DNA from: Corallococcus carmarthensis | GTDB taxonomy: Bacteria > Myxococcota > Myxococcia > Myxococcales > Myxococcaceae | Assembly (NCBI RefSeq): GCF_003611695.1 | Contig: NZ_RAWE01000001.1 | Location: 1-64,000 of the forward strand | Length of the DNA stretch: 64,000 nt | Direction of reading: 5' to 3' | Shown: positions 1 through 64,000 of the stretch, piece by piece | How positions within the stretch are numbered: the stretch's first letter is position 1 | Layout of the letters: each line of letters begins with the position of its first letter | Position numbers and translations under genes: made by a program | Notes under the pieces: model-generated | Databases searched by the model: none | What the model was told of the DNA's origin: nothing | The model's input: only the letters and a program-made list of their open reading frames with translations

Positions 1-1272
1 GGGCTGGGCGGGCTCACGGCGGCGGCGTTGCTGGCGCGCGGCGGCTGCGAGGTGACGTTGTTCGAGCGCTCGAAGCTCCTGGGCGGGCGGGCGCGGACGA
101 CGGAGGTGGACGGCTTCCGCTTCAACCTGGGCCCGCATGCCCTGTACCGGGCGGGCGCGGCGCTGCGGGTGCTGGAGCGCCTGGGCGTGAAGCCCCAGGG
201 AGGCATTCCGGGACCGGTGGGCTCGCATGCGCTGCGAGGTGGCCGGCTGCACACGCTGCCTCGCGGGGCCGTGACGCTGATGACGACGGACGTGCTGTCG
301 CTCGCCGGGAAGCTGGAGGTGGCGAAGCTGCTGGCGGGGCTGATGCGCATCGACACGGGGCCCTTGGGGCGCATGTCCACGCGGGAGTGGCTGGAGACGC
401 GCCTGTCGCGGAAGGACAGCCAGGCGCTCCTCGCGGCGCTGCTGCGCGTGTCCTCGTACTGCGCGGACATGGAGGCGCTCAGCGCGGAGGCGGCGGTGAA
501 GCAGCTCCAGTGCGCGACCGCCGCGAACGTGCTGTACGTGGACGGAGGCTGGAGCACGTTGGTGGACGCGGTGGAGCGGCTGGGGCGCGAGGCCGGCGTC
601 CGGCTGGAGCTGTCCACGCGGGTGGAGACGGTCGTCCTCCAGGAAGGGGGCAAGCGTGTCGAAGGCGTGCGGCTCGCGGACGGCACCGTGCACGGCGCGG
701 ACGCGGTGGTGCTGGCGGGGAGCCCCGCGGACGTGGCGGCGCTCGTGCCGGGAGACGCGGTGCTCGCCCGGGAGGCGCGGGAGGCGGTGCCCATCCAGGC
801 GGCGACGCTGGAGCTGGGACTGTCTGCCCTGCCCAGGCCGGATGCGTTGTTCGCGCTCGGGCTGGATGGGCCCTGGTACGCCTCGGTGCACTCGGCCTCC
901 GCGAAGCTGGCCCCGGAAGGGAGCGCGATGGTGCACGTGGCGAAGTACCTGGGCGGTGCGGACACGGAGGCGACCGAGGCGGAGCTGGAGGCGGTGATGG
1001 ATGCGCTCCAGCCGGGCTGGCGCGCGAAGGTGGTGGCGCGGCGCTACCGCCCCTCGCTCACCGTCAGCGCCGGGCTGCCCCGGGCCGTGAACGGCGGGCT
1101 GACAGGGCGTCCCGCGGTGGCGGTGCCGCACGTGGGCGGGCTGTACCGCGTGGGTGATTGGGTGGGCGCGGAGGGCATGCTCGCGGACGCATCGCTGGCG
1201 AGCGCCGAGGCCGTGGAGCAGGCCCTGGTGCAAGGAATGGGGGCGCCCCAGCGCCGCGCGGCGGGAGCTTGA
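1..1272 (+). CDS. FAD-dependent oxidoreductase, phytoene desaturase / amine oxidase-like (5' truncated)
   Basis: The reading frame is open from the first base, so the start codon lies before the window; 423 residues are visible. The first residues (GLGGLTAAALLARGG, then ERSKLLGGRART) are the end of an N-terminal dinucleotide-binding motif and the ribose-binding segment of the phytoene desaturase/protoporphyrinogen oxidase fold. The C-terminus carries GDWVGAEGMLADASLASA at about visible residues 383-402, the second FAD contact typical of the family. Substrate is not deducible: carotenoid, porphyrin or other lipid desaturation or oxidation are all possible. It lies about 120 bp upstream of an ECF41 sigma factor gene on the same strand, and ECF41 genes commonly sit beside oxidoreductases, so a regulatory or substrate link is plausible but inferred. 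Confidence 0.8.
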   Translation, partial: GLGGLTAAALLARGGCEVTLFERSKLLGGRARTTEVDGFRFNLGPHALYRAGAALRVLERLGVKPQGGIPGPVGSHALRGGRLHTLPRGAVTLMTTDVLSLAGKLEVAKLLAGLMRIDTGPLGRMSTREWLETRLSRKDSQALLAALLRVSSYCADMEALSAEAAVKQLQCATAANVLYVDGGWSTLVDAVERLGREAGVRLELSTRVETVVLQEGGKRVEGVRLADGTVHGADAVVLAGSPADVAALVPGDAVLAREAREAVPIQAATLELGLSALPRPDALFALGLDGPWYASVHSASAKLAPEGSAMVHVAKYLGGADTEATEAELEAVMDALQPGWRAKVVARRYRPSLTVSAGLPRAVNGGLTGRPAVAVPHVGGLYRVGDWVGAEGMLADASLASAEAVEQALVQGMGAPQRRAAGA

Positions 1273-1390
1273 GCTGGCATGGCAGTGGAACGGTGCCACA
1301 TGGTGAGGGCTTGAGCCGGATGGCTGCGCGGGCGAGAAGGGCACCCGGCATGGACGCGCACCGCCGCCGCGCGGTGGAGGCTTGAACGGG

Positions 1391-2350
1391 ATGGACTCAC
1401 AAGCGCGAGGCGCACTGGGACAGGCCGCACGCGAGCACGAGCGCTTCCTCTGGGGGCTCTGCTACCGGATGACGGGCGTGTCGGCGGACGCGGATGACCT
1501 GGTGCAGGAGGTCTATGCCCGCGCGCTCGCGAAGCCGCCGGAGCGCCTGGACACGCTGCGGCCCTGGCTGACCCGTGTGGCCGTCAACCTGGCGCGAGAC
1601 CACCTGCGCCGCCGCCGCCGCGAGGGCTATGTCGGACCGTGGCTGCCCTCGCCGGTGGAGACCGGCGACGAGGAGGTCCCTCCCTCGGTGGAGGCGCGGC
1701 TTCAGGGCGGCGGCTCGACGGAGGGGCGCTATGAATTGCTGGAGAGCGTCTCCTACGCCTTCCTCCTGGCGCTGGAGGCCCTGTCGCCCAAGCAGCGGGC
1801 GGTGCTGCTGCTGCGGGATGTCTTTGATTACTCGGTGCTGGAAGTGGCCGAGGCGCTGCGCATGAGCGAAGCGAACGTGAAGGTGGTGCACCACCGCGCG
1901 CGGGCGGCGATGGCCGCGTATGACCAGGCGCGCTGCGTGCCCACGCGCGACTTGCAGGCGCGCACGCGGGCCGCACTGGAAGCCTTCCTGGGAGCCCTGG
2001 CGACCGGAGACGTGGCCGCCGCGGAGGCGGTGCTGTCCTCGGATGTGCGCGCACTGACGGACGGAGGCGGAAAGGTGCGCGCGGCGCAGGTGCCCATCCT
2101 GGGTCCTCAGCGTGTCGTCCTCTTCTTCCACCGGCTGATGGAGATGCGGGGCCCGCCGAAGGCGTGGGAGGCGCGGATGCTCAACGGCCTGCCCGCGGTG
2201 GTGGCGGTGTTCAACCCGGCGAGGGATCCGCTGCTGGCCCTGAACTCGGTGATTCGCGTGGACGTGGACGCCAGCGGACGGATCCGCGAGCTGCACTCGG
2301 TGGTCGTGGACCGGAAGCTCGCGGGCCTGCGCATGCCCATGCCGGAGTGA
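1391..2350 (+). CDS. ECF41-type RNA polymerase sigma factor with C-terminal SnoaL-like domain
   Basis: A 319-residue sigma-70 family protein, much longer than a minimal ECF sigma factor. Region 2 is at about residues 15-85 (FLWGLCYRMTG, DADDLVQEVYARAL), region 4 at about 125-178 (LSPKQRAVLLLRDVFDYS, then an HTH with EANVKVVHHRARA). The extra C-terminal part (about 190-319) looks like a SnoaL/NTF2 domain and contains DGGGK near residue 225, the signature of the ECF41 group, where this domain modulates activity in place of an anti-sigma factor. The ATG at 1391 is chosen because GGAGG (1376-1380) lies 10 bases upstream; a TTG at 1382 is too close to that site. No anti-sigma gene is adjacent. Target promoters are unknown and no clear ECF41 promoter motif was seen in front of the gene. 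Confidence 0.88.
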   Translation: MDSQARGALGQAAREHERFLWGLCYRMTGVSADADDLVQEVYARALAKPPERLDTLRPWLTRVAVNLARDHLRRRRREGYVGPWLPSPVETGDEEVPPSVEARLQGGGSTEGRYELLESVSYAFLLALEALSPKQRAVLLLRDVFDYSVLEVAEALRMSEANVKVVHHRARAAMAAYDQARCVPTRDLQARTRAALEAFLGALATGDVAAAEAVLSSDVRALTDGGGKVRAAQVPILGPQRVVLFFHRLMEMRGPPKAWEARMLNGLPAVVAVFNPARDPLLALNSVIRVDVDASGRIRELHSVVVDRKLAGLRMPMPE

Positions 2351-2467
2351 CCCGGACTTCGGGAAAATATTGTTTGTCGTAGACCTTCCGTGAAAGCCAT
2401 TCGTTTGACGGAGTTCCCAGGGCGCGGCGAGCAGGGCTCGCACGTCCAGCAATGAGGAGCTCATGTG

Positions 2468-3859
2468 ATGGTGTGGAAGAAGTGGACCTCCAGGATCCTG
2501 ATGGTGGGGGGGCTGTCGTTGCTCGCAGCGTGCGGCAGTGAGTCCCGGCCGGCGGAAGTCATCCATTCCCAAGCGGCCGGAGACGTGGCGCTGCTGATTG
2601 AGCGGGAGGACGGCGCGGGGCCCTACGTGGAGAGCACGGCGGAGCGCTTCCGGGTCGTCGCCTCGGGCGAAGCCATCAAGTCCGTGCGCTGGAGCGCCAA
2701 CGCGGGTGCCGTCGAGCCCGCGGCGGAGCGGGTCACCTGGACGCTGCCCACGGCGGGGAGCGCTTCCCTGTCCGTCTTCGTCGAGACGGAATCCGGCAAG
2801 ACGGCGGAGGGTGCGTTCCACTTCAACGTGGTGGCCGCGCCGCTCGCCTCCAGCTCCGCCATCGACACGGGGCCGGATGTCACGGGCAGCAGCTGCGACA
2901 TCGCGTTCGACAGCACGGGCAATGGCCACGTCATCTACACGAACGACACCCACAACAGCCTGTGGTACGCGAGCTGGGACGGCACGTCCTGGACCAGGGA
3001 GCTGATTGAGGGGCCCGGCTTCAACAACGGCGGCGTCTTCGTCGTGAAGGGCGTGCTGGCCGTCGACCCGGTGACCGGCACGCCGCACGTCGCCTACTCC
3101 AAGGGAACCGGCAGCCTCGCCACCGCGACGACGCGGGTAGGCTACGCCACGCGCGTCAATGGCACCTGGGTTCGGGAGGAGGTCGACGCGGCGGTGGTGA
3201 TGCGCTTCAGCCTCGCGCTCAACCCGGCGCAGGCACAGCGGCCGGTCATCGTCTTCAGCACCAACTCCACGGGGACCCTCAAGGTCGCGACCCGGACGGC
3301 GGCGAACACGTGGTCCACCGTGTCGCCCTCCGCCGCCTCCCTGTCGCTCACGAGCGACGCCCTCTTCGACGCGACGGGAGCGCTGCACTTCATCACGCAC
3401 CAGAACGCGAGCGGCTACGTCAACCAGTCCCTGCAAGTCCTCCGGGGCTCGACCCTGGAGTCCTTCCCGCTGAAGACCAGCACCACCGCGCCCTGGCTCG
3501 CGACGGCCTGGGCGCCGGACTCGCACCTGCTGGCGCTCTCCAACAACATCTCCGAAGGCGAATGGAACGCCATCGAGGACATCGCGGTCGGGACGCCCGC
3601 GGCGTCCAGCACCCGGAGGGTTTCGACGGTGGATTACAAGTACGCCTCGTCGGACCTGGCCTACGGCGGAGGCAAGCCGGTCGTCGCCCTGCGCAATGGG
3701 ACCGCGCTGGCGCTCGGCACGACGGACGCGCAGGGCTTCTGGACGTACACGCAGCTGGGGACGGTGCAGGACAGCTCCCGTCCGAGCGTGGCCATCCGTC
3801 CCACGGATGGCGTGCCGCACGTCTGCTACCAGCGGGACGGCAAGGTGAGCTTCCAGTAG
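2468..3859 (+). CDS. lipoprotein with propeller-like repeats, unknown function
   Basis: A 463-residue protein with a clear lipoprotein signal: basic start, hydrophobic stretch and lipobox LLAAC at about residues 18-22, followed by GSES. Residues about 40-130 look like an Ig-like beta domain. The remainder has repeating short segments such as DIAFDSTGNGHVIY, SLWYASWDGTSW, and a last copy with VPHVCYQRDGKVSF, as in six- or seven-bladed propellers of the sialidase/BNR type. No catalytic residues can be assigned. ATG 2468 is preferred over GTG 2465 because GAGGAG (2454-2459) is then 8 bases upstream. The gene is probably monocistronic, with a hairpin 3' of it. Function unknown; a surface or periplasmic binding role is a guess. 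Confidence 0.75.
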   Translation: MVWKKWTSRILMVGGLSLLAACGSESRPAEVIHSQAAGDVALLIEREDGAGPYVESTAERFRVVASGEAIKSVRWSANAGAVEPAAERVTWTLPTAGSASLSVFVETESGKTAEGAFHFNVVAAPLASSSAIDTGPDVTGSSCDIAFDSTGNGHVIYTNDTHNSLWYASWDGTSWTRELIEGPGFNNGGVFVVKGVLAVDPVTGTPHVAYSKGTGSLATATTRVGYATRVNGTWVREEVDAAVVMRFSLALNPAQAQRPVIVFSTNSTGTLKVATRTAANTWSTVSPSAASLSLTSDALFDATGALHFITHQNASGYVNQSLQVLRGSTLESFPLKTSTTAPWLATAWAPDSHLLALSNNISEGEWNAIEDIAVGTPAASSTRRVSTVDYKYASSDLAYGGGKPVVALRNGTALALGTTDAQGFWTYTQLGTVQDSSRPSVAIRPTDGVPHVCYQRDGKVSFQ

Positions 3860-3885
3860 GGCGCCACCGCTGACACGTCAACGGA

Positions 3886-3920
3886 CACGTCAGGCCTCCC
3901 GTGCGTGGGGGCCTGACGTG
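3886..3920. terminator. strong hairpin downstream of the propeller lipoprotein gene
   Basis: Perfect 11-bp inverted repeat CACGTCAGGCC (3886-3896) / GGCCTGACGTG (3910-3920), extendable by a G-U and two G-C pairs, with a loop of about 6-7 bases. There is no T-run on either side, so this is a candidate Rho-assisted terminator or mRNA 3'-end stabiliser, not a canonical intrinsic terminator. Confidence 0.5.
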
Positions 3921-4027
3921 CCAGCCGCGTCCTCCCGGCGCGTCCCTCCGGGGAGCGCCGGGCTGGTCTGGTTGTTGCTCATGGGCGTCCCCGCCGCGGT
4001 TGCACAACCTGAAAGCGATTGAATCCC

Positions 4028-5458
4028 ATGGGACGACCCTCGAAGTTCAACCCCCTCGCCGCACTGTGTCTGGGCTTGATGGGCCTCACGGCCGGCGCGC
4101 AGACGCTGCCCGCCATCGCGCAGGTTCCGCCGAACCCTCCGCCCGCGCTGCCCGCGGGCACGAAGGTGACCTGTACCCAGGGCCCTGGCACCGGAGCCGC
4201 CGCCGCCACCTGTCCGGTGCTCAAGTTCGACGGCTACACGTACTGGGCGCTCAGCTACGGCGACAACCGCGTCTCCATGGACATCGCCGCGTATGACGCC
4301 GCGGGCAAGCTCGTGGCGCAGTGGGAGAAGCCGGGCGCCCGCTACGTGTACGGCATCACGGTGAACCCCGCGAACAAGACGGTGACCTTCGCCGGCCAGT
4401 CCGACGCGAAGATCACCATGACCTGGGACGAACTGGCGCCTCCGCCCGTGGTGGTCCAGGTTCCGCCGGCTGCTCCCTCCATCCCCGCCGGGATGAAGGT
4501 GACGTGCACGCAGGGCCCTGGCACCGGTGCGGCCTCCGCCACCTGCCCCGTCATCCAGTGGAAGGGCTACACGATCTGGGCCTTCAGCTACACGGACAAC
4601 CGCGTGAGCATGGGCATCGTCGTGTACGACGCCGCGGGCAAGGTCGTGGCGCAGTGGGAGAAGCCGGGCTCGCGCTACGTGTATGGCATCAGCGTGAACA
4701 CGACCGACCGGACGGTGACGTTCGCCGGCCAGTCGGACGCGAAGATCACCATGAAGTGGAGCGACCTGCTCCCGCCTCCGCTTCCTCCGGTGCCCCAGTG
4801 GGTGCTCCAGCCAGCTCCGCAGGGCGCGACGCTCAAGCAGATCTCCGTGGGCAGCGCCAACGCCGTCTGGGGACTCGACAGCGCGGGCTTCAACTGGAAG
4901 TGGACCGGCTCGGCCTGGCAGAAGATGGGCGGCACCGTGAGCAACATCTCCACGGCCTCGGACGGGACGCTGTGGGCCACCAATCCTCCGGACTCCCTGC
5001 GCGTGCTCAAGTGGGACCCTGCTGGCAACAAGTGGACCTGGAACATCCCCACCGGCATGAAGCAGGTCACCGCCGTCAACGCCAACACCGCGTGGGGCCT
5101 GGACAACGGCGGCTCGCTGTTCCAGTGGACCGGCTCCGCGTGGGAGAAGAAGGGCTGCTGCGTGAGCCAGCTCTCCGTCGGCTCGGACGGCGAGCTGTGG
5201 GCCACCAACCCGCCGGACTCCAACCGCGTCCTGCGCTGGGACGGCGCGAAGTGGACCTGGAACATCCCCGCCGGCATGACCTTCGTGTCCGTGGGCAGCG
5301 CGAAGAACATCTGGGCGCTGAATGCGTCGGATGGGGTCTTCCAGTGGACCGGCTCGGCCTGGAAGCAGGTCCCCGGCGCGCTGCGGAACATCTCCGCGGC
5401 CGGCGATGGCTCCGTGTGGGGCCTCAATGCCCAGGGGATGGTCTACAAGTGGCAGTGA
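4028..5458 (+). CDS. secreted tectonin-repeat (beta-propeller lectin-like) protein with duplicated N-terminal module
   Basis: A 476-residue exported protein: signal peptide at residues 1-24 (cleavage near TAGA-QT), no lipobox. Residues about 32-143 and 144-255 are two near-identical 112-residue modules (each with KVTCTQGPGTGAA, DNRVSM, VAQWEKPG, TVTFAGQSDAKITM), each holding two cysteines that could pair. Residues about 260-476 form six tectonin blades with alternating forms ISVGSANAVWGLDSAG / WKWTGSAW and DGTLWATNPPDS / WKWD. Tectonin propellers in other organisms bind carbohydrate or lipopolysaccharide, so a surface glycan-binding role is inferred. ATG 4028 gives a clean signal peptide; an in-frame TTG at 4019 is less likely. 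The DNA repeat is listed separately. Confidence 0.78.
   Translation: MGRPSKFNPLAALCLGLMGLTAGAQTLPAIAQVPPNPPPALPAGTKVTCTQGPGTGAAAATCPVLKFDGYTYWALSYGDNRVSMDIAAYDAAGKLVAQWEKPGARYVYGITVNPANKTVTFAGQSDAKITMTWDELAPPPVVVQVPPAAPSIPAGMKVTCTQGPGTGAASATCPVIQWKGYTIWAFSYTDNRVSMGIVVYDAAGKVVAQWEKPGSRYVYGISVNTTDRTVTFAGQSDAKITMKWSDLLPPPLPPVPQWVLQPAPQGATLKQISVGSANAVWGLDSAGFNWKWTGSAWQKMGGTVSNISTASDGTLWATNPPDSLRVLKWDPAGNKWTWNIPTGMKQVTAVNANTAWGLDNGGSLFQWTGSAWEKKGCCVSQLSVGSDGELWATNPPDSNRVLRWDGAKWTWNIPAGMTFVSVGSAKNIWALNASDGVFQWTGSAWKQVPGALRNISAAGDGSVWGLNAQGMVYKWQ
4121..4792 (+). repeat. 336-bp in-frame tandem duplication inside the tectonin gene
   Basis: Two copies with a period of exactly 336 bp (4121-4456 and 4457-4792), each starting with CAGGTTCCGCCG and encoding a 112-residue module. 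The copies are still similar at DNA level (for example the segments encoding TFAGQSDAKIT are almost identical), pointing to a recent intragenic duplication or continued gene conversion. Confidence 0.8.
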
Positions 5459-5599
5459 CGTAGGCCCGAAGGGCGGGGCAGGCGTGGAGCCGCGCCGTCC
5501 ACTCCCGGATTGCCCCAAGGGATGAAGCCCCTGCCCAAGCGCTCCCTCCGTCACCAGTTCCCTGGTGACGGACGAGGCGAGCGAACGGGAGGGGCGGGC

Positions 5600-7873
5600 A
5601 TGGCGGGACTGGGGGACGACTCACCGGCGGAGGGCGCGCCATCGCTGTTCGCCCGGCTGGCGGTGGGCGTGTTCCATCACCGGGGCCGGGTGTTGGTGGG
5701 CACGCTCCTGCTCCTGGCCGCGGCGGTGTGGGCGCTGCTGCGGGGCGGGAACCTCACCACCGGGACCATCGAGGGCATCGAATCCGCGCGGGCCGAGGCG
5801 CTCGCGCGGAATGCCGCCGCCGGGTCGAACGACCAGACCCTGGCGGTCATCTTCCATCACGATGACTGGACCACGGACGAGCCGCGCTTCGCCCAGGCGG
5901 TGACGTCCGTGCTGTCGCGCGTGGAGCGGCTGCCGGAGGTCGCGTCGGTGGTGTCTCCCATTGGCGCCCCCGAGGCCTTCCGCGTCCGCTTCGTGGCGAG
6001 GACGGGCCACGACCTGCTGGCGCTGGTGCGGCTCAAGGGCGGCGAACGCGAGGCCACGGCCGCGTTCCCTGCCGTGCGAGCGGCGCTGGAGGACGCGCGT
6101 CTCCAGACGACGCTCACCGGCAAGGTGGCCTTCCTGGCCGCGCTCAACGAGCTGCTGGAGCACGACCTGCTGCGCGCGGAGCTGCTCTCGTTCCCGCTGG
6201 CGCTGATTGTCTTGCTGTGGGTCTTCCGCACGGTGGTGGCGGCCATGCTGCCCCTGGTGGTGGGCGGGCTGGCGGTGCTCTGCGGCGTGGCGGGCGTGCT
6301 GCTCTTGTCGCACGTCACGAACATGGCCCAGTACACGCTCAACGTCGTGTCGCTCATCGGGCTGGGCGTGGCCATCGACTATTCGCTCTTCATCGTGAGC
6401 CGCTTCCGCGCGGAGCTCGCGCGGGGTTTGACGACGGAGCAGGCGCTGACGCGCACGTTGGACACCGCCGGGCGCGCGGTGGCGTTCTCGGGGCTGGCCG
6501 TCACGGTGGGGCTGGGGGGCCTGCTCTTCTTCCGGGGCTCGTATCTGAGCGCCATGGGACTGGGCGGCGCCCTGGTGGTGGCCTTCGCGGTCCTCTTCGC
6601 GCTCACCGTGCTGCCCGCGCTCCTTGCCTGGCTGGGGCCCCGGGTGGACAAGGGACGGCTGCCCTTCGCGCGCACGACGGGGCGCGGCGGCGTCTGGCAC
6701 GCGCTGGCCACCTGGGTGATGCGGCATCCCTGGTGGGTGCTGTTGCCGACGCTGACGTTGCTGCTCGCGATGGGGCTGCCGTTCCGGCGTCTGCAATTGG
6801 CGGCCACGGACATCACCGCGCTGCCCGAAGGCACCGAGGCACGCCAGGGCGCGGAGACCCTGGCCCGCCTGTTCCCCCGCGAGGCCGCCACCCGGGTGCT
6901 GGTGGCGGTGGAGTTCCCCGGGGGCAATCCCCTCACGCCGGAGCGCGCGGGCGCGTTGCACGACGCCAGCCGCCGGATCGCCGCGATGCCCGGCGTGGTC
7001 GGCGTGGAGAGCGCGGTGGACCTGGGCCCCGGCATGGATAGGGCGACCGTCCAGCGGATGGCCGCCGCGCCACCCCAGCTCCTTCCGCCGGAGCTTCAAG
7101 CCGCGCGGGCCGCGTACGTCACCGGCAACGTGGCCGTGATGCAGGTGCTGACGTCCTCCGCGCCCAGCAGCGTGGAGGCGAGGAACCTGGTCCGCGCGCT
7201 GCGCGAGGACCGCACGGTGGGTGACGGCCGGTGGCTGGTGGGAGGTCAGACCGCGACGGACGTGGACGCGGCGGCCTTCGTGAAACACCACACGCCCGCG
7301 GCGGTGGGCTTCGTGATGGGGATGACGTGCATCGTCCTCTTCGTGCTGCTGCGCTCCGTGGTGCTGCCGTTGAAGGCGCTCCTGATGAACCTGCTGTCGC
7401 TGTGCGGTTCGTTCGGGGCCCTGGTGTGGATCTTCCAGGAGGGCCACCTGCACCGGCTGCTGCGCTTCGAACCCGGGCCCATCGAACCGTCGCTGCCCAT
7501 CCTGTTGTTCTGCGCGCTGTTCGGCCTGTCCATGGACTACGAGGTGCTGCTGCTCAGCCGGATCCGCGAGGAGTGGCTGCGCACGGGCGACAACACCCAC
7601 GCGGTGGCCGAAGGGCTGGAGCGGACCGGCGGCCTCATCACCAGCGCGGCGGCCATCATGGTGGCCGTGTTCGCGGCCTTCACGCTGGCGTCGGTGGTGG
7701 TGGTGAAGGCGATGGGGCTGGGCATGGCCATCGCGGTCGCGCTGGATGCGACGCTGGTCCGGGTGCTCATCGTCCCCGCGATGATGCGCCTGATGGGGGA
7801 CTTCAACTGGTGGGGCCCCGGCCACTGGAGGCGCTCACAGCCGCGGGCGCAAGGGACGGAGGTGCGGCCATGA
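5600..7873 (+). CDS. MmpL/HpnN-like RND-family lipid transporter
   Basis: A 757-residue inner-membrane protein with the doubled architecture of MMPL transporters: an N-terminal membrane helix (about residues 20-42), a periplasmic domain (about 50-195), five helices, then a second copy of the same plan. The first half carries GLGVAIDYSLFIVSRFRAEL, the second half FGLSMDYEVLLLSRIREEW. These Asp-Tyr pairs are the proton-relay residues of MmpL proteins, which flip or export lipids using the proton gradient. ATG 5600 is chosen for the GGGAGGGG just upstream; in-frame starts at 5510 and 5522 lack a site. The stop overlaps the ATG of the next gene (ATGA at 7870). Its place beside sterol genes recalls HpnN in hopanoid clusters and the RND sterol transporter BstA of Methylococcus; cargo here is inferred. 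Confidence 0.88.
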   Translation: MAGLGDDSPAEGAPSLFARLAVGVFHHRGRVLVGTLLLLAAAVWALLRGGNLTTGTIEGIESARAEALARNAAAGSNDQTLAVIFHHDDWTTDEPRFAQAVTSVLSRVERLPEVASVVSPIGAPEAFRVRFVARTGHDLLALVRLKGGEREATAAFPAVRAALEDARLQTTLTGKVAFLAALNELLEHDLLRAELLSFPLALIVLLWVFRTVVAAMLPLVVGGLAVLCGVAGVLLLSHVTNMAQYTLNVVSLIGLGVAIDYSLFIVSRFRAELARGLTTEQALTRTLDTAGRAVAFSGLAVTVGLGGLLFFRGSYLSAMGLGGALVVAFAVLFALTVLPALLAWLGPRVDKGRLPFARTTGRGGVWHALATWVMRHPWWVLLPTLTLLLAMGLPFRRLQLAATDITALPEGTEARQGAETLARLFPREAATRVLVAVEFPGGNPLTPERAGALHDASRRIAAMPGVVGVESAVDLGPGMDRATVQRMAAAPPQLLPPELQAARAAYVTGNVAVMQVLTSSAPSSVEARNLVRALREDRTVGDGRWLVGGQTATDVDAAAFVKHHTPAAVGFVMGMTCIVLFVLLRSVVLPLKALLMNLLSLCGSFGALVWIFQEGHLHRLLRFEPGPIEPSLPILLFCALFGLSMDYEVLLLSRIREEWLRTGDNTHAVAEGLERTGGLITSAAAIMVAVFAAFTLASVVVVKAMGLGMAIAVALDATLVRVLIVPAMMRLMGDFNWWGPGHWRRSQPRAQGTEVRP

Positions 7874-9069
7874 ACGCGCGGACCCTCGGGTGGACGGCGG
7901 CGGGAGCGGCGGCGCTGGGGGTGCTGGTGCATGGACACCGGGAGCTGATGGCCGGACTGCGGCGGCGTGCCGCGCCGTCCGCGAGACGCTTCGAGCCTCC
8001 CTCCGTGACGATCATCCGGCCCATCCGGGGCCTGGACGTGGACGCGCGCGAGAACGTGCGCGCGCTGCTGGACCTGGACTATCCCGGCGAATGGGAGGTG
8101 CTCTTCGTCTTCGACAGCGAGGACGACCCCGCGTTCCTTCCCACCGGGGAGGAGGCGGCCTCACGTCCGACGCGCGCGAAGCGGGTGGAGCTGGTGGTCG
8201 CGGGCGAGCCTCCGGCGGGAATGACGGGCAAGCTCAACGCGATGCAGGTGGGCGTGGCCTGCTCCCGGTGCGACCTGCTGGCCTTCAGTGATTCGGACAC
8301 GCGGCCCACGCCCGGCGTCCTGACGGCGCTGGTGGGCGCGCTGCTGGAGGATGGCCAGACGGGCGCCACGTTCGCGCCCATCTACGCGGCGGCGGACGCG
8401 CCCCTGGCGGGCGACGTGGGCTACGGGCTGCTGGTGAATGCGTGGTACGGCGCGTCGGTCGCGTGCACGGCGGAACCGGATGGCGCGCTGCCCTTCATCA
8501 TGGGGCAGTTGATGGTCTTCCGCCGCCAGGCGCTCGCGGCCATCGGGGGCGTGGGCTGCGCCGCCGGGCAGTTCGTGGATGACATGTACCTGGGGCGCCG
8601 GCTGCACCAGTCCGGGTGGAAGAACCGCGTCGTCCATTCACCCCTGCGCGTCGTCACGGGGCACCTGGGGCTGGGCGCCTTCCTGCGCATCTTCCGGCGG
8701 TGGATCCTCTTCTCGGAGACAGGCCTCCCCGGCGCCTTCGCGCGGCCCCAATGGGTGCGAGGCGCGGTGAGCTGGCTGTCATGGGGGGCCCTGGCGGCGG
8801 CGGTGGCGCGCAGGGCCTGGGGCGGCGCGGTCCTGGCGGCGCTGCCCATCGGCTTCTCCGTGTGGAGCCAGCTGCGGCTCCAGCGGGCCTGTCACGGACC
8901 TCAAGTCGCGCCCCGGCACTACTGGGTGCCGGCGGTCCTTCCGTTGCTGGGTGCCGGCGTGGCGCTGTCCGCGCGGCTGTCGCGTGACGTGGACTGGCGC
9001 GGCCGGGGCTACCGGTTGGATGCGAAGGCGCGCCTGGGTGAAGCCCAGCCGGCCCGGGCCAGCGTGTAG
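7870..9069 (+). CDS. GT21 / HpnI-like membrane glycosyltransferase
   Basis: A 399-residue GT-A glycosyltransferase with an N-terminal membrane anchor (about residues 8-25) and C-terminal membrane helices (about 300-380). Seen motifs match the ceramide glucosyltransferase/HpnI group: the D1 region (SVTIIRPIRGLD), a DSDTR metal/sugar motif near residue 140, VDDMYLGRRL as the third aspartate site near 236, and the IFRRW form of (Q/R)XXRW near 275. Family members transfer a hexose or GlcNAc to ceramide or to bacteriohopanetetrol. Start overlaps the transporter stop, so the two are co-translated. The acceptor could be a sterol, a sphingolipid or another lipid; position next to the sterol genes favours an isoprenoid lipid, as inference. 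Its 3' end overlaps the oppositely oriented monooxygenase gene by 61 bp. Confidence 0.85.
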   Translation: MNARTLGWTAAGAAALGVLVHGHRELMAGLRRRAAPSARRFEPPSVTIIRPIRGLDVDARENVRALLDLDYPGEWEVLFVFDSEDDPAFLPTGEEAASRPTRAKRVELVVAGEPPAGMTGKLNAMQVGVACSRCDLLAFSDSDTRPTPGVLTALVGALLEDGQTGATFAPIYAAADAPLAGDVGYGLLVNAWYGASVACTAEPDGALPFIMGQLMVFRRQALAAIGGVGCAAGQFVDDMYLGRRLHQSGWKNRVVHSPLRVVTGHLGLGAFLRIFRRWILFSETGLPGAFARPQWVRGAVSWLSWGALAAAVARRAWGGAVLAALPIGFSVWSQLRLQRACHGPQVAPRHYWVPAVLPLLGAGVALSARLSRDVDWRGRGYRLDAKARLGEAQPARASV

Positions 9070-10418
9070 ACGGGACGGCGGACGCGACGATGCAGCCAGC
9101 TCCCCATCTGTTCCATCGCGCTCGCCACGGTGCCGCGCAAGGGCGGCCCGGCCGAGCGCAACAGCGGCGCGGCGGACCGCAGACTGCCCCCGGGGCCCCG
9201 CGGCGCGAGCATCGCGGCGAAGGCATGCGCGACGACGCGCAGGTACTCACGGGCCATCACCCGCATGCGGGGCTCCTCCGAGGAGAGCAGGGCCATGGAG
9301 GCGCGCGCGCCGCCAGGGCTGTGCTCCCAGTAGTGCAGCAGGCCCATGCGCAGCGCCCGCATGCCCTCGTCCTGTCCGGCGAAGGCGCTGTAGAGCGCGG
9401 ACGCGAGCGCGACGCGGGTGCGCTGCGCTGGCCTTCGCGCGTGCGCGTAATGCTCCAGCGCGCGGGCGACATTGCCTGGATGGCGTTGCAGCGATTCCTG
9501 GAGCGCGAGGGCATCGTGGAAGCACGACGCCATGCCGCTCGCCGTGAGCGGATGGCAGCACGCGGCGGCGTCGCCCACGAGCACGGCGCTCCCCATCCAG
9601 ACGGTCTCCGCCAGCCAGTCGTCGTTGGAGGCCATGCGCACCGCGGGCTGCTGCTCCAGCGCCCGCAGGACGGCCTGTCTCAGCCGCGAGGGCAGGGCGA
9701 GCAGCAGCTCCGGCCGGTCCCGCAGCGTCTGGACCGTGCTGCCCAGCGGCAGGTCCACCATCACGCGCGCCACTCCCGGCTGGATGGCATAGGCCAGCGC
9801 ATGCACGGCGCCTCCCACGAACTGGTGGCCGTGGTCGGGGTGGGTCAGGCAGTCGCTGTCCACGGTCACGCCCAGCATGGTGGACAGGCGCGTGTGGTGC
9901 TCCGCGATGCCCAGCATCCGCCGCACGGGCGACGCGCGTCCGTCCGCGGCCACCAGCAGCCGCGCCCGCACGGAGTGCTCGGTGCCCGCGTGCGTGTAGC
10001 TCAGGCGCACGCCGTGCTCGCAGTTGTGCTCCACGGCCGTCACGCGGGCCCGGGTGCGCACGGTGACGCCGCGCCGCCGCGACACCGACTCCAGCAGGGG
10101 CACGGTGAGGGCCGCGTGTTCCAGCGACAACCCGGTGACACCGCGACCGTAGGGCAGGACGAGCGTGCGGGCAGGGGCATGGAAACGCACCGCGAAGCCG
10201 CGCACGGGCTGGGCCGTCCACCCATCCACGACGCTCCCGAAGCCCAGCGCCCGCAGGTCCCGCACCCCGGCCGGGTGGAGCAGCTCGCCCGCGAGCTGCT
10301 TGTGCCGGTCCACGCCCGCGTCCAGCAGCAGGACCGACAGCCCCAGCTCGGAGAGCGCCGCCGCCACCGCGCAGCCCGCGGGCCCACCTCCAGCTATCAC
10401 CACCTCGGCGTCCTCCAC
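9009..10418 (-). CDS. squalene monooxygenase (epoxidase)-like FAD monooxygenase
   Basis: A 469-residue group-A flavin monooxygenase. The FAD motif GGGPAG is at residues 10-15, the ADGRASPVRR segment at 158-167, and the second FAD motif GDAAACCHPLTASGM at 282-296, close to the GDA-x-x-x-RHPLT-x-GGM form of squalene epoxidases. Squalene monooxygenase makes 2,3-oxidosqualene, the substrate of the cyclase encoded at 11551. A geranylgeranyl-reductase-type enzyme is the main alternative, but the divergent squalene synthase/oxidosqualene cyclase operon 86 bp away favours the epoxidase role. The start is GTG at 10418 with GGAGG four bases upstream (10423-10427). It is transcribed away from those genes, and its 3' end overlaps the glycosyltransferase gene tail to tail. 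Confidence 0.78.
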   Translation of the reverse strand: MEDAEVVIAGGGPAGCAVAAALSELGLSVLLLDAGVDRHKQLAGELLHPAGVRDLRALGFGSVVDGWTAQPVRGFAVRFHAPARTLVLPYGRGVTGLSLEHAALTVPLLESVSRRRGVTVRTRARVTAVEHNCEHGVRLSYTHAGTEHSVRARLLVAADGRASPVRRMLGIAEHHTRLSTMLGVTVDSDCLTHPDHGHQFVGGAVHALAYAIQPGVARVMVDLPLGSTVQTLRDRPELLLALPSRLRQAVLRALEQQPAVRMASNDDWLAETVWMGSAVLVGDAAACCHPLTASGMASCFHDALALQESLQRHPGNVARALEHYAHARRPAQRTRVALASALYSAFAGQDEGMRALRMGLLHYWEHSPGGARASMALLSSEEPRMRVMAREYLRVVAHAFAAMLAPRGPGGSLRSAAPLLRSAGPPLRGTVASAMEQMGSWLHRRVRRPVYTLARAGWASPRRAFASNR

Positions 10419-10504
10419 GTGGCCTCCGCCCGGTCCCCAGACTCCATGTCTGGTATTGACGAATTAGCCATTGATGCGCGTTACCGCACGCAGAGGAGGC
10501 AGGC

Positions 10505-11551
10505 ATGAAAGAACAGGGAGCGTCATTCTGTCGCACGCAACTGCCCCGGGTCTCCCGGACGTTCGCGCTCAACATCCCGCTGTTGCCCGGCCCCTTGGAC
10601 CTGTCGGTGACGGTCGCCTACCTGCTGTGCCGCATCGCGGACACGCTGGAGGACGAGGCCGCCGGAGCGCACCCGGGTGCATTGCTCGACGAACTGGGGG
10701 GCCTGGTGTCGCTGGAGCCGGGCTGGGAGGCCCGTGCCCGCTCCTTCGCGCGGAGGGCGCGGCTCGCCCTGCGGGACGAGGCCCCCGCCGCGGAAGCCGA
10801 GCTGGTCCTGGAGACCCTGCTGGTGCTTGAAACCCTGGCGTCGCTTCCCTCCTGGGTCCACCCGCCCATCGCGCGGTGTGTGCGCACGATGACCGGCGGG
10901 ATGAACCAGATGCAGCGGATGCACGGGGGGAGCGGACAGGTCATGGGGCTGCCCGACCTCCAGGCGACGTTCATGTATTGCTATTACGTGGCCGGCGTCG
11001 TGGGCGAGATGCTGACCGGCCTCTTCATCGCCAGCTCACCCCGGGTTGCCTGGCGTGAGAAAAGGCTCATGTCGCGGGCGCCTGCCTTTGGCCGGGCCCT
11101 GCAGCTCACCAACATCCTGAAGGACGTGCGCGAGGACCTGGACCGGGGATGCTGCTGGCTGCCCAGGGACCGCATGGCCGCGCATGGCCTCACGCCCGCC
11201 ACGCTGGTCCTGCCCTCCTTGCGCTCGCGGGCGGTGGCGCTGATGGACGAGCTGGTGGCGGTGGCGCGCCGGGAGCTGGACGTCGCGCTCGAATACTCGC
11301 TGGCCCTGCCCGCGGAAGAGCCCGGCCTGCGGCTGTTCTGCCTCTACCCGCTCTTCTTCGCGGTCGCGACGCTCAATGCGATAGAGGGCAACCCCGCGGT
11401 GTTCGACCCCGAGCCGGTGAAGATGGGCCGGGAAGCGGTGGCGACGCTGATGCGGCTCACGCAGGAGCGCGTGTCATCGGATGAAGCGCTGCGGGCGCTC
11501 TACGCCGGCTGCTCGCGCGCGTCCCGTGGCGGCATGGAGGCCTGGACCTGA
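10505..11551 (+). CDS. squalene synthase (farnesyl-diphosphate farnesyltransferase)
   Basis: A 348-residue head-to-head prenyl synthase. The first aspartate-rich motif DTLEDE is at residues 46-51 within a CRIADTLEDE context, the second is DVRED at 207-211 (NILKDVREDLDRG). SRTFALNIPLLP near residue 17 is the conserved N-terminal segment. The single-gene, eukaryote-like form (FDFT1/Erg9 type) fits better than the HpnC/HpnD pair because DTLEDE and the long C-terminus are kept. It would condense two farnesyl diphosphates to squalene at the membrane. An AGAGGAGG ribosome site (10492-10499) precedes the ATG. Its stop overlaps the start of the cyclase gene (TGATG at 11549), so the two enzymes are translationally coupled. 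Confidence 0.9.
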   Translation: MKEQGASFCRTQLPRVSRTFALNIPLLPGPLDLSVTVAYLLCRIADTLEDEAAGAHPGALLDELGGLVSLEPGWEARARSFARRARLALRDEAPAAEAELVLETLLVLETLASLPSWVHPPIARCVRTMTGGMNQMQRMHGGSGQVMGLPDLQATFMYCYYVAGVVGEMLTGLFIASSPRVAWREKRLMSRAPAFGRALQLTNILKDVREDLDRGCCWLPRDRMAAHGLTPATLVLPSLRSRAVALMDELVAVARRELDVALEYSLALPAEEPGLRLFCLYPLFFAVATLNAIEGNPAVFDPEPVKMGREAVATLMRLTQERVSSDEALRALYAGCSRASRGGMEAWT

Positions 11552-13512
11552 TGCGGCCGGCCCGCGACGTGCTGGCCCGGACGCAGGAGGCGGATGGCTC
11601 CTGGAAGGGCGACTACAGCGGCCCGCTCTTCCTGGGCCCGGTGTACGTGGCCGGGCTGTACGTGATGGGGCGCACGCCGGACGCGCCTGTCCGCGACGGG
11701 ATGGTCGCCCACATGCGTGCCCATCAGAACGCGGATGGCGGCTGGGGGCTGGACGTGGAGTCGCCCAGCCTCGTCTTCACGTCGGTGCTCAACTACGTCG
11801 CGCAGCGGTTGCTGGGCGTTGGCGCGGACGACCCGGACCTCCTCCGCGCGCGGGCGTGGTTCCTTCCGCGGGGAGGTCCACTGGGCAGCGCGTCCTGGGG
11901 GAAGTTCGTCCTCGCCCTGCTGGGGCTCTACGAATACGAGGGCCTGGCGCCCGTGCCTCCCGAACTCTGGCTGTTGCCGCGAGCGCTGCCCTTCCATCCC
12001 TCCCGGCTCTGGTGCCACTGCCGCATGGTGTACCTGCCCATGGGCTGGCTTTGTGGCCGCCGGGCCCGCGCCACGGAGACACCGCTGCTGGCCGAGCTGC
12101 GGCGCGAGCTCTACCCCCAGCCCTACGCGGACGTGGACTGGAAGGCGGCGCGCGGACGGGTGGCCGGGACCGACGCCTACAGCCCCCACGGTCTGGGTTT
12201 GCGCGCCGTGCACCGCGTGCTGGGCCTGTACGAGCGATTCCACTCGAAGCGGCTGCGGGCTCGCGCGCTGGACGAAGCCCTGGCGTTGATTCGCGGGGAG
12301 GACGAGGCGACGCACTTCGTCTGCATCGGGCCCATCAACAAGGTGCTCGACATGGTGGTGTGGCACGTGGCGCGGCCGGAGGGCCCGGAGGTGCGCGCGC
12401 ACCTGGAGCGCCTGCCGGACTACCTCCAGCACACCCGCGAGGGCATCACGTTCAACGGCTACAACTCCTCCCAGCTCTGGGACACCGCCTTCGCGGTGCA
12501 GGCGCTGGTGGCCTCCGGAGAATCCGTCTGGGCGCGGGACACGCTGGCGCGAGCGGGCCGCTTCCTGGAGGCGCAGCAGGTGCTGGAGGATTCACCGGAC
12601 GCCGCGCGCCACCACCGGCATCCGAGCCGGGGAGGGTGGCCCTTCAGCACCCGCGCGCACGGCTGGCCCATCAGCGATTGCACGGCGGAGGCGTTGAAGG
12701 CGTGTCTGTTGTTGGAACCGCTCGGGCTCAATCGCGTGCCACGCGAACGCCTGGGACAGGCCGTGGCGTTCATCCTGTCATTGCAGAACCGGGACGGCGG
12801 CTGGGCCACCTATGAGCGGCAGCGGGGACCGCACTGGCTGGAGCGGTTCAATCCCTCGGACGTCTTCGCCGGCATCATGGTGGACCCCAGCTACGTGGAG
12901 TGCACGTCGGCCTGCATCCAGGCGCTGGCCGCGTGGCGCGAGGCGTCGCCGGCGGCACCCGTGGCGCGGGCCATCGCGCGGGGCGCGGACTTCCTGCGCC
13001 GCCAGCAGCGCCCGGACGGAAGCTGGGAGGGTTCCTGGGGCGTGTGCTTCAGCTATGGCACGTGGTTCGGCGTCACCGGCCTGCTGGCCGCCGGAGCAGG
13101 GGCCGCGGACCCCGCGCTGCGCAAGGCGGCCACGTTCCTGAAAGCCCACCAGCGCGCGGACGGCTCCTGGAGTGAAACCATCCAGGGCTGCCGCGAGCGC
13201 CGCTGGGTGGAGGGGCGTACGGGCCACGCGGTGACGACGTCCTGGGCCGTGATGTCGCTGGTGGCCGCGGGCGACGCGAACTCCGACGCCACGCGCCGGG
13301 GCGTGGCGTGGCTGCGCGCGAGGCAGGACGCGGAGGGCCAGTGGCCACGAGAGCCCCTGGCCGGGGTGTTCAGCCGCACCTGCGCCATCCACTACGACGC
13401 CTACCTGCGCATCTTCCCGCTGTGGGCGCTGTCGCTCGCGGAGCGACAGGCCGGAGTCTTCACGGCGCGCGAAGGCTCTGTGACCCCAGGTAGTCCATCT
13501 TGCCCAGGTTGA
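11551..13512 (+). CDS. oxidosqualene cyclase, cycloartenol-synthase type
   Basis: A 653-residue triterpene cyclase with several QW-type repeats (ADGSWKGDYSG, ADGGWGLD, RDGGWATYE, PDGSWEGSWG, ADGSWSETIQG). The catalytic motif is DCTAE (residues 376-380), as in oxidosqualene cyclases, not the DXDD of squalene-hopene cyclases. The product-determining positions of cycloartenol synthase (Tyr410, His477, Ile481 in Arabidopsis CAS1; Thr/Cys/Val in human lanosterol synthase) correspond here to Tyr304 (GYNSSQLWDT), His370 and Ile374 (HGWPISDCTAE). All three match cycloartenol synthase, so cycloartenol is the predicted product. ATG 11551 overlaps the squalene synthase stop. The 3' end overlaps a convergent DUF1993 gene by 53 bp. 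The protein is shorter than plant enzymes, lacking part of the N-terminal region. Confidence 0.92.
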   Translation: MRPARDVLARTQEADGSWKGDYSGPLFLGPVYVAGLYVMGRTPDAPVRDGMVAHMRAHQNADGGWGLDVESPSLVFTSVLNYVAQRLLGVGADDPDLLRARAWFLPRGGPLGSASWGKFVLALLGLYEYEGLAPVPPELWLLPRALPFHPSRLWCHCRMVYLPMGWLCGRRARATETPLLAELRRELYPQPYADVDWKAARGRVAGTDAYSPHGLGLRAVHRVLGLYERFHSKRLRARALDEALALIRGEDEATHFVCIGPINKVLDMVVWHVARPEGPEVRAHLERLPDYLQHTREGITFNGYNSSQLWDTAFAVQALVASGESVWARDTLARAGRFLEAQQVLEDSPDAARHHRHPSRGGWPFSTRAHGWPISDCTAEALKACLLLEPLGLNRVPRERLGQAVAFILSLQNRDGGWATYERQRGPHWLERFNPSDVFAGIMVDPSYVECTSACIQALAAWREASPAAPVARAIARGADFLRRQQRPDGSWEGSWGVCFSYGTWFGVTGLLAAGAGAADPALRKAATFLKAHQRADGSWSETIQGCRERRWVEGRTGHAVTTSWAVMSLVAAGDANSDATRRGVAWLRARQDAEGQWPREPLAGVFSRTCAIHYDAYLRIFPLWALSLAERQAGVFTAREGSVTPGSPSCPG

Positions 13513-13966
13513 CGCCGTTGTGACGCAGGAGCGCGTACGCGTGGGTGACGTGGAAGTAGAAGTTCGGGAGCGCGTTCTCCAGGAAGTAGTCCGCGCCGCT
13601 CATCACCTGGCCCTCCCAGCGGGGGTGGGTGACCACGCGCCCGGCCGCGCCCTCGAAGTCCTTCGCCGTGAAGGTGTCCAGGTACGTGAGGGTGGACTGG
13701 ACGCGGGCGCTGAGCTCCTCCAGCGTCTGCTCCGTGTCCGGGTTCGACGGCGCGGCCTTGCCTGTCAATCGTGAGGCCGCCAGCTTCACGGCGTCACAGC
13801 CGATCTGCACCTGCCGCACGAAGGGGAGCTGGTCCGGCGCCAGCCGGAAGCCCAGGTAGATGTTCGGGTCGAAGGACTTCGCCTTGGCGTGGGCCGCGGC
13901 CGTCTCCAACCACTTGTTGAGCTGCCCGAGCTGCTTCTTCATCTGGGAAAAGGTCTCGAAGTACAT
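13460..13966 (-). CDS. DUF1993 domain protein
   Basis: A 168-residue cytosolic protein matching the DUF1993 family: helical throughout, with the C-terminal NALPNFYFHVTHAYALLRHNGVN segment (the family's conserved FH-x-x-x-AY-x-x-LR-x-NGV ending) and an internal GAADYF/SGADYFLE-like helix. The family resembles DinB-like four-helix proteins; no reaction is established. Start MYFETFSQM at 13966 is chosen because family members begin about here; an upstream in-frame TTG at 14008 is possible. No convincing ribosome site was seen. The 3' end overlaps the end of the convergent oxidosqualene cyclase gene, which leaves no room for a separate terminator. Confidence 0.75.
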   Translation of the reverse strand: MYFETFSQMKKQLGQLNKWLETAAAHAKAKSFDPNIYLGFRLAPDQLPFVRQVQIGCDAVKLAASRLTGKAAPSNPDTEQTLEELSARVQSTLTYLDTFTAKDFEGAAGRVVTHPRWEGQVMSGADYFLENALPNFYFHVTHAYALLRHNGVNLGKMDYLGSQSLRAP

Positions 13967-14070
13967 GGGCGCGCAAGCTAACGGGGCAGTGCTTGCCGCG
14001 CGACCCAATCCGGGGCGTCCGGATCCGAAGAATCCAGACGCCCCGCGTCACGCCGTGGTCACGCGTGGCG

Positions 14071-14667
14071 TCAGAAGGTGAGGGTCAGGTCGTGCAGGAT
14101 GGCCGAGCACCCCGTCTTCGTTCCCGCCTCGTCGCCCGACGTGTCGCCCACGCAGGTGAGGGTCTGCACGATGCGCGTGTTCGACGGCAGCTGCGGGAAG
14201 CCCCATGCGTCTTGCGAGTGGCCGGTGTCCGTGTACTCGAAGTTGAACTCGGGGCCGAACACGCCGTAGTCCGCGATGGGGCACGGCGACGGAGTGACGC
14301 TCACGATGGGCGTCGCGGTGGTGGCGATGTGGTACCACTGGCCCCCCTGGACCTTGGTGGTTCCCCCCACCTCGGTGCCCCAGATGAACATGCCGACCCA
14401 CAGCTGGTTGCCGCTGCGCACCTCCAGCTCGAAGTTCATCTGCATCAACGGTCCGTGACCGGCGAAGTCCGCGTCTCCACCCGTCTTGGGCGGGACATAG
14501 AAGGACAGGGGGAAGTCGTTGATGGTGATGGTGCTCAGGCCCTGCTCCGTGGTGGCCACGGACGGCTCCGCCGGGGACTCCGGCGCGTCGAGGACTTCAG
14601 GGCCGCCGCAGGCGCCCAGCAACAGCGCGGCCGCCGGCACGGCGTAGGACACGAAACGACGCAACAT
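14071..14667 (-). CDS. small secreted lipoprotein, unknown function
   Basis: A 198-residue lipoprotein: MLRRFVSYAVPAAALLLGAC gives a textbook type II signal peptide with Cys20 as the lipid-modified residue, followed by an acidic/proline-rich linker (about 21-42). The rest is beta-rich (NFELEVRSGNQLWVGMFIWG, FNFEYTDTGHSQD) with four cysteines (near PSPCP, LTCVG and KTGCSA). No family recognised. A GGAGT ribosome site lies 8 bases before the ATG. A spacer of about 165 bp separates it from the rtcB gene upstream on the same strand, so independent transcription is likely. Confidence 0.65.
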   Translation of the reverse strand: MLRRFVSYAVPAAALLLGACGGPEVLDAPESPAEPSVATTEQGLSTITINDFPLSFYVPPKTGGDADFAGHGPLMQMNFELEVRSGNQLWVGMFIWGTEVGGTTKVQGGQWYHIATTATPIVSVTPSPCPIADYGVFGPEFNFEYTDTGHSQDAWGFPQLPSNTRIVQTLTCVGDTSGDEAGTKTGCSAILHDLTLTF

Positions 14668-14832
14668 GGTTGACTCCTGGGCGTGGGTGGAAGACGCCGG
14701 CAGGAGTACCGGGCTTCAACGGCACCCGGAACGTCGCTGACGCCAATGGCCCCCGGCCCGTGGCGAAGTGGCCGCGGGCGGGGGTGAGCTGTCCATGGCG
14801 GCAATGCCTGTCATCCCGTGCCGGCGGTCCGC

Positions 14833-16257
14833 TCAGGCCTTGAAGGTCATCAGCGGCTTGAGCCGGGCCACCTCCCGGACGATGTCCGCGTCCACCTGCG
14901 AGGCCACCACCGGACCAATGGGCTTGTAGGCGGCGGGTGCCTCTTCGATGCGGCGTTCGGCCCGCAGCGCGATGCAGTCCACCCCCGTCAGCCCCAGGTC
15001 CTCCTCGCGGTGCTTCGCGCCACCGCGCGACATGGAGAAGCGCGAGTGCGCCCGCCCCGCCCCATGTGAAGCCGACGCCAGCGCCTTCGCGTTGCCCAGC
15101 CCCCGCATCAGGTAGGACGTCGCGCCCATGGAGCCGGGGATGATGACCGGCTGGTCCTCCTCGGCGGGGCAGGCTCCCTTGCGCGCCAGCCAGCCGCCTT
15201 CCCAGGGCAGGGTGATGTTGTGAGGCACGTCGTAGACGAGCGGCGCCTCCACGTCCCCGAACAGCTCCCGCAGCGTCTGCCGCACCAGCTCCGCGAGCAG
15301 CAGCCGGTTGAGGAAGGCGTAGTTGGCCGCCGTGGCCTCCGCCCGCAGGTACTCGCGCACCTTCGCCGGGTCCGCGATGGGAAAGATGCCGCTCGCCGGG
15401 TGCGGCGCCCCCACGGGCCACGCGGCCCGCGCCCGCTCCTGCCAGGTGCGCCCCACGTGCTTGCCCATGTCGCGCGAGCCCGAGTGCACCATGAACGCGA
15501 GCTGCCCCTCCCGCACCCCCCACGCCCACGCCTGCGCGCGGTCCACCACGGCCTCCACCCGCTGCACCTCCACGAAGTGGTTGCCGCCACCAATGGTGGC
15601 CAGCCCGGGGTCCCGCACCACGCCTTCCCGCCGCAGCCCGGTGGGCGCCCAGACGGGGTCTCCTTCCAGCGCACCGCCCAGGTAGACGCGCGCGGACTCG
15701 CGGTCCAACTGCTCCAACTCCGCACGGGCGGACATGCCCAGGGGCTGCGCCACCGTCTCCTGGAGCCAGCCGGGCAGGCCGTCACGCAGGAGCGCCTCCA
15801 GCGCGCGCGAGCCCTGGGCGACGTCCCGCGTGCCGAAGAAGCAATGCCCCTTCATCCGCTCGACGAAGGCGTCGCGGCGGGCGAGGAAGGCGTCCACGGG
15901 GATGTCCGCGACATGCAGGCGCATGCCGCAGTTGATGTCCGTCCCCACGGCGCCGGGGACGACCAGGCCTTCGGTGTGGACCACCGACCCGATGGCCACC
16001 CCGGAGTCTCCGGGATGGAAGTCCGGCGTCGCGCGCACCTGCTTCACGCGGCCGCCTTCGGGATGGTGGAGCGCGGCGAGCGCCGCGAGTTGTTGAAGCG
16101 CCTTGCCCTCCACGGGCAGGTCCGGGGGAAGCAGGACCTCCGCGGGGGGCGCATGGGGATCCGCCTGGAGGCGGACCGTGTAGACACGACCGTCGTAAGC
16201 AACGTCGAGCCCCTCGCGGGCGAGTGCCCGCAGGAGCCGGTTGAGTTTCGGCTGCAT
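14833..16257 (-). CDS. rtcB: RtcB-family RNA ligase
   Basis: A 474-residue RtcB protein, normal for the family. RtcB joins 2',3'-cyclic-phosphate (or 3'-phosphate) RNA ends to 5'-hydroxyl ends using GTP and Mn(II), through a GMP-histidine intermediate. Seen: PDFHPG near residue 79, GTDINCGMR with the metal-binding Cys110, GGGNHFVE near 220, MVHSGSRDMGKHVG near 250, and the SHGAGRAHSR segment near 397 with the histidine that takes GMP. No rtcA, rtcR or archease gene lies within the window and no sigma-54 promoter was recognised, so its regulation differs from the E. coli rtc operon. It is preceded by a 180-bp spacer after the GH15 gene on the same strand. Confidence 0.93.
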   Translation of the reverse strand: MQPKLNRLLRALAREGLDVAYDGRVYTVRLQADPHAPPAEVLLPPDLPVEGKALQQLAALAALHHPEGGRVKQVRATPDFHPGDSGVAIGSVVHTEGLVVPGAVGTDINCGMRLHVADIPVDAFLARRDAFVERMKGHCFFGTRDVAQGSRALEALLRDGLPGWLQETVAQPLGMSARAELEQLDRESARVYLGGALEGDPVWAPTGLRREGVVRDPGLATIGGGNHFVEVQRVEAVVDRAQAWAWGVREGQLAFMVHSGSRDMGKHVGRTWQERARAAWPVGAPHPASGIFPIADPAKVREYLRAEATAANYAFLNRLLLAELVRQTLRELFGDVEAPLVYDVPHNITLPWEGGWLARKGACPAEEDQPVIIPGSMGATSYLMRGLGNAKALASASHGAGRAHSRFSMSRGGAKHREEDLGLTGVDCIALRAERRIEEAPAAYKPIGPVVASQVDADIVREVARLKPLMTFKA

Positions 16258-16437
16258 GACCTTCTCGGAATCTGACCCGGGCGGACCTCAACCCGGGGGA
16301 CGTGAGCGATGGATTCGAGACCTCGGGTCAGCAGCCGCGGCCGGGATGCCGGAGCATCCGCGCCTCATGGGACGCCCCTGCTCGCGCGGCCTGACAAAGC
16401 CAGGGGCGGGCAGGGGCGGCACCACGGAGGGACGCGC

Positions 16438-18285
16438 CTAGGAATACATCGCCGCCCTGGTTCCCTCGGCGAGGAAGTAGGCGCTGTTCACGAGCGCCAG
16501 ATGGCTGAACGCCTGCGGGAAGTTGCCAATCATCCTGCGCTGGCCGGGCAGGTACTCCTCGGCGAGCAGGCCCACGTCGTTGCAGAGCCCCACCAGCTTC
16601 TCGAAGAGCTTCCGCGCGTCCTCGGTCCGCCCCAGGAGGTGGTACGTGTTCGCGAGCCAGAAGGAGCACGCGAGGAAGGCGCCCTCCTCACCGGAGAGGC
16701 CGTCCACGCTCGCCTCCGTCCGGTAGCGCAGCACCAGCCCTTCCGGCATCAGCTCCTCCTCGATGGCCCGCACCGTCCCGGCGATGCGGGGGTCCTCCGG
16801 CGGGAGGAACCCGCTGAGCGGGATGAAGAGCAGGCTCGCGTCCACGCCCTTCGAGCCGTAGTACTGCGTGAACGTCCCCCGCTGGGCGTCGTAGCCCTTG
16901 CTGCACACCTCGTCGTGGATGGTCTGCCGCAGCTTCACCCACGGCGCCTTGTCCTCCTTCAGGCCGTACTTGTCGATGGCGCGCACCCAGCAATCGATGA
17001 CGATCCACGCCGACACCTTGGAGGCGGTGAACGAGTGCGTCGGGCCGCGCATCTCCCAGATGCCGTGGTCCGGCTCGGTCCAGACCTCCGACACGCGGGT
17101 CGCGAGGGTCTTGAGCGCCTTCTGTCCGCGATCCGCCAGCTTGCCCGCCAGCTCCGCATGGATGTAGAGGACCGCGGCGAACTCGCCGAGGACATCGAGC
17201 TGGAACTGTGAATAGGCCCCGTTGCCGATCCTCACGGGCCGGGCCCCTTCGTAGCCTTTCAGCCAGTCCAGCGTGACCTCGGTGAGGCGGCGCTCGCCCC
17301 GGATGCCATACATGATCTGGAGCTGGCCCGGCGCGCCACCAATGGCGTGCTCCAGCCAATTGCCGAACGCTCCCGCTTCGTTCAGCAGGTTGGCGCGCAT
17401 GAGCGCGTTCAGCGTGAGGACCGAGTCGCGGATCCAGCAGAACCGGTAGTCCCAGTTGCGCTCACCGCCCGGGGTCTCCGGAAGGCCGAACGTGGGCGCG
17501 GCGACCAGCGCTCCCGACGGTTGGTAGCTGCACGCCTTGAGGGTGAGCAGGGAGCGGACGACCACGTCATCGTAGTGGGGGGGCAGGTGCAGCTGCGAGG
17601 CCCAGTCCTCCCAATACGTCTGCGTCTCACTCAGGGCGGTCTCCGGATCGAGCGCCGCGGGGGCGTCATCGTAGGGCCGGGCCCAGGAGAGCACGAAGGG
17701 GATCCGCTGGCCGGCCTTCACCGTGAACTCCGACTCGAAGGGAGGCGGCTCCTTGCCGGTGCCGCCTCGGAAGAACACCGCATCCGGACCGGCGATGGCG
17801 GTGGAGGCTCCGTCCCTCCTGCTGATGAGGGGGACGGTGTAGCCGTTGGCGAACCGGGGGCGCATCTCGGAGCGCATCGCCACCGTGCCACGGACGCCCT
17901 CCACCCAGCGCACCAGGTGGGGGTTTCCCTTCCGGATGGGCATGAAGTCCACGACGCGCACCGTGCCGTCATCCGTCACGAACTCCGTTTCCAGGATGAG
18001 GGTCTTGCCACGGTAGCGGCGCCGCACCTCGCGCACGGGTGCCTTCGGCGCGAGCTTCCACCGGCCGTTGTCGGGCGTGCCCAGCAGGGACGTGAAGCAC
18101 GCGTCCGAGTCGAAGTCCGGGAGGCAGAGAAAGTCGATGGAGCCGTCCTTGGCCACGAGCGCGGCCGTGTACAGGTCTCCGAGGAGCGCGTGGTCCTCGA
18201 TGAGCACGCCTGGTTCCGCCCGGGTTTCGCTTCCCCATCCCGTCCTGGGGGCTTCGCTCGTCCGTGCGGTCTCTGTCGAAATCAT
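16438..18285 (-). CDS. glycoside hydrolase family 15 protein (glucoamylase/trehalase-like)
   Basis: A 615-residue intracellular enzyme without signal peptide. The N-terminal half (about residues 25-260) is the trehalase-like beta-sandwich (LIEDHALLGDLYTAALV, GSIDFLCLPDFDS), the C-terminal half an (alpha/alpha)6 barrel. GH15 hallmarks are NWDYRFCWIRDSV (about 273-285), GAYSQFQLDVLGE near 360, and LLAEEYLPGQRRMIGNFPQA near the C-terminus, which supplies the catalytic base region. Actinobacterial homologues include trehalases and bacterial ones glucoamylases; which alpha-glucoside is cleaved cannot be told. ATG 18285 has AAGAGG about 8 bases upstream. Divergent from the DUF4279-like/MarR operon with about 190 bp of shared upstream DNA. 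Confidence 0.9.
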   Translation of the reverse strand: MISTETARTSEAPRTGWGSETRAEPGVLIEDHALLGDLYTAALVAKDGSIDFLCLPDFDSDACFTSLLGTPDNGRWKLAPKAPVREVRRRYRGKTLILETEFVTDDGTVRVVDFMPIRKGNPHLVRWVEGVRGTVAMRSEMRPRFANGYTVPLISRRDGASTAIAGPDAVFFRGGTGKEPPPFESEFTVKAGQRIPFVLSWARPYDDAPAALDPETALSETQTYWEDWASQLHLPPHYDDVVVRSLLTLKACSYQPSGALVAAPTFGLPETPGGERNWDYRFCWIRDSVLTLNALMRANLLNEAGAFGNWLEHAIGGAPGQLQIMYGIRGERRLTEVTLDWLKGYEGARPVRIGNGAYSQFQLDVLGEFAAVLYIHAELAGKLADRGQKALKTLATRVSEVWTEPDHGIWEMRGPTHSFTASKVSAWIVIDCWVRAIDKYGLKEDKAPWVKLRQTIHDEVCSKGYDAQRGTFTQYYGSKGVDASLLFIPLSGFLPPEDPRIAGTVRAIEEELMPEGLVLRYRTEASVDGLSGEEGAFLACSFWLANTYHLLGRTEDARKLFEKLVGLCNDVGLLAEEYLPGQRRMIGNFPQAFSHLALVNSAYFLAEGTRAAMYS

Positions 18286-18476
18286 GGATTGCCTCTTGGC
18301 CTGCGGTGGGGGGTCCAGAAAAAGGTAGGTCCCGGCACCCTGGATGCAATCGCGAGGGCTGAGGGACCGCGCCGTGGGCGGGCGTCAGGGGAGCGCAGCG
18401 GGCGGGGGCCATCCGGGTCGTGCGCCGGACCTGACAGACTTGCGAAAAGGCCGCCCGTTCGAGGACGGGAACCGCG

Positions 18477-18524
18477 ATGATCCAGGACATGCCGAAGCAG
18501 CAGTGGAACGGAGCGGTGTCATGA
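18477..18524 (+). other. possible 15-codon leader ORF coupled to the next gene
   Basis: ATG 18477 opens a 15-codon frame (MIQDMPKQQWNGAVS) whose TGA overlaps the ATG of the following gene (ATGA at 18521). GAGGACGGG (18461-18469) lies upstream as a possible ribosome site. The exact overlap suggests translational coupling, but the peptide is too short to test for coding bias. Confidence 0.3.
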
Positions 18525-18949
18525 CGGTGGCTGTCCTACGGGCCCAGGCCCCGGAGTTCGACGTGGCGTCCATCCTGGACCGCTTCCCGGACTGCCACCC
18601 CGATGCCGTCTGGCTTCAAGGGGAGCAGCGGCTCCAGGGGAGGCATTCGACCTCTGGCTTCAACCTCACCCTGGTGGAGGATGGCGAGGGCACACTGCAC
18701 GGGCCCGTCGCCGCGGCCCGCAGGCAACTGGAGGTGCTGGCCCCCCTGCTCATGGAGCTGCGGCAGCAGGCCGTCCCCTGTGTCGTGGACTTCGGGCTGT
18801 TCGTCGGCACTTCCCGTCACTTCACCAGCTCCATCCACTTCCCACCCGACGACGTCCGGTGGTTCGCGGACCAGGGAATCGCCCTGGCGGTCTCCGCCTA
18901 CCCGACCGCCGAAGAAGAGTCGGAGGACGGGGCGGGAAGCCTCCAATGA
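18521..18949 (+). CDS. small cytosolic protein, DUF4279-like
   Basis: A 142-residue soluble protein. The layout resembles DUF4279 proteins: an N-terminal segment (VASILDRFPDCHPDAVWLQGE), a central strand with a GFNLTLV segment, a helix (LEVLAPLLMELRQQ) and two strands ending in FTSSIHFPPDDVRWFADQGI. The family has no established reaction and often occurs among immunity-type proteins; the match is by eye and weak. ATG 18521 is preceded by GGAG (18510-18513). The stop overlaps the start of the MarR gene (ATGA at 18946), so the two are co-translated and the regulator may act on this operon. Confidence 0.6.
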   Translation: MTVAVLRAQAPEFDVASILDRFPDCHPDAVWLQGEQRLQGRHSTSGFNLTLVEDGEGTLHGPVAAARRQLEVLAPLLMELRQQAVPCVVDFGLFVGTSRHFTSSIHFPPDDVRWFADQGIALAVSAYPTAEEESEDGAGSLQ

Positions 18950-19404
18950 GCGCCAAGACCGCCCCCGGCTGGGACCCGGAAGCCGCGCCGACCTTCTGGA
19001 TCAACCATGCGTCCCGGTTGTTGATGCGCCACTTCGAGCAGCGGCTGCGTCCGCTGGACTTCGGCATGGCCTGCCTGCCGGTGGTGGTCGCGCTGGAGGA
19101 GCATGGGCCGCTGTTGCAGAAGCAGCTCGCGGAGAACGCGCGCGTCGAGCAGCCCACCATGGCCGCGCTCCTGACGCGAATGGAGCGCGACGGGCTCATC
19201 GAGCGTGAGCCGCATCCGGACGACAAGCGCGCAAGCCAGATTTCCCTCTCCGCGAAGGGCCGGGAGCGCCTGCCCCAGGCGAAGGAACAGCTCACGGAGG
19301 TCGCGGAGCAGGCGACCGCTGGCTTCAGCGAGCGCGAGCGCGCCACGTTCATGGCGCTCTTGCGCCGCGTGGTGGCCAACCTCGAACCTGCGTCCGGGGA
19401 CTGA
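18946..19404 (+). CDS. MarR-family transcriptional regulator
   Basis: A 152-residue winged-helix regulator. The recognition region is LLQKQLAENARVEQPTMAALLTRMERDGLIEREP (about residues 57-90) and the wing is DDKRASQISLSAKGRERL (about 92-109), the standard MarR arrangement; dimerisation helices lie at both ends. MarR proteins usually repress adjacent genes and release DNA on binding phenolic or oxidant ligands. Co-translated with the DUF4279-like gene by an ATGA overlap. Probable targets are its own operon and perhaps the divergent GH15 gene; no palindromic operator was recognised. Confidence 0.9.
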   Translation: MSAKTAPGWDPEAAPTFWINHASRLLMRHFEQRLRPLDFGMACLPVVVALEEHGPLLQKQLAENARVEQPTMAALLTRMERDGLIEREPHPDDKRASQISLSAKGRERLPQAKEQLTEVAEQATAGFSERERATFMALLRRVVANLEPASGD

Positions 19405-19556
19405 GCAATCATTTCCTTGGAGCACAAGGGCGGCTGGCATCGCCAGTTGAGAACCTCTCAGGCCGGGTGGATTCAGGAAGGCAGTCTGGAATTGAGCCGG
19501 TAGGGTGCGCCCCCCTCCGGAGGATTCCCTTCCGGCATGGCTCATGGTGAGGCCTC

Positions 19557-21407
19557 TTGAACCGTCTTCCCTTCCTGATGCGCGCGCTGCGCACCGGTGC
19601 GCTCTGTCTCGTGGGCGCCAGCTCGCTGCTGACCGCCTGTGATTCCAAGGATGATCCACCTCCCACGCCAACCCCGGTGGACACCTCACCGCGCACGCTG
19701 ACGCTGCTCCAGACCAGCGACCTGCACACCAACATCTTCGCGTGGGACTACTTCACCGGGAAGGCGGACGCGAAGCGCGGCCTCGCCAAGGTGGCCACGC
19801 TCGTCAAGCAGGAGCGTGCGAAGAACCCGGACTGCACGCTGCTCGTGGACACCGGTGACACCATCCAGGGCTCGCCGCTCGGCACCTATGCCGCCCTGGT
19901 GGAGAACGCGCCCCAGCACCCCATGGCCACCGCCATGAACGAGCTGGGCTATGCCGCCATGGCCCTGGGCAACCACGAGTTCAACTACGGCCAGCAGGTC
20001 CTCAACAAGTTCAAGAACGAGGTGAACTTCCCCCTCCTGGGCGCCAACGTGCGCAAGACCGAGGACGGCTCCGAGGCCTTCACCCCGTATGTGCTGACCA
20101 CGGTGTGCGGCGTGAAGGTCGGCATCCTCGGCCTGGTGACGCCGGGCGTGGCGACGTGGGAACGCAAGGACAACATCACCGGGCTGCGCTTCGATGATCC
20201 GCTGGAGACCGCGAAGCTCTACGTGCCGAAGATGAAGCAGGCCGGCGCGGACGTGGTGGTGGTGGCCATCCACAGCGGCCCGGACAAGCAGCCGGTGGGC
20301 AGCGCGACCAGCCCCGAGTCGTGGCTCGCGGACTACGCGGATGCCACGAAGTGGACCGACCGGGGCAACCTCCCCGGTGAGAACGAGGCGGTGCAGATCG
20401 CCCAGCAGGTGGCGGACGTGGACGTGCTCCTCACCGGCCATACCCACCAGCCCATCCCGAAGATGCTGCTGAAGAACCAGGACGGCCGCGAGGTCCTCCT
20501 CACGCAGCCCAACCGCTGGGGCAGCCACCTGGCCGACGTGCAGCTCAACGTCACCTGGAACGGCGAGCGCTGGGGCGTGGACGCGCACGACTCACAGCTC
20601 CACGCGGTGGACGACAAGGTGGCGGAGGACGCCACCGTCGCGCAGCTCACGAAGCGCTACCACGACGCCACGGTGGCCTACGTGAACCAGAAGATCGGCA
20701 GCACCACCGCGGCCTTCACGGGCGGCTTCGCCGGACGCTACGTGGACAGCGCCCTGTCGGACCTGCTCAACATCGTGCAGGAAGAGGCCGCGGAAGAGGC
20801 CGGCTTCCCCGTGGACCTGTCCGCGACCGCCCTGTTCTCCAATGACGTCGCGCTGCCGGCGGGGGACGTCACCCTGCGCGACGCCTACAGCGTCTACATC
20901 TACGACAACACGCTGTACGTGATGGAGATCAACGGCTCCATCCTCCGGCGCGCGCTGGAGCTGAACACGAAGTACTTCAAGCAGCTGGACGCGGCCCACC
21001 TGCCCGCGAAGCCCGAGGACGCGAAGGCCACCACGCCCGTCGTCGCGGACTACAACTGGGACCTCTACTCGCGCATCGACTACGGCTACGACCTCACGAA
21101 GCCCGAGGGCTCCCGGCTCACGCACCTGCGCTTCCAGGGCCTGGACGTCCGGGACGACCAGGTCTTCCGCATCGCGGTCAACAACTACCGCGGCGGTGGC
21201 GGCGGTGGGTACAGCATGTTCAAGGAGGGCCGCCTGCTGTGGTCCTCTGCGGACGGGGTGCGTGACTACGTCGCGCGCTACATGCAGGAGCACCAGAACC
21301 TGTCTCCGGACGCGGTGAACACCTGCAACTTCACGCTCGCGCCGGACCTCTACACGCCGTACTTCCAGGCCTCGCTCGGCCCCGCGAAGTGCGCGCCCGT
21401 GAAGTGA
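19557..21407 (+). CDS. 5'-nucleotidase / 2',3'-cyclic-nucleotide phosphodiesterase lipoprotein
   Basis: A 616-residue exported metallophosphoesterase. Lipobox LLTAC with Cys28, then an acidic/proline linker. The N-terminal catalytic domain has all metal motifs: TSDLH (Asp55, His57), DTGDTIQG (Asp101), GNHE (138-141), a histidine in IHSGPD, and GHTH near 294. The C-terminal 5'-nucleotidase domain (about 375-600) has NTLYVMEINGSILRRALE and NNYRGGGGGGYSMF, the nucleobase-binding part. It would release phosphate from extracellular nucleotides at the outer surface or periplasm. The start is TTG at 19557, supported by GTGAGG four bases upstream; ATG 19578 has no ribosome site but would still give a signal peptide. 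Confidence 0.88.
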   Translation: MNRLPFLMRALRTGALCLVGASSLLTACDSKDDPPPTPTPVDTSPRTLTLLQTSDLHTNIFAWDYFTGKADAKRGLAKVATLVKQERAKNPDCTLLVDTGDTIQGSPLGTYAALVENAPQHPMATAMNELGYAAMALGNHEFNYGQQVLNKFKNEVNFPLLGANVRKTEDGSEAFTPYVLTTVCGVKVGILGLVTPGVATWERKDNITGLRFDDPLETAKLYVPKMKQAGADVVVVAIHSGPDKQPVGSATSPESWLADYADATKWTDRGNLPGENEAVQIAQQVADVDVLLTGHTHQPIPKMLLKNQDGREVLLTQPNRWGSHLADVQLNVTWNGERWGVDAHDSQLHAVDDKVAEDATVAQLTKRYHDATVAYVNQKIGSTTAAFTGGFAGRYVDSALSDLLNIVQEEAAEEAGFPVDLSATALFSNDVALPAGDVTLRDAYSVYIYDNTLYVMEINGSILRRALELNTKYFKQLDAAHLPAKPEDAKATTPVVADYNWDLYSRIDYGYDLTKPEGSRLTHLRFQGLDVRDDQVFRIAVNNYRGGGGGGYSMFKEGRLLWSSADGVRDYVARYMQEHQNLSPDAVNTCNFTLAPDLYTPYFQASLGPAKCAPVK

Positions 21408-21424
21408 CGTAGCCACCCGGGGAC

Positions 21425-21469
21425 GCCCGGTGGACAGCCCTCCTCCCCGGAGGGCACGTCCCACCGGGC
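21425..21469. terminator. nested inverted repeats between nucleotidase and aspartase genes
   Basis: An outer 9-bp perfect pair GCCCGGTGG (21425-21433) / CCACCGGGC (21461-21469) encloses an inner 7-bp perfect hairpin GCCCTCC (21437-21443) / GGAGGGC (21449-21455). No T-run follows. It fits a termination or processing structure at the end of the nucleotidase transcript. Confidence 0.45.
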
Positions 21470-21495
21470 CTCCCGCGTTCCTACCTTCCCGGCCG

Positions 21496-22989
21496 ATGGC
21501 CGACCCACGCGCGGAAGAGACGTTCCAGAAGAGCATCCACACGGTGACGCCGAACGGCGCCCCTCCCCGGACGGAGATGGACAGCCTCGGCTCCCGGCGG
21601 ATTCCCGCGGACGCCTACTGGGGCATCAACGTCAGCCGCGCGCTCGACAACTTCGCCATCAGCGGGCGCCCCATCTCCGTGTATCCCGACCTGCTCTACG
21701 GCTACGCCTGCGTGAAGCAGGCCGCCGCGCGTGCGAACGCGGAGCTGGGAGTCCTCGACAGGACGCGGGCCGAGCTCATCGACCATGCCTGCGAGGACAT
21801 CAAGGCCGGCAGGCTGCACGACCAGTTCATCGTGGACGTCATGCAGGGCGGCGCTGGCACCTCCACGAACATGAACTTCAACGAGGTCCTCGCCAACCGG
21901 GGCCTGGAGCTGGCGGGCCATCCCAAGGGCCACTACGAGCACCTGGATCCGAATGACCACGTGAACCGGAGCCAGAGCACGAACGACACCTACCCGACGG
22001 CGCTCAAGGTCGGGTTGATGCTGTCCATCGAGCGGCTGCTCGAGGAGCTCCAGCGCCTGGAGCGCGCGTTCCGCGACAAGGGTCAGGCGTTCGCGGGCAT
22101 CGTGAAGATTGGACGGACGCAGTTGCAGGACGCCGTGCCGATGACGCTCCAACAGGAGTTCGAAGGCTTCGCCGTCACGCTGGCGGAGGAACACGCGAGC
22201 CTGAAGGACGTCAGCCGCCGCCTGGGGGAAATCAACCTGGGGGCGACGGCGATTGGCACCGGCATCGCGGCGGACCCACGCTTCGCGGAGGCCGCCCGCA
22301 GGCACCTGGCGGACATCACCGGGCGCCCCATCGTCACCGCGCCCGACCTGATTGAAGCGACCACCGACGTGGGCGTCTTCATGGAGGTGTCCGGCACCCT
22401 CAAGCGCACCGCGATGAAGCTGTCGAAGATCTGCAACGACCTGCGGCTGCTCGGCTCCGGCCCCCAGGCGGGCTTCAACGAGCTCAACCTCCCGCCCCGG
22501 CAGGCGGGCTCCAGCATCATGCCGGGCAAGGTGAACCCGGTCATTCCGGAGGTCGTGAACGAGGTGGCCTTCGTGGTCGCCGGAGGCGACGTGACGCTGA
22601 CCATGGCCGCCGAAGCGGGGCAGCTCCAGCTCAACGCCTTCGGGCCGGTGATGGCCCACGTGCTGTTCGAAAACCTCAAGTATATGACCGCCGCCATGGC
22701 GACGCTGCGCGTGAACTGCGTGAGGGGCATCACCGCCAACGAGCAGCGGCTCGCGCGCCAGGTGGATTCCTTCGTGGGCGTCATCACCGCCCTCATGCCG
22801 CACATCGGCTATGCCCCGGCGACGCGGCTGGCGAGGGAGGCCCTGGCCACGAACGCCAGCATCGCGGACCTGGTGGTGGCCGCCGGGCTGCTGACGCGCG
22901 AGCAGCTGTCCGAGCTGCTCACTCCGGAGCGGCTGACCCGTGGCCAGGCAATGACGGCCCAGGACGAAGACGAAGAGGGCCCGCGGTAG
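21496..22989 (+). CDS. aspA: aspartate ammonia-lyase (class II fumarase/aspartase family)
   Basis: A 497-residue member of the fumarase/aspartase superfamily; the reaction is L-aspartate to fumarate plus ammonia. Seen: the N-terminal DSLGSRRIPADAYWGI, the MQGGAGTSTNMNFNEV substrate region near residue 118, DHVNRSQSTNDTYPTAL near 154, and the signature loop GSSIMPGKVNP near 337 that carries the catalytic serine. The GGAGTSTNMN and GxDYWG-like start fit aspartase better than fumarase. ATG 21496 is chosen because homology begins shortly after it; an in-frame GTG at 21430 would add a proline-rich leader, and no clear ribosome site is visible for either. Transcribed alone, followed 30 bp later by the DUF2254 gene. 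Confidence 0.88.
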   Translation: MADPRAEETFQKSIHTVTPNGAPPRTEMDSLGSRRIPADAYWGINVSRALDNFAISGRPISVYPDLLYGYACVKQAAARANAELGVLDRTRAELIDHACEDIKAGRLHDQFIVDVMQGGAGTSTNMNFNEVLANRGLELAGHPKGHYEHLDPNDHVNRSQSTNDTYPTALKVGLMLSIERLLEELQRLERAFRDKGQAFAGIVKIGRTQLQDAVPMTLQQEFEGFAVTLAEEHASLKDVSRRLGEINLGATAIGTGIAADPRFAEAARRHLADITGRPIVTAPDLIEATTDVGVFMEVSGTLKRTAMKLSKICNDLRLLGSGPQAGFNELNLPPRQAGSSIMPGKVNPVIPEVVNEVAFVVAGGDVTLTMAAEAGQLQLNAFGPVMAHVLFENLKYMTAAMATLRVNCVRGITANEQRLARQVDSFVGVITALMPHIGYAPATRLAREALATNASIADLVVAAGLLTREQLSELLTPERLTRGQAMTAQDEDEEGPR

Positions 22990-23019
22990 GCGGCCTGTCC
23001 GCCTTCAGCGTGAGTCCGC

Positions 23020-24363
23020 ATGGTCCCCCGCCGCCTGCGCAGGTTCCTCCGTGAGCCCTACTGGCTGCTCCTGGGCGGCCTGATTGTCGTGGGCGGGGCG
23101 CTGGGAATCGCGCTCGCCCGCGTCCAGACGGACGCCGCGCCGGCCCTGTTCGGGCATGCCTGGCCAGGCGACATCGACTACGCCCGCGGCGCACTGGGGG
23201 CGCTGCTCGGGCTGCAGATCACCGTGCTCACCATCGTCCTGTCGCTGAACGCGCCGGTCATCCAGTCCGCGGCGAACCAGTACTCGCCGCGGCTGGTCCC
23301 CATCTACCTGAAGAACGCGCCGCTGCGCCGCGCCATCCCCTTCTTCGTCCTCTCCACCAGCTACATCCTCGCGGCCGTCCGGGAGCTGGGCCTCATCGAG
23401 GACGCGGGAGTGCGGCCCCGGCCGGTCCTCTCGGGGGCCATCGTCCTGGTGCTGGTGGCGCTCCTGCTGCTCATCGTCTTCCTGGCCCGCACGTTCCGCT
23501 TCCTCCGGGTGGAGCGCGTCCTCGGGCTGGTCCAGCATTTGATCGTGTCGGCCACGGAGCGCCGCATCCAGGCCCGCCTGAAGCGGCTGACGCTCGACCC
23601 GTCGGCGCCCCTGCGGCTGCCGGCGGACGCCACCTCGATCCTGGCCGCCTCGTCGGGCTATCTCGCGGAGGTCGACCTCCAGGACCTCACGCGGCGCGCC
23701 CGCGGCTGGGGTGTGCGCGCCCGCGTCTGCATCACCGTGGGCGAGTACATCGACCAGGAGGAGGTCATCGGCTGGGTGGTGGCGGACAAGGGAGGCCCCG
23801 TGGACGCCCACGTGCTCCGCGACCTCGCTGACACGCTGGTCATCACCTCCGCGCGCGAGCCGGACTGCGACCCGTCCCTCGGGCTCCGCATCCTCGTCGA
23901 CGTCGCGAACCGGGCCCTGTCCTCGTCGTCGAACGACTCGTACACGGCGCGGCAGGCGCTCCAGCAGATCCGCTCGGTGATGCGCCGGCTGGCGGCCCTG
24001 CCCCAGGGGGACTGGAACGTCGTCGACCCCGACGGCAGGGCTCGCGTCTCCGTCGTGGCCCTGCGGCTGCGCGACTACCTCTTCCTCGCCGTGGATGGCC
24101 CCCTCCATTACGCGGGGGGCGATCCCGAGGTGTTGGAGGAGGTGCTCCAGATTGCCCTCACCGTGGGCCTGGCCGCGCGCGACGCGCAGGACCGCGCCGC
24201 GGCGCACGCCCTCTTCGCCCGCGTGCTCGCGGACGTCCAGGGCTCCCCGGAAAAGGAGCGCTTCCACCGCCTGCTCACCCAGGCGGAGCGCGTGCGGGCC
24301 ACCTTCCAGGGTGAGCGCCGCACGAGCGTCGAGCGGGGGCGGGCGGATTGGCTGCCGGACTGA
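23020..24363 (+). CDS. DUF2254 family membrane protein
   Basis: A 447-residue predicted membrane protein. Hydrophobic segments lie at about residues 14-34, 58-80, 107-124 and 140-162; the rest is cytosolic. The ITVLTIVLSLNAPVIQSAANQYSPRLVP segment and the helix after it are the conserved core of DUF2254. The soluble C-terminal part contains VCITVGEYIDQEEVIGWV and a SYTARQALQQIRSV-like helix, also typical. No activity is established for the family. Follows the aspartase gene by 30 bp, so may share its transcript. It ends 10 bp from the end of the convergent aminopeptidase gene. Confidence 0.8.
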   Translation: MVPRRLRRFLREPYWLLLGGLIVVGGALGIALARVQTDAAPALFGHAWPGDIDYARGALGALLGLQITVLTIVLSLNAPVIQSAANQYSPRLVPIYLKNAPLRRAIPFFVLSTSYILAAVRELGLIEDAGVRPRPVLSGAIVLVLVALLLLIVFLARTFRFLRVERVLGLVQHLIVSATERRIQARLKRLTLDPSAPLRLPADATSILAASSGYLAEVDLQDLTRRARGWGVRARVCITVGEYIDQEEVIGWVVADKGGPVDAHVLRDLADTLVITSAREPDCDPSLGLRILVDVANRALSSSSNDSYTARQALQQIRSVMRRLAALPQGDWNVVDPDGRARVSVVALRLRDYLFLAVDGPLHYAGGDPEVLEEVLQIALTVGLAARDAQDRAAAHALFARVLADVQGSPEKERFHRLLTQAERVRATFQGERRTSVERGRADWLPD

Positions 24364-24373
24364 AGGGACCGCC

Positions 24374-25912
24374 TCAGTGGCGGCTTGCGCGGGTGGGTGC
24401 GAAGCCCATGAGGAAGTCGATGAGCAGGCGGGTGCCGTAGCCCGTGGCCCCCTTGCTGCGCCACGCGTTGTCGCGCTCGGCCCGTGCCGTCCCCGCCATG
24501 TCGATGTGCGCCCAGGGCAGCCCGTCCACGAACTCCTCCAGGAAGAGGGCCGCGGTGATGGCCCCGGCGTTGTCGCCGCCGACGTTCTTCATGTCCGCCA
24601 CCTCCGACTCCAGCTCCTGACGGAGGCGCCGGTCCAGCGGGAGCTGCCACACGGTGTCACCGGTCCGCTCCCCCGAGCCCTTCACCTGCTCGACGAGCGC
24701 CTGGTCGTTGCCGATGACCCCCGCGCTCAGCACCCCGAGCGCGCGCTGGCACGCGCCGGTGAGCGTGGCGATGTCCACGATGGCGTCCGGCCGGGGCGTC
24801 TGCTCGGTGGCCAGGACGAGCCCGTCCGACATCACCAGGCGGCCCTCGGCGTCGGTGTTGATGACCTCCACGGTCTTCCCGCCGCGGACCGTCAGCACGT
24901 CCCCGAGCTTCATGGCGGTGCCCGACGGCATGTTGTCGGTGCACATCAGGTACGCCGTCACCTGCGTCTTGCAGCCCAGGGACTTCAGCGCCGTCATCGC
25001 CGCGAGGATGGCCCCCGCGCCGCCCATGTCGCCCTTCATGGTGGCGTGGACCAGGTCGTTCGGCTTCAGGCCCAGCCCGCCCGAGTCGAACATGATGCCC
25101 TTGCCCACCAGTGAGACGCGGCCCACGGGCTGGCCCTTGGGGGTGTACGTCAGCTTGATCATCCGCGGCGGCTCCGCGCTGCCCGCGTTGACGCCCAGCA
25201 GGCCTCCGCAGCCGAGTCTGGCCAGGGCCTCTCCGTCGAAGACCTCGACCTCCAGGCCGCACTGTTTGGCCAGGGACTCGGCCACCTCCGCCATGCGGGC
25301 GGCGGTGAGCAGCGTGGCGGGGGCGTTGGAGAGGTCGCGCGCGAACGCCGTGGCGCGGGCGTGGATGCCCCCGCGCGCCATCCCCAGTTCAACCTCCGCG
25401 GTGTTCCCCGAGCCCGCGACGAGCGTCAGGGTTTCGAGCGGCGGCTCCTGCTCCGACTTCCGCTTGTAGGGCCTGTAGCGGTAGCGCGCGAGCAGGACGC
25501 CTTCGGTCAGGGCCTGCGCGGCGACGTCCGCCGGGACGGTTCCGGTGTCCGGCAGCTTGAGCGCGAGGTGCGTCTGCTTGCCGGAGGCCCGCGCGAACGC
25601 GGCGGCGGCATCCCGGAGCTTGCCTGCGTCCAGCTGCGCACGTGCCCCCACGCCGACGACGACGAAGGGAGGGCCGTCCGTGCGGGGAATCACCAGCGTC
25701 TGACCGGCCTTGCCCTCGAAGCCCGCCGCCTTCAGGAACGCGCGGTCGAAGTGGGGGTCCTTCACCCCTTCGTCGGCTCCGACGAACGCGCCGATGCAGC
25801 CGGCGTCGGTGGGGAGGGATGACGACACGGCGAGCTTCGTCGCCTCCGGGGGTTCGATGGAAGGAGCGGGGTGGAACTCGGCCTGAGCGCGCGAATGAAA
25901 CGAGGTCAACAT
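24374..25912 (-). CDS. pepA: leucyl aminopeptidase (M17 family)
   Basis: A 512-residue cytosolic M17 aminopeptidase, which removes N-terminal residues using two metal ions and forms hexamers. The N-terminal macro-like domain covers about 20-180; the catalytic domain carries VGKGIMFDSGG near residue 268 (metal ligands and catalytic Lys), DMGGAGAILAAM near 295, and NTDAEGRLVMSDGL near 350, the family signature with the catalytic Arg. ATG 25912 is preceded by AGGAGG at ideal distance; the frame stays open upstream but without coding character. Monocistronic, convergent with the DUF2254 gene, divergent from the basic-tailed protein gene with a 145-bp gap. Confidence 0.93.
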   Translation of the reverse strand: MLTSFHSRAQAEFHPAPSIEPPEATKLAVSSSLPTDAGCIGAFVGADEGVKDPHFDRAFLKAAGFEGKAGQTLVIPRTDGPPFVVVGVGARAQLDAGKLRDAAAAFARASGKQTHLALKLPDTGTVPADVAAQALTEGVLLARYRYRPYKRKSEQEPPLETLTLVAGSGNTAEVELGMARGGIHARATAFARDLSNAPATLLTAARMAEVAESLAKQCGLEVEVFDGEALARLGCGGLLGVNAGSAEPPRMIKLTYTPKGQPVGRVSLVGKGIMFDSGGLGLKPNDLVHATMKGDMGGAGAILAAMTALKSLGCKTQVTAYLMCTDNMPSGTAMKLGDVLTVRGGKTVEVINTDAEGRLVMSDGLVLATEQTPRPDAIVDIATLTGACQRALGVLSAGVIGNDQALVEQVKGSGERTGDTVWQLPLDRRLRQELESEVADMKNVGGDNAGAITAALFLEEFVDGLPWAHIDMAGTARAERDNAWRSKGATGYGTRLLIDFLMGFAPTRASRH

Positions 25913-26057
25913 GGAAGCCTCCTGATGGAGGAACTGGGCATGGAATCGGGAGGGTGCAACATCCACCAGGTCACTCGCCCCTGCCTCCGGGAGCGGTTTT
26001 CCGGCGGATGGAAGGTGTGGATGTTCCGCGACGCAATCCTCATGAGGGGGGAAGCCC

Positions 26058-26621
26058 ATGCGCACACTGCCGTCGAAGCGGATGTCATTGCTCACCGAGC
26101 GCGAAGCCCAGCTCGTCCTGTCCAGCGCCCCACGCAACCTGGCCGAACTCACGCCACGGGAACTGCGTGGGCGCATCCTGCGAACGCGCCGCCTGATGGA
26201 GAAGTACCAGGACGCGGCGCAGCGGCAACGCAGGGAGGCGCTGCGCAAGACGGTGCCCTCCCGCTCCCGCCGCGCGGAAGGAAACATCAACACCGTCCAG
26301 AAGGCCGAGTACTTCGCGCTCACCCTGGAGCGCTTCGAGAAGCGGCTCGCCCTGCTGGAGCGCAAGGCGCAGGTCCGGGCCCGCGCCGCGAGCAGTCCCG
26401 CGCCCCGCAGGGCGAAGCGAGTGGCGGCGGGAGGACGCAAGCCCGCACGGCGCACGCGCGCCGCGGGGCGCACCGCGAAGGCCGCCGTCTCCCGTAAGCG
26501 GACCTCCCGCCAGAAGCGCGGAGGGGCCCTGAAGCAGGAGCGCTTTGCTTCCCTCAAGCGTCAGGCCCAGGCCTCTGGCAGGGGCCGCCGGACCCAGGCG
26601 AGGCGCGACTCGCGGCGCTGA
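26058..26621 (+). CDS. small protein with histone-H1-like basic C-terminal tail
   Basis: A 187-residue highly basic protein. Residues 10-110 are helical with a possible coiled-coil (LTPRELRGRILRTRRLMEKY, EYFALTLERFEKRLALLERK). Residues about 112-187 are low-complexity and rich in Arg, Lys and Ala (PRRAKRVAAGGRKPARR, RTAKAAVSRKRTSRQKRGG), resembling eukaryotic H1 or bacterial histone-H1-like tails. Nucleoid association or RNA binding is inferred from charge only; no family identified. GAGGGGG precedes the ATG. A perfect hairpin follows the gene. Divergent from the aminopeptidase gene. Confidence 0.7.
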   Translation: MRTLPSKRMSLLTEREAQLVLSSAPRNLAELTPRELRGRILRTRRLMEKYQDAAQRQRREALRKTVPSRSRRAEGNINTVQKAEYFALTLERFEKRLALLERKAQVRARAASSPAPRRAKRVAAGGRKPARRTRAAGRTAKAAVSRKRTSRQKRGGALKQERFASLKRQAQASGRGRRTQARRDSRR

Positions 26622-26642
26622 GTGTGAAGGCCCTGGTGGCGG

Positions 26643-26673
26643 TGGAACGCCTCCTTCACGGCGAGGCGTTCCA
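26643..26673. terminator. hairpin shared by two convergent genes
   Basis: Perfect 11-bp inverted repeat TGGAACGCCTC (26643-26653) / GAGGCGTTCCA (26663-26673) with a 9-base loop, placed between the ends of the basic-tailed protein gene and the AbgT transporter gene. No T-run; probably acts on both strands. Confidence 0.6.
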
Positions 26674-26684
26674 TCCCCCCGGGC

Positions 26685-28274
26685 CTACCCGAGCCCCCAT
26701 GGCAATCCAAGCACCTGCCAGGCCACCAGCAGGGCAATCCACACGGCGAAGACCACGATGACGTACGGCAGCATCAAGGCCACGACCGTCCCTACGCCCG
26801 CGTCCTTCTGGTACTTCTGGGCGAAGGTGACAATCAGGGCGAAGTAGGCGTTGAGCGGTGAGATGGCATTGAACGGGCCGTCGCCCACGCGGTAGGCGGC
26901 GAGCACCGCCGCCGGGTCCACGTTCAACCGCATCAGCAGCGGCACGAACACGGGCGCGAAGATGGCCCACTTCGGGATGGCGCCCGTCATGATCAGGTCG
27001 AGGACGGCGACGACCAGCACGAACCCGACGAGCAGCGGAAGCGCGCCCAGGCCCGCGTGCTCCAGGGCATCGCCCACCTTCACGGCCGCGAGCGTCGCCA
27101 TGTTCGTATAGGTGAACAGGGCGATGAACTGGCTGATGATGAAGAGCAGGAAGATGAGGCTGCCCAGCCCGGCGACCGCCTTCTCCATGGCCTTGATGAC
27201 GTCCACGCTGTTCTTGAGCGTCTTGGCGCCGATGCCGTAGGCCGCCCCCGTCACCAGGAACAGGATGGTGATGGCGACGATGAGGCCGTTCATGAACGGC
27301 GAGTCTCCGACGAGCGCGCCCGTCTCCGGGTTCCGCAGTGGAGCGCCCGGGGGCAGGGCCAGCAGCCCGAAGAACACCAGGACGCCGATGAGCCCCCAGA
27401 ACGCGAACTTCAGCCCCCGCGACTCCTCCGGGGACAGCTTCGCGCCCGTCGTGGCCGGCTTCTCTCCCGTGTAGGGACCCAACCGGGGCTCAATCAGCTT
27501 GTCGCTGATGAGCGACACGACGATGGTCAGCATCACCACGGAGGCGGCGGAGAACCAGAAGTTCGCCGTCAGGTCGATGGAGCGGTCCGGCGCCATGATG
27601 TGGATGGCGTCGTTGGTGATCTCCGTCAGGATGCCGTCCAGGGGTTTGATCAGGATGTTGACGGTGAAGACCGCGGCGACACCCGCGAAGGACGCTGCCA
27701 GCCCGGCGAGGGGATGCCTGCCCACGGTCAGGTAGGCCGCCGCCGCCAGGGGAATCAGCACCAGGTAGCCGGCGTCCGCGGCGATGCTGGACAGGATGCC
27801 CACGAACACCAGGATGTACGTGAGGGCCCGGGCCGGCGCGACCGCCACCAGCTTGCGGATCAACGCGCCCACCAGGCCCGCCGCGTCCGCGACGCCGACG
27901 CCCAGCATGGCGACGATGATGACGCCCACCGCGTTGAAGTCCATGAAGTGCTGGACGACGCCCGCGAACATGAAGCGCAGCCCCTCGCCCGTCAGCAGGC
28001 TTTTCGCGGCGGTGGTTGTCTGCTCCACCTGGTGCGTGTCCGGGTTGATGGTCTCGTAGGTGACGCTGGCTCCCAGCTTGTAGAAGATGTGGGAGAGCAC
28101 CATCACGATGGCAATCAGCGCGACGAAGATGATCGCGGGGTGGGGGACCTTGTTGCCCACCCGCTCGATGGTGTCGAGCACCCGCTCCATGCCCTTCTTC
28201 TTCGGCGGCGTGCGCTGTTTCTTCTTCGTTTCACCTGGAACGTCGATGTCGTCGAAATGAGCCGCTTTGGCCAT
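26685..28274 (-). CDS. AbgT-family transporter
   Basis: A 529-residue inner-membrane protein with about 11-13 hydrophobic segments. The charged N-terminus (KKKQRTPPKKKGMERVLDTIERVGNKVPHP) followed by a helix, and the internal segments GVADAAGLVGALIRKLV, LVLIPLAAAAYLTVGRHPLAGLAASFAGVA-like repeat region and a C-terminal GDGPFNAISPLNAYFALIV, match AbgT proteins. Family members import p-aminobenzoyl-glutamate or export sulfonamide-type antimetabolites using the proton gradient. ATG 28274 is chosen for the AAAGGAG upstream. It lies 25 bp after the DUF481 gene on the same strand, so the two probably form an operon. Confidence 0.9.
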   Translation of the reverse strand: MAKAAHFDDIDVPGETKKKQRTPPKKKGMERVLDTIERVGNKVPHPAIIFVALIAIVMVLSHIFYKLGASVTYETINPDTHQVEQTTTAAKSLLTGEGLRFMFAGVVQHFMDFNAVGVIIVAMLGVGVADAAGLVGALIRKLVAVAPARALTYILVFVGILSSIAADAGYLVLIPLAAAAYLTVGRHPLAGLAASFAGVAAVFTVNILIKPLDGILTEITNDAIHIMAPDRSIDLTANFWFSAASVVMLTIVVSLISDKLIEPRLGPYTGEKPATTGAKLSPEESRGLKFAFWGLIGVLVFFGLLALPPGAPLRNPETGALVGDSPFMNGLIVAITILFLVTGAAYGIGAKTLKNSVDVIKAMEKAVAGLGSLIFLLFIISQFIALFTYTNMATLAAVKVGDALEHAGLGALPLLVGFVLVVAVLDLIMTGAIPKWAIFAPVFVPLLMRLNVDPAAVLAAYRVGDGPFNAISPLNAYFALIVTFAQKYQKDAGVGTVVALMLPYVIVVFAVWIALLVAWQVLGLPWGLG

Positions 28275-28299
28275 GGGAGTGCTGCTCCTTTCCAATCCC

Positions 28300-29127
28300 T
28301 CAGAGCTCCAGCTCGGCCCCCAGTGAGAGCGAGGTGTCCGTCCGGACTTTTCCCGCCGCGGGGGCGCTGTCGTGTTGCAGTTCGAAGAACGTGGTGAGCG
28401 CGAAGCGTTCCGTCATGTCCACGGACAGCTTCGTGGTGGAGTCCAGGAGCACGCGCGTGTCGCCGAAGACGTCCGGAAGCAGCACGGCGTCCTCGCGCAG
28501 GTGCACCCGCTCGTTGATGTCGTAGCGGAACGCCATGCCCACCGCGGGCGACCACAGGGTCACGTCCGGCAGGTTCTCGCGCGTGGGGGTGTACTGGAAC
28601 CGGCGATCCCGGGCGACGCTCCCACCCAGATAGAAGCGCAGGAGGAGCTCGTTCGACTCCTTCTCCCGCTCCAGGACCGTGAGGCCGATGCCCAGCTCCG
28701 CCTCGGTGCGCAGCTCGATGCTCGCGGGGTGGTCGGTCTCCGCGCCCAGGAAGGTGTAGGCGCTGAGCAGGCGCGTGAAGCGGTAGTCACCGCGTGCCCA
28801 TCCGCCCAGGTTCTTGGCCGTGACCTCCCGCTCCCCCTCGTCCTCGGCGGCCGCGTTGCCGTAGGCGCCATCCGCCTCCAGGGTGAGCGCCCACACCGGG
28901 GAGTCGTACTCCGCCAGGGCATCGCCCGTGAGGGTGAGGGCGCGGCTGTTGCCGGTGAAGAAGGAGGCCCCGAGCCCGAATGAGCCCGTCCAGGGCCCTT
29001 CGTCCTCGTCGTCGTCCTCGTCCTCGTCCTTGTCCTCGACAGAAGCCGAAGAGCGGGCATCCGCCGCGTCGTCAGGTGGCGTGGGCGTCTGGGCCAGGGC
29101 GGCGAAGAGGAAGAAGAGTGGACTCAT
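28300..29127 (-). CDS. DUF481 outer-membrane beta-barrel protein
   Basis: A 275-residue exported protein: short signal peptide (MSPLFFLFAALAQT), then a strikingly acidic linker of Asp/Glu (about residues 30-44), then GPWTGSFGLGASFFTGNSRALTLTG, the typical first strands of DUF481 (YdiY-like, salt-induced outer-membrane proteins). Alternating strands continue to the C-terminal LSLGAELEL. The long acidic run next to the barrel could bind cations. Transcribed with the AbgT gene. The frame is open further upstream, but ATG 29127 is the only start that gives a signal peptide; the ribosome site is weak. Confidence 0.75.
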   Translation of the reverse strand: MSPLFFLFAALAQTPTPPDDAADARSSASVEDKDEDEDDDEDEGPWTGSFGLGASFFTGNSRALTLTGDALAEYDSPVWALTLEADGAYGNAAAEDEGEREVTAKNLGGWARGDYRFTRLLSAYTFLGAETDHPASIELRTEAELGIGLTVLEREKESNELLLRFYLGGSVARDRRFQYTPTRENLPDVTLWSPAVGMAFRYDINERVHLREDAVLLPDVFGDTRVLLDSTTKLSVDMTERFALTTFFELQHDSAPAAGKVRTDTSLSLGAELEL

Positions 29128-29348
29128 ACGTGCCTTGGGGAAGGAGGGACCTGCCCGGACAGGCGTGGAGCACGCGGCGGTGCTCCCAGCCTGGCGGCCT
29201 CGGTGGTTCTCGGAGGCCTCCTCGGGTTCCACGCAAGCTTCGACACGCACTGCGCGTCCTGCAATCGCATGGCGGGATGCCAGGGGTTGGAACCCTCGTC
29301 CCGTTGCTTGTCAGAACGTGATGATGGCTTTGTTTCCAGGCGCCCCGG
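29128..29348. other. intergenic region without a recognisable gene
   Basis: About 220 bp between the esterase gene end and the DUF481 gene start, both on the minus strand. It contains a short imperfect hairpin (AGGGGTTGGAACCCT near 29282) that could end the esterase transcript. The promoter of the DUF481-AbgT operon should be here, but no convincing -35/-10 pair was seen. Confidence 0.4.
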
Positions 29349-30557
29349 TCAGGGGTGCACGGCGTCCTGGATGAACCGGCTCAGCGACTCCGCCATCTTC
29401 TGATGCGTGGCGGCGGACGGATGCCAGTCCTCGCCAACGCCGTCAGCGAAGGGGTTCTGCATGGCCATGACGTGGCGGTAGACGCGGGTGTCACCCTGGC
29501 GCTGGCGCTCCGCCACCAGCGAGGTGATCCAGTCGCCGACGTGCGCGGACTTCACCACGCCCTGCTGTTCCATCCGCTTGTAGCCATCCGTCATGCTGCC
29601 CAGCGTGCAGATGATGTGCGCGCGGGGATGCAGCGTGCGGAGCCGTTCGAGGAAGGTCCGGTAGGCAGACGTGAAGGCCGCTTCGTCCGGAAGGAACGCG
29701 GGCGTTCCCCCGCCCGCGAACGTGTCATTGGTGCCGGCGTTGAGGACAATCACATCCGGCGAGTCGTGGGAGGAATCCCAGGCGGCGGGATGGTCCGGGA
29801 CGGCGCGCTCGTAGATGGCGGGAATCAGCCCGGACGTGGACAGGTCCAGGTTGCGGTAGACGCCATGGCCCGAATAGCAGACGAACGTGGCCTCCGCGCC
29901 CAGCTGCCGGGCCGTGAGCCAGCCATAGCTCCGTCTGGGATTCTGGTGCTTCGACGTGAAGGTGGGCGCGCTCCAGGACGCGGACGTGGGGATGAGGGAG
30001 ACGTCGGTGCCGTAGCCGCAGGTGATGGAGTCCCCCACGAACTCCATCCGGAGTCCGGTGTGCTGCCGAGGCGGTTCCTGAAGCTCGCCGTGCACCTCGA
30101 GCGCGAGGAGCGTGCTGGCCCCCACCAGGGATTCCGTGCGCTTGGTGATCTCCACCGTGTGCAGTCCCTGGGGCAGGTCGCTGGCGAGCAGGTACGTGGC
30201 CTGTCCCGGATGCACGGCGAGCAGCTTGGGAGGTGCTCCGTCCACGATGACGTCGAAGTGGTTGGTCCCCACGTCGCCGCCCAGGCCCGCGTCGTCGAGC
30301 CGCATCCGCACGGCGTCCCCTTTGAAGCGCGCGCGAACCGTCACGCCCGGGTGGGAGAAGACGACTCCGGCGCTGGAGCGGTACGTCCGGCCCACGTACC
30401 GCACCCGCGCGTCCGTGGCTGGAATGCTCACCCAGGTCATGGCAGGGCTCTCCGGTGTGGGGGAGGGGGCCCTGCACGCGGCCAGTGACAGCCCAATGCC
30501 AAGGCAGACGCCCCGGAAGCGCCGTACGAATGCGGTGATGGGCGAGCGGTCGGGCAC
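29349..30557 (-). CDS. SGNH/GDSL-fold esterase, carbohydrate esterase family 2-like lipoprotein
   Basis: A 402-residue lipoprotein (lipobox LSLAAC, Cys at about residue 28). An N-terminal jelly-roll domain (about 45-165: ARVRYVGRTY, GTNHFDVIVDG, LPQGLHTVEITKRTES) is followed by an SGNH hydrolase domain: GDSITCGYG near 178 with the catalytic serine, an oxyanion Gly/Asn set (LNAGTNDTF) and DWHPSAATH near the C-terminus with the Asp-His pair. This two-domain plan is that of CE2 acetyl-xylan esterases/deacetylases. Start: GTG 30557, which gives an ideal 27-residue signal and has GGGAG just upstream; ATG 30602 would lengthen the N-terminus and overlap the RCC1 remnant on the other strand. Confidence 0.82.
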   Translation of the reverse strand: MPDRSPITAFVRRFRGVCLGIGLSLAACRAPSPTPESPAMTWVSIPATDARVRYVGRTYRSSAGVVFSHPGVTVRARFKGDAVRMRLDDAGLGGDVGTNHFDVIVDGAPPKLLAVHPGQATYLLASDLPQGLHTVEITKRTESLVGASTLLALEVHGELQEPPRQHTGLRMEFVGDSITCGYGTDVSLIPTSASWSAPTFTSKHQNPRRSYGWLTARQLGAEATFVCYSGHGVYRNLDLSTSGLIPAIYERAVPDHPAAWDSSHDSPDVIVLNAGTNDTFAGGGTPAFLPDEAAFTSAYRTFLERLRTLHPRAHIICTLGSMTDGYKRMEQQGVVKSAHVGDWITSLVAERQRQGDTRVYRHVMAMQNPFADGVGEDWHPSAATHQKMAESLSRFIQDAVHP

Positions 30558-30569
30558 GGGCTCCCAGCG

Positions 30570-30815
30570 TACACACAAGGAGGTGCCAGGACTGATCGAC
30601 ATCAAGGCTGTCGCCTCCAGCTCCCTCCGTGCCCTGGCCTTCCGCCAGGACGGCTCGGTCTGGGCGTGGAGGGACAACCCGGCGCAACAGCCTGGCGACA
30701 GCCCTGTCGGACGCAATGCACCGGCGCAGGTGCCGGGGGGCCAATGGCGGCGGCCAGCTCGGCAATGGCGAGGCGGCGAACAGCCCCCGCCCCATCCCGG
30801 TGACACTGCCGCAGG
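30570..30815 (+). pseudogene. decayed RCC1-repeat fragment
   Basis: Translation of the plus strand from 30577 gives an RCC1 blade (VPGLIDIKAVASSSLRALAF, then RQDGSVWAWRDN and NAPAQVPG), a motif common in myxobacterial repeat proteins. From 30737 another frame gives the next blade edge (GANGGGQLGNGEAANSPRPI). The piece between VPG and the next W-x-W-G is missing and the frame shifts at the junction, so this is an internal deletion in a lost RCC1 gene. No start codon or stop fits a complete gene. It fills most of the otherwise empty 30558-30835 interval. Confidence 0.7.
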
Positions 30816-30835
30816 GGAGGGAAGGAACAGGGGGC

Positions 30836-30872
30836 TTGCGCTGACTGGATGACCAGATTATAAATTGGGTCA
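30836..30872 (+). promoter_or_regulatory. promoter and operator of the first TetR gene, probable leaderless start
   Basis: TTGCGC (30836-30841), 17-base spacer, TATAAA (30859-30864). A start 6-9 bases later falls at or next to the ATG at 30873, and there is no ribosome site, so the mRNA is probably leaderless. Over the -10 lies an inverted repeat TGACC (30850-30854) / GGTCA (30868-30872), preceded by TGACTGGAT (30842-30850). The same words occur in front of the efflux operon (31524-31546), so this is a likely autorepression operator. Confidence 0.6.
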
Positions 30873-31463
30873 ATGAGTCAGGACCCTCGGACAGCCATCC
30901 TCACCGCCGCCGGCGAAGTCTTCGCCCGCTTTGGCTTCAAGAAGGCCTCGGTGGAGGACATCGCCCGGCGCGCGGGTGTGGGCAAGGGCAGCATCTACCT
31001 GCACTTCGAGAGCAAGGAGGCGCTGTTCGAGGCCTGCGTCCAGATGGCGCACGCGGGGAGCCTCTCCGAGCTCAAGGCGAGGGTCCGTCGCGCCTCGACG
31101 TCCGAGGGCCAGGTTCGCGCCTATATCCAGTGCAAGCTGGAGCAGCAGAGCCGGAAGCCGCTGGGAGAACGCATCGAGTTGAGCACGCTCCTCGAGCTGG
31201 GCGTCCAGGCGGCCCAGTTCATCCCCCGGATGGTCGAGGATGACGTGGCGGTCCTGGCGCACATCCTCGAAGAGGGCGTGGCGCAGGGAACGTTCTCCGT
31301 GCCCGAGCCCCAGCACGTGGCCCGGGGCCTCGTGACGCTGATCATGCAGCTCGCCGTCAAGTTGATGCCGGAGGAGCAGGAGCCCGCGCTGAAGCAGTCG
31401 GTGGACAGCTTCTTCGAGGTCTTCATCCGCGGCCTCCTGGCCCCGCCGAGACCTTCCAGCTGA
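30873..31463 (+). CDS. TetR/AcrR-family regulator of the RND efflux operon
   Basis: A 196-residue repressor. The N-terminal HTH spans about residues 7-53 (ILTAAGEVFARFGFKKAS, VEDIARRAGVGKGSIYLHFE, SKEALFEACV), followed by a helical ligand domain ending in a TetR_C-like segment. Such proteins repress efflux operons until a pump substrate binds. It is separated from the pump genes by a strong terminator, so it has its own transcript. Operator-like sequences in front of both transcription units share 16 of 23 positions. The upstream sequence has a good promoter but no ribosome site, so translation likely starts from a 5'-terminal AUG. Confidence 0.92.
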   Translation: MSQDPRTAILTAAGEVFARFGFKKASVEDIARRAGVGKGSIYLHFESKEALFEACVQMAHAGSLSELKARVRRASTSEGQVRAYIQCKLEQQSRKPLGERIELSTLLELGVQAAQFIPRMVEDDVAVLAHILEEGVAQGTFSVPEPQHVARGLVTLIMQLAVKLMPEEQEPALKQSVDSFFEVFIRGLLAPPRPSS

Positions 31464-31475
31464 CACGCCCTTTCA

Positions 31476-31512
31476 AGCCCCGCTCCGCGCCCGGGCGCGG
31501 TGGGGCTTTTTT
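31476..31512 (+). terminator. intrinsic terminator after the TetR gene
   Basis: Stem AGCCCC/GGGGCT (31476-31481 with 31502-31507) continuing into CCGCGC/GCGCGG (31485-31490 with 31495-31500) around a 4-base loop, followed by TTTTTT (31507-31512). This is the only classic GC hairpin with T-run noted in the window. It separates the regulator transcript from the efflux operon. Confidence 0.9.
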
Positions 31513-31523
31513 ACGTCCGGGAC

Positions 31524-31546
31524 TGACCAGAAAACCAATCCAGTCA
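31524..31546 (+). promoter_or_regulatory. second TetR operator, in front of the RND efflux operon
   Basis: Begins TGACCAGA and ends GTCA, identical at 16 of 23 positions to 30850-30872. Its right end ATCCAGTCA is the reverse complement of TGACTGGAT found at 30842. GACTG/CAGTC give it dyad symmetry. It lies just after the terminator and 53 bp before the adaptor gene, in promoter position. Confidence 0.55.
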
Positions 31547-31598
31547 CTCAGTGCCGGAATCCCCAGCGCCCCCGGCCCACAGCACGAGGAACGAAGCG

Positions 31599-32714
31599 AT
31601 GAAGACATTCGTGAAGGCAGCAGCGGTCGCGGTGGCTTTGGTGGCGGCGGGGTGTGGTGGCGGCAACAAGCCCGTCGTTCCCCAGGCCTCCGCCGCGCAG
31701 GTCGTGCAGAAGCCGGTGGGCGTGCGGGCCGTGACACCTGCCACGCAGCTGGAGTCGAGCGTGCTGCGGGCCACCGGCAGCGTGCGCTCCAAGCAGGCGG
31801 CGACGCTGAGCGCGCAGGCGTCCGGCACGCTCACGCGCGTCAGCGTGGACGCGGGCGACACGGTGAAGCGCGGCCAGGTGCTGGCGCAGCTGGACACGTC
31901 CAACGCGCGCATCGCCGTCAACCAGGCGCGCGCCTCCAAGGCGGCGGCGGACGCGGCGCTGGATGGCGCGACGTCGGAGTTGGAGCGGACCCGCGTGCTG
32001 GCGCAGTCCGGCAGCCTTCCGCGCGCGTCGCTGGACAAGGCGGAGGTGGGCTTCCGTCAGGCGCAGGCGCAGGCGCAGCAGGCCGCCGCGGCCCTGGACA
32101 GCGCGCAGGAGTCCGTGCGCGACGCCACGCTCACGGCCCCCTTCGATGGGGTCATCACCAGCCGCGGCCGCAACGAAGGCGACTACGTGTCGCCGGGCAC
32201 GGCCATCTTCGGGCTGGTCAACACGCAGTCACTGGAGGTGCGCGCCCCGGTGCCCGAGTCGCTCGTGGACCGCGTGTCGGTGGGCGCCGTCGTGAAGGGC
32301 ACGCTCAATCCCTCTGGCGCGCCGTTCGAGGCGCGGGTGAAGAGCCTGGGCGCCACCATCGACGAGCAGACGCGCACCGTGGAGGTGCTCGCGGAGGTGC
32401 TGCCGGCGAAGGACAGTGGGGCGCGGCTGCGCGCGGGCGCCCTGGTGGAGCTGGACTTCTCCAGCGTGGCGGCCAGCGGCGGCGCGCCGGAGCAGGCGGG
32501 CCTCTTCCTTCCCACGCAGGCCGTCAATGCCCGGGGCCAGCAGGGCTTCGTCTGGGTGGTGCAGGACGGCAAGGCGCAGCGCCGCGACGTCAAGGTGGAG
32601 CGCGTGCTGCCCGGCTTCGTGCGCGTGGTGCACGGGCTGGGCCCCGCGGAGCGCGTCGTGGCGGACGCCAGCCTGCCGCTCCAGGACGGCACCGCGCTCC
32701 AGGTCGTCCAGTAG
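31599..32714 (+). CDS. RND efflux periplasmic adaptor (membrane fusion lipoprotein)
   Basis: A 371-residue lipoprotein of the AcrA/MexA family. Lipobox VAAGC places the lipidated Cys at residue 19. Domains in order: barrel/lipoyl half-motif (VLRATGSVRSKQAATLSAQA, GTLTRVSVDAGDTVKRGQVL), an alpha-helical hairpin (about 100-165, rich in Ala/Gln/Glu), second lipoyl half (LTAPFDGVITSRGRNEGDYV), beta-barrel, and a membrane-proximal domain near the C-terminus. It bridges the inner-membrane pump (32760) and outer-membrane channel (35910). GAGGA at 31586 serves the ATG. First gene of a five-gene run on the plus strand under the 31524 operator. Confidence 0.93.
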   Translation: MKTFVKAAAVAVALVAAGCGGGNKPVVPQASAAQVVQKPVGVRAVTPATQLESSVLRATGSVRSKQAATLSAQASGTLTRVSVDAGDTVKRGQVLAQLDTSNARIAVNQARASKAAADAALDGATSELERTRVLAQSGSLPRASLDKAEVGFRQAQAQAQQAAAALDSAQESVRDATLTAPFDGVITSRGRNEGDYVSPGTAIFGLVNTQSLEVRAPVPESLVDRVSVGAVVKGTLNPSGAPFEARVKSLGATIDEQTRTVEVLAEVLPAKDSGARLRAGALVELDFSSVAASGGAPEQAGLFLPTQAVNARGQQGFVWVVQDGKAQRRDVKVERVLPGFVRVVHGLGPAERVVADASLPLQDGTALQVVQ

Positions 32715-32759
32715 CCCGGCGCCTCTTTCCTCCCATCCCTTTCCCGCAGTACGCCAGCC

Positions 32760-35858
<3,099 letters not shown>

Positions 35859-35909
35859 CCGCGCGTCCCCAGTCCCTTTCTTCCCAACCCCTACAGCTCG
35901 ACCTCCATC

Positions 35910-37277
35910 ATGTTCATTCGTGCTCTTGTCTCCAGCGTTCTGCTGACGCAGGCCCCCGGTGTGTCCGACAGGCCGGTCCTGACCCCCAGCCCCGAAGTGA
36001 AGGTGGCTCCGGTGGGTGCCTTCCCGCTGCTCACCCTCGAGGAGGCCATCGCCCTCGCGGAGAAGCAGAACCCCAGCCTGGACGCCGCCCGCGCCCGGCT
36101 CCAGCAGTCCCAGGAGCTGGGCAACAAGGCCTGGGCGGGCTACCTGCCCAGCATCACCGCGAGCGGTTCGTATACGCGCTACCCCAGGGACGTGACGTTC
36201 GCGCTCCCCGGGGCGCCGGACCCCATCACGCTGCAGAAGCAGGATCAGCTCTCCGGCCAGCTCTCCGCGCGGCAGGCATTGATCGTCCCCACGCTGTGGC
36301 CCGCCATCCAGAACGCCTACCTGGGGGAGAAGGCGGCGGCGCTGACGGCGGAGAACTCGCGCCAGGAGATCCTCTTCGCGGTGGCCCGGGCCTACCTCGG
36401 CGCCGCGAGCCTGCGGGAGTCCCTGGCGGTGCAGGAGCAACTGCTCGACGTGCGCCGTGGCTTCGAGCGCGACGCCGAGGCGCGCTTCGAGGCGGGTGAC
36501 GCGGAGCGGCTGGCCGTCCTGCGCGCGACGTTGGATCGCAAGCAAGCGGAGCAGGAGGTGGTGCGCAGCCGCAATGCCTACGCCACCGCGAGGAGCGCCC
36601 TGGCCGCGCTGCTCGCGCGGCCGGTGGACTTCGACGTGGCGCCGCCCCAGGGTGAAGCGGTCGCCGTTCCCGCTGAAGCGGGTGACGCGGAGGGCGCTGA
36701 GAAGACCGCGCTCGACCGGCGTCCGGACGCGGCGGCGGCGCGCATCAACGTGGATGTCGCGCGCGGCGGACGCAAGCAGCGCCTCTTCGAGTACCTGCCC
36801 AACCTGTACGCCAACGGCAACTACTCGGCGGCGAACACCGCCGGGCTCACCGGCCAGAGCACCACCTGGACCGCGGGGCTGTCCCTGTCGTGGACGTTGT
36901 TCGACGGCGGGCTGCGCGAAGCCAACCTGCGCGAGTCCTTCGGGAGGATCGCCGAGGCGAACGCCAACCTGCGCGGCCTGGAGGAGCAGATCCGCGACGA
37001 GGTGCGCAAGGCGCGCAGCGAGCTGGAGAGCGCGGAGGTCAACCTCAGCACGGCCGAGGAGCGGGTGAAGCTGGCGTGGGAGAGCGCGCGGCTGGCGAAG
37101 CAGAACTTCGACGCCGGGGCCACGACGTACCTCCAGGTGACGGACGTCAACGCGACGCTCGCGAGCGCCCAGCTGTCGGCCGTGGCCGAGTCGCTCAACG
37201 TGCGGCTGTCCCGCCTGACGCTGATGCGGGCCATGGGCCTCTTCGACCCCACGGGTCATTCCCTGGTGTCCCGCTAG
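35910..37277 (+). CDS. TolC-family outer-membrane efflux channel
   Basis: A 455-residue outer-membrane factor. Signal-like N-terminus (MFIRALVSSVLLTQAPG), then two repeats of the OEP domain: LTLEEAIALAEKQNPSLDAARARL (residues about 45-68) and a second half after about residue 250 (RRPDAAAARINVD-like, then WTAGLSLSWTLFDGGLREANL near 325). Long helices with Ala/Glu/Arg heptads match the periplasmic tunnel. It works with the adaptor and pump encoded just upstream. The stop is 2 bp from the next ATG (37280), so the Omp85-like protein belongs to the same translation unit. Confidence 0.92.
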   Translation: MFIRALVSSVLLTQAPGVSDRPVLTPSPEVKVAPVGAFPLLTLEEAIALAEKQNPSLDAARARLQQSQELGNKAWAGYLPSITASGSYTRYPRDVTFALPGAPDPITLQKQDQLSGQLSARQALIVPTLWPAIQNAYLGEKAAALTAENSRQEILFAVARAYLGAASLRESLAVQEQLLDVRRGFERDAEARFEAGDAERLAVLRATLDRKQAEQEVVRSRNAYATARSALAALLARPVDFDVAPPQGEAVAVPAEAGDAEGAEKTALDRRPDAAAARINVDVARGGRKQRLFEYLPNLYANGNYSAANTAGLTGQSTTWTAGLSLSWTLFDGGLREANLRESFGRIAEANANLRGLEEQIRDEVRKARSELESAEVNLSTAEERVKLAWESARLAKQNFDAGATTYLQVTDVNATLASAQLSAVAESLNVRLSRLTLMRAMGLFDPTGHSLVSR

Positions 37278-37279
37278 CC

Positions 37280-38590
37280 ATGCCCGGCACCTCCCTTCTG
37301 GGCACGCTGTCGGGCCGTGCCTGTCTGCTCGCCGCGCTGCACGTCGTGGGGCTTCCAGGCCTGGCCCTGGCCCAGGCGTCACCGTTGGAGTTGAAGGCCG
37401 AAGCCGCCCCGCCGGAACCCGCGGTGCTGACGGGGCGCATCGAGCGCATCGAGATCCAGGGCAACACCCGCACGAAGGAGTCCGTCATCGTCCGGGCGCT
37501 GCGCATGGCCCCGGGCGACGCGCTCACCGCCGGGGACGTCGGTGAGCTGAAGCGGAGGCTGATGAACCTCAAGCTCTTCACGAGCGTGGACGTGACGACG
37601 CGCGCGGACGGCCCGGGCATCGCGCTCCAGGTCCAGGTGGAGGAGCGCTGGACGCTGTTGCCCATTCCCGTCTTCTCCTCCAGCGACGGGCAATGGCAGG
37701 CAGGCGTCTTCGCCGTGGAGAGCAACCTGCTGGGACTCAACAAGACGCTGGTGTTCGGCGGACTGGGCGGCAACCGCGGCGGCACGCTGTTCACGATGTA
37801 CCGGGACCCGGGCATCGCGGGCAGCCGCTGGACGGGGCTCGTCACGCTCCAGGTCTCCAAGACGGACCGCGAGCGGCGCGTCGAGGACGTCGTCCTGGAG
37901 GCGTACACCGACCGCCGCTTCGACATCGCGGGCACGCTCGGCTACCAGCTGACGCCGGAGCTGAACGTCGGCGGGGGGCTGTTCTCGCTCACCAACAAGC
38001 CGCTGGCCTCGGCGGTGGGGGGCTCCGTACCCGAGCGCGGGTCGGTGCATGGCGTCACCCTCATGGCGGAGTACCTGGGCCAGGACTTCCACTTCTATTT
38101 CAACGAGGGGCTGGTGGCCCGGGCCAGCTACCGCGAGGGCGTGAGGGCCCTGGGGTCGTCCCGGGACCTGCAACAGCTCTCCCTCTCCGCTAGCTACACG
38201 CTGCCCGTCCTGGGCACCCACGCGCTGACGCTGACCGCGATGCATTCACGCAGCCTGGGCAATCCCTTCCTGGACGCGCAGCTGCTGGGCGGCGTCACGG
38301 GGAGCCGGGGCTTCACCTCCGGGACCCTCTGGGCGGAGACGGCGAGCACCGCGACGCTGGAGTATCAGGTGCCGCTCTGGAGCCCCCGCCTGGCGACGTT
38401 CACCGCGCATGTCTTCGTGGATGTCGGCCGGGTGAAGTGGAGGGACTCGCTGACCCGGTATGCCGCCCCGGGCGTGGGGTTCCGCGTCTACATCCGCGAC
38501 GTGGCCATTCCCGCCGTCGGCGTGGAGGTGGTGCGCGATCCGGAGTCGGGAGACTTCCTGCCCGTCGCCACGGTGGGGTTCGGTTTCTAG
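37280..38590 (+). CDS. Omp85-like outer-membrane protein with one POTRA domain
   Basis: A 436-residue exported protein: signal peptide with LALAQA cleavage near residue 34, one POTRA domain at about 48-120 (GRIERIEIQGNTRTKESVIV, LMNLKLFTSVDV), and a 16-strand-type barrel to the C-terminal VATVGFGF, ending in Phe as BAM substrates do. The barrel has the VTGSRGFTSGTLWAE segment, comparable to the VRGF/Y motif of Omp85 loop L6. It is shorter than BamA (five POTRAs) and resembles small Omp85/TamA relatives. Being 2 bp behind the TolC gene and directly followed by a TetR gene, it is a co-expressed accessory of the efflux system. Role in channel insertion or lipid transport is a guess. Confidence 0.82.
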   Translation: MPGTSLLGTLSGRACLLAALHVVGLPGLALAQASPLELKAEAAPPEPAVLTGRIERIEIQGNTRTKESVIVRALRMAPGDALTAGDVGELKRRLMNLKLFTSVDVTTRADGPGIALQVQVEERWTLLPIPVFSSSDGQWQAGVFAVESNLLGLNKTLVFGGLGGNRGGTLFTMYRDPGIAGSRWTGLVTLQVSKTDRERRVEDVVLEAYTDRRFDIAGTLGYQLTPELNVGGGLFSLTNKPLASAVGGSVPERGSVHGVTLMAEYLGQDFHFYFNEGLVARASYREGVRALGSSRDLQQLSLSASYTLPVLGTHALTLTAMHSRSLGNPFLDAQLLGGVTGSRGFTSGTLWAETASTATLEYQVPLWSPRLATFTAHVFVDVGRVKWRDSLTRYAAPGVGFRVYIRDVAIPAVGVEVVRDPESGDFLPVATVGFGF

Positions 38591-39139
38591 ATGACGGTCC
38601 TGTCCATCCTTCCAAGGCAGCGCGCCGCCGTCCTCGAGGCCGCGCGCGAAATCTTCGCGAGGCGGGGCTTCACGGAAGCCTCCCTGGGGGACATCGCCAC
38701 CCGCGCCGGCCTGGCCCCGGTCCGGATGCCCCTCCACTTCAAGAACAAGAAGGCGCTCTTCGACGCGGTGGTGGATGAAGTCCTCGCCGAGGCGCTCGCG
38801 GGGCTCGAAGCCGCCGTGGGCGCGGCGTGGACCCCCGCGGAGAAGATGCAGACCTTCATCGAAGCGCGTCAGGGGCTGGCGGAGCGGATGGTCCGCCAGC
38901 TGCGCATCACGCCCCGGGCGCTACGCGACATCCTCCCGCTCGTCGAACCGCGCCTCGCCGCCCCCAGGGCTCGCGAGGTCGTGCTGCTGGCGGCCATCTT
39001 CGAGGAGGGGAGGGCGCAGGGCACCTTCGACGTCCGAGACACCCGCGCCGCGGCGCGCGCGTTGGCCATGGGGCTTCAGCACGTGGAGTGCGCGCTGCTG
39101 CGCTTTGGCCTGCCCCCCGGTGCGCTCAGCCGCCCATGA
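38591..39139 (+). CDS. second TetR/AcrR-family regulator, last gene of the efflux operon
   Basis: A 182-residue TetR protein. HTH at about residues 10-55 (VLEAAREIFARRGFTEASL, GDIATRAGLAPVRMPLHFK, NKKALFDAVV), then a helical ligand domain. The recognition helix (APVRMPLHF) differs from that of the first TetR (GKGSIYLHF), so it should bind a different operator. ATG 38591 follows the Omp85-like stop directly (TAG-ATG), hence translationally coupled. Its own targets are not identifiable; it may give feedback or link the pump to other genes. The 3' end overlaps the convergent HupE gene by 14 bp. Confidence 0.88.
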   Translation: MTVLSILPRQRAAVLEAAREIFARRGFTEASLGDIATRAGLAPVRMPLHFKNKKALFDAVVDEVLAEALAGLEAAVGAAWTPAEKMQTFIEARQGLAERMVRQLRITPRALRDILPLVEPRLAAPRAREVVLLAAIFEEGRAQGTFDVRDTRAAARALAMGLQHVECALLRFGLPPGALSRP

Positions 39140-40409
39140 GCGCAGGGGCACGCCGCCGGGACACGCCCAACGCCACCACCGCGAGGACGACGAGCCCCAC
39201 CCAGGCATGCCGGGACGCCGCCTCCACCCAGGTATCCAGGGGCGTGCTCACGCCCAGGGCCCGTTCGACCACCCAGCCACACGCGGCGGCGCCACCCACC
39301 GCCGCGCCGCCAATGCGCAGCGCGGTGAAGCCCTTCCCCCGGCTCCACAGCAGGAGCCAGGGCAGCACGAGCAGCACCACCGCGGCCTGCATCACTTCGA
39401 TGCCCAGGTTGAAGCCCAGGATGCTCATCGCCAGCGCGCCGGAGTCGAACCCCATGCCCGCGAGCACCGTGGCGAACGCGAGCCCGTGGACGAGCCCGAA
39501 CATGGCCGCGACGACGGGCTCCCTGCCCGGGAAGAGCGGACGCACCGCGTGCACCGCGGACACGAGGATGCTCACCGCGATGAGCACCTCCACGGGCTGG
39601 CTCGGCAGGCGGAGCATGCCCACGGCCGCCGCCGCCAGCGTGAGCGAGTGGCCCACGGTGAAGGCCGTCACCACATGGAGGACGCGCTTGAGGCTTGGGC
39701 CCAGACGGTCCGGCTCGCGCCAGCGGCCTTTGCGCGCGAGCAGCGGCGCGGGCAACAGCAGCACGAGCAGGAAGAGCAGGTGGTCCGTCCCTTCCGCGAT
39801 GTGGTGCACGCCCAGGCGGAAGACGGCCTGGAAGCCCGTCCACCACGAGCCGTGCGTCCGGTCGATGCGGAGCGACGGCGTCTGGGCACTCACCGCGCCC
39901 ACCATCTCCTGGCCCTCGCCGAAGAGGCCGGTGTGGAAGTCGCGCCGCACCGACACCAGCGCGCGGTGGTTCATCACCTCATGGATGATCAACGTGTCGT
40001 TGAGCGTGAAGACGCGCGCGGAGGCGCCCGGCGGTGCCCGCAGCGTGATGTGCGCCACCAGGCAGTCCCCGTCCTCCACGCGCTGCACGCCCACGTTGCC
40101 CACCTCGACGTCGAAGGGCCGGCCATCGGGCGCCGTCGCGCCGAAGTGCTCCCGGAGGTAGGCCGGGAGCTCCGCGGAGCGCTCGCGGACGACGTCCGCC
40201 GGCGCCGCGCTGAACGACTTCGTCAGCGCGAGCGAGAGCTGATCCAGGGGCAGCTGGACCTCCGCCTGGATCGCGCGCTCACCGACGTCGAGCAGCACGG
40301 CCGTGTTCTTCACGAGGTGCGCGTGCGCGGACACCCCCACCAGGAGCACGGCGAGGCCCAACGCCCAGGTCCGATGCTTCGTCATGCGCCTGGCGGAAGG
40401 GGCGGTCAT
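39126..40409 (-). CDS. HupE/UreJ-2 family membrane protein
   Basis: A 427-residue protein with signal peptide (ALGLAVLLVGVSAHA), an extracytoplasmic beta domain of about 180 residues, then six to seven membrane helices with the HupE/UreJ_2 signature: GVHHIAEGTDHLLFLLVLLL (about residues 205-224), HVVTAFTVGHSLTLA (about 246-260) and FGLVHGLAFATVLAG. The histidine/aspartate residues in these helices suggest metal (nickel or other divalent ion) transport, as proposed for HupE. ATG 40409 overlaps the DUF3500 stop as ATGA, so the pair is co-translated. A start at 40385 would also give a signal peptide. Confidence 0.86.
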   Translation of the reverse strand: MTAPSARRMTKHRTWALGLAVLLVGVSAHAHLVKNTAVLLDVGERAIQAEVQLPLDQLSLALTKSFSAAPADVVRERSAELPAYLREHFGATAPDGRPFDVEVGNVGVQRVEDGDCLVAHITLRAPPGASARVFTLNDTLIIHEVMNHRALVSVRRDFHTGLFGEGQEMVGAVSAQTPSLRIDRTHGSWWTGFQAVFRLGVHHIAEGTDHLLFLLVLLLPAPLLARKGRWREPDRLGPSLKRVLHVVTAFTVGHSLTLAAAAVGMLRLPSQPVEVLIAVSILVSAVHAVRPLFPGREPVVAAMFGLVHGLAFATVLAGMGFDSGALAMSILGFNLGIEVMQAAVVLLVLPWLLLWSRGKGFTALRIGGAAVGGAAACGWVVERALGVSTPLDTWVEAASRHAWVGLVVLAVVALGVSRRRAPALMGG

Positions 40410-41674
40410 TGGGTCAGCTGGTTCCCGTAGTCCGTCTGCTTGTCACGGTAGATGGTGTGGTAGTGCGTGTTGTCCCTCAGGACGACGCCCTGCTGGCACG
40501 CGACCTCGAGCCAGACGCGGGGCCCGTCGATGCGCATGTACGTGCCGTTGAGGTCCACGTCGACGCCCGCGGACTTGGTGCCGGCCCAGGCCACGTAGGT
40601 ATGGGCGTAGGCATCCGCGGAGGTGTACGCCGCGACGAGCGGATCCGCGATGGCGGGCGCGAAGTCCGCCACCCACTGCTTGATGGCCGCCGTCACCAGC
40701 GCCTGCTGGCTTTCGGTGAGCGTGGAGACGAGCACGCCCTGCTGCGTGGGGAAGACGACGTTGGAATAGCTGCCGGTGCCGAACTCCACGGGCCCGAGCA
40801 CGACGTCCGAGTAGGTCCCCGTGATGTAGGCGGCGTCGAGCTGCGCGGGCGTCAGGGCGTCGTACATGGCCACCATCGCGTCGCCGTCGTCCACGAGCGG
40901 CGCGTAGGTGCCGCCGCCATCCAGGGTGAAGGGCGCCTTGGGCTCCGCGCCCAGGTGGTTGGGCGTGGGGTAGCCCGTGCCGCCCAGGTACGTCACGTTG
41001 AAGGCCATGTGGTGGCCGCCAATCTGGAGCATCCAGTTGCCCGTCGTGGACGGCGTCCCGATGAACGCGATGACGTAGTTGTCCGACGAGTAGTCGAGCA
41101 CGAGGCCACCCATGCCGCCGTCGCCGCCGGGAGGGCCGCCCATGCCGCCGTCGCCGCCGGGAGGGCCACCCGTGCCGCCATCGCCGCCCGGGCCACCGCC
41201 GGTGCTGCCGCCCTGCTGGTCGAGGTAGTCATCCGCCGCGAAGACGCCGGTCATGTCGGCGTAGCCCTCGGCGGTGAGCACGAGCGAGGCGAGGTTCAGC
41301 GCGGCGGTCTTGCTCTCGGCGCTCAGCGTGCCCCACTTCAGGCCGTTGCGCGTGACGCCTGGCAGGTTGCTCCAGTACGTCTTCTCCACCTGGGCCGTCC
41401 AGGCGTAGAGGACGGCCGCTCGCTGGGCTTCCGTCAGCGTGGCGAGGAACGCATTGGACGCGCAGACCACCTGCTCGATGTGCGTCGCGGCGGTGGCGCA
41501 GTTCGCGGGGGTGGTGCCTCCATCCTCCGTACCCGCGTCCGCCTGCGTTCCGGCATCGGCCCCGGTCCCCGCGTCGGGCGAGGCTCCCGGGTCCGGATCG
41601 TCACCGCAGGCACCCAGTGCCAGCATCGAACAACTCACTCCAAGACACAGCCAGCTGACGGCAGGTCGCCGCAT
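40406..41674 (-). CDS. DUF3500 lipoprotein with collagen-like Gly-rich insert
   Basis: A 422-residue lipoprotein: lipobox LALGAC (Cys22), then an Asp/Gly/Ala/Thr-rich linker. The DUF3500 domain is split: an N-terminal helical part (about 60-150, TLTEAQRAAVLYAWT) and a C-terminal part (about 195-420) with GNWMLQIGGHHMAFNVTY and the RIDGPRVWLEVACQQGVV ending. Between them lies GGPPGGDGGM repeated three times. DUF3500 proteins are uncharacterised; conserved His residues (GGHHMA, THYHTIYRD) hint at metal binding. Coupled by ATGA to HupE downstream, so a shared metal-related role is possible. No ribosome site was inspected as unusual. Confidence 0.85.
   Translation of the reverse strand: MRRPAVSWLCLGVSCSMLALGACGDDPDPGASPDAGTGADAGTQADAGTEDGGTTPANCATAATHIEQVVCASNAFLATLTEAQRAAVLYAWTAQVEKTYWSNLPGVTRNGLKWGTLSAESKTAALNLASLVLTAEGYADMTGVFAADDYLDQQGGSTGGGPGGDGGTGGPPGGDGGMGGPPGGDGGMGGLVLDYSSDNYVIAFIGTPSTTGNWMLQIGGHHMAFNVTYLGGTGYPTPNHLGAEPKAPFTLDGGGTYAPLVDDGDAMVAMYDALTPAQLDAAYITGTYSDVVLGPVEFGTGSYSNVVFPTQQGVLVSTLTESQQALVTAAIKQWVADFAPAIADPLVAAYTSADAYAHTYVAWAGTKSAGVDVDLNGTYMRIDGPRVWLEVACQQGVVLRDNTHYHTIYRDKQTDYGNQLTQ
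41105..41194. repeat. three tandem 30-bp units encoding a Gly/Pro/Asp repeat
   Basis: Units at 41105-41134, 41135-41164 and 41165-41194, each encoding a ten-residue GGPPGGDGGM-type block within the DUF3500 gene on the minus strand. The first two are almost identical; the third is diverged. Likely to vary in copy number by slippage. Confidence 0.85.
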
Positions 41675-41786
41675 TCGCCACCCCTGGGGAAGGTTTCCAG
41701 GGTCATGGCTTGTAGCCGCGAGTCCTTAAGAGAGTCTGAAGGGCGGACTTCGCGGTATCGTCGCGCGAAGGAGTGACTCCCGCCCT

Positions 41787-43892
41787 ATGCCAGGACCCTT
41801 CGCGAACCTCTCCCAGTTGGTCCAGTGTTCCGACGAGGAGCTCGAATCGCTGGTGGAGCAGGCCGACTTCGGCGACTTCGTGGCCAGCCGCGACCTGCCG
41901 CCGCTGCGCGAGCGGCTGCTCCGGCTCGAGCGTGAGCGCGGCATCACGGAGCTCCACCGGCGGGCCTCCGACAAGGTCCTGGCCGCGGGGGCACGGCTCG
42001 TGGAGACCCCGCGCTACATCGGCATGCAGCGCTGCTTCGCGCTCAGTCCGGATGGACGCCATCTCGCCATCGCGAGCAACCGCCTCGACGAATCGCACGG
42101 TGGAGACGTGCGCATCTGGGAGCTGGCGACGGGGCGCGTCGTCGGCGCCGTCGGCTTCGAGACGGCGCTGGTGGGCTCGACGCGGGAGCCCTCCTGCCTC
42201 CAGTGGTCGCCGTCGGGGGAGTGGCTCGGCGTCATCCTGGATCAGGTCATCATCGGCGTGCTGAGGACCTTCGCCGGGACGCAGCCCTCCTTCACCGCCG
42301 ACGTCACCCGGCGCTGGGGCTCGCCGCCAGCGTGGGGCGTCATCCATCCCAAGACCGTGGAGAACACGGGGCACCTGCCCGCCTGGTGCTGGTCTCCGGA
42401 TGAAACCCACCTGTTCATCTCCACCCCCGGGCCCGACGGCGCTCTGGGCTGCATCGTCCCTTTTCGGGAAGGGACCCGGGTCAACGAGGACAGTGACGGG
42501 ATTCGCTGGTGCCCGGCCCGGTTGGACGGACAGCCTTCGAAGTCGCGACCGCATACCTGGGTGCGGTGGAGCCCGGATGGCTCACGCATCCATGGCTATT
42601 GCAAAGACGAGTTCGTCCTCGACCCGAACACCGACCCGAAGCCGGAGCCCCATCCCTCCGCCTCCCTCATCGACGTGCGGAGCGGCGACCTCCAGTACCG
42701 TTTCGATGAGCTGAAGCTGCCGGTGGCGTTCTCCCCGGACGGTGCCAGCCTGGCCTACGGTGACAAGGAGGCCCGGCTCGCCCACGGACACACCAGCCGG
42801 ACGGTGACCGTCCTGAGCAAGCAAGCCGACGTGTCCATTCACGCGGTCGAGGAATACGTCTGGTCCCGTGACGGCCGGCGGCTGGCCGTGCTCATCACCG
42901 GCTACGAGTACCCCCAGGTCCTTGTCTTCGAGGACGGCAAGTTCCTGTGCCATGTGGACCTGAAGCGCCGTTCGTTCGGGCCGTCTTCCCGGAGCGGCGA
43001 CCTGGGCCGCTGGGCCTGGTCTCCGGATGGCTCCATGGGCGCGTGCCTGCTGCGTGAGGGAGCAAAAATCGAGCTGTGGAAGGTGGGGCCCTCGCCCAAG
43101 CTGCTGCGGCGGCTCGAGGGCGCCGGCCGCATCGATGGACTGGCCTGGGGCGCGGACGACACGCTCGTGGGAACAGGCCACCATGACATCGCCTTCTGGG
43201 ACGTGAACACCGGACAGCTGCGCTTCCAGACCTCGTTGGAATTGGAGCCGGGCCGCGTGCCGCCTCCGGAGGACTGGAACCCCTGGCCGGACGAGGTCGC
43301 ACGGTTCATCCCGACCGAGCGCGGCTGGGACTTCACCCGGGCGCAGCCGGACGGCACCGTGGTGTGTCCCCCGGGCTCGCGGGACAAGCTCGAGCCCAGG
43401 CTGATGTTCTCCGTGGCGGGGCGCCATGCCTGGCCGTGGCGTTGGGCTGTCGGGACCCGGCATGCGCGGTGGGAGGACCCGGCACCCTTTCCCGTCGCGC
43501 CCCAGGAGGAGGCCGCGTTCGAGGAGCGGCGCGTCCCCGTGCCCGAAGGCGAGACGCTGGAAGCCAGAGACGCCCGGCACGGGAAGTGGGGATTCTTGAA
43601 GCAATACCAGGCCCCCACGCGCCCCCTGGACCACTACAGGGCCGACCCTGTGTTCACGCACGGTCCCGCCATCTGCCGCGCCAACCTCACGCCGTATCTC
43701 GGCAAGGGGGTGATGCTGCGCCAGACGCAGTACGGGACGTGGTACGCCCTCGGGGCCCTGCTCGAGGTCTCCGATGAGGGAATCCTCCTCCACCCGCGTG
43801 CGCCCATCGGCTCGTACCGCGAGCGGCTCCTGTCCTTCCGGGACATCCTCTGGATTGGACCGGCGGTGCCACTCGAAACGCCGGAGGGCTAG
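41787..43892 (+). CDS. large WD40/TolB-like propeller protein, unknown function
   Basis: A 701-residue cytosolic protein without signal peptide. Residues 1-75 are helical and charged (SDEELESLVEQADFGDFV). From about 85 to 480 there are propeller segments of the form ALSPDGRHLAIASN, LQWSPSGEWLGVI, WCWSPDETHLFIS, VRWSPDGSRIHGY, VAFSPDGASLAYG and WAWSPDGSMGACL, each followed by a strand, so a six- to eight-bladed propeller. The last 110 residues (PYLGKGVMLRQTQYGTWYAL to IGPAVP) form a separate small domain. No enzyme motif seen; a scaffold role is likely. AAGGAG sits 12 bases before the ATG. Its TAG overlaps the TAG of the convergent barrel gene within the palindrome CTAG. Confidence 0.7.
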   Translation: MPGPFANLSQLVQCSDEELESLVEQADFGDFVASRDLPPLRERLLRLERERGITELHRRASDKVLAAGARLVETPRYIGMQRCFALSPDGRHLAIASNRLDESHGGDVRIWELATGRVVGAVGFETALVGSTREPSCLQWSPSGEWLGVILDQVIIGVLRTFAGTQPSFTADVTRRWGSPPAWGVIHPKTVENTGHLPAWCWSPDETHLFISTPGPDGALGCIVPFREGTRVNEDSDGIRWCPARLDGQPSKSRPHTWVRWSPDGSRIHGYCKDEFVLDPNTDPKPEPHPSASLIDVRSGDLQYRFDELKLPVAFSPDGASLAYGDKEARLAHGHTSRTVTVLSKQADVSIHAVEEYVWSRDGRRLAVLITGYEYPQVLVFEDGKFLCHVDLKRRSFGPSSRSGDLGRWAWSPDGSMGACLLREGAKIELWKVGPSPKLLRRLEGAGRIDGLAWGADDTLVGTGHHDIAFWDVNTGQLRFQTSLELEPGRVPPPEDWNPWPDEVARFIPTERGWDFTRAQPDGTVVCPPGSRDKLEPRLMFSVAGRHAWPWRWAVGTRHARWEDPAPFPVAPQEEAAFEERRVPVPEGETLEARDARHGKWGFLKQYQAPTRPLDHYRADPVFTHGPAICRANLTPYLGKGVMLRQTQYGTWYALGALLEVSDEGILLHPRAPIGSYRERLLSFRDILWIGPAVPLETPEG

Positions 43893-45199
43893 TGCCAGGT
43901 GCCCACGCCGAAGCCCCAGCCGAAGTAGAGGCGGGCCACGTCGGCGAAGCCGCTGATGCGCCACGAGGTGTCGGGCGACATCAAGCCGAAGACGGACCAG
44001 CGGAACAGGCGCACCTCCGCGCTGGCGGTGCCATGCAGGCGGGGCCCGGTGGAGTCGAAGCGGCTGGGCTCCAGGTAGCTGCCCGCGCGCAGCTGCAGCC
44101 GGTCCTCGAGGGGCTCGAGCTCGGCGCCGATGCGGGGTGAAATCGAGAGGTGCCGCCCCGAGCGCTCCAGCCGCTGCGACAGGAAGGAGTCAAAGCCAAT
44201 GGCATTCGAGGCCGCGCCGCTGATGAGCACCGAGCCGGTCAGCAGCAGCTTCGCGCGCGGCAGGGCCTTGAAGCGCTCGGCGCGGTCCGGCCCCCAGGGC
44301 AGCTGCAGGGGCCGCTCGCCGAACTGGTAGGCAACGCCCGCTTCAATCTCCCAGGGGAGCCGGATGGAGGAGGGCAGGTAGAGGCCGGCGACCTTCACGT
44401 TGCCCGCCTCGTCCGCGGTGGCCGGGCCATTGGGCGTGAGCCCCCCATGGACGGGGGCCCGGAGGGTCAGGGCGGCACGCAGCGGCAGGGCCAGCGGGGT
44501 CCAGACGGCGCCGGCCTCGACGTTGATGCCGGACATGCTGGCGAGCTTGTTGTTCGCATCCTCCGCCACGTTGATGTCCAGGGAGACGGCGCGGATGCCG
44601 ACTCCCACCACCAGCTCCCGGTCGAACAGGGCGCGGGCGAGCTGGACCTGGAAGCGGCTCATGCCGAGCTGGAGGAGCTGTCCGTTCGCGTCCTGGCCCA
44701 GCGTATAGGTCTGGATCGACGTCTGGCCGCCGAACCCCCAGGGGCCCCACTGAATCAGTCCCCCGAACTGGGTGAAGATGAAGTCGTCGTTGGCGAAGCC
44801 CACCGCGCCGTTGTTGTCGAAGTCGTTGCCGCGCAGCGAGCTGGGGAATGTGAAGGCCAGTGACAGGTCGAAGTCGACGTGCTGGGACGAATAGAGCGGG
44901 CGCACGGCCGGAGCGGCCGTGTTGACGCTGACGCCCTCGACGCCCTCGGCGATGGGGGCGTACGCGCCGGCAAGGCCCGACACCCGCACCGGCGCCAGCA
45001 CCGGTCCCTGGTACACGTCGATGGCGTAGTTCGAGCCGGTCAACGGCGGGTTGTCCGCGAGCGCGGCCCCGCTGGAGACCAGCACGGCCACGGCGGCGAT
45101 CAGCGCGAGGGAAGAGGGGAGGACCGAGGCCCTGGTGGCTTGGATCGGGCGCGGCCGCGCGGACTCACGACGCAGCGACCGGACTTGGAGTCGGCACAC
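43889..45199 (-). CDS. outer-membrane beta-barrel protein, FadL-like layout
   Basis: A 436-residue exported protein. After a long basic N-terminus comes a signal peptide core (SLALIAAVAVLVSSGAALA), then SGLAGAYAPIAEGVEGVSVN, similar to the GLGGAYVAIADDASAVYWN start of FadL/OmpP1 long-chain hydrocarbon channels. Repeated amphipathic strands run to the C-terminal YFGWGFGVGTWH. Ligand unknown. Start chosen: GTG 45199 with AAAAAGGAGG just upstream (spacing short, 3 bases); GTG 45217 with GGGAGGG is the alternative. Both ribosome sites lie at or inside the 3' end of the dienelactone hydrolase gene, so translation is coupled to it. Confidence 0.7.
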   Translation of the reverse strand: MCRLQVRSLRRESARPRPIQATRASVLPSSLALIAAVAVLVSSGAALADNPPLTGSNYAIDVYQGPVLAPVRVSGLAGAYAPIAEGVEGVSVNTAAPAVRPLYSSQHVDFDLSLAFTFPSSLRGNDFDNNGAVGFANDDFIFTQFGGLIQWGPWGFGGQTSIQTYTLGQDANGQLLQLGMSRFQVQLARALFDRELVVGVGIRAVSLDINVAEDANNKLASMSGINVEAGAVWTPLALPLRAALTLRAPVHGGLTPNGPATADEAGNVKVAGLYLPSSIRLPWEIEAGVAYQFGERPLQLPWGPDRAERFKALPRAKLLLTGSVLISGAASNAIGFDSFLSQRLERSGRHLSISPRIGAELEPLEDRLQLRAGSYLEPSRFDSTGPRLHGTASAEVRLFRWSVFGLMSPDTSWRISGFADVARLYFGWGFGVGTWH

Positions 45200-46058
45200 A
45201 GGCCTCCTTTTTATCACACCCTCCCGGAGCCGCGTCTCCGTGAAGCCTCCGAGCGAAGAAGGCCAGGATCTCGTCGCGAGCCGCGAGGGTCGGCTCTCCG
45301 GCCGCGTCGATGAGGTGCGCCGTCACGACGCTGTGCGCGCCGCCGACGACCCGTTCGAAGAACGGTGGAGGCCTGGGGTTCGCGGCCGAGGCGGGCAGCA
45401 CCTTCGGGAGGAAGCGCGGCCCCAGCGCTTCGGCGTAGGCCGCGAAGCGCTGTGCCGTGCAGTAGCGATCGCCCTCGAAGCGGTACGCGAGCACTGTCAG
45501 GTCCTCGCGCTCCAGCCGCTCCTTCACGGTCGCGGCTTCACCGGGGGCGATTTGAATCGCGCCCGGGTTTTCGAGCGGCAGTGAGGGCTGGCAGAGGACG
45601 GGGGCCAGCACCGCGGGTTCGAGCATCATGCTGAGCGCGAAGTTGCCGGTGAAACACATGCCGATGGCGCCGACGCCGGGGCCTCCGCATTCCTCGTGCG
45701 CGAGGCGTGCGAGCGCACGCAGCCACAGCGTCACCGGACTTGATTCGTTCGCCGCGAACGCGCGGAACTCCGCGCTCACGCAGGCGCGCTTCATCACGGC
45801 CAGCCCTGCTTCCGCCTGCGGGTGGGCACCATCCCTCCCGAACAACGACGGCATGTAGACCGTGAAGCCTGCGTCTCGCACCCACCGGGCGAAGCGCGCG
45901 ACGTGAGGGCTGATGCCCGGCATCTCGGCCATGACGATGACCGCGGGACCGCGACCGGCGACGTAGACCGGGCGCATGGCCGAATCGAGGGTGATGGACC
46001 GCCGCTCGAAATCGTCGAGCGGGTCGTCAGCGGTGGACTCAAGGGCGGAGGTTCGCAT
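45165..46058 (-). CDS. dienelactone hydrolase family protein
   Basis: A 297-residue alpha/beta hydrolase. GMCFTGNFAL near residue 146 fits the nucleophile elbow GxCxG of dienelactone hydrolases with a Cys nucleophile; the acid and base are probably Asp in YRFEGDRYCT and His in VVGGAHSVVT near 255. AVIVMAEMPGISPHVARFARW is the usual early segment with the oxyanion region. Substrates of the family include dienelactones and other small lactones or esters. ATG 46058 is preferred to GTG 46082. The 3' end overlaps the barrel gene, suggesting an import-and-hydrolysis pair. Divergent from the GlxA-type regulator, which may control it. Confidence 0.83.
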   Translation of the reverse strand: MRTSALESTADDPLDDFERRSITLDSAMRPVYVAGRGPAVIVMAEMPGISPHVARFARWVRDAGFTVYMPSLFGRDGAHPQAEAGLAVMKRACVSAEFRAFAANESSPVTLWLRALARLAHEECGGPGVGAIGMCFTGNFALSMMLEPAVLAPVLCQPSLPLENPGAIQIAPGEAATVKERLEREDLTVLAYRFEGDRYCTAQRFAAYAEALGPRFLPKVLPASAANPRPPPFFERVVGGAHSVVTAHLIDAAGEPTLAARDEILAFFARRLHGDAAPGGCDKKEACVPTPSPVAAS

Positions 46059-46059
46059 G

Positions 46060-46090
46060 CCTGGACGATGCGGATAATCCACCGTCCAGG
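46060..46090. promoter_or_regulatory. inverted repeat between hydrolase and AraC-type regulator genes
   Basis: Perfect 7-bp pair CCTGGAC (46060-46066) / GTCCAGG (46084-46090) with a 17-base spacer, next to a TTGACA (46104-46109) that could be the -35 of the regulator gene. Placed to control both divergent genes; the 24-bp spacing puts both halves on about the same helix face. Confidence 0.4.
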
Positions 46091-46132
46091 GCCAGTGGCG
46101 ACATTGACAAGCTTCGGTCTAGTCTTGCCATC

Positions 46133-47131
46133 GTGATCACTCATGTCGTTCTGGATGGAGTGGCCGAAGGTCCGCTGGGCGTCGGACTCGACGTGGTCGC
46201 TACGGCCGCGCGGCTCGTGGAGGCAGGCCTCTCCCCGGGGCCCGGGCGAGCGAAGCCGCTGCGTCAGCGCGTGGTGTCGCTCGACGGCCGTCCCGTCCGC
46301 TCAGGCACGGGACGCTCCATCTCCGTGGACGGCACGCTCATCCTCCGAAGCGTGAAGGCCGGAGACGTGCTGCTGGTGCCTGGACTCTCCGCGGCCAGCG
46401 AGCGCGCCATCGAGCACCTGCTCTCCCGCCCCGACACCGCGCGCGGCATCGAGCTGCTTGCGCGCGCGGCGGCGAAAGGAGCGATGGTCGCGGCATCCTG
46501 CTCGGCGACGTTCGTCCTGGCCGCGGCGGGGCTCCTCGCGGGACGGAGCGCGACGACGACCTGGTGGCTCGTGCCCGCGTTCGCGCGGCGATTCCCCGAA
46601 GTCACCGTCCGCGCGGACCGGATGGTCGTCGAAAGCGAAGGCGTCCTCACCGCGGGCTCGGCCTTCGCGCACGCTGACTTGATGTTGGCCATCGTCGCTC
46701 GCGTCGCGAGCCCGTCGCTCGCGCACCTGGTGGCCCGGTACCTCGTGCTCGACGAGCGCGTTTCACAATCAAGGTACATGGTGATGGAGCATCTGCGCGT
46801 CGCGGATCCGGCGCTGCGCGCGGTCGAACGCTTTGTCGCGGCGAACCTCGGCCGGCAGCTGTCGCTGGACGAGCTCGCCCACGCCGCCGCCACCTCCACG
46901 CGGACGCTCGCACGGCGGGTGCAGGCCGGCCTGGGAATGACGCCGCTCGAGTTCGTGCAGCGGGTCCGCGTGGCCCACGCCTCCCACCTGCTGGAGACGA
47001 CCCGGGAGTCAGTCGACGAGATCTCCGCCCGGGTGGGCTACGCCGATGCGGCCGCGTTCCGCCGCGTGTACCGGCGCTACGCTGGTGAGACGCCACGAGG
47101 ACGGGTATCGAGGGCCACCCGGAAGGGGTGA
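46133..47131 (+). CDS. GlxA-type AraC regulator (DJ-1/PfpI domain plus HTH)
   Basis: A 332-residue regulator. Residues 1-190 form a DJ-1/PfpI-like domain (GDVLLVPGLSAASERAI, AASCSATFVLAAAGLLAGRSATTTWWL with a Cys at the elbow-like position), as in GlxA proteins. The AraC domain covers about 220-325, with the two HTH motifs LSLDELAHAAATSTRTLARR and VDEISARVGYADAAAFRRVY. The DJ-1 part probably senses a small molecule. GTG 46133 is the start (75 bp from the divergent hydrolase ATG), and the hydrolase-barrel pair is the most likely target. Confidence 0.88.
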   Translation: MITHVVLDGVAEGPLGVGLDVVATAARLVEAGLSPGPGRAKPLRQRVVSLDGRPVRSGTGRSISVDGTLILRSVKAGDVLLVPGLSAASERAIEHLLSRPDTARGIELLARAAAKGAMVAASCSATFVLAAAGLLAGRSATTTWWLVPAFARRFPEVTVRADRMVVESEGVLTAGSAFAHADLMLAIVARVASPSLAHLVARYLVLDERVSQSRYMVMEHLRVADPALRAVERFVAANLGRQLSLDELAHAAATSTRTLARRVQAGLGMTPLEFVQRVRVAHASHLLETTRESVDEISARVGYADAAAFRRVYRRYAGETPRGRVSRATRKG

Positions 47132-47150
47132 GCCTGAAGGCGCGCGCAGT

Positions 47151-47188
47151 CCCGTTCGCTGCACCCCGGAGCCCTTTGGCTGCACCCG
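47151..47188 (+). promoter_or_regulatory. LytTR-type direct repeat before the sensor kinase gene
   Basis: CCGTTCGCTGCACCC (47152-47166) and CCTTTGGCTGCACCC (47173-47187) repeat with a period of exactly 21 bp. LytTR regulators bind pairs of short direct repeats on one helix face, about 21-22 bp apart. It ends about 41 bp before the GTG of the kinase gene. The same repeat with the same period recurs at 49185-49219. Confidence 0.6.
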
Positions 47189-47228
47189 CCCGGAAGTGGC
47201 GCGGGTTCGGGCGTAGACTCCACGGGCC

Positions 47229-48371
47229 GTGGAATCCACCTCTCCCTCCGCATCGGCGCCCTCCGTGCTGCTGCCACTGCTGCGCCGCCTGCCGGTGCTG
47301 ATGCTCCTCTTCGCGGTGCCGGGCCTCGTCACGGCGCTCCACACCTGGGTCTATGCCCAGGCCAAGGACCCCACCTATTCCTTGAGCCGGGCGCTGCTGG
47401 TGCAGGTGCCGCAATGGCAGTACTGGGCGATCGCCACCCCGTTCATCCTCGCGCTCGGACAGCGCTTCCGCCTGGAGCGCGGCGTCTGGCCCCGGAGCCT
47501 CGCGGTCCTCCTGTCCGCCCTCGTCGCGGTCATGGTCCCCTACGTGACCATCATCTACTTCGCCGCCCGGGCCGCGGGAGAGACGTGGCTCCTCCAGACC
47601 TCGCTGGGGCGGATGCTGCCGCTGATGATGGCCAAGTACAGCGTCCTGTCCCTGCTCATCTACGGCGGCATCCTCGCCATCGGCTACGCCGTCGACTACC
47701 ACCGCCGCTATCGTGAGGGAGAGCTGGTCCAATCCCAGCTGGAGACGCGCCTGGCCCACGCGCAGCTCGACGTCCTGCGCGCCCAGCTCCACCCGCACTT
47801 CCTCTTCAACACGCTCAACGCCATCTCCGTGCTCGTGCGCAAGCAGGACACCGCCGGCTCCATCCGCATGCTCACCGGCGTCAGCGAACTGCTGCGCATG
47901 GCCCTCCACACCACGGGCCGCCAGCACGTCCCGTTCCACGAAGACGTCGACTTCCTGGAGCACTACCTCGACATCGAGCAGACCCGCTTCCAGGATCGGC
48001 TCCAGGTGGTCCGCGCCATCGACCCCGCCACGCTTGGCGCGCTCGTGCCCAGCCTCATCCTCCAGCCCCTGGTGGAGAACGCCATCAAGCACGGCATCGC
48101 CACCCGCTCCGGCGCGGGCCGCGTGGAGCTGCGCGCCTCGCGCGAGGGGGCGCGGCTGGTGCTGGAGGTGCTCGACGACGGTCCCGGGCTCGCTCCGGGC
48201 TGGGACCGCCAGGACGGCCGCATCGGCGTGGCCAACGTGCGCGCCCGCCTGCACCAGCTCTACGGAGACCGCCACGTCTTCACGCTGGAGAACCGGACCG
48301 GAGGCGGCGTGCGCGCCCGGCTGGAGCTGCCCTTCCAGGCCGCCGCCGTGCAGGAGGCGCTGGGGGCATGA
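47229..48371 (+). CDS. LytS-type sensor histidine kinase
   Basis: A 380-residue membrane kinase. Four hydrophobic segments (about residues 18-42, 62-78, 88-115, 130-160) are followed by a short coiled-coil and the His_kinase domain: LRAQLHPHFLFNTLNAISVL near 185-204 with the phosphorylated histidine, and an HATPase_c domain with LILQPLVENAIKHG (about 276) and LDDGPGLAP. The type signals to LytTR response regulators, here encoded next door with an ATGA overlap at 48368. The ligand is not evident; there is no large periplasmic sensor domain. Start is GTG 47229, with little ribosome-site support. Confidence 0.92.
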   Translation: MESTSPSASAPSVLLPLLRRLPVLMLLFAVPGLVTALHTWVYAQAKDPTYSLSRALLVQVPQWQYWAIATPFILALGQRFRLERGVWPRSLAVLLSALVAVMVPYVTIIYFAARAAGETWLLQTSLGRMLPLMMAKYSVLSLLIYGGILAIGYAVDYHRRYREGELVQSQLETRLAHAQLDVLRAQLHPHFLFNTLNAISVLVRKQDTAGSIRMLTGVSELLRMALHTTGRQHVPFHEDVDFLEHYLDIEQTRFQDRLQVVRAIDPATLGALVPSLILQPLVENAIKHGIATRSGAGRVELRASREGARLVLEVLDDGPGLAPGWDRQDGRIGVANVRARLHQLYGDRHVFTLENRTGGGVRARLELPFQAAAVQEALGA

Positions 48372-49174
48372 ACGCGGCCGCCGCCATCCGCACGCTCGTC
48401 GTGGATGACGAACCCCTGGCTCGCGAGGGCCTGCGCCTGTTGCTGGCCACGGACTCCGAGGTCCGCGTGGTGGGCGAGGCCGGCAACGGACCGGAGGCCG
48501 TGCGCCTCATCCGCGAGCAGCGGCCGGACCTGGTCCTGCTGGACGTGCAGATGCCGGAGCTCAACGGCTTCGAGGTGCTCGCCCAGCTGGGCCCTGGCGA
48601 AGTGCCCGCCGTCATCTTCGTCACCGCGTATGACCAGTACGCGCTGCGCGCCTTCGACATCCACGCGCTCGACTACCTCCTCAAGCCCTTCCGCGACGAC
48701 CGCTTCCACGACGCCATCGGCCGCGCCAAGGCCCAGATCCGCCTGGCCAGGATGTCCGACCTCGGCCAACGATTGATGTCCGTGCTGTCCACCTATGGCG
48801 AGCGCGACGGCACGCCCGCTCCGGCACCCACGCCCGCCACGTCCGAGCCGTGGGTGCGCCGGCTGGCCATCCGCGACACGGGCCGGGTGGTGTTCCTGGA
48901 CGTGGACGAAATCGAATACATCGAAGCCGCCGACTACTACGTGCAGATCCACGCGGGTGGGAAGGCGTACCTCCACCGCGAGACGATGCAGAGCCTGGAG
49001 GCGCGCCTGGAGCCGGAGCGCTTCATGCGCATCCACCGCTCGGCCATCGTCAACTCACGCCGCATCCGCGAGCTGCGCAGCGAGGGCCGCAGGGACCTCG
49101 TCGTGGTGCTCTCCTCCGGCGCGGAGCTGCGTGTCGCCCGCAGCCACCGGGAGAAGTTCCAGCACCTGCGCTGA
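48368..49174 (+). CDS. LytTR-family response regulator
   Basis: A 268-residue regulator. The receiver domain (about residues 8-122) has VVDDEPLAREG, the phospho-acceptor Asp in LVLLDVQMPELNG (about residue 59) and LDYLLKPF with the conserved Lys. The LytTR DNA-binding domain (about 165-265) shows VFLDVDEIEYIEAADYYVQI, RETMQSLEARL and FMRIHRSAIVNSRRIREL. Co-translated with the kinase. Predicted to bind the 21-bp-period direct repeats in front of the kinase gene and of the serine hydrolase gene that follows. Confidence 0.95.
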   Translation: MNAAAAIRTLVVDDEPLAREGLRLLLATDSEVRVVGEAGNGPEAVRLIREQRPDLVLLDVQMPELNGFEVLAQLGPGEVPAVIFVTAYDQYALRAFDIHALDYLLKPFRDDRFHDAIGRAKAQIRLARMSDLGQRLMSVLSTYGERDGTPAPAPTPATSEPWVRRLAIRDTGRVVFLDVDEIEYIEAADYYVQIHAGGKAYLHRETMQSLEARLEPERFMRIHRSAIVNSRRIRELRSEGRRDLVVVLSSGAELRVARSHREKFQHLR

Positions 49175-49183
49175 GCCGCGAGC

Positions 49184-49220
49184 CCCGTTCGCCGCACGGT
49201 GGCACCGGTTCGCCGCATGC
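49184..49220 (+). promoter_or_regulatory. LytTR-type direct repeat before the serine hydrolase gene
   Basis: GTTCGCCGCA occurs at 49187-49196 and again at 49208-49217, period 21 bp, flanked by CC on the left of each. It matches the repeat at 47152-47187 in both sequence (GTTCGC-Y-GCA) and spacing. It stands about 90 bp before the ATG of the serine hydrolase gene, immediately after the response-regulator gene. Confidence 0.65.
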
Positions 49221-49307
49221 CTGTCCCCACTGGCTGAACACTCCGTCCGCGCGGCGCTCGCGCAGGCACCGTGCCTCCCGTCACCCCATCGCCCACGGAG
49301 GCACTCC

Positions 49308-50456
49308 ATGCCCTCTTCACCCGCTTTGAACAGACAGTTCGCGCGCTCCATGGCCCTGGGTGCGCTGCTCGCGGTGGCCTCCGCGCACGCCGCGCCAGCC
49401 GGGTCGTATCCGCTTCCCCCGGTCTCCTCTCGCCATGAAGCCCGGATTGAACAGGCCCGAGCCTTCGCTCGAAAGCTGCTCAAGGACTTTCAACTGCCGG
49501 GCCTCTCCGTGGCCGTCGCACAGCGCGGGCAGGTGGTCTGGTCGGAGGGTTTTGGCTTCGCGGACCTGGAGCAGGGCATCCCCGTCACGCCGCTCACCCG
49601 CTTCCGCGTGGGCAGTGTGTCCAAGGTCCTCACCGCCGCTGGCGTGGCGCGTCTGGTGGAAGAGGGGCGCTTGAACCTGGATGCCCCCATCCAGAAATAC
49701 GTGCCTTCATTTCCCACGAAGCCCTGGCCCATCACCACCCGCCAGCTCACCGGACACCTGGCGGGCATCCGTCACTACCTGGACCGGGATGAACCCATCT
49801 TCAAGGAGGCAAGGCACTTCAGCAGCGTCACGCAAGGACTGGGCCTGTTCCAGGAAGATGCGTTGCTGTCCGAGCCTGGAACGGCCTACGCCTATTCCAG
49901 CTATGGCTTCAACCTGGTGGGGGCCGTGATGGAAGGCGCGGCCCAGGAGGAGTTCCTCCGCTACATGCAGCGCGCGGTCTTCGAGCCGCTGGGCATGCGC
50001 CATACCCAGGCGGACCATCCCCATCAGCTGGTTCCCCACCGCACGCGCTTCTACGCCAATGGCCCTGAAGGCAGCCACCTGCACGCGGCCCACGTGGACA
50101 ACAGCTACAAGTGGCCCGGAGGCGGCTTCCTCTCCACCGCTGAGGACCTCGTCGTCTTCGGCTCCGCCCACCTGCAGCCCGGCTTCCTGCGCAAGGAGAC
50201 CCTTGCGCTCCTCTTCACCCCGCAGAAGCTCAAGTCCGGCAAGGAGACGGGCGTGGGCATCGGCTGGCGGATCGGCGTGTCCGCGCAGGGGCGGCGCATC
50301 CTCCACCACCGGGGCGCCATCGAAGGCGGCCGCGCGATGCTGATGATCTTCCCGGACTCCCAGCTCGTCGTGGCCCTGCTGGCCAACACGTACGCGGACT
50401 TCGCCGAGGAGCAGGCCGCCCAGCTCGGGGAGCTCTTCATGACAGCGCCCAGGTGA
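49308..50456 (+). CDS. class C beta-lactamase-fold serine hydrolase, exported
   Basis: A 382-residue exported enzyme (signal peptide ending near SAHA-AP). Active-site motifs of the class C/DD-peptidase fold: SVSK with Ser103 and Lys106, YGFN with Tyr199 and Asn202, and HHRGAIEGG near 325 in place of the KTG strand. This HxG form is typical of esterases and D-aminopeptidase-like proteins, so peptidoglycan or ester hydrolysis is more likely than antibiotic resistance. GGAGG (49297-49301) precedes the ATG. It directly follows the LytS/LytTR pair and carries the same repeat upstream, so it is the predicted target. Ends in a hairpin shared with the convergent LysR gene. Confidence 0.87.
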   Translation: MPSSPALNRQFARSMALGALLAVASAHAAPAGSYPLPPVSSRHEARIEQARAFARKLLKDFQLPGLSVAVAQRGQVVWSEGFGFADLEQGIPVTPLTRFRVGSVSKVLTAAGVARLVEEGRLNLDAPIQKYVPSFPTKPWPITTRQLTGHLAGIRHYLDRDEPIFKEARHFSSVTQGLGLFQEDALLSEPGTAYAYSSYGFNLVGAVMEGAAQEEFLRYMQRAVFEPLGMRHTQADHPHQLVPHRTRFYANGPEGSHLHAAHVDNSYKWPGGGFLSTAEDLVVFGSAHLQPGFLRKETLALLFTPQKLKSGKETGVGIGWRIGVSAQGRRILHHRGAIEGGRAMLMIFPDSQLVVALLANTYADFAEEQAAQLGELFMTAPR

Positions 50457-50470
50457 GACTCACCTGCGCT
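50444..50470. terminator. palindromic hairpin spanning two convergent stop codons
   Basis: AGGTGAG/CTCACCT around a single A (51-57 and 59-65 of 50400), extended after a two-base bulge by AGCGC (50444-50448) / GCGCT (50466-50470). Both the hydrolase TGA (50454-50456) and the LysR stop (50460-50462) lie in it. No T-run; probable bidirectional transcript end. Confidence 0.5.
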
Positions 50471-51347
50471 TCCGGACGCTCCGGGGCTCAGGCTCGGCCA
50501 GCGTCGCGAGGGCATCCACGAAGAGCCGGACCTTGTTCGGGAGGTTCAGCCGGCTCGGGTAGACGACGTGGATGGCCCGCAGCATCGCGGGCTTCGGACC
50601 GAAGAGGACCTTCAGCCGGCCGTCCCGGACCGCCTCCTGGCTGAGGATGTCCGGCACCCGCGCGATGCCGACTCCCGCGATGGCCGCTTCGCATGCGAGC
50701 TGGGAATCGTTCACGATCAGGACCGGATCGATTCGTGACTTCACTCCCTCTGCCTCCCAGGTCTCGAAAGGGCTGAAGCCAATGCAGCGCGCGGAGCGGA
50801 GCTCCCTGGCCTCCGGAGTGCCGTGCTTCGCCAGGAAGCGGGGACTCGCCACGAAACGGACCGCGCCCTCTCCCAACTTTCGCGCCACGAGCGACGAGTC
50901 ATTGAGCGGGCCGATGTGGATGGCGACATCCAGCCCCTCTTCGATGAGGTGGACGCGGCGGTCCGCCAGCACCAGCTCCACCTGCACCTGGGGATAGCGG
51001 GCGAGGAACTTCGAAATCACGGGGGTCAGGTAGTGCCGGCCGTAGGTCACCGGAGAGGAGACCCGGATCAGGCCGGTGGGGTCGGCCTGCCCCTGTTGCA
51101 CCTCGCTGTTCGCTTCGTCGATGAGCGCGGCGATGGCGGCGCAGCGCTCGGAGTACGTCACGCCGGCTCCGGTGACCCGCAGGCGCCGCGTGGTTCGTTC
51201 CAGAAGCCGCACCCCCAGCCGTTCCTCCAGATGGCGGATGCGCTCGCTGATGGTCTGCTTGGTGATGCCGAGCTTGAGTGCCGCCCGGGTGAAGCTCTCC
51301 TCTCGGACGACCGTCGCGAAGAGGACCATGTCGGCGGGTGGGATCAT
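50460..51347 (-). CDS. LysR-family transcriptional regulator
   Basis: A 295-residue regulator. The N-terminal HTH is FATVVREESFTRAALKLGIT, KQTISERIRHLEERLGVRLL (about residues 9-50), followed by the periplasmic-binding-like effector domain (about 90-290; LIRVSSPVTYGRHYLTPVIS, LIVNDSQLACEAAIAGVGIA). Closest in style to the CrgA-type subgroup that controls oxidoreductase, GST or quinone-related genes. Start MIPPADMVLF at 51347 is chosen as the family start. Divergent from a glutathione S-transferase gene with nested inverted repeats between them, so it probably regulates that gene and itself. Confidence 0.9.
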   Translation of the reverse strand: MIPPADMVLFATVVREESFTRAALKLGITKQTISERIRHLEERLGVRLLERTTRRLRVTGAGVTYSERCAAIAALIDEANSEVQQGQADPTGLIRVSSPVTYGRHYLTPVISKFLARYPQVQVELVLADRRVHLIEEGLDVAIHIGPLNDSSLVARKLGEGAVRFVASPRFLAKHGTPEARELRSARCIGFSPFETWEAEGVKSRIDPVLIVNDSQLACEAAIAGVGIARVPDILSQEAVRDGRLKVLFGPKPAMLRAIHVVYPSRLNLPNKVRLFVDALATLAEPEPRSVRKRR

Positions 51348-51351
51348 GGCC

Positions 51352-51401
51352 GTCAAGTTTAACCTGACAATGAGTTCGTCCGGGGCCGCATTGTCCGGAC
51401 A
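51352..51401. promoter_or_regulatory. cluster of inverted repeats between LysR and GST genes
   Basis: Three overlapping dyads: 51352-51368 starts GTCAAGTTTAAC and ends CTGAC (17 bp, one mismatched pair); GACAATG (51366-51372) with CATTGTC (51389-51395); and the perfect palindrome TGTCCGGACA (51392-51401). This is the expected place for a LysR-type binding region controlling both genes. Confidence 0.5.
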
Positions 51402-51451
51402 CCTCAGCCGCCGCATGTTGTTGCCTCCCGCGACACCCAGGAGTGCCACAC

Positions 51452-52057
51452 ATGAAGCTCTACTTCGCCCCCAGGACCCGAGCGGTCCGTCCCCGATGGC
51501 TGCTGGAGGAACTCGGCGTGCCCTACGAGCTGGTCAGGGTCGACCTCGCTCAGCAGCAGAACACCACCCCCGCGTACCTGGCGGTGCATCCGCTGGGAGA
51601 ACTTCCCGCGCTGGTGGATGGGGACGTCACCTTGCTCGGGTCCCTGGCCGCCTGTCTCCATCTGGCCGACCAGTTCCCGGAGAAGCGCCTGGCGCCGCCG
51701 GTAGGGGCCGCCGAGCGCGGCTCCTACTACGGATGGATGGCCTTCGCGGAGATGACGCTCGATCCCGTGGTGATGGCGTTCTACCGGGACGCGCAGTCGA
51801 CAGGGGAGCACACGCCCTCGGATGAGGAGGTCGCGAAGCACAGGGCCCGCCTCACGGCCGTGCTCGACTTCATCCAGGAGGGACTCGGCGGCCGTGAGTT
51901 CCTCGTGGGAGAGAGCTTCACCGCCGCCGATGTGGTGATGGCTTCCATCCTCCACCTCGCGAACGCCCTGATGCTGCTCGGCGGGCACCCGCGCCTGGTG
52001 GAGTACGTCCGGCGCCACAGCCAACGTCCGGCGGTGCGCAGGGCTGTGTCTGGGTGA
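51452..52057 (+). CDS. glutathione S-transferase family protein
   Basis: A 201-residue cytosolic GST. The thioredoxin-like N-terminal domain (MKLYFAPRTRAVRPRWLLEE, then HPLGELPALVDGDVTLLGSLA with the cis-Pro and the glutathione gamma-Glu site) is followed by the helical C-terminal domain (about residues 85-195) with FLVGESFTAADVVMASIL, the N-capping box motif. The usual catalytic Ser/Cys near residue 9-11 is Thr or Arg here (PRTRAV), so chemistry is uncertain. CAGGAG (51438-51443) serves ATG 51452. Divergent from, and probably controlled by, the LysR gene. Confidence 0.88.
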   Translation: MKLYFAPRTRAVRPRWLLEELGVPYELVRVDLAQQQNTTPAYLAVHPLGELPALVDGDVTLLGSLAACLHLADQFPEKRLAPPVGAAERGSYYGWMAFAEMTLDPVVMAFYRDAQSTGEHTPSDEEVAKHRARLTAVLDFIQEGLGGREFLVGESFTAADVVMASILHLANALMLLGGHPRLVEYVRRHSQRPAVRRAVSG

Positions 52058-52174
52058 GCCGCGGGAGCGCTACGGCGCCGCGCCTTGCCACGGGCGACGC
52101 GAGCTCGTGGATGTCGCTGTTGCGCACGCTCGTGCTTGGCTGAGAGCCCTTGCGAAACTCCAGGAGGTTCTCGG

Positions 52175-52474
52175 ATGTCTGTTCTGTTCGTCGGACGTGT
52201 CGTGGCCGATGAGCTACGCGGGCCGACCCCGCGCGAGCTCGTCGATATTCTCGTCGCCAAGGAAAGTTTCAATGACCTCGTCGATGTCATCGACGAAGGC
52301 CTTTGGCGTCCCGGAAGGCTCACAAAGGAGCCCCTTGAGTTCAAGTTTCAGTCGACCTTCCACAGACGGAGGGCTTCCTCCGCGATGATGTCGGGGTTCT
52401 CCTCCTGGAAGAACAGCTTCCCGCCCGGCACGAAGCGGATCCCCTGGGAGCCGGGGAACGTGCGGTCGAGGTAG
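52175..52474 (+). CDS. doubtful 99-codon ORF, possible remnant of a truncated gene
   Basis: AGGAGG (52162-52167) stands at ideal distance from ATG 52175, and the first 57 codons read like a real protein start (MSVLFVGRVVADELRG, VDILVAKESFNDLVDVIDEG). From about 52348 the frame runs antisense through the end of the alpha/beta hydrolase gene and loses coding character. The segment 52175-52347 is also less GC-rich than its neighbours. On the other strand the same DNA encodes an acidic tail ending at a TAG (52214-52216). Most likely a gene fragment left by rearrangement; coding status unproven. Confidence 0.3.
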   Translation: MSVLFVGRVVADELRGPTPRELVDILVAKESFNDLVDVIDEGLWRPGRLTKEPLEFKFQSTFHRRRASSAMMSGFSSWKNSFPPGTKRIPWEPGNVRSR

Positions 52475-53328
52475 TGCGCGTCCTCGTTCGAGAAGATGTC
52501 GTCGCTCTCTCCCCAGACGATGCGGACCGGGATGTCGGTGCGAAGGAGCTTCGCCTCGATTCCCGCCAGCGGGTTGGGGAGCAGCGCCTCGTGGAAGGCG
52601 TGGTACTGCGCCTTCCGCTTCGGTGAGCTCACGACGGGCGAGGCGTAGGTCTCGACGACCTCGTTGGTGAGGGTGTTGGGGTTCTGGAAGACAGCCGCGC
52701 CGAACGTCGAGCGGGCCATGGCCGGGTCGGTGAGCCACGCCGCGGTGGAGGCCGCGAGCGTCCCAGCGAGAGACATTTCAATGGCTGGCATGACCTTGGG
52801 CGGAGGGCTGTTCGGCTCGGTGTCGCAGTTCGTCAGGAGGAGGGTCCGGACCCGCTGCGGGAACTTGACCAGGAAGAGCTGTGCGACCGCGCCGCCGCTG
52901 TCACTGGCGACGATGTCGACCTGTGAGACGCCGAGCGAGTCGAGCAGGGCCGCGAGCATGTCCACCTGGTCGGCGGCGGCCAGCGACTGGTGCTCGGGGA
53001 CCTCCGAGTAGCCCAGTCCCATGAAGTCGGGGGCGATGCAGCGCCGGACGTTGCACAGCCGGTCGAACGCGCCGCGCCACTGGAAGCCGTTGAGGGGGGC
53101 TCCGTGGAGGAACAGGGCCGCGTCTCCCGAGCCGCGCTCCACGTAGGCAATCTTTCCGAACGAGAGCGGGGCGAAGCGTCGCGCCGCCCGCCAGGCCGCC
53201 GCGTCCGTCTCATGGGCCGCCGTGATGCCAGCCGTGGTGGAGTGGGACTCCGGGTGGGATGCGCAAGCGCCGAGCATGCTGACCGCGAGGGCGATACCCG
53301 CGGACTTGAGGAAGAACCGACGTCTCAT
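52348..53328 (-). CDS. alpha/beta-hydrolase, predicted Tat-exported lipoprotein, catalytic His apparently absent
   Basis: A 326-residue protein. The N-terminus RRRFFLKSAGIALAVSMLGAC combines a twin-arginine motif with a lipobox (Cys22). The fold is that of haloalkane dehalogenase/epoxide hydrolase relatives: LFLHGAPLNG oxyanion segment near residue 73, CIAPDFMGLGYSE, and the nucleophile region DIVASDSGGAVAQ where Asp143 or Ser144 may be the nucleophile. VRIVWGESDDIFS holds the possible acid. The usual PGAGHFLQEE segment reads PGGKLFFQEE, so the catalytic histidine seems replaced by Leu. Activity is therefore doubtful or unconventional. CCGGAG precedes ATG 53328. Divergent from an AraC regulator gene. 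Confidence 0.85.
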   Translation of the reverse strand: MRRRFFLKSAGIALAVSMLGACASHPESHSTTAGITAAHETDAAAWRAARRFAPLSFGKIAYVERGSGDAALFLHGAPLNGFQWRGAFDRLCNVRRCIAPDFMGLGYSEVPEHQSLAAADQVDMLAALLDSLGVSQVDIVASDSGGAVAQLFLVKFPQRVRTLLLTNCDTEPNSPPPKVMPAIEMSLAGTLAASTAAWLTDPAMARSTFGAAVFQNPNTLTNEVVETYASPVVSSPKRKAQYHAFHEALLPNPLAGIEAKLLRTDIPVRIVWGESDDIFSNEDAHYLDRTFPGSQGIRFVPGGKLFFQEENPDIIAEEALRLWKVD

Positions 53329-53467
53329 GGGGCGAGCTCCGGAAGAAGAGAACGTGTCGATGATTGCAGCGAGTTCGTATCGGCGCGCGCACACCTGGCC
53401 GTTCTCGGGCACAAACGGATGAACTTCCGTGTTGCGGCCCGGCAGTCCCAAGAGGAAGGTTCCCGCG

Positions 53468-54340
53468 ATGACTGATCGACCCTCGTGCTACCCGAGCCTT
53501 CCGGCCGCGCTGCTGAAGAGCCTCGGCCCGGGGCGCACGCCGTTGCTCGATGTGCTCACCTCTCCGGTTCCGTCCGGTCGGTTCGACTCGCCGGTGGATG
53601 ACCGCCATGTCCTCTGTCTGCACGTGGGGGAGCCGGTGCCGGTGACGTATCGCGTGGGGAAGGCCGAGCGTCAGGGGGCGCGTATCCACGGTCAGTTCTG
53701 CGTGGTTCCGGCCGGGTCAAGCACGCGGTGGACGTTGTCGGGCCCGGCGCGCTCGTTGCTCCTGAGGCTGACGCCCGCGCTGATGAGGGAGGCCGCGGAG
53801 GCCATGGGGGTGGGGGCGCAAGGGGAGGCACTGGATCCGGCCATCCACATCCGGGACGCGCAGGTCGAGCGCATCGGCTGGATGATGCAGGCCGAGGACC
53901 ACGATGGATATCCGGGTGGGAGGCTCTTCGTGGACAGCCTGGCGATGGCGCTCGCCGCACGGCTGTTCGCGTTGCAGTCTCCCCCGGAGGCCTCGGCGCC
54001 CAAGCGTCGCCACGCATTGCCGGCGTGGCGGCTGCGGCAGGTGGTCGAGTACATCGAGGCGCACCTGGACGAGGATCTGACGCTGCCGGAGCTGGCGGGG
54101 GTGGCTGGCTTCAGCCTGTCTCACTTCAAGCCGCTGTTCAAACAGGCCACGGGACTGCCGGTTCATCGGTTCGTGCTGGAGCGTCGCGTGGAGCGCGCGC
54201 GGCTGCGCTTGATGGAAGGGCGCAAGAGCCTGACGGAGATCGCGATGGAGGCGGGCTTCTCACACCCAAGCCACATGGCCCGCTGTCTGCGCCGCTTCCT
54301 GGGCATGAGCCCGACGGAGATCGCCCGGGCGTCACAGTGA
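53468..54340 (+). CDS. AraC-family transcriptional regulator
   Basis: A 290-residue regulator. The N-terminal cupin-like part (about residues 20-165; VTYRVGKAERQGARIHGQFC, VVPAGSSTRWTLSGPARSL) is followed by the AraC domain (about 190-288) with HTH motifs LTLPELAGVAGFSLSHFKPL and LTEIAMEAGFSHPSHMARCL. ATG 53468 has GAGGAAGG upstream. It faces away from the alpha/beta hydrolase gene with about 140 bp between starts, so that gene is the likely target. The 3' end overlaps the convergent P-loop protein gene by 9 bp. Confidence 0.9.
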   Translation: MTDRPSCYPSLPAALLKSLGPGRTPLLDVLTSPVPSGRFDSPVDDRHVLCLHVGEPVPVTYRVGKAERQGARIHGQFCVVPAGSSTRWTLSGPARSLLLRLTPALMREAAEAMGVGAQGEALDPAIHIRDAQVERIGWMMQAEDHDGYPGGRLFVDSLAMALAARLFALQSPPEASAPKRRHALPAWRLRQVVEYIEAHLDEDLTLPELAGVAGFSLSHFKPLFKQATGLPVHRFVLERRVERARLRLMEGRKSLTEIAMEAGFSHPSHMARCLRRFLGMSPTEIARASQ

Positions 54341-54865
54341 GCCAAGGTGCTCCAGCACCTGCTTCGCACGCGCCCTCGAAGAACCTTCGACCTCAAGCAC
54401 CACCACGCCGAGGGCGTAGGGATCCTCGAGGAGGAGTTCCTTCATCTTCTCGTCCACGGAAAGGCGCAGCGCCTCGTCCTCCGAGGAGGAGAGTGCAATC
54501 CGATCCGGCTGCTCGATCCCCACCAGCACGATCAGGTCGAGCGTTCGGAGGGCGTTGCGTACGCGCGGGAGCCATGCGTCGAGGTCGAACGCGTCGCGGT
54601 CCTCGTGGGCCAACAGGTAGCCGATGAAGTCCACGGGACATCGGTCGAACAACACATCGCGCGGGCCCTCGTCGAGGTCGGCGATGGACCGTGCGAGCTG
54701 CGCTTCGAAGTCCTCGACCGACGGGGGCGCCGCGAAATCGTACCCCTCCTCCTCCAACTGGTGGTACGGCTCCTCCACCGTCACATAGGCCGGGAGAAGG
54801 TCGGACAGCTCGTCGATCAGGGTGGACTTTCCCGCGCGATGCGTGCCGGAGACAGCGATTCGCAT
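54332..54865 (-). CDS. NadR-like AAA/P-loop nucleotide-binding protein
   Basis: A 177-residue P-loop protein. Walker A is GTHRAGKST at about residues 7-15; a Walker-B-like DVLFDRCPVDFIGYLLA lies near 70-87 with the DRC-x-x-D pattern seen in NadR kinases and AAA_28 proteins. LIVLVGIEQ continues the central sheet. This group phosphorylates small substrates such as nicotinamide riboside or acts as nucleotide-dependent switches; substrate here unknown. MRIAVSG at 54865 is the natural start. Overlaps the AraC gene end by 9 bp in convergent orientation. Confidence 0.75.
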   Translation of the reverse strand: MRIAVSGTHRAGKSTLIDELSDLLPAYVTVEEPYHQLEEEGYDFAAPPSVEDFEAQLARSIADLDEGPRDVLFDRCPVDFIGYLLAHEDRDAFDLDAWLPRVRNALRTLDLIVLVGIEQPDRIALSSSEDEALRLSVDEKMKELLLEDPYALGVVVLEVEGSSRARAKQVLEHLGSL

Positions 54866-54960
54866 ACACAAGCCCTATCAGGTCTTCGCCGCTGAGAGCG
54901 CTTCCACTTCCAGATCCAGAGGGACTTCCGTGCGCACGGGCCACGAGGCAGCATGGCCTC

Positions 54961-55164
54961 ATGCCGCGCGCCTCCCGCTTGCTGGAACTCATGCAGATCC
55001 TGCGTCGCCGCCGCGCGCCGGTGAGCGGTCAGGAACTTTAAAAGGCGCTCGGGCTGAAGGTGCTGCAGCAGCCCACGGACATGCCATTCGGGTTCACGCT
55101 CGTGGTCGAGGACCCCGACGGACACCGGCTGCGCCCGTTCGTGCTGGCTGAACGGCCACGCTGA
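54961..55164 (+). pseudogene. fused gene remnants: HTH/WYL regulator start joined to a VOC-family end
   Basis: ATG 54961 opens MPRASRLLELMQILRRRR then APVSGQEL, the N-terminus of YafY-type HTH-WYL regulators, but meets TAA at 55039. The same frame continues after the stop with KALG, still fitting the HTH helix, and then switches to TDMPFGFTLVVEDPDGHRLR, the C-terminal signature of VOC/glyoxalase proteins, ending at TGA 55162-55164. A deletion appears to have joined two genes, with a nonsense codon added. The 54866-55191 interval holds no intact gene. Confidence 0.65.
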
Positions 55165-55191
55165 ACCATGGCCGGGCGCGGGTCCTCTGCG

Positions 55192-56619
55192 TCAAAGCAG
55201 CTCCGCGAGGCGAGCCCGGTCCACATCGACCTGGAGCTGGCGTGCAGCGATGGCCGCCGCACGACCCAGGACGCCGGTATAGGTGGGAAACGAGAGCGGA
55301 ACGCGAGCCAGCTCATCCACTCTCATCCCTGCCGCGATGGCGATCGCCGCGGTCTGGACCAGGTCGACCGCACGCTCACCCACCACGTGGCAACCGAGGA
55401 TCTTCCGCGTGGCGCGGTCGACGATGAGCTTGCAGAACCCGGTCGTCCGACCATCGATGAGGGTCCGCGTCGTCGAGTCGAAGCGCACGACGGCCACGAC
55501 GATGTCGTGCGATTGACGTGCCTTCGCCTCGGTCAGGCCGGCTTGCGCGTACTCGGGATCGGTAAAGCTGCCCATCGGACACACCTCGTCCGTGACGGAG
55601 ATCATGGGTGCCCGTGCCGCGTTGGAGCCCGCGACGAACCCGTCCTGCAACGCCTGGGGGACCAACATGAGGCGCCCCGTTACGTCTCCAGCGGCGAAGA
55701 TGTGGGGCGCGGAGGTGCGCAGCTGAGCATCGACGCGCACGAAACCTCGCGAGTCGGTTTCGACGCCCGCGGCCGCGAGGTTGAGCGCGGCGGTGTCGGC
55801 CGTCCATCCCACGGCGACGACGACGAGCGCGGCCTCGGCGCTGTCCCGCACGCCGTCCCTGGAGAAGACCATCCGCACGCCGTCTGGCGCCGTTTCGAAG
55901 CGTTCAATGGTGCCGAAGGCCTCGCGCACCACCATGCCGGCCTGACGGAAGGACTCCGCGACGGCGGCGGACACGTCGTCGTCCTCGGTCGGCAGGATGC
56001 GTGCTTCCGCCTGGAAGAGCTGCACCCGCGTGCCGAAGTCCGTGAAGACCGACGCCACCTGGACTCCCGTCGCGCCACCGCCGACGACCACCATCGTCGG
56101 AGGAACGGAGGTCAGGCTCCACGCATCGCTGTGGGTCTTCGTGAGGTCGAATCCCGGGATGGGCAGGCGCCGGCTCACGCCGCCGGAGCAGAGGATGAAC
56201 TTCTCCGCTCGAAACCGCGGCCCGCGCTGGGTCTCGAGGGTGTGGGGGTCCGCGAAGCTCGCAGTGCCGGCGTGCTCGTGCACGGTGACCCCCGCCGCGG
56301 CGATCTGCTCGCGCAGGGCAGCGTGAGTGCGAACGTCGCCGGTCACCTCGCGCACGCGCTCGAGCAGCCGCTGGTAGTCCAGCACGAGCTCGGTCACCGA
56401 GATGCCATAGCGCCCCAGTTGCCGGGCGTCGCGGAGCAACCGCGCCGCCTGCGCCAGCGTCCTCACCGGAACCGGTCCGTCGTGGGCCGCCATGCCGCCG
56501 AACTCGTCGCGGGTGACGAGGGCGGTCCGGGCGCCCAGGTCGCCAGCGCGGAGCGCCGCGAGCAGTCCCGCGGGTCCGGCTCCGACAACCACGACGTCCA
56601 TGTCCGCGGAGCCGTTCAT
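55192..56619 (-). CDS. flavoprotein of the pyridine nucleotide-disulfide reductase fold lacking the redox cysteines
   Basis: A 475-residue FAD/NAD(P) protein. FAD motif DVVVVGAGPAGLLAALRAGD (residues about 8-27), NAD motif MVVVGGGATGVQVASVF (about 170-186), second FAD motif HIFAAGDVTGRLML (about 300) and the dimerisation domain (about 335-470) are all present. The active-site segment that reads GGTCLNVGCIPSK in lipoamide dehydrogenases is GGMAAHDGPVPVR here: both cysteines are gone (Ala and Pro). The C-terminal His-Pro-T motif is also changed (SFPTYTG). A thiol-independent NAD(P)H oxidase, transhydrogenase or electron donor role is inferred. ATG 56619 overlaps the DyP stop (ATGA), so it is the last gene of the DyP operon. 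Confidence 0.85.
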   Translation of the reverse strand: MNGSADMDVVVVGAGPAGLLAALRAGDLGARTALVTRDEFGGMAAHDGPVPVRTLAQAARLLRDARQLGRYGISVTELVLDYQRLLERVREVTGDVRTHAALREQIAAAGVTVHEHAGTASFADPHTLETQRGPRFRAEKFILCSGGVSRRLPIPGFDLTKTHSDAWSLTSVPPTMVVVGGGATGVQVASVFTDFGTRVQLFQAEARILPTEDDDVSAAVAESFRQAGMVVREAFGTIERFETAPDGVRMVFSRDGVRDSAEAALVVVAVGWTADTAALNLAAAGVETDSRGFVRVDAQLRTSAPHIFAAGDVTGRLMLVPQALQDGFVAGSNAARAPMISVTDEVCPMGSFTDPEYAQAGLTEAKARQSHDIVVAVVRFDSTTRTLIDGRTTGFCKLIVDRATRKILGCHVVGERAVDLVQTAAIAIAAGMRVDELARVPLSFPTYTGVLGRAAAIAARQLQVDVDRARLAELL

Positions 56620-57929
56620 GTCCGGAGGTCCCCCAGCCACCGCAGCGCGCGCAGCCCGGGCATGAAGCAGTACTCGCCTCCGCGCGTGACCACGAACAGC
56701 GGAAGGCCCTGCAACCGCCTGGGGATGGGCCGCTTCGGAAAGGAGAAGACGCCTGTTCCGTCGTGAGCGCCGGCCAGGGGGTCCTTCGCCTCGCCCAGCC
56801 CGAGAAATTCACCGGCGTTGAGCCACTCCGCTTGCACGAACTCGAACTGCCGTCCGAGGTGCGCACCGATGAAGGCGAACATCAACCCTCGCTCGGCGCC
56901 ATCGTCCTCGAGGACTCCGTCGGGCAGCTCGGGGCCGTAGGCGGTTCCGCGCCGGATCATCCGGTGGAGCCTGACCACGCCAGCGACGGACGCGTCGCGG
57001 GGGTTCGCTCGCCGGATGTGCGACGCGGGAGGCGTCTTGTATCCGGTCGGGTCATCTGAATAGTGGAAGTCATTGTTGCGTGACGCATCGGCGCCAAGGC
57101 CGGGAGCGTCGTGGTGGGGGCACAGCGCCAGCGGCGCGCCGCTCCGCCATCTCCCCATCATCTTCGCTGCCAGGACCTCCTCGTCCTCCGTGCTGCTCGC
57201 GGCGTTCTTCAGGTACTGCCTGAACGCGGCCACCCGCTGATGAAGCTTGCGGAAGGCGACGTACGTTCCATTGCGCCCCAGGACGTCAGGCTGGGGCATC
57301 GGGGACACGCCGCCCGTCTCATCGGGGTAGCCGAGGACGAATTCGCCGGACCTGAGCGGCGCCTCATGGGGATTGCTCCCTGGAATGCCGCTCCCCTCGA
57401 CGGCCGGATGGCTGATGCCATCCTTGAACCCGAACGGCTCCTTGCCCGTGCTCAGGGCGTGGCAGTCCTGACGCCAGATCGCCTCCACGCCGCCAAGCTC
57501 TCGCAGGGCCGCATGCGCGCGAGCCAGCGCGGCTTCGAGCCGGACTTGATCCGGCGAAAGCGCCGTCAACACGACGTGGACATCGCTCGTTCCCAGCGGC
57601 GGTTCCCAGTGTTCGGGGCTGCTCTCGCCGTCGTCGCCCAGCGCCTTCGCCCGGGCGGCCATGCCCTGCCGGAACTCCCACGCGAAGCTGTCCAGGGAGT
57701 CCTCGGGCACACCCAGTGCCTCGAGCCCGTGGTACGTGAGCGCGACGCTGAGCCCGCAGTCCGCAATAGGGCTGTTCGGATGGGCGGCCGCGGTCACCGC
57801 CGAGCCGAGCCGCCGCATCAGCTCGCGTCCCGCGCTCCGGTCGTCGATGCGCAGGAGGATGTAGGTCGCGACGTACGGAGACGGACGGGGTCGCAGCACT
57901 CCGCTCTGGATGTCGTCCAGTTCGAGCAT
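56616..57929 (-). CDS. DyP-type haem peroxidase
   Basis: A 437-residue DyP peroxidase without signal peptide. The family signature GFKDGISHP lies near residues 165-173, with the distal Asp; SHIRRANPRD near 303 supplies the proximal haem-ligand His, and RRGTAYGPEL near 330 the distal Arg. Length and inserts (for example the ASRNNDFHYSDDP segment) suggest the larger class. DyP enzymes oxidise dyes, phenols or haem-related substrates with hydrogen peroxide. ATG 57929 follows the ThuA-like stop by one base, and the stop overlaps the next gene start. No encapsulin gene is adjacent; the C-terminus (ALRWLGDLRT) does not show an obvious cargo peptide. Confidence 0.93.
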   Translation of the reverse strand: MLELDDIQSGVLRPRPSPYVATYILLRIDDRSAGRELMRRLGSAVTAAAHPNSPIADCGLSVALTYHGLEALGVPEDSLDSFAWEFRQGMAARAKALGDDGESSPEHWEPPLGTSDVHVVLTALSPDQVRLEAALARAHAALRELGGVEAIWRQDCHALSTGKEPFGFKDGISHPAVEGSGIPGSNPHEAPLRSGEFVLGYPDETGGVSPMPQPDVLGRNGTYVAFRKLHQRVAAFRQYLKNAASSTEDEEVLAAKMMGRWRSGAPLALCPHHDAPGLGADASRNNDFHYSDDPTGYKTPPASHIRRANPRDASVAGVVRLHRMIRRGTAYGPELPDGVLEDDGAERGLMFAFIGAHLGRQFEFVQAEWLNAGEFLGLGEAKDPLAGAHDGTGVFSFPKRPIPRRLQGLPLFVVTRGGEYCFMPGLRALRWLGDLRT

Positions 57930-57930
57930 C

Positions 57931-58947
57931 TCAATGGGCCGTGGCAAGGTTCTTCCAGAAGCGCACGAGACTCTCGTCCGCCCCGAACAAGGTGCTGAAG
58001 ATGGTGGAGTCCGCAACCAGCACATCGCCGGCCCTGCCGTCGCCGGGCGGCATCCACACCAGCGCATTGAACTCGGTGTTTCCCGCGTTCGTGAACGGAT
58101 GGGGCCGCGTCTGGTCGATGGGCTGCTTCGCCAGGACGCGAGCCGAACGGGAGTCCTCCGGGGTGACCGCGTAGTGCGGCAGGTGCATGTGGAAGTTGAA
58201 GTTCTGGACCCCGGTGAGCCAGCCGCGCGTATCCAGGTCCGCCATCACCGTCAAAGGGACGCTCCGGTTCGTTCCTTGGACAACGGCGGGGCGGAGGCCC
58301 CAGCGGTTCTCGACAGGGATTCCCAGTCCCTTCATCAACGAGCGGGTATAGCCGCCGAAGCGTTGCTGACGTGGGACCAGTGCGTCGCCGTGGTGGGCGT
58401 ATTCCAGGGCCCGCTCGTCCAGGTCCGGCGAGTGCCCGACGTCGTGGTGGGGGCCCATGACCAGACAGGTGCCTTCGCGCTTCAAGAATGCGCGGACCGC
58501 TTCGATCTCCTCCGGGGCTGCCACCTGTCCGGTGACATCGTGGTCCAGACCGAAGACGAGCAGCGTGTCCGCATCCGCGAGCACCCGCTCGTCGAGCGGC
58601 AGGGGGAAGCCCGCCTGGTCGACCCGCTGGAACATGGGGACCGCGTGCCCGGTGACCTCTTCGATGACCTGCTGGAACTTCACCCACGCCCAGAAGAAGA
58701 GCTCCAGGGAGCCCGAGATTCCCTGCTGGAACCTCAGCGGGTCCGCCCACTGCGGGGACTCGTAGCCGGGCCAGAGCACCCGGCGAACCTCGGTCATCGT
58801 CGAGAACCGGTTGTCCATCTCGGCGGGGTTGCGATTGGCTTCTCCGGGGTAGCTCCAGGACGTGTAGACGCTGACCCGCCGATGGTCCCTCGAGTATTTC
58901 CTCGGCGAGTGGTTCTGGTTGTACGTCCGCCCGGATGGCGCGCTCAT
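57931..58947 (-). CDS. ThuA/class I amidotransferase-like fold protein, unknown function
   Basis: A 338-residue cytosolic protein. The central part (about residues 110-180) has DTLLVFGLDHDVTG, EIEAVRAFLKREGTCLVMGP and HHDVGHSPDLDERALEYAHH, which looks like the flavodoxin-like sheet of ThuA/GATase proteins with an unusual His/Asp-rich loop that could bind metal. Later segments (LTVMADLDTRGWLTG, FNFHMHLPHYAV) keep this histidine richness. The N-terminus is polar with VSVYTSWSYPGEANRNP. Similarity is by eye only. It lies 9 bp after the upstream gene and 1 bp before the DyP gene, so it is part of the same operon and probably linked to peroxidase function. Confidence 0.6.
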   Translation of the reverse strand: MSAPSGRTYNQNHSPRKYSRDHRRVSVYTSWSYPGEANRNPAEMDNRFSTMTEVRRVLWPGYESPQWADPLRFQQGISGSLELFFWAWVKFQQVIEEVTGHAVPMFQRVDQAGFPLPLDERVLADADTLLVFGLDHDVTGQVAAPEEIEAVRAFLKREGTCLVMGPHHDVGHSPDLDERALEYAHHGDALVPRQQRFGGYTRSLMKGLGIPVENRWGLRPAVVQGTNRSVPLTVMADLDTRGWLTGVQNFNFHMHLPHYAVTPEDSRSARVLAKQPIDQTRPHPFTNAGNTEFNALVWMPPGDGRAGDVLVADSTIFSTLFGADESLVRFWKNLATAH

Positions 58948-58956
58948 GACAGTCCC

Positions 58957-59490
58957 CTACTGCATCTGCTCGAGCATCTCGGTGAACGAGGCCTTGAGCT
59001 TCAGGGCCTTCTTGATCTCATCGCTCGTGAAATACGGATACTCGCCGTATTCGAGAAAGCTGGTGCACTGGTGGTCCCGGATGAACTTGACGAACGCGGC
59101 TGCGTTGGTCTTCCAGTCCATGGGAAACCCCTCGAGGTTCTCGAAGGCGGTGTTGATTCCGGACTTCGTGAAGAGAACGACCGCGTCCTCGGTGTATTTG
59201 TCGAAGTCGGTGTCGAAGATGCCCTGATACATGAACCGGGTGTCGTCATCGAAGAGCACCCAGCGGAGGTAGTGGAGCTTGAGCGGCGCGAGGAGGTCAG
59301 GGGCTCCCTTGAGCGCTTCGGCCAGGCTCTGGCCGTAGCCGCGCAGCGTATCGGCGCGCCCCGGCTTGACGTTGGCGACGATCGTGAAGCCATAACAGGC
59401 GGGGGTCTTCGGGAAGATGGGACCGTACTTCCCCTTCTCGAGGTGATCCGTCGACCTGGGTATCGCCATGGCCTGAGGTTTGATCTCCAT
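58957..59490 (-). CDS. first gene of the DyP operon, unknown function
   Basis: A 177-residue soluble protein without recognised family. It has an alpha/beta ferredoxin-like pattern: ACYGFTIVANVKPGRADTLR, a helix (GYGQSLAEALKGAP), LKLHYLRWVLFDDDTRFMY and FDTDFDKYTEDAVVLF, then a helical tail ending FTEMLEQMQ. This resembles dimeric alpha-beta-barrel proteins, and DyP peroxidases themselves are built from two such folds, so a structural partner role is conceivable. ATG 59490 has AGGGAG at good distance; ATG 59469 is a weaker option. The operon promoter should lie within 59491-59660. Confidence 0.6.
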   Translation of the reverse strand: MEIKPQAMAIPRSTDHLEKGKYGPIFPKTPACYGFTIVANVKPGRADTLRGYGQSLAEALKGAPDLLAPLKLHYLRWVLFDDDTRFMYQGIFDTDFDKYTEDAVVLFTKSGINTAFENLEGFPMDWKTNAAAFVKFIRDHQCTSFLEYGEYPYFTSDEIKKALKLKASFTEMLEQMQ

Positions 59491-59660
59491 CGCCAGTCTC
59501 CCTGTGCTCGTGCACTTCAAGCTCGGGGTGGAGTGCCTCACCTGCAAGCACGCCATGGCCTTCGAGCGGAAGAGCACAGGCTGTCCCGTCGTCCCAGCAC
59601 GCAGGGCCGCGAAGGCATGTCGCGACCGGCAGCACCCGCTCCGGTGCGAGGAACGCCATG

Positions 59661-59687
59661 CGCCCCCACCGGGCAGCGGAGGGGGCG
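59661..59687 (-). terminator. hairpin just downstream of the UvrA-like gene
   Basis: CGCCCCC (59661-59667) pairs with GGGGGCG (59681-59687), 13-base loop, 17 bp beyond the stop of the UvrA-like gene on the minus strand. No T-run, so a weak or Rho-assisted terminator that would separate it from the DyP operon. Confidence 0.4.
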
Positions 59688-59703
59688 GTGGCTCAAACCC
59701 CCG

Positions 59704-62082
<2,379 letters not shown>

Positions 62083-62099
62083 GGCGGTCAGCGTATGAC

Positions 62100-62130
62100 T
62101 TGACGGGTATATGAAGCAATGGGTATATGA
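62100..62130 (+). promoter_or_regulatory. promoter with direct repeats, probable leaderless start of the ArsR operon
   Basis: TTGACG (62100-62105), 18-base spacer, TATATG (62124-62129); a start about 7 bases later falls on the A of ATG 62136, and no ribosome site exists, so the transcript is probably leaderless. GGGTATATGA occurs twice, at 62105-62114 and 62121-62130 (period 16 bp), the second over the -10. These repeats are a likely ArsR operator also controlling the divergent UvrA-like gene. Confidence 0.5.
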
Positions 62131-62135
62131 CCCGC

Positions 62136-62477
62136 ATGGAATCATCGTTCGCGATCATCGCGGAGCCAAACCGCCGGAGCATCCTCAGTCTCCTGGCGGC
62201 GTCGGAGTGCTCCGTCGGCGAGCTTGAGCGCCAGCTGCGGATGCCCCAGACCTCCGTGTCCAAGCATCTGCGCGTGCTGCGCGAGGCCGGCTTCGTGGAG
62301 TCGCGCGTCGAAGCCCAGCGGCGCGTCTACCGGCTCCGGCCCGAACCGCTCATGGAAGTCGACGCCTGGTTGACGCCGTTCCGGCGCTTCTGGACGGCCC
62401 ACGTCGATGCGCTCGAACGCCACCTCGACCGGATGGACGCAACACCCGAGACACCCACGAAAGGAAAGAAGCGATGA
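62136..62477 (+). CDS. ArsR-family transcriptional regulator
   Basis: A 113-residue winged-helix repressor. MESSFAIIAEPNRRSILSLL starts the protein in the usual way; the recognition region is CSVGELERQLRMPQTSVSKH and the wing follows LRVLREAGFVESRVEAQRRVY. The metal-binding ELCVCDL motif is absent, so it is of the non-metal, SRPBCC-associated subgroup. ATG 62136 is preferred to 62127 because the promoter spacing places transcription start there and family members begin at MESSF. Its stop overlaps the SRPBCC gene start (ATGA at 62474). Probably represses its operon and the divergent ABC gene. Confidence 0.9.
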   Translation: MESSFAIIAEPNRRSILSLLAASECSVGELERQLRMPQTSVSKHLRVLREAGFVESRVEAQRRVYRLRPEPLMEVDAWLTPFRRFWTAHVDALERHLDRMDATPETPTKGKKR

Positions 62478-63040
62478 GCCACCGTGCGAAGTACACGCCC
62501 GGCCCCGCGGCGGGAGCCAGGATCCAGAAGGAAGGGGACAAGTGGACGCTCGTGCTCGTCCGCGACCTGCGCCATCCCCCCGCGAAGGTCTGGGAGGCCA
62601 TCACGGACCCCGAGCATCTGCGCGAATGGGCGCCGTTCGACCCTGACCGGAACCTCAGCGCCGTGGGCACCGTGAAGCTGTCGACCGTGGGCACGCCGAC
62701 GCCGCAGGTCGCCGAGTCCCAGGTGAAGCGGGCGGAGGCGCCAAGGCTGCTCGAATACGGCTGGGGTGGGAACGACATGCGCTGGGAGCTGGAGCCGCTG
62801 GGAAGCGGCGGCACCCGGCTCACGCTCTGGCACAACATCCACCGTGGCTTCATCTCGATGGGCGCCGCGGGCTGGCACATCTGCTTCGACGTGCTGGAGG
62901 GGCTGCTCTCTGGCGACCCCCTGGGCCGCATCGTCGGCCCCGAGGTCATGAAGTTCGACGGCTGGCAGCGCTTGAACGCCGAGTACGCGAAGCAGTTCGG
63001 CGTCGAGCCCGCCGGTTTGCCCTCCAACCCCCGGACCTGA
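62474..63040 (+). CDS. SRPBCC / AHSA1-domain protein
   Basis: A 188-residue START-like protein of the AHSA1 group: LVLVRDLRHPPAKVWEAITD and EHLREWAPFDPDRNL in the N-terminal half, RLLEYGWGGNDMRWELEPLG and GGTRLTLWHNIHRGFISMGA in the centre, and a C-terminal helix after HICFDVLEGLLSG. Such domains bind hydrophobic ligands; this ArsR-coupled subgroup has no fixed substrate. Co-translated with the ArsR gene, 2 bp before the DoxX gene. Confidence 0.87.
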   Translation: MSHRAKYTPGPAAGARIQKEGDKWTLVLVRDLRHPPAKVWEAITDPEHLREWAPFDPDRNLSAVGTVKLSTVGTPTPQVAESQVKRAEAPRLLEYGWGGNDMRWELEPLGSGGTRLTLWHNIHRGFISMGAAGWHICFDVLEGLLSGDPLGRIVGPEVMKFDGWQRLNAEYAKQFGVEPAGLPSNPRT

Positions 63041-63042
63041 AC

Positions 63043-63447
63043 ATGCCCCGCTCCAAAGGACTCATCATCGGCTTCTGGCTCGCCACCGCGCTGTTCTGTT
63101 TCGAGATTGGCTTCACCGCCTACGCGCAGCTGAGCCTGAAGGAAGCGGCGGAGGGGTTCACCCACCTCGGCTTCCCCGGCTACTTCCGGGTGGAGCTCGC
63201 CTTGGCCAAGATCCTGGGCGTGGTGGTGCTGCTTGCGCCGGTGTCGGCGCGGCTCAAGGAGTGGGCCTACGCGGGCTTCGCCTTCAACCTGGTCTCCGCG
63301 CTCATTGCCCACTTTGCGGTGGGGGATGGCCCGGAGGCGTGGGGCTTCGCGGCGGTCACGAGCGTGCTCTGGGTGATCTCGTATGTCCTCTGGCACCAGC
63401 TGCAGGCCCGCCCGCTGACTCATTCGCTCGAGGCCGCCCATGGGTAG
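63043..63447 (+). CDS. DoxX-family small membrane protein
   Basis: A 134-residue protein with four membrane helices (about residues 5-27, 45-65, 70-92, 97-118). FRVELALAKILGVVVLLAPV followed by LKEWAYAGFAFNLVSALIAH is the standard DoxX-like core. Function is redox or thiol related in studied members, but unproven for this type. Third gene of the ArsR operon; its end overlaps the DUF1801 start by 8 bp. Confidence 0.87.
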   Translation: MPRSKGLIIGFWLATALFCFEIGFTAYAQLSLKEAAEGFTHLGFPGYFRVELALAKILGVVVLLAPVSARLKEWAYAGFAFNLVSALIAHFAVGDGPEAWGFAAVTSVLWVISYVLWHQLQARPLTHSLEAAHG

Positions 63448-63916
63448 CAATGATCAAGCGACCGGGAAGGCCGCTTCCCGGCTCATCGACCAGCGGATTG
63501 TCGACCTGGGCGATTGGCGCGGGGAGACCCTGGCCCGCATGCGGGCGCTCATCCTGGAAGCCGACCCCGGGATGACCGAGGAGTGGAAGTGGATGGGCAC
63601 CCCGGTCTGGTCTCACGGCGGGATTGTCTGCACCGGGGAGTCGTACAAGAAGGCCGTGAAGCTCACGTTCGCGAAAGGAGCGATGCTCCCGGACCCGTCA
63701 GGCCTCTTCAATTCCAGCCTGGAGGGCAACACGCGAAGGGCCATTGACCTCCACGAAGGGGTGAAGGTGGACGCGCGCGCGTTCAAGGCGCTCGTGAAGG
63801 CCGCGGTGGCCCTGAACAGCCTGCCGGCGAAGAAACCCCGCCCGGCCACGAAGTCTCCGGCGAAGCCCGCTGCGCCCAAGTCGAAGACCGTGCGGAAGAA
63901 GAACTCCGGCTCCTGA
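63440..63916 (+). CDS. DUF1801 domain protein with basic tail
   Basis: A 158-residue cytosolic protein. Residues about 15-115 match DUF1801 (MRALILEADPGMTEEWKWMG, TPVWSHGGIVCTGESYKKAV, LTFAKGAMLPDPSGLFNSSL, IDLHEGVKVD), a small fold of the YdhG type without assigned reaction. The last 35 residues are a Lys/Pro/Ala-rich tail (AKKPRPATKSPAKPAAPKSK) that may bind nucleic acid. Last gene of the ArsR-SRPBCC-DoxX operon, overlapping the DoxX gene by 8 bp. Confidence 0.85.
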   Translation: MGSNDQATGKAASRLIDQRIVDLGDWRGETLARMRALILEADPGMTEEWKWMGTPVWSHGGIVCTGESYKKAVKLTFAKGAMLPDPSGLFNSSLEGNTRRAIDLHEGVKVDARAFKALVKAAVALNSLPAKKPRPATKSPAKPAAPKSKTVRKKNSGS

Positions 63917-64000
63917 TCCTCAGCGAAGGGGGACGCCGGGAACGCATGAGTCGTAGAGCGCCAGTGAGACCTTCGAGGTCTTCCTTGCGCGCAGCCAGGT
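63917..64000. other. window edge, possible end of a minus-strand gene
   Basis: The 84 bp after the DUF1801 stop could hold the 3' end of a convergent gene: the minus strand is open from the edge to a TGA at 63920-63922 with about 26 codons (ending VSLALYDSCVPGVPLR). Too short to identify. Confidence 0.2.

Follow-up and report, generated by a model that had tools for sequence, protein, structure and literature searches.

A block of five genes in Corallococcus carmarthensis is probably a compact sterol cassette, in which an MMPL-family transporter would form part of the same functional unit as a squalene epoxidase, a squalene synthase and an oxidosqualene cyclase, and which in the lineage of Corallococcus, Myxococcus and Citreicoccus would also include a glycosyltransferase; the product of the cassette is predicted. 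The literature searched describes no five-gene cassette of this kind, in which a transporter is linked and the glycosyltransferase is specific to a lineage. The core of epoxidase, synthase and cyclase is of a known kind, and the cyclase adds one more enzyme to a clade already in the literature. The features (Table 1) lie in a window of 64,000 nucleotides, the whole stretch of DNA that was analysed, which has about 70% G+C and belongs to a genome of 10.8 Mb.

We propose the following steps. Judging from family and motifs, the synthase would convert farnesyl diphosphate to squalene, and the epoxidase would convert squalene to 2,3-oxidosqualene, from which the cyclase, judging also from its conserved active-site residues, would form cycloartenol. 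Genetic linkage and family membership suggest that the most likely role of the transporter is to carry the sterol, or something derived from it, from the inner membrane towards the outer membrane or cell surface. On the same grounds, the glycosyltransferase of the Corallococcus, Myxococcus and Citreicoccus lineage most likely glycosylates the lipid. This last step is the least certain.

Table 1. Features of the candidate sterol cassette, in window positions
Feature	Position	Strand	Details
MMPL-family (RND superfamily) transporter, MmpL3-like	5510..7873	+	true start may be ATG near 5600
GT21/HpnI-like membrane glycosyltransferase (GT)	7870..9069	+	start overlaps transporter stop (ATGA)
Squalene epoxidase-like FAD monooxygenase (SE)	9009..10418	-	motifs GGGPAG, DG, GD; PF08491
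Divergent intergenic region SE/SQS	10419..10504	.	86 bp; presumed control region
Squalene synthase-like (SQS)	10505..11551	+	SQS_PSY; DTLED residues 46-50, DVRED residues 207-211
Oxidosqualene cyclase (OSC), cycloartenol-synthase type	11551..13512	+	Y304, H370, I374, D376CTAE

The core genes and the identity of the cyclase

The three core frames are intact. SE diverges from SQS, and the stop codon of SQS overlaps the start of the cyclase gene (TGATG). A scan for sigma-70 promoters in the region between SE and SQS gave no match. The SE protein has the FAD motifs and scores 92.6 bits against PF08491 (cut-off 20.1), and its best solved relative is the squalene monooxygenase 6c6n. The SQS protein has an SQS_PSY match of 164 bits, exceeds the PF00494 cut-off and contains both aspartate-rich motifs. 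Since its score against the squalene synthase model TIGR01559 (87.7 bits) is below the cut-off of 286.75, we grade the gene as squalene synthase-like.

The cyclase scores 889.1 bits against TIGR03463 (osq_cycl, bacterial 2,3-oxidosqualene cyclase; cut-off 851), matching positions 4-633 of the 634 in the profile. Its best solved relative is human lanosterol synthase, 1w6k, with 48% identity across 617 residues. In that alignment Y304, H370 and I374 correspond to human T381, C449 and V453, and D376 corresponds to the catalytic D455. Every catalytic or aromatic active-site residue outside this triad that we looked up is kept: in human numbering, Y98, W192, W230, H232, W387, F444, D455, C456, Y503, C533, W581, F696 and Y704 are all conserved. 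The protein shares the Pfam domains PF13243 and PF13249 with squalene-hopene cyclases. Nonetheless, there is next to no chance that it is a hopene cyclase or some other terpene cyclase of class II. A search for the DXDD motif in the protein found none, and DCTAE stands in its place; the score against the squalene-hopene cyclase model TIGR01507 is 275.5 bits, below the cut-off of 431.1; and the match to lanosterol synthase is ~450 bits better than that to hopene cyclase. Together with the tree described below, these features refute a squalene-hopene cyclase identity. The SQHop cyclase model has no match elsewhere in the genome, so this is its only triterpene cyclase.

A tree of 55 cyclases places the protein inside the myxobacterial cycloartenol-synthase clade. 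It groups with those of Corallococcus (SH-aLRT 98-100); the Stigmatella-type rows are close by, the Cystobacter-type rows form a neighbouring group, and hopene cyclase is far outside. The nearest named relatives are Corallococcus sp. AS-1-6 (90%), C. exercitus (89%) and C. interemptor (89%). The cyclase of the Stigmatella-type genome G037, which we take to be S. aurantiaca DW4/3-1, is 68% identical. A recent transfer of the cyclase from plants is not supported, as it clusters with bacterial cyclases and a long branch leads to the plant enzyme, although with one plant row this is weak evidence.

Which residues predict the product? Y304, H370 and I374 match the Tyr/His/Ile triad of cycloartenol synthase (Tyr410, His477 and Ile481 of Arabidopsis CAS1), and the same triad is present in all Corallococcus, Myxococcus, Stigmatella-type and Cystobacter-type rows of the alignment. 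Methanotroph cyclases have Tyr, then N or Q, then Val. Because these cyclases, with their lanosterol-type Val453, also carry Tyr, Tyr304 does not discriminate between products; Tyr is not diagnostic in bacteria, and the informative pair, as far as the alignment goes, is His plus Ile. In Wei 2016 (PMC4919349), Ile or Val at position 453 matched cycloartenol or lanosterol, respectively, in every strain tested, and only this position is diagnostic in bacteria. Product specificity rests on few residues, a related clade (loci L115 and L160) has the lanosterol-type Gln/Val pair, and some Cystobacter strains yielded lanosterol (PMC4919349). A main product of lanosterol or parkeol rather than cycloartenol is nevertheless very unlikely for the Corallococcus enzyme, given the agreement between Ile453 and cycloartenol in every bacterium that Wei 2016 tested, and given that His370 is also a cycloartenol-type residue.

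The preliminary description of this DNA was right at the level of the enzyme. The divergent SE gene, the coupled SQS and cyclase genes, DCTAE in place of DXDD, the assignment of Tyr304, His370 and Ile374, the placement among sterol rather than squalene-hopene cyclases and the comparison with Stigmatella are all borne out. Its statement that three residues decide the product holds for His and Ile and was overstated for Tyr. Its block of 9009-13512 includes the three core genes; however, the cassette extends left to about 5510, and the transporter and glycosyltransferase had been missed. We conclude that the protein is a cycloartenol-type sterol cyclase, with a product predicted from its family, its motifs and the active-site residues that it keeps.

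The transporter and glycosyltransferase beside the sterol genes

The transporter scores 267.9 bits against the MMPL family (PF03176), and its best match is MmpL3 (E 6e-79 to solved MmpL3). Two Asp-Tyr pairs of the transmembrane helices, D290-Y291 and D676-Y677, are invariant in 11 sequences and are presumably the counterparts of the MmpL3 proton relay. It falls below the equivalog cut-offs for both the MmpL3 trehalose monomycolate exporter (NF052608, 317.9 bits, cut-off 1400) and HpnN (NF052374, 34 bits, cut-off 1100), and its matches to HpnN are weak overall (34-68 bits). The BstA/BstB/BstC system of Methylococcus (PMC10942540) likewise has an RND-superfamily (MMPL Pfam) membrane protein whose gene is linked to that of a bacterial sterol cyclase. 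BstA resembles HpnN, whereas the Corallococcus transporter is MmpL3-like (318 bits) and weakly HpnN-like, a comparison that reaches BstA through HpnN only. We found no transporter of this MMPL type near methanotroph cyclases, in flanks of up to 10 kb.

The glycosyltransferase gene is convergent with SE, and the two overlap by 61 bp. Its product scores 76.7 bits against glycosyltransferase family 21 (PF13506, cut-off 21.7), and the motifs DSD (141-143), D237-D238 and R277-W278 are invariant in 11 sequences. Its score against HpnI (TIGR03472) is 111 bits, below the equivalog cut-off of 310. Among solved structures, ceramide glucosyltransferase is the nearest in sequence, and the AlphaFold model, which is of good quality (pLDDT 89.5), has structural matches to membrane GT2 enzymes. 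The protein resembles both HpnI, the bacteriohopanetetrol glycosyltransferase, and GT21 ceramide glucosyltransferase in its GT21 domain, membrane GT2 fold and conserved catalytic aspartates. What sets it apart from both is its linkage to a sterol cyclase, the genome having no hopene cyclase. To judge from the title of Hillig 2003 in the reference list of PMC4359744, plants offer a precedent in a glucosylceramide synthase that produces sterol glucoside.

Each gene was searched for in 96 Myxococcaceae genomes, 47 of which have the cyclase. The transporter is present in 35 of these 47 carriers and in none of the 49 non-carriers, and is thus absent from 12 carriers; in 26 of the 35 genomes it lies on the cyclase contig, within 5.5 kb. 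The glycosyltransferase is present in 28 genomes, all of them cyclase carriers. In three genera where only some species have the cyclase, the transporter accompanies it in 12/12 carriers and is found in 0/26 non-carriers. The family-wide association of transporter and cyclase has a Fisher p of 2.8e-16, a value that ignores the relatedness of the genomes, and the mixed genera and the rearrangements described below are better evidence. As a control we used the HpnE-like amine oxidase gene (1-1272), which abuts the cyclase in some Corallococcus and sits beside a sigma factor gene (1382-2350) in the window. This oxidase is present in 27/27 genomes of one genus (g19), whether cyclase-positive or cyclase-negative. 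Its presence regardless of the cyclase indicates that the co-occurrence test separates partners from neighbours. Being as frequent in cyclase-negative as in cyclase-positive genomes, the oxidase is rejected as a member of the pathway.

The order of genes varies. In Corallococcus it is MMPL, GT, SE (reverse), SQS, OSC. Corallococcus, Myxococcus, Citreicoccus and several metagenome genomes all keep the MMPL-GT pair beside the sterol genes, and in Corallococcus and Myxococcus the pair lies upstream. The loci of Stigmatella aurantiaca (STAUR_5418/5420) and Cystobacter fuscus (D187_003104/003106), described in Bode 2003 and Wei 2016, have SE, SQS and OSC as in Corallococcus. Stigmatella-type and Cystobacter-type genomes share with Corallococcus both the Tyr/His/Ile triad and the transporter, which there directly follows the cyclase rather than lying upstream. 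It is encoded on the strand of the cyclase, and the gap from stop to start is about 36 bp in the former (L106) and about 11 bp in the latter (L108). In contrast to Corallococcus, a search of these genomes for a homologue of the glycosyltransferase found none, and the two genera yield free cycloartenol. SE and SQS are swapped at another locus (L012), the transporter lies by the cyclase in other gene orders in other Myxococcota families (L160 and L159), and in an Akkermansiaceae genome (L071) the cyclase gene is adjacent to that of a transporter 53% identical to the one in the window.

An alternative explanation for this linkage is that the transporter and glycosyltransferase are passengers, which travel with the sterol genes in an inherited or transferred block and act on other lipids, as MmpL3 and ceramide glucosyltransferase do. 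Indeed, MMPL homologues with 52-57% identity occur in five other Myxococcota genomes with no detected cyclase (G122, G151, G152, G153 and G155), and in G151 MMPL and GT are adjacent. Hence, neither family is strictly sterol-bound. A transporter of this MMPL type is also present in only 3 of the 23 genomes reached via more distant cyclase loci. We nonetheless consider passengers unlikely: the linkage holds through several different gene orders and recurs in a further phylum, and among the 96 family genomes neither gene occurs without the cyclase, unlike the neighbouring oxidase.

The missing free sterol of Corallococcus

Cycloartenol is reported from Stigmatella and Cystobacter. PMC4919349 and PMC12004948 describe this and cycloartenol-type cyclases across the Myxococcaceae as vertically inherited, with almost no downstream enzymes; PMC12004948 gives these enzymes as absent family-wide, except for a C-24 reductase in Cystobacter. 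This supports the preliminary description, which saw no C-4 or C-14 demethylase gene nearby. A search of the C. carmarthensis genome for the PF01222 sterol reductase gave no match, in a search where the control was also silent. The cyclase of genome G002, presumably C. coralloides DSM 2259, is 91% identical to that in the window. The C. coralloides locus, published as COCOR_01775 and COCOR_01777 (Wei 2016, PMC4919349), is essentially the same as ours and differs by ordinary species divergence only, and yet it is published as sterol-negative by GC-MS: squalene was present and a sterol-like molecule was absent, in Bode 2003 as in Wei 2016. The preliminary description held that the organism makes cycloartenol; that it accumulates this sterol in free form is not supported, since a species with the same genes yielded squalene in both studies and free sterol in neither. 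The earlier interpretation is therefore partly supported: it is unproven at the level of the organism, where the only lipid data for the genus are contrary.

Degeneration of the cyclase does not explain the missing sterol. The active site is complete, the frame is open and intact in 16/16 genomes of the genus, and all five cassette genes are under purifying selection within the genus (YN00 dN/dS about 0.03-0.12). These observations exclude chance and indicate that the sterol genes are not decaying. Key SE and OSC residues are likewise intact in C. coralloides, according to Wei 2016 (PMC4919349).

What, then, might account for a selected pathway without a visible product? We tentatively suggest that Corallococcus and its relatives that carry the glycosyltransferase may make cycloartenol, glycosylate it with the GT21/HpnI-like enzyme and export the conjugate via a dedicated MmpL3-type transporter. 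If so, GC-MS of free sterols would miss the cycloartenol of Corallococcus, and the glycosyltransferase could account for a pathway that is complete and under selection and yet reportedly yields no free sterol. The published GC-MS of C. coralloides (PMC4919349) examined acetylated extracts for the ions of free sterols, and the passages of Wei 2016 on these extracts describe no hydrolysis step that would release conjugates. There are precedents: in Calothrix sterols were at first detected only following acid hydrolysis, and E. salina has sterol conjugates whose structure is not known (PMC10202945). The distribution of the glycosyltransferase also fits the phenotypes, as the two genera with free cycloartenol lack it and the genus reported without free cycloartenol has it; with three genera, this pattern is suggestive only.

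The main rival to glycosylation and export is that the cycloartenol pathway works but is unexpressed in the laboratory conditions tested, such that growing Corallococcus contains neither free nor conjugated sterol. This is a credible alternative, if short of probable. It is one option offered in Wei 2016 for the finding of squalene without sterol in C. coralloides, and the selection on the genes fits use only under certain conditions. However, a silent locus leaves without a role the linked glycosyltransferase, a gene that none of the family genomes has without the cyclase, and the results that it would explain come from acetylated extracts, for which the passages of Wei 2016 describe no conjugate-releasing hydrolysis.

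What matters in this locus is the linked pair of transporter and glycosyltransferase, rather than the cyclase itself. If the proposed glycosylation and export are true, the block would be the first identified cassette for sterol conjugation and export in a bacterium with sterol synthesis of its own.

Genes flanking the sterol block

Features in the neighbourhood of the cyclase and MMPL transporter genes
Feature	Position	Strand	Remark
Amine oxidase, HpnE/phytoene-desaturase-like	1-1272	+	Truncated by contig start
Sigma-70 family (ECF-type) factor	1382-2350	+	Adjoins HpnE-like oxidase
Tectonin-domain repeat protein	4019-5458	+	Directly upstream of MMPL transporter
DUF1993 protein	13460-14008	-	Convergent overlap with cyclase

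The HpnE-like amine oxidase gene abuts the cyclase in some Corallococcus, and it stays together with the ECF-type sigma factor gene in several loci of that genus. It is probably a bystander of the sterol block, because it is equally common in genomes without a cyclase. The Tectonin-domain gene is present in locus L012 and absent from most other loci searched. At the opposite end, the 3ʹ ends of the DUF1993 and cyclase genes overlap antisense by 53 bp, and the C-terminal tail of the cyclase aligned in full mainly where the locus also has a DUF1993 neighbour.

Variant cyclases and additional epoxidases

Two cyclases, those of L115 and L160, form a sister pair near the cycloartenol clade and carry the lanosterol-type Gln/Val pair, residues that hint at a switch of product. 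Squalene epoxidase, squalene synthase and the MMPL transporter are still present at L160. In genome G011, a partial second cyclase (L099; contig C41, 19400-20080) adjoins an intact one; its three product-deciding positions read Y/N/T, and it looks like a copy that was duplicated and then decayed. Genome G058 has three squalene-epoxidase homologues (contigs C6, C15 and C28; 65-72% identity) versus one cyclase.

Transporters near and away from cyclases

At loci L037, L040, L044, L049 and L052, which come from Verrucomicrobiota, Bacteroidota and Methylothermaceae, the cyclase gene lies close to genes for other, distantly related RND-superfamily proteins (24-47 bits to the MMPL profile), a proximity that may be due to chance. 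At L156, the MMPL transporter and glycosyltransferase genes are adjacent in a genome (G151, 98% complete) in which no cyclase was detected. The lipid substrate of this pair would be informative.
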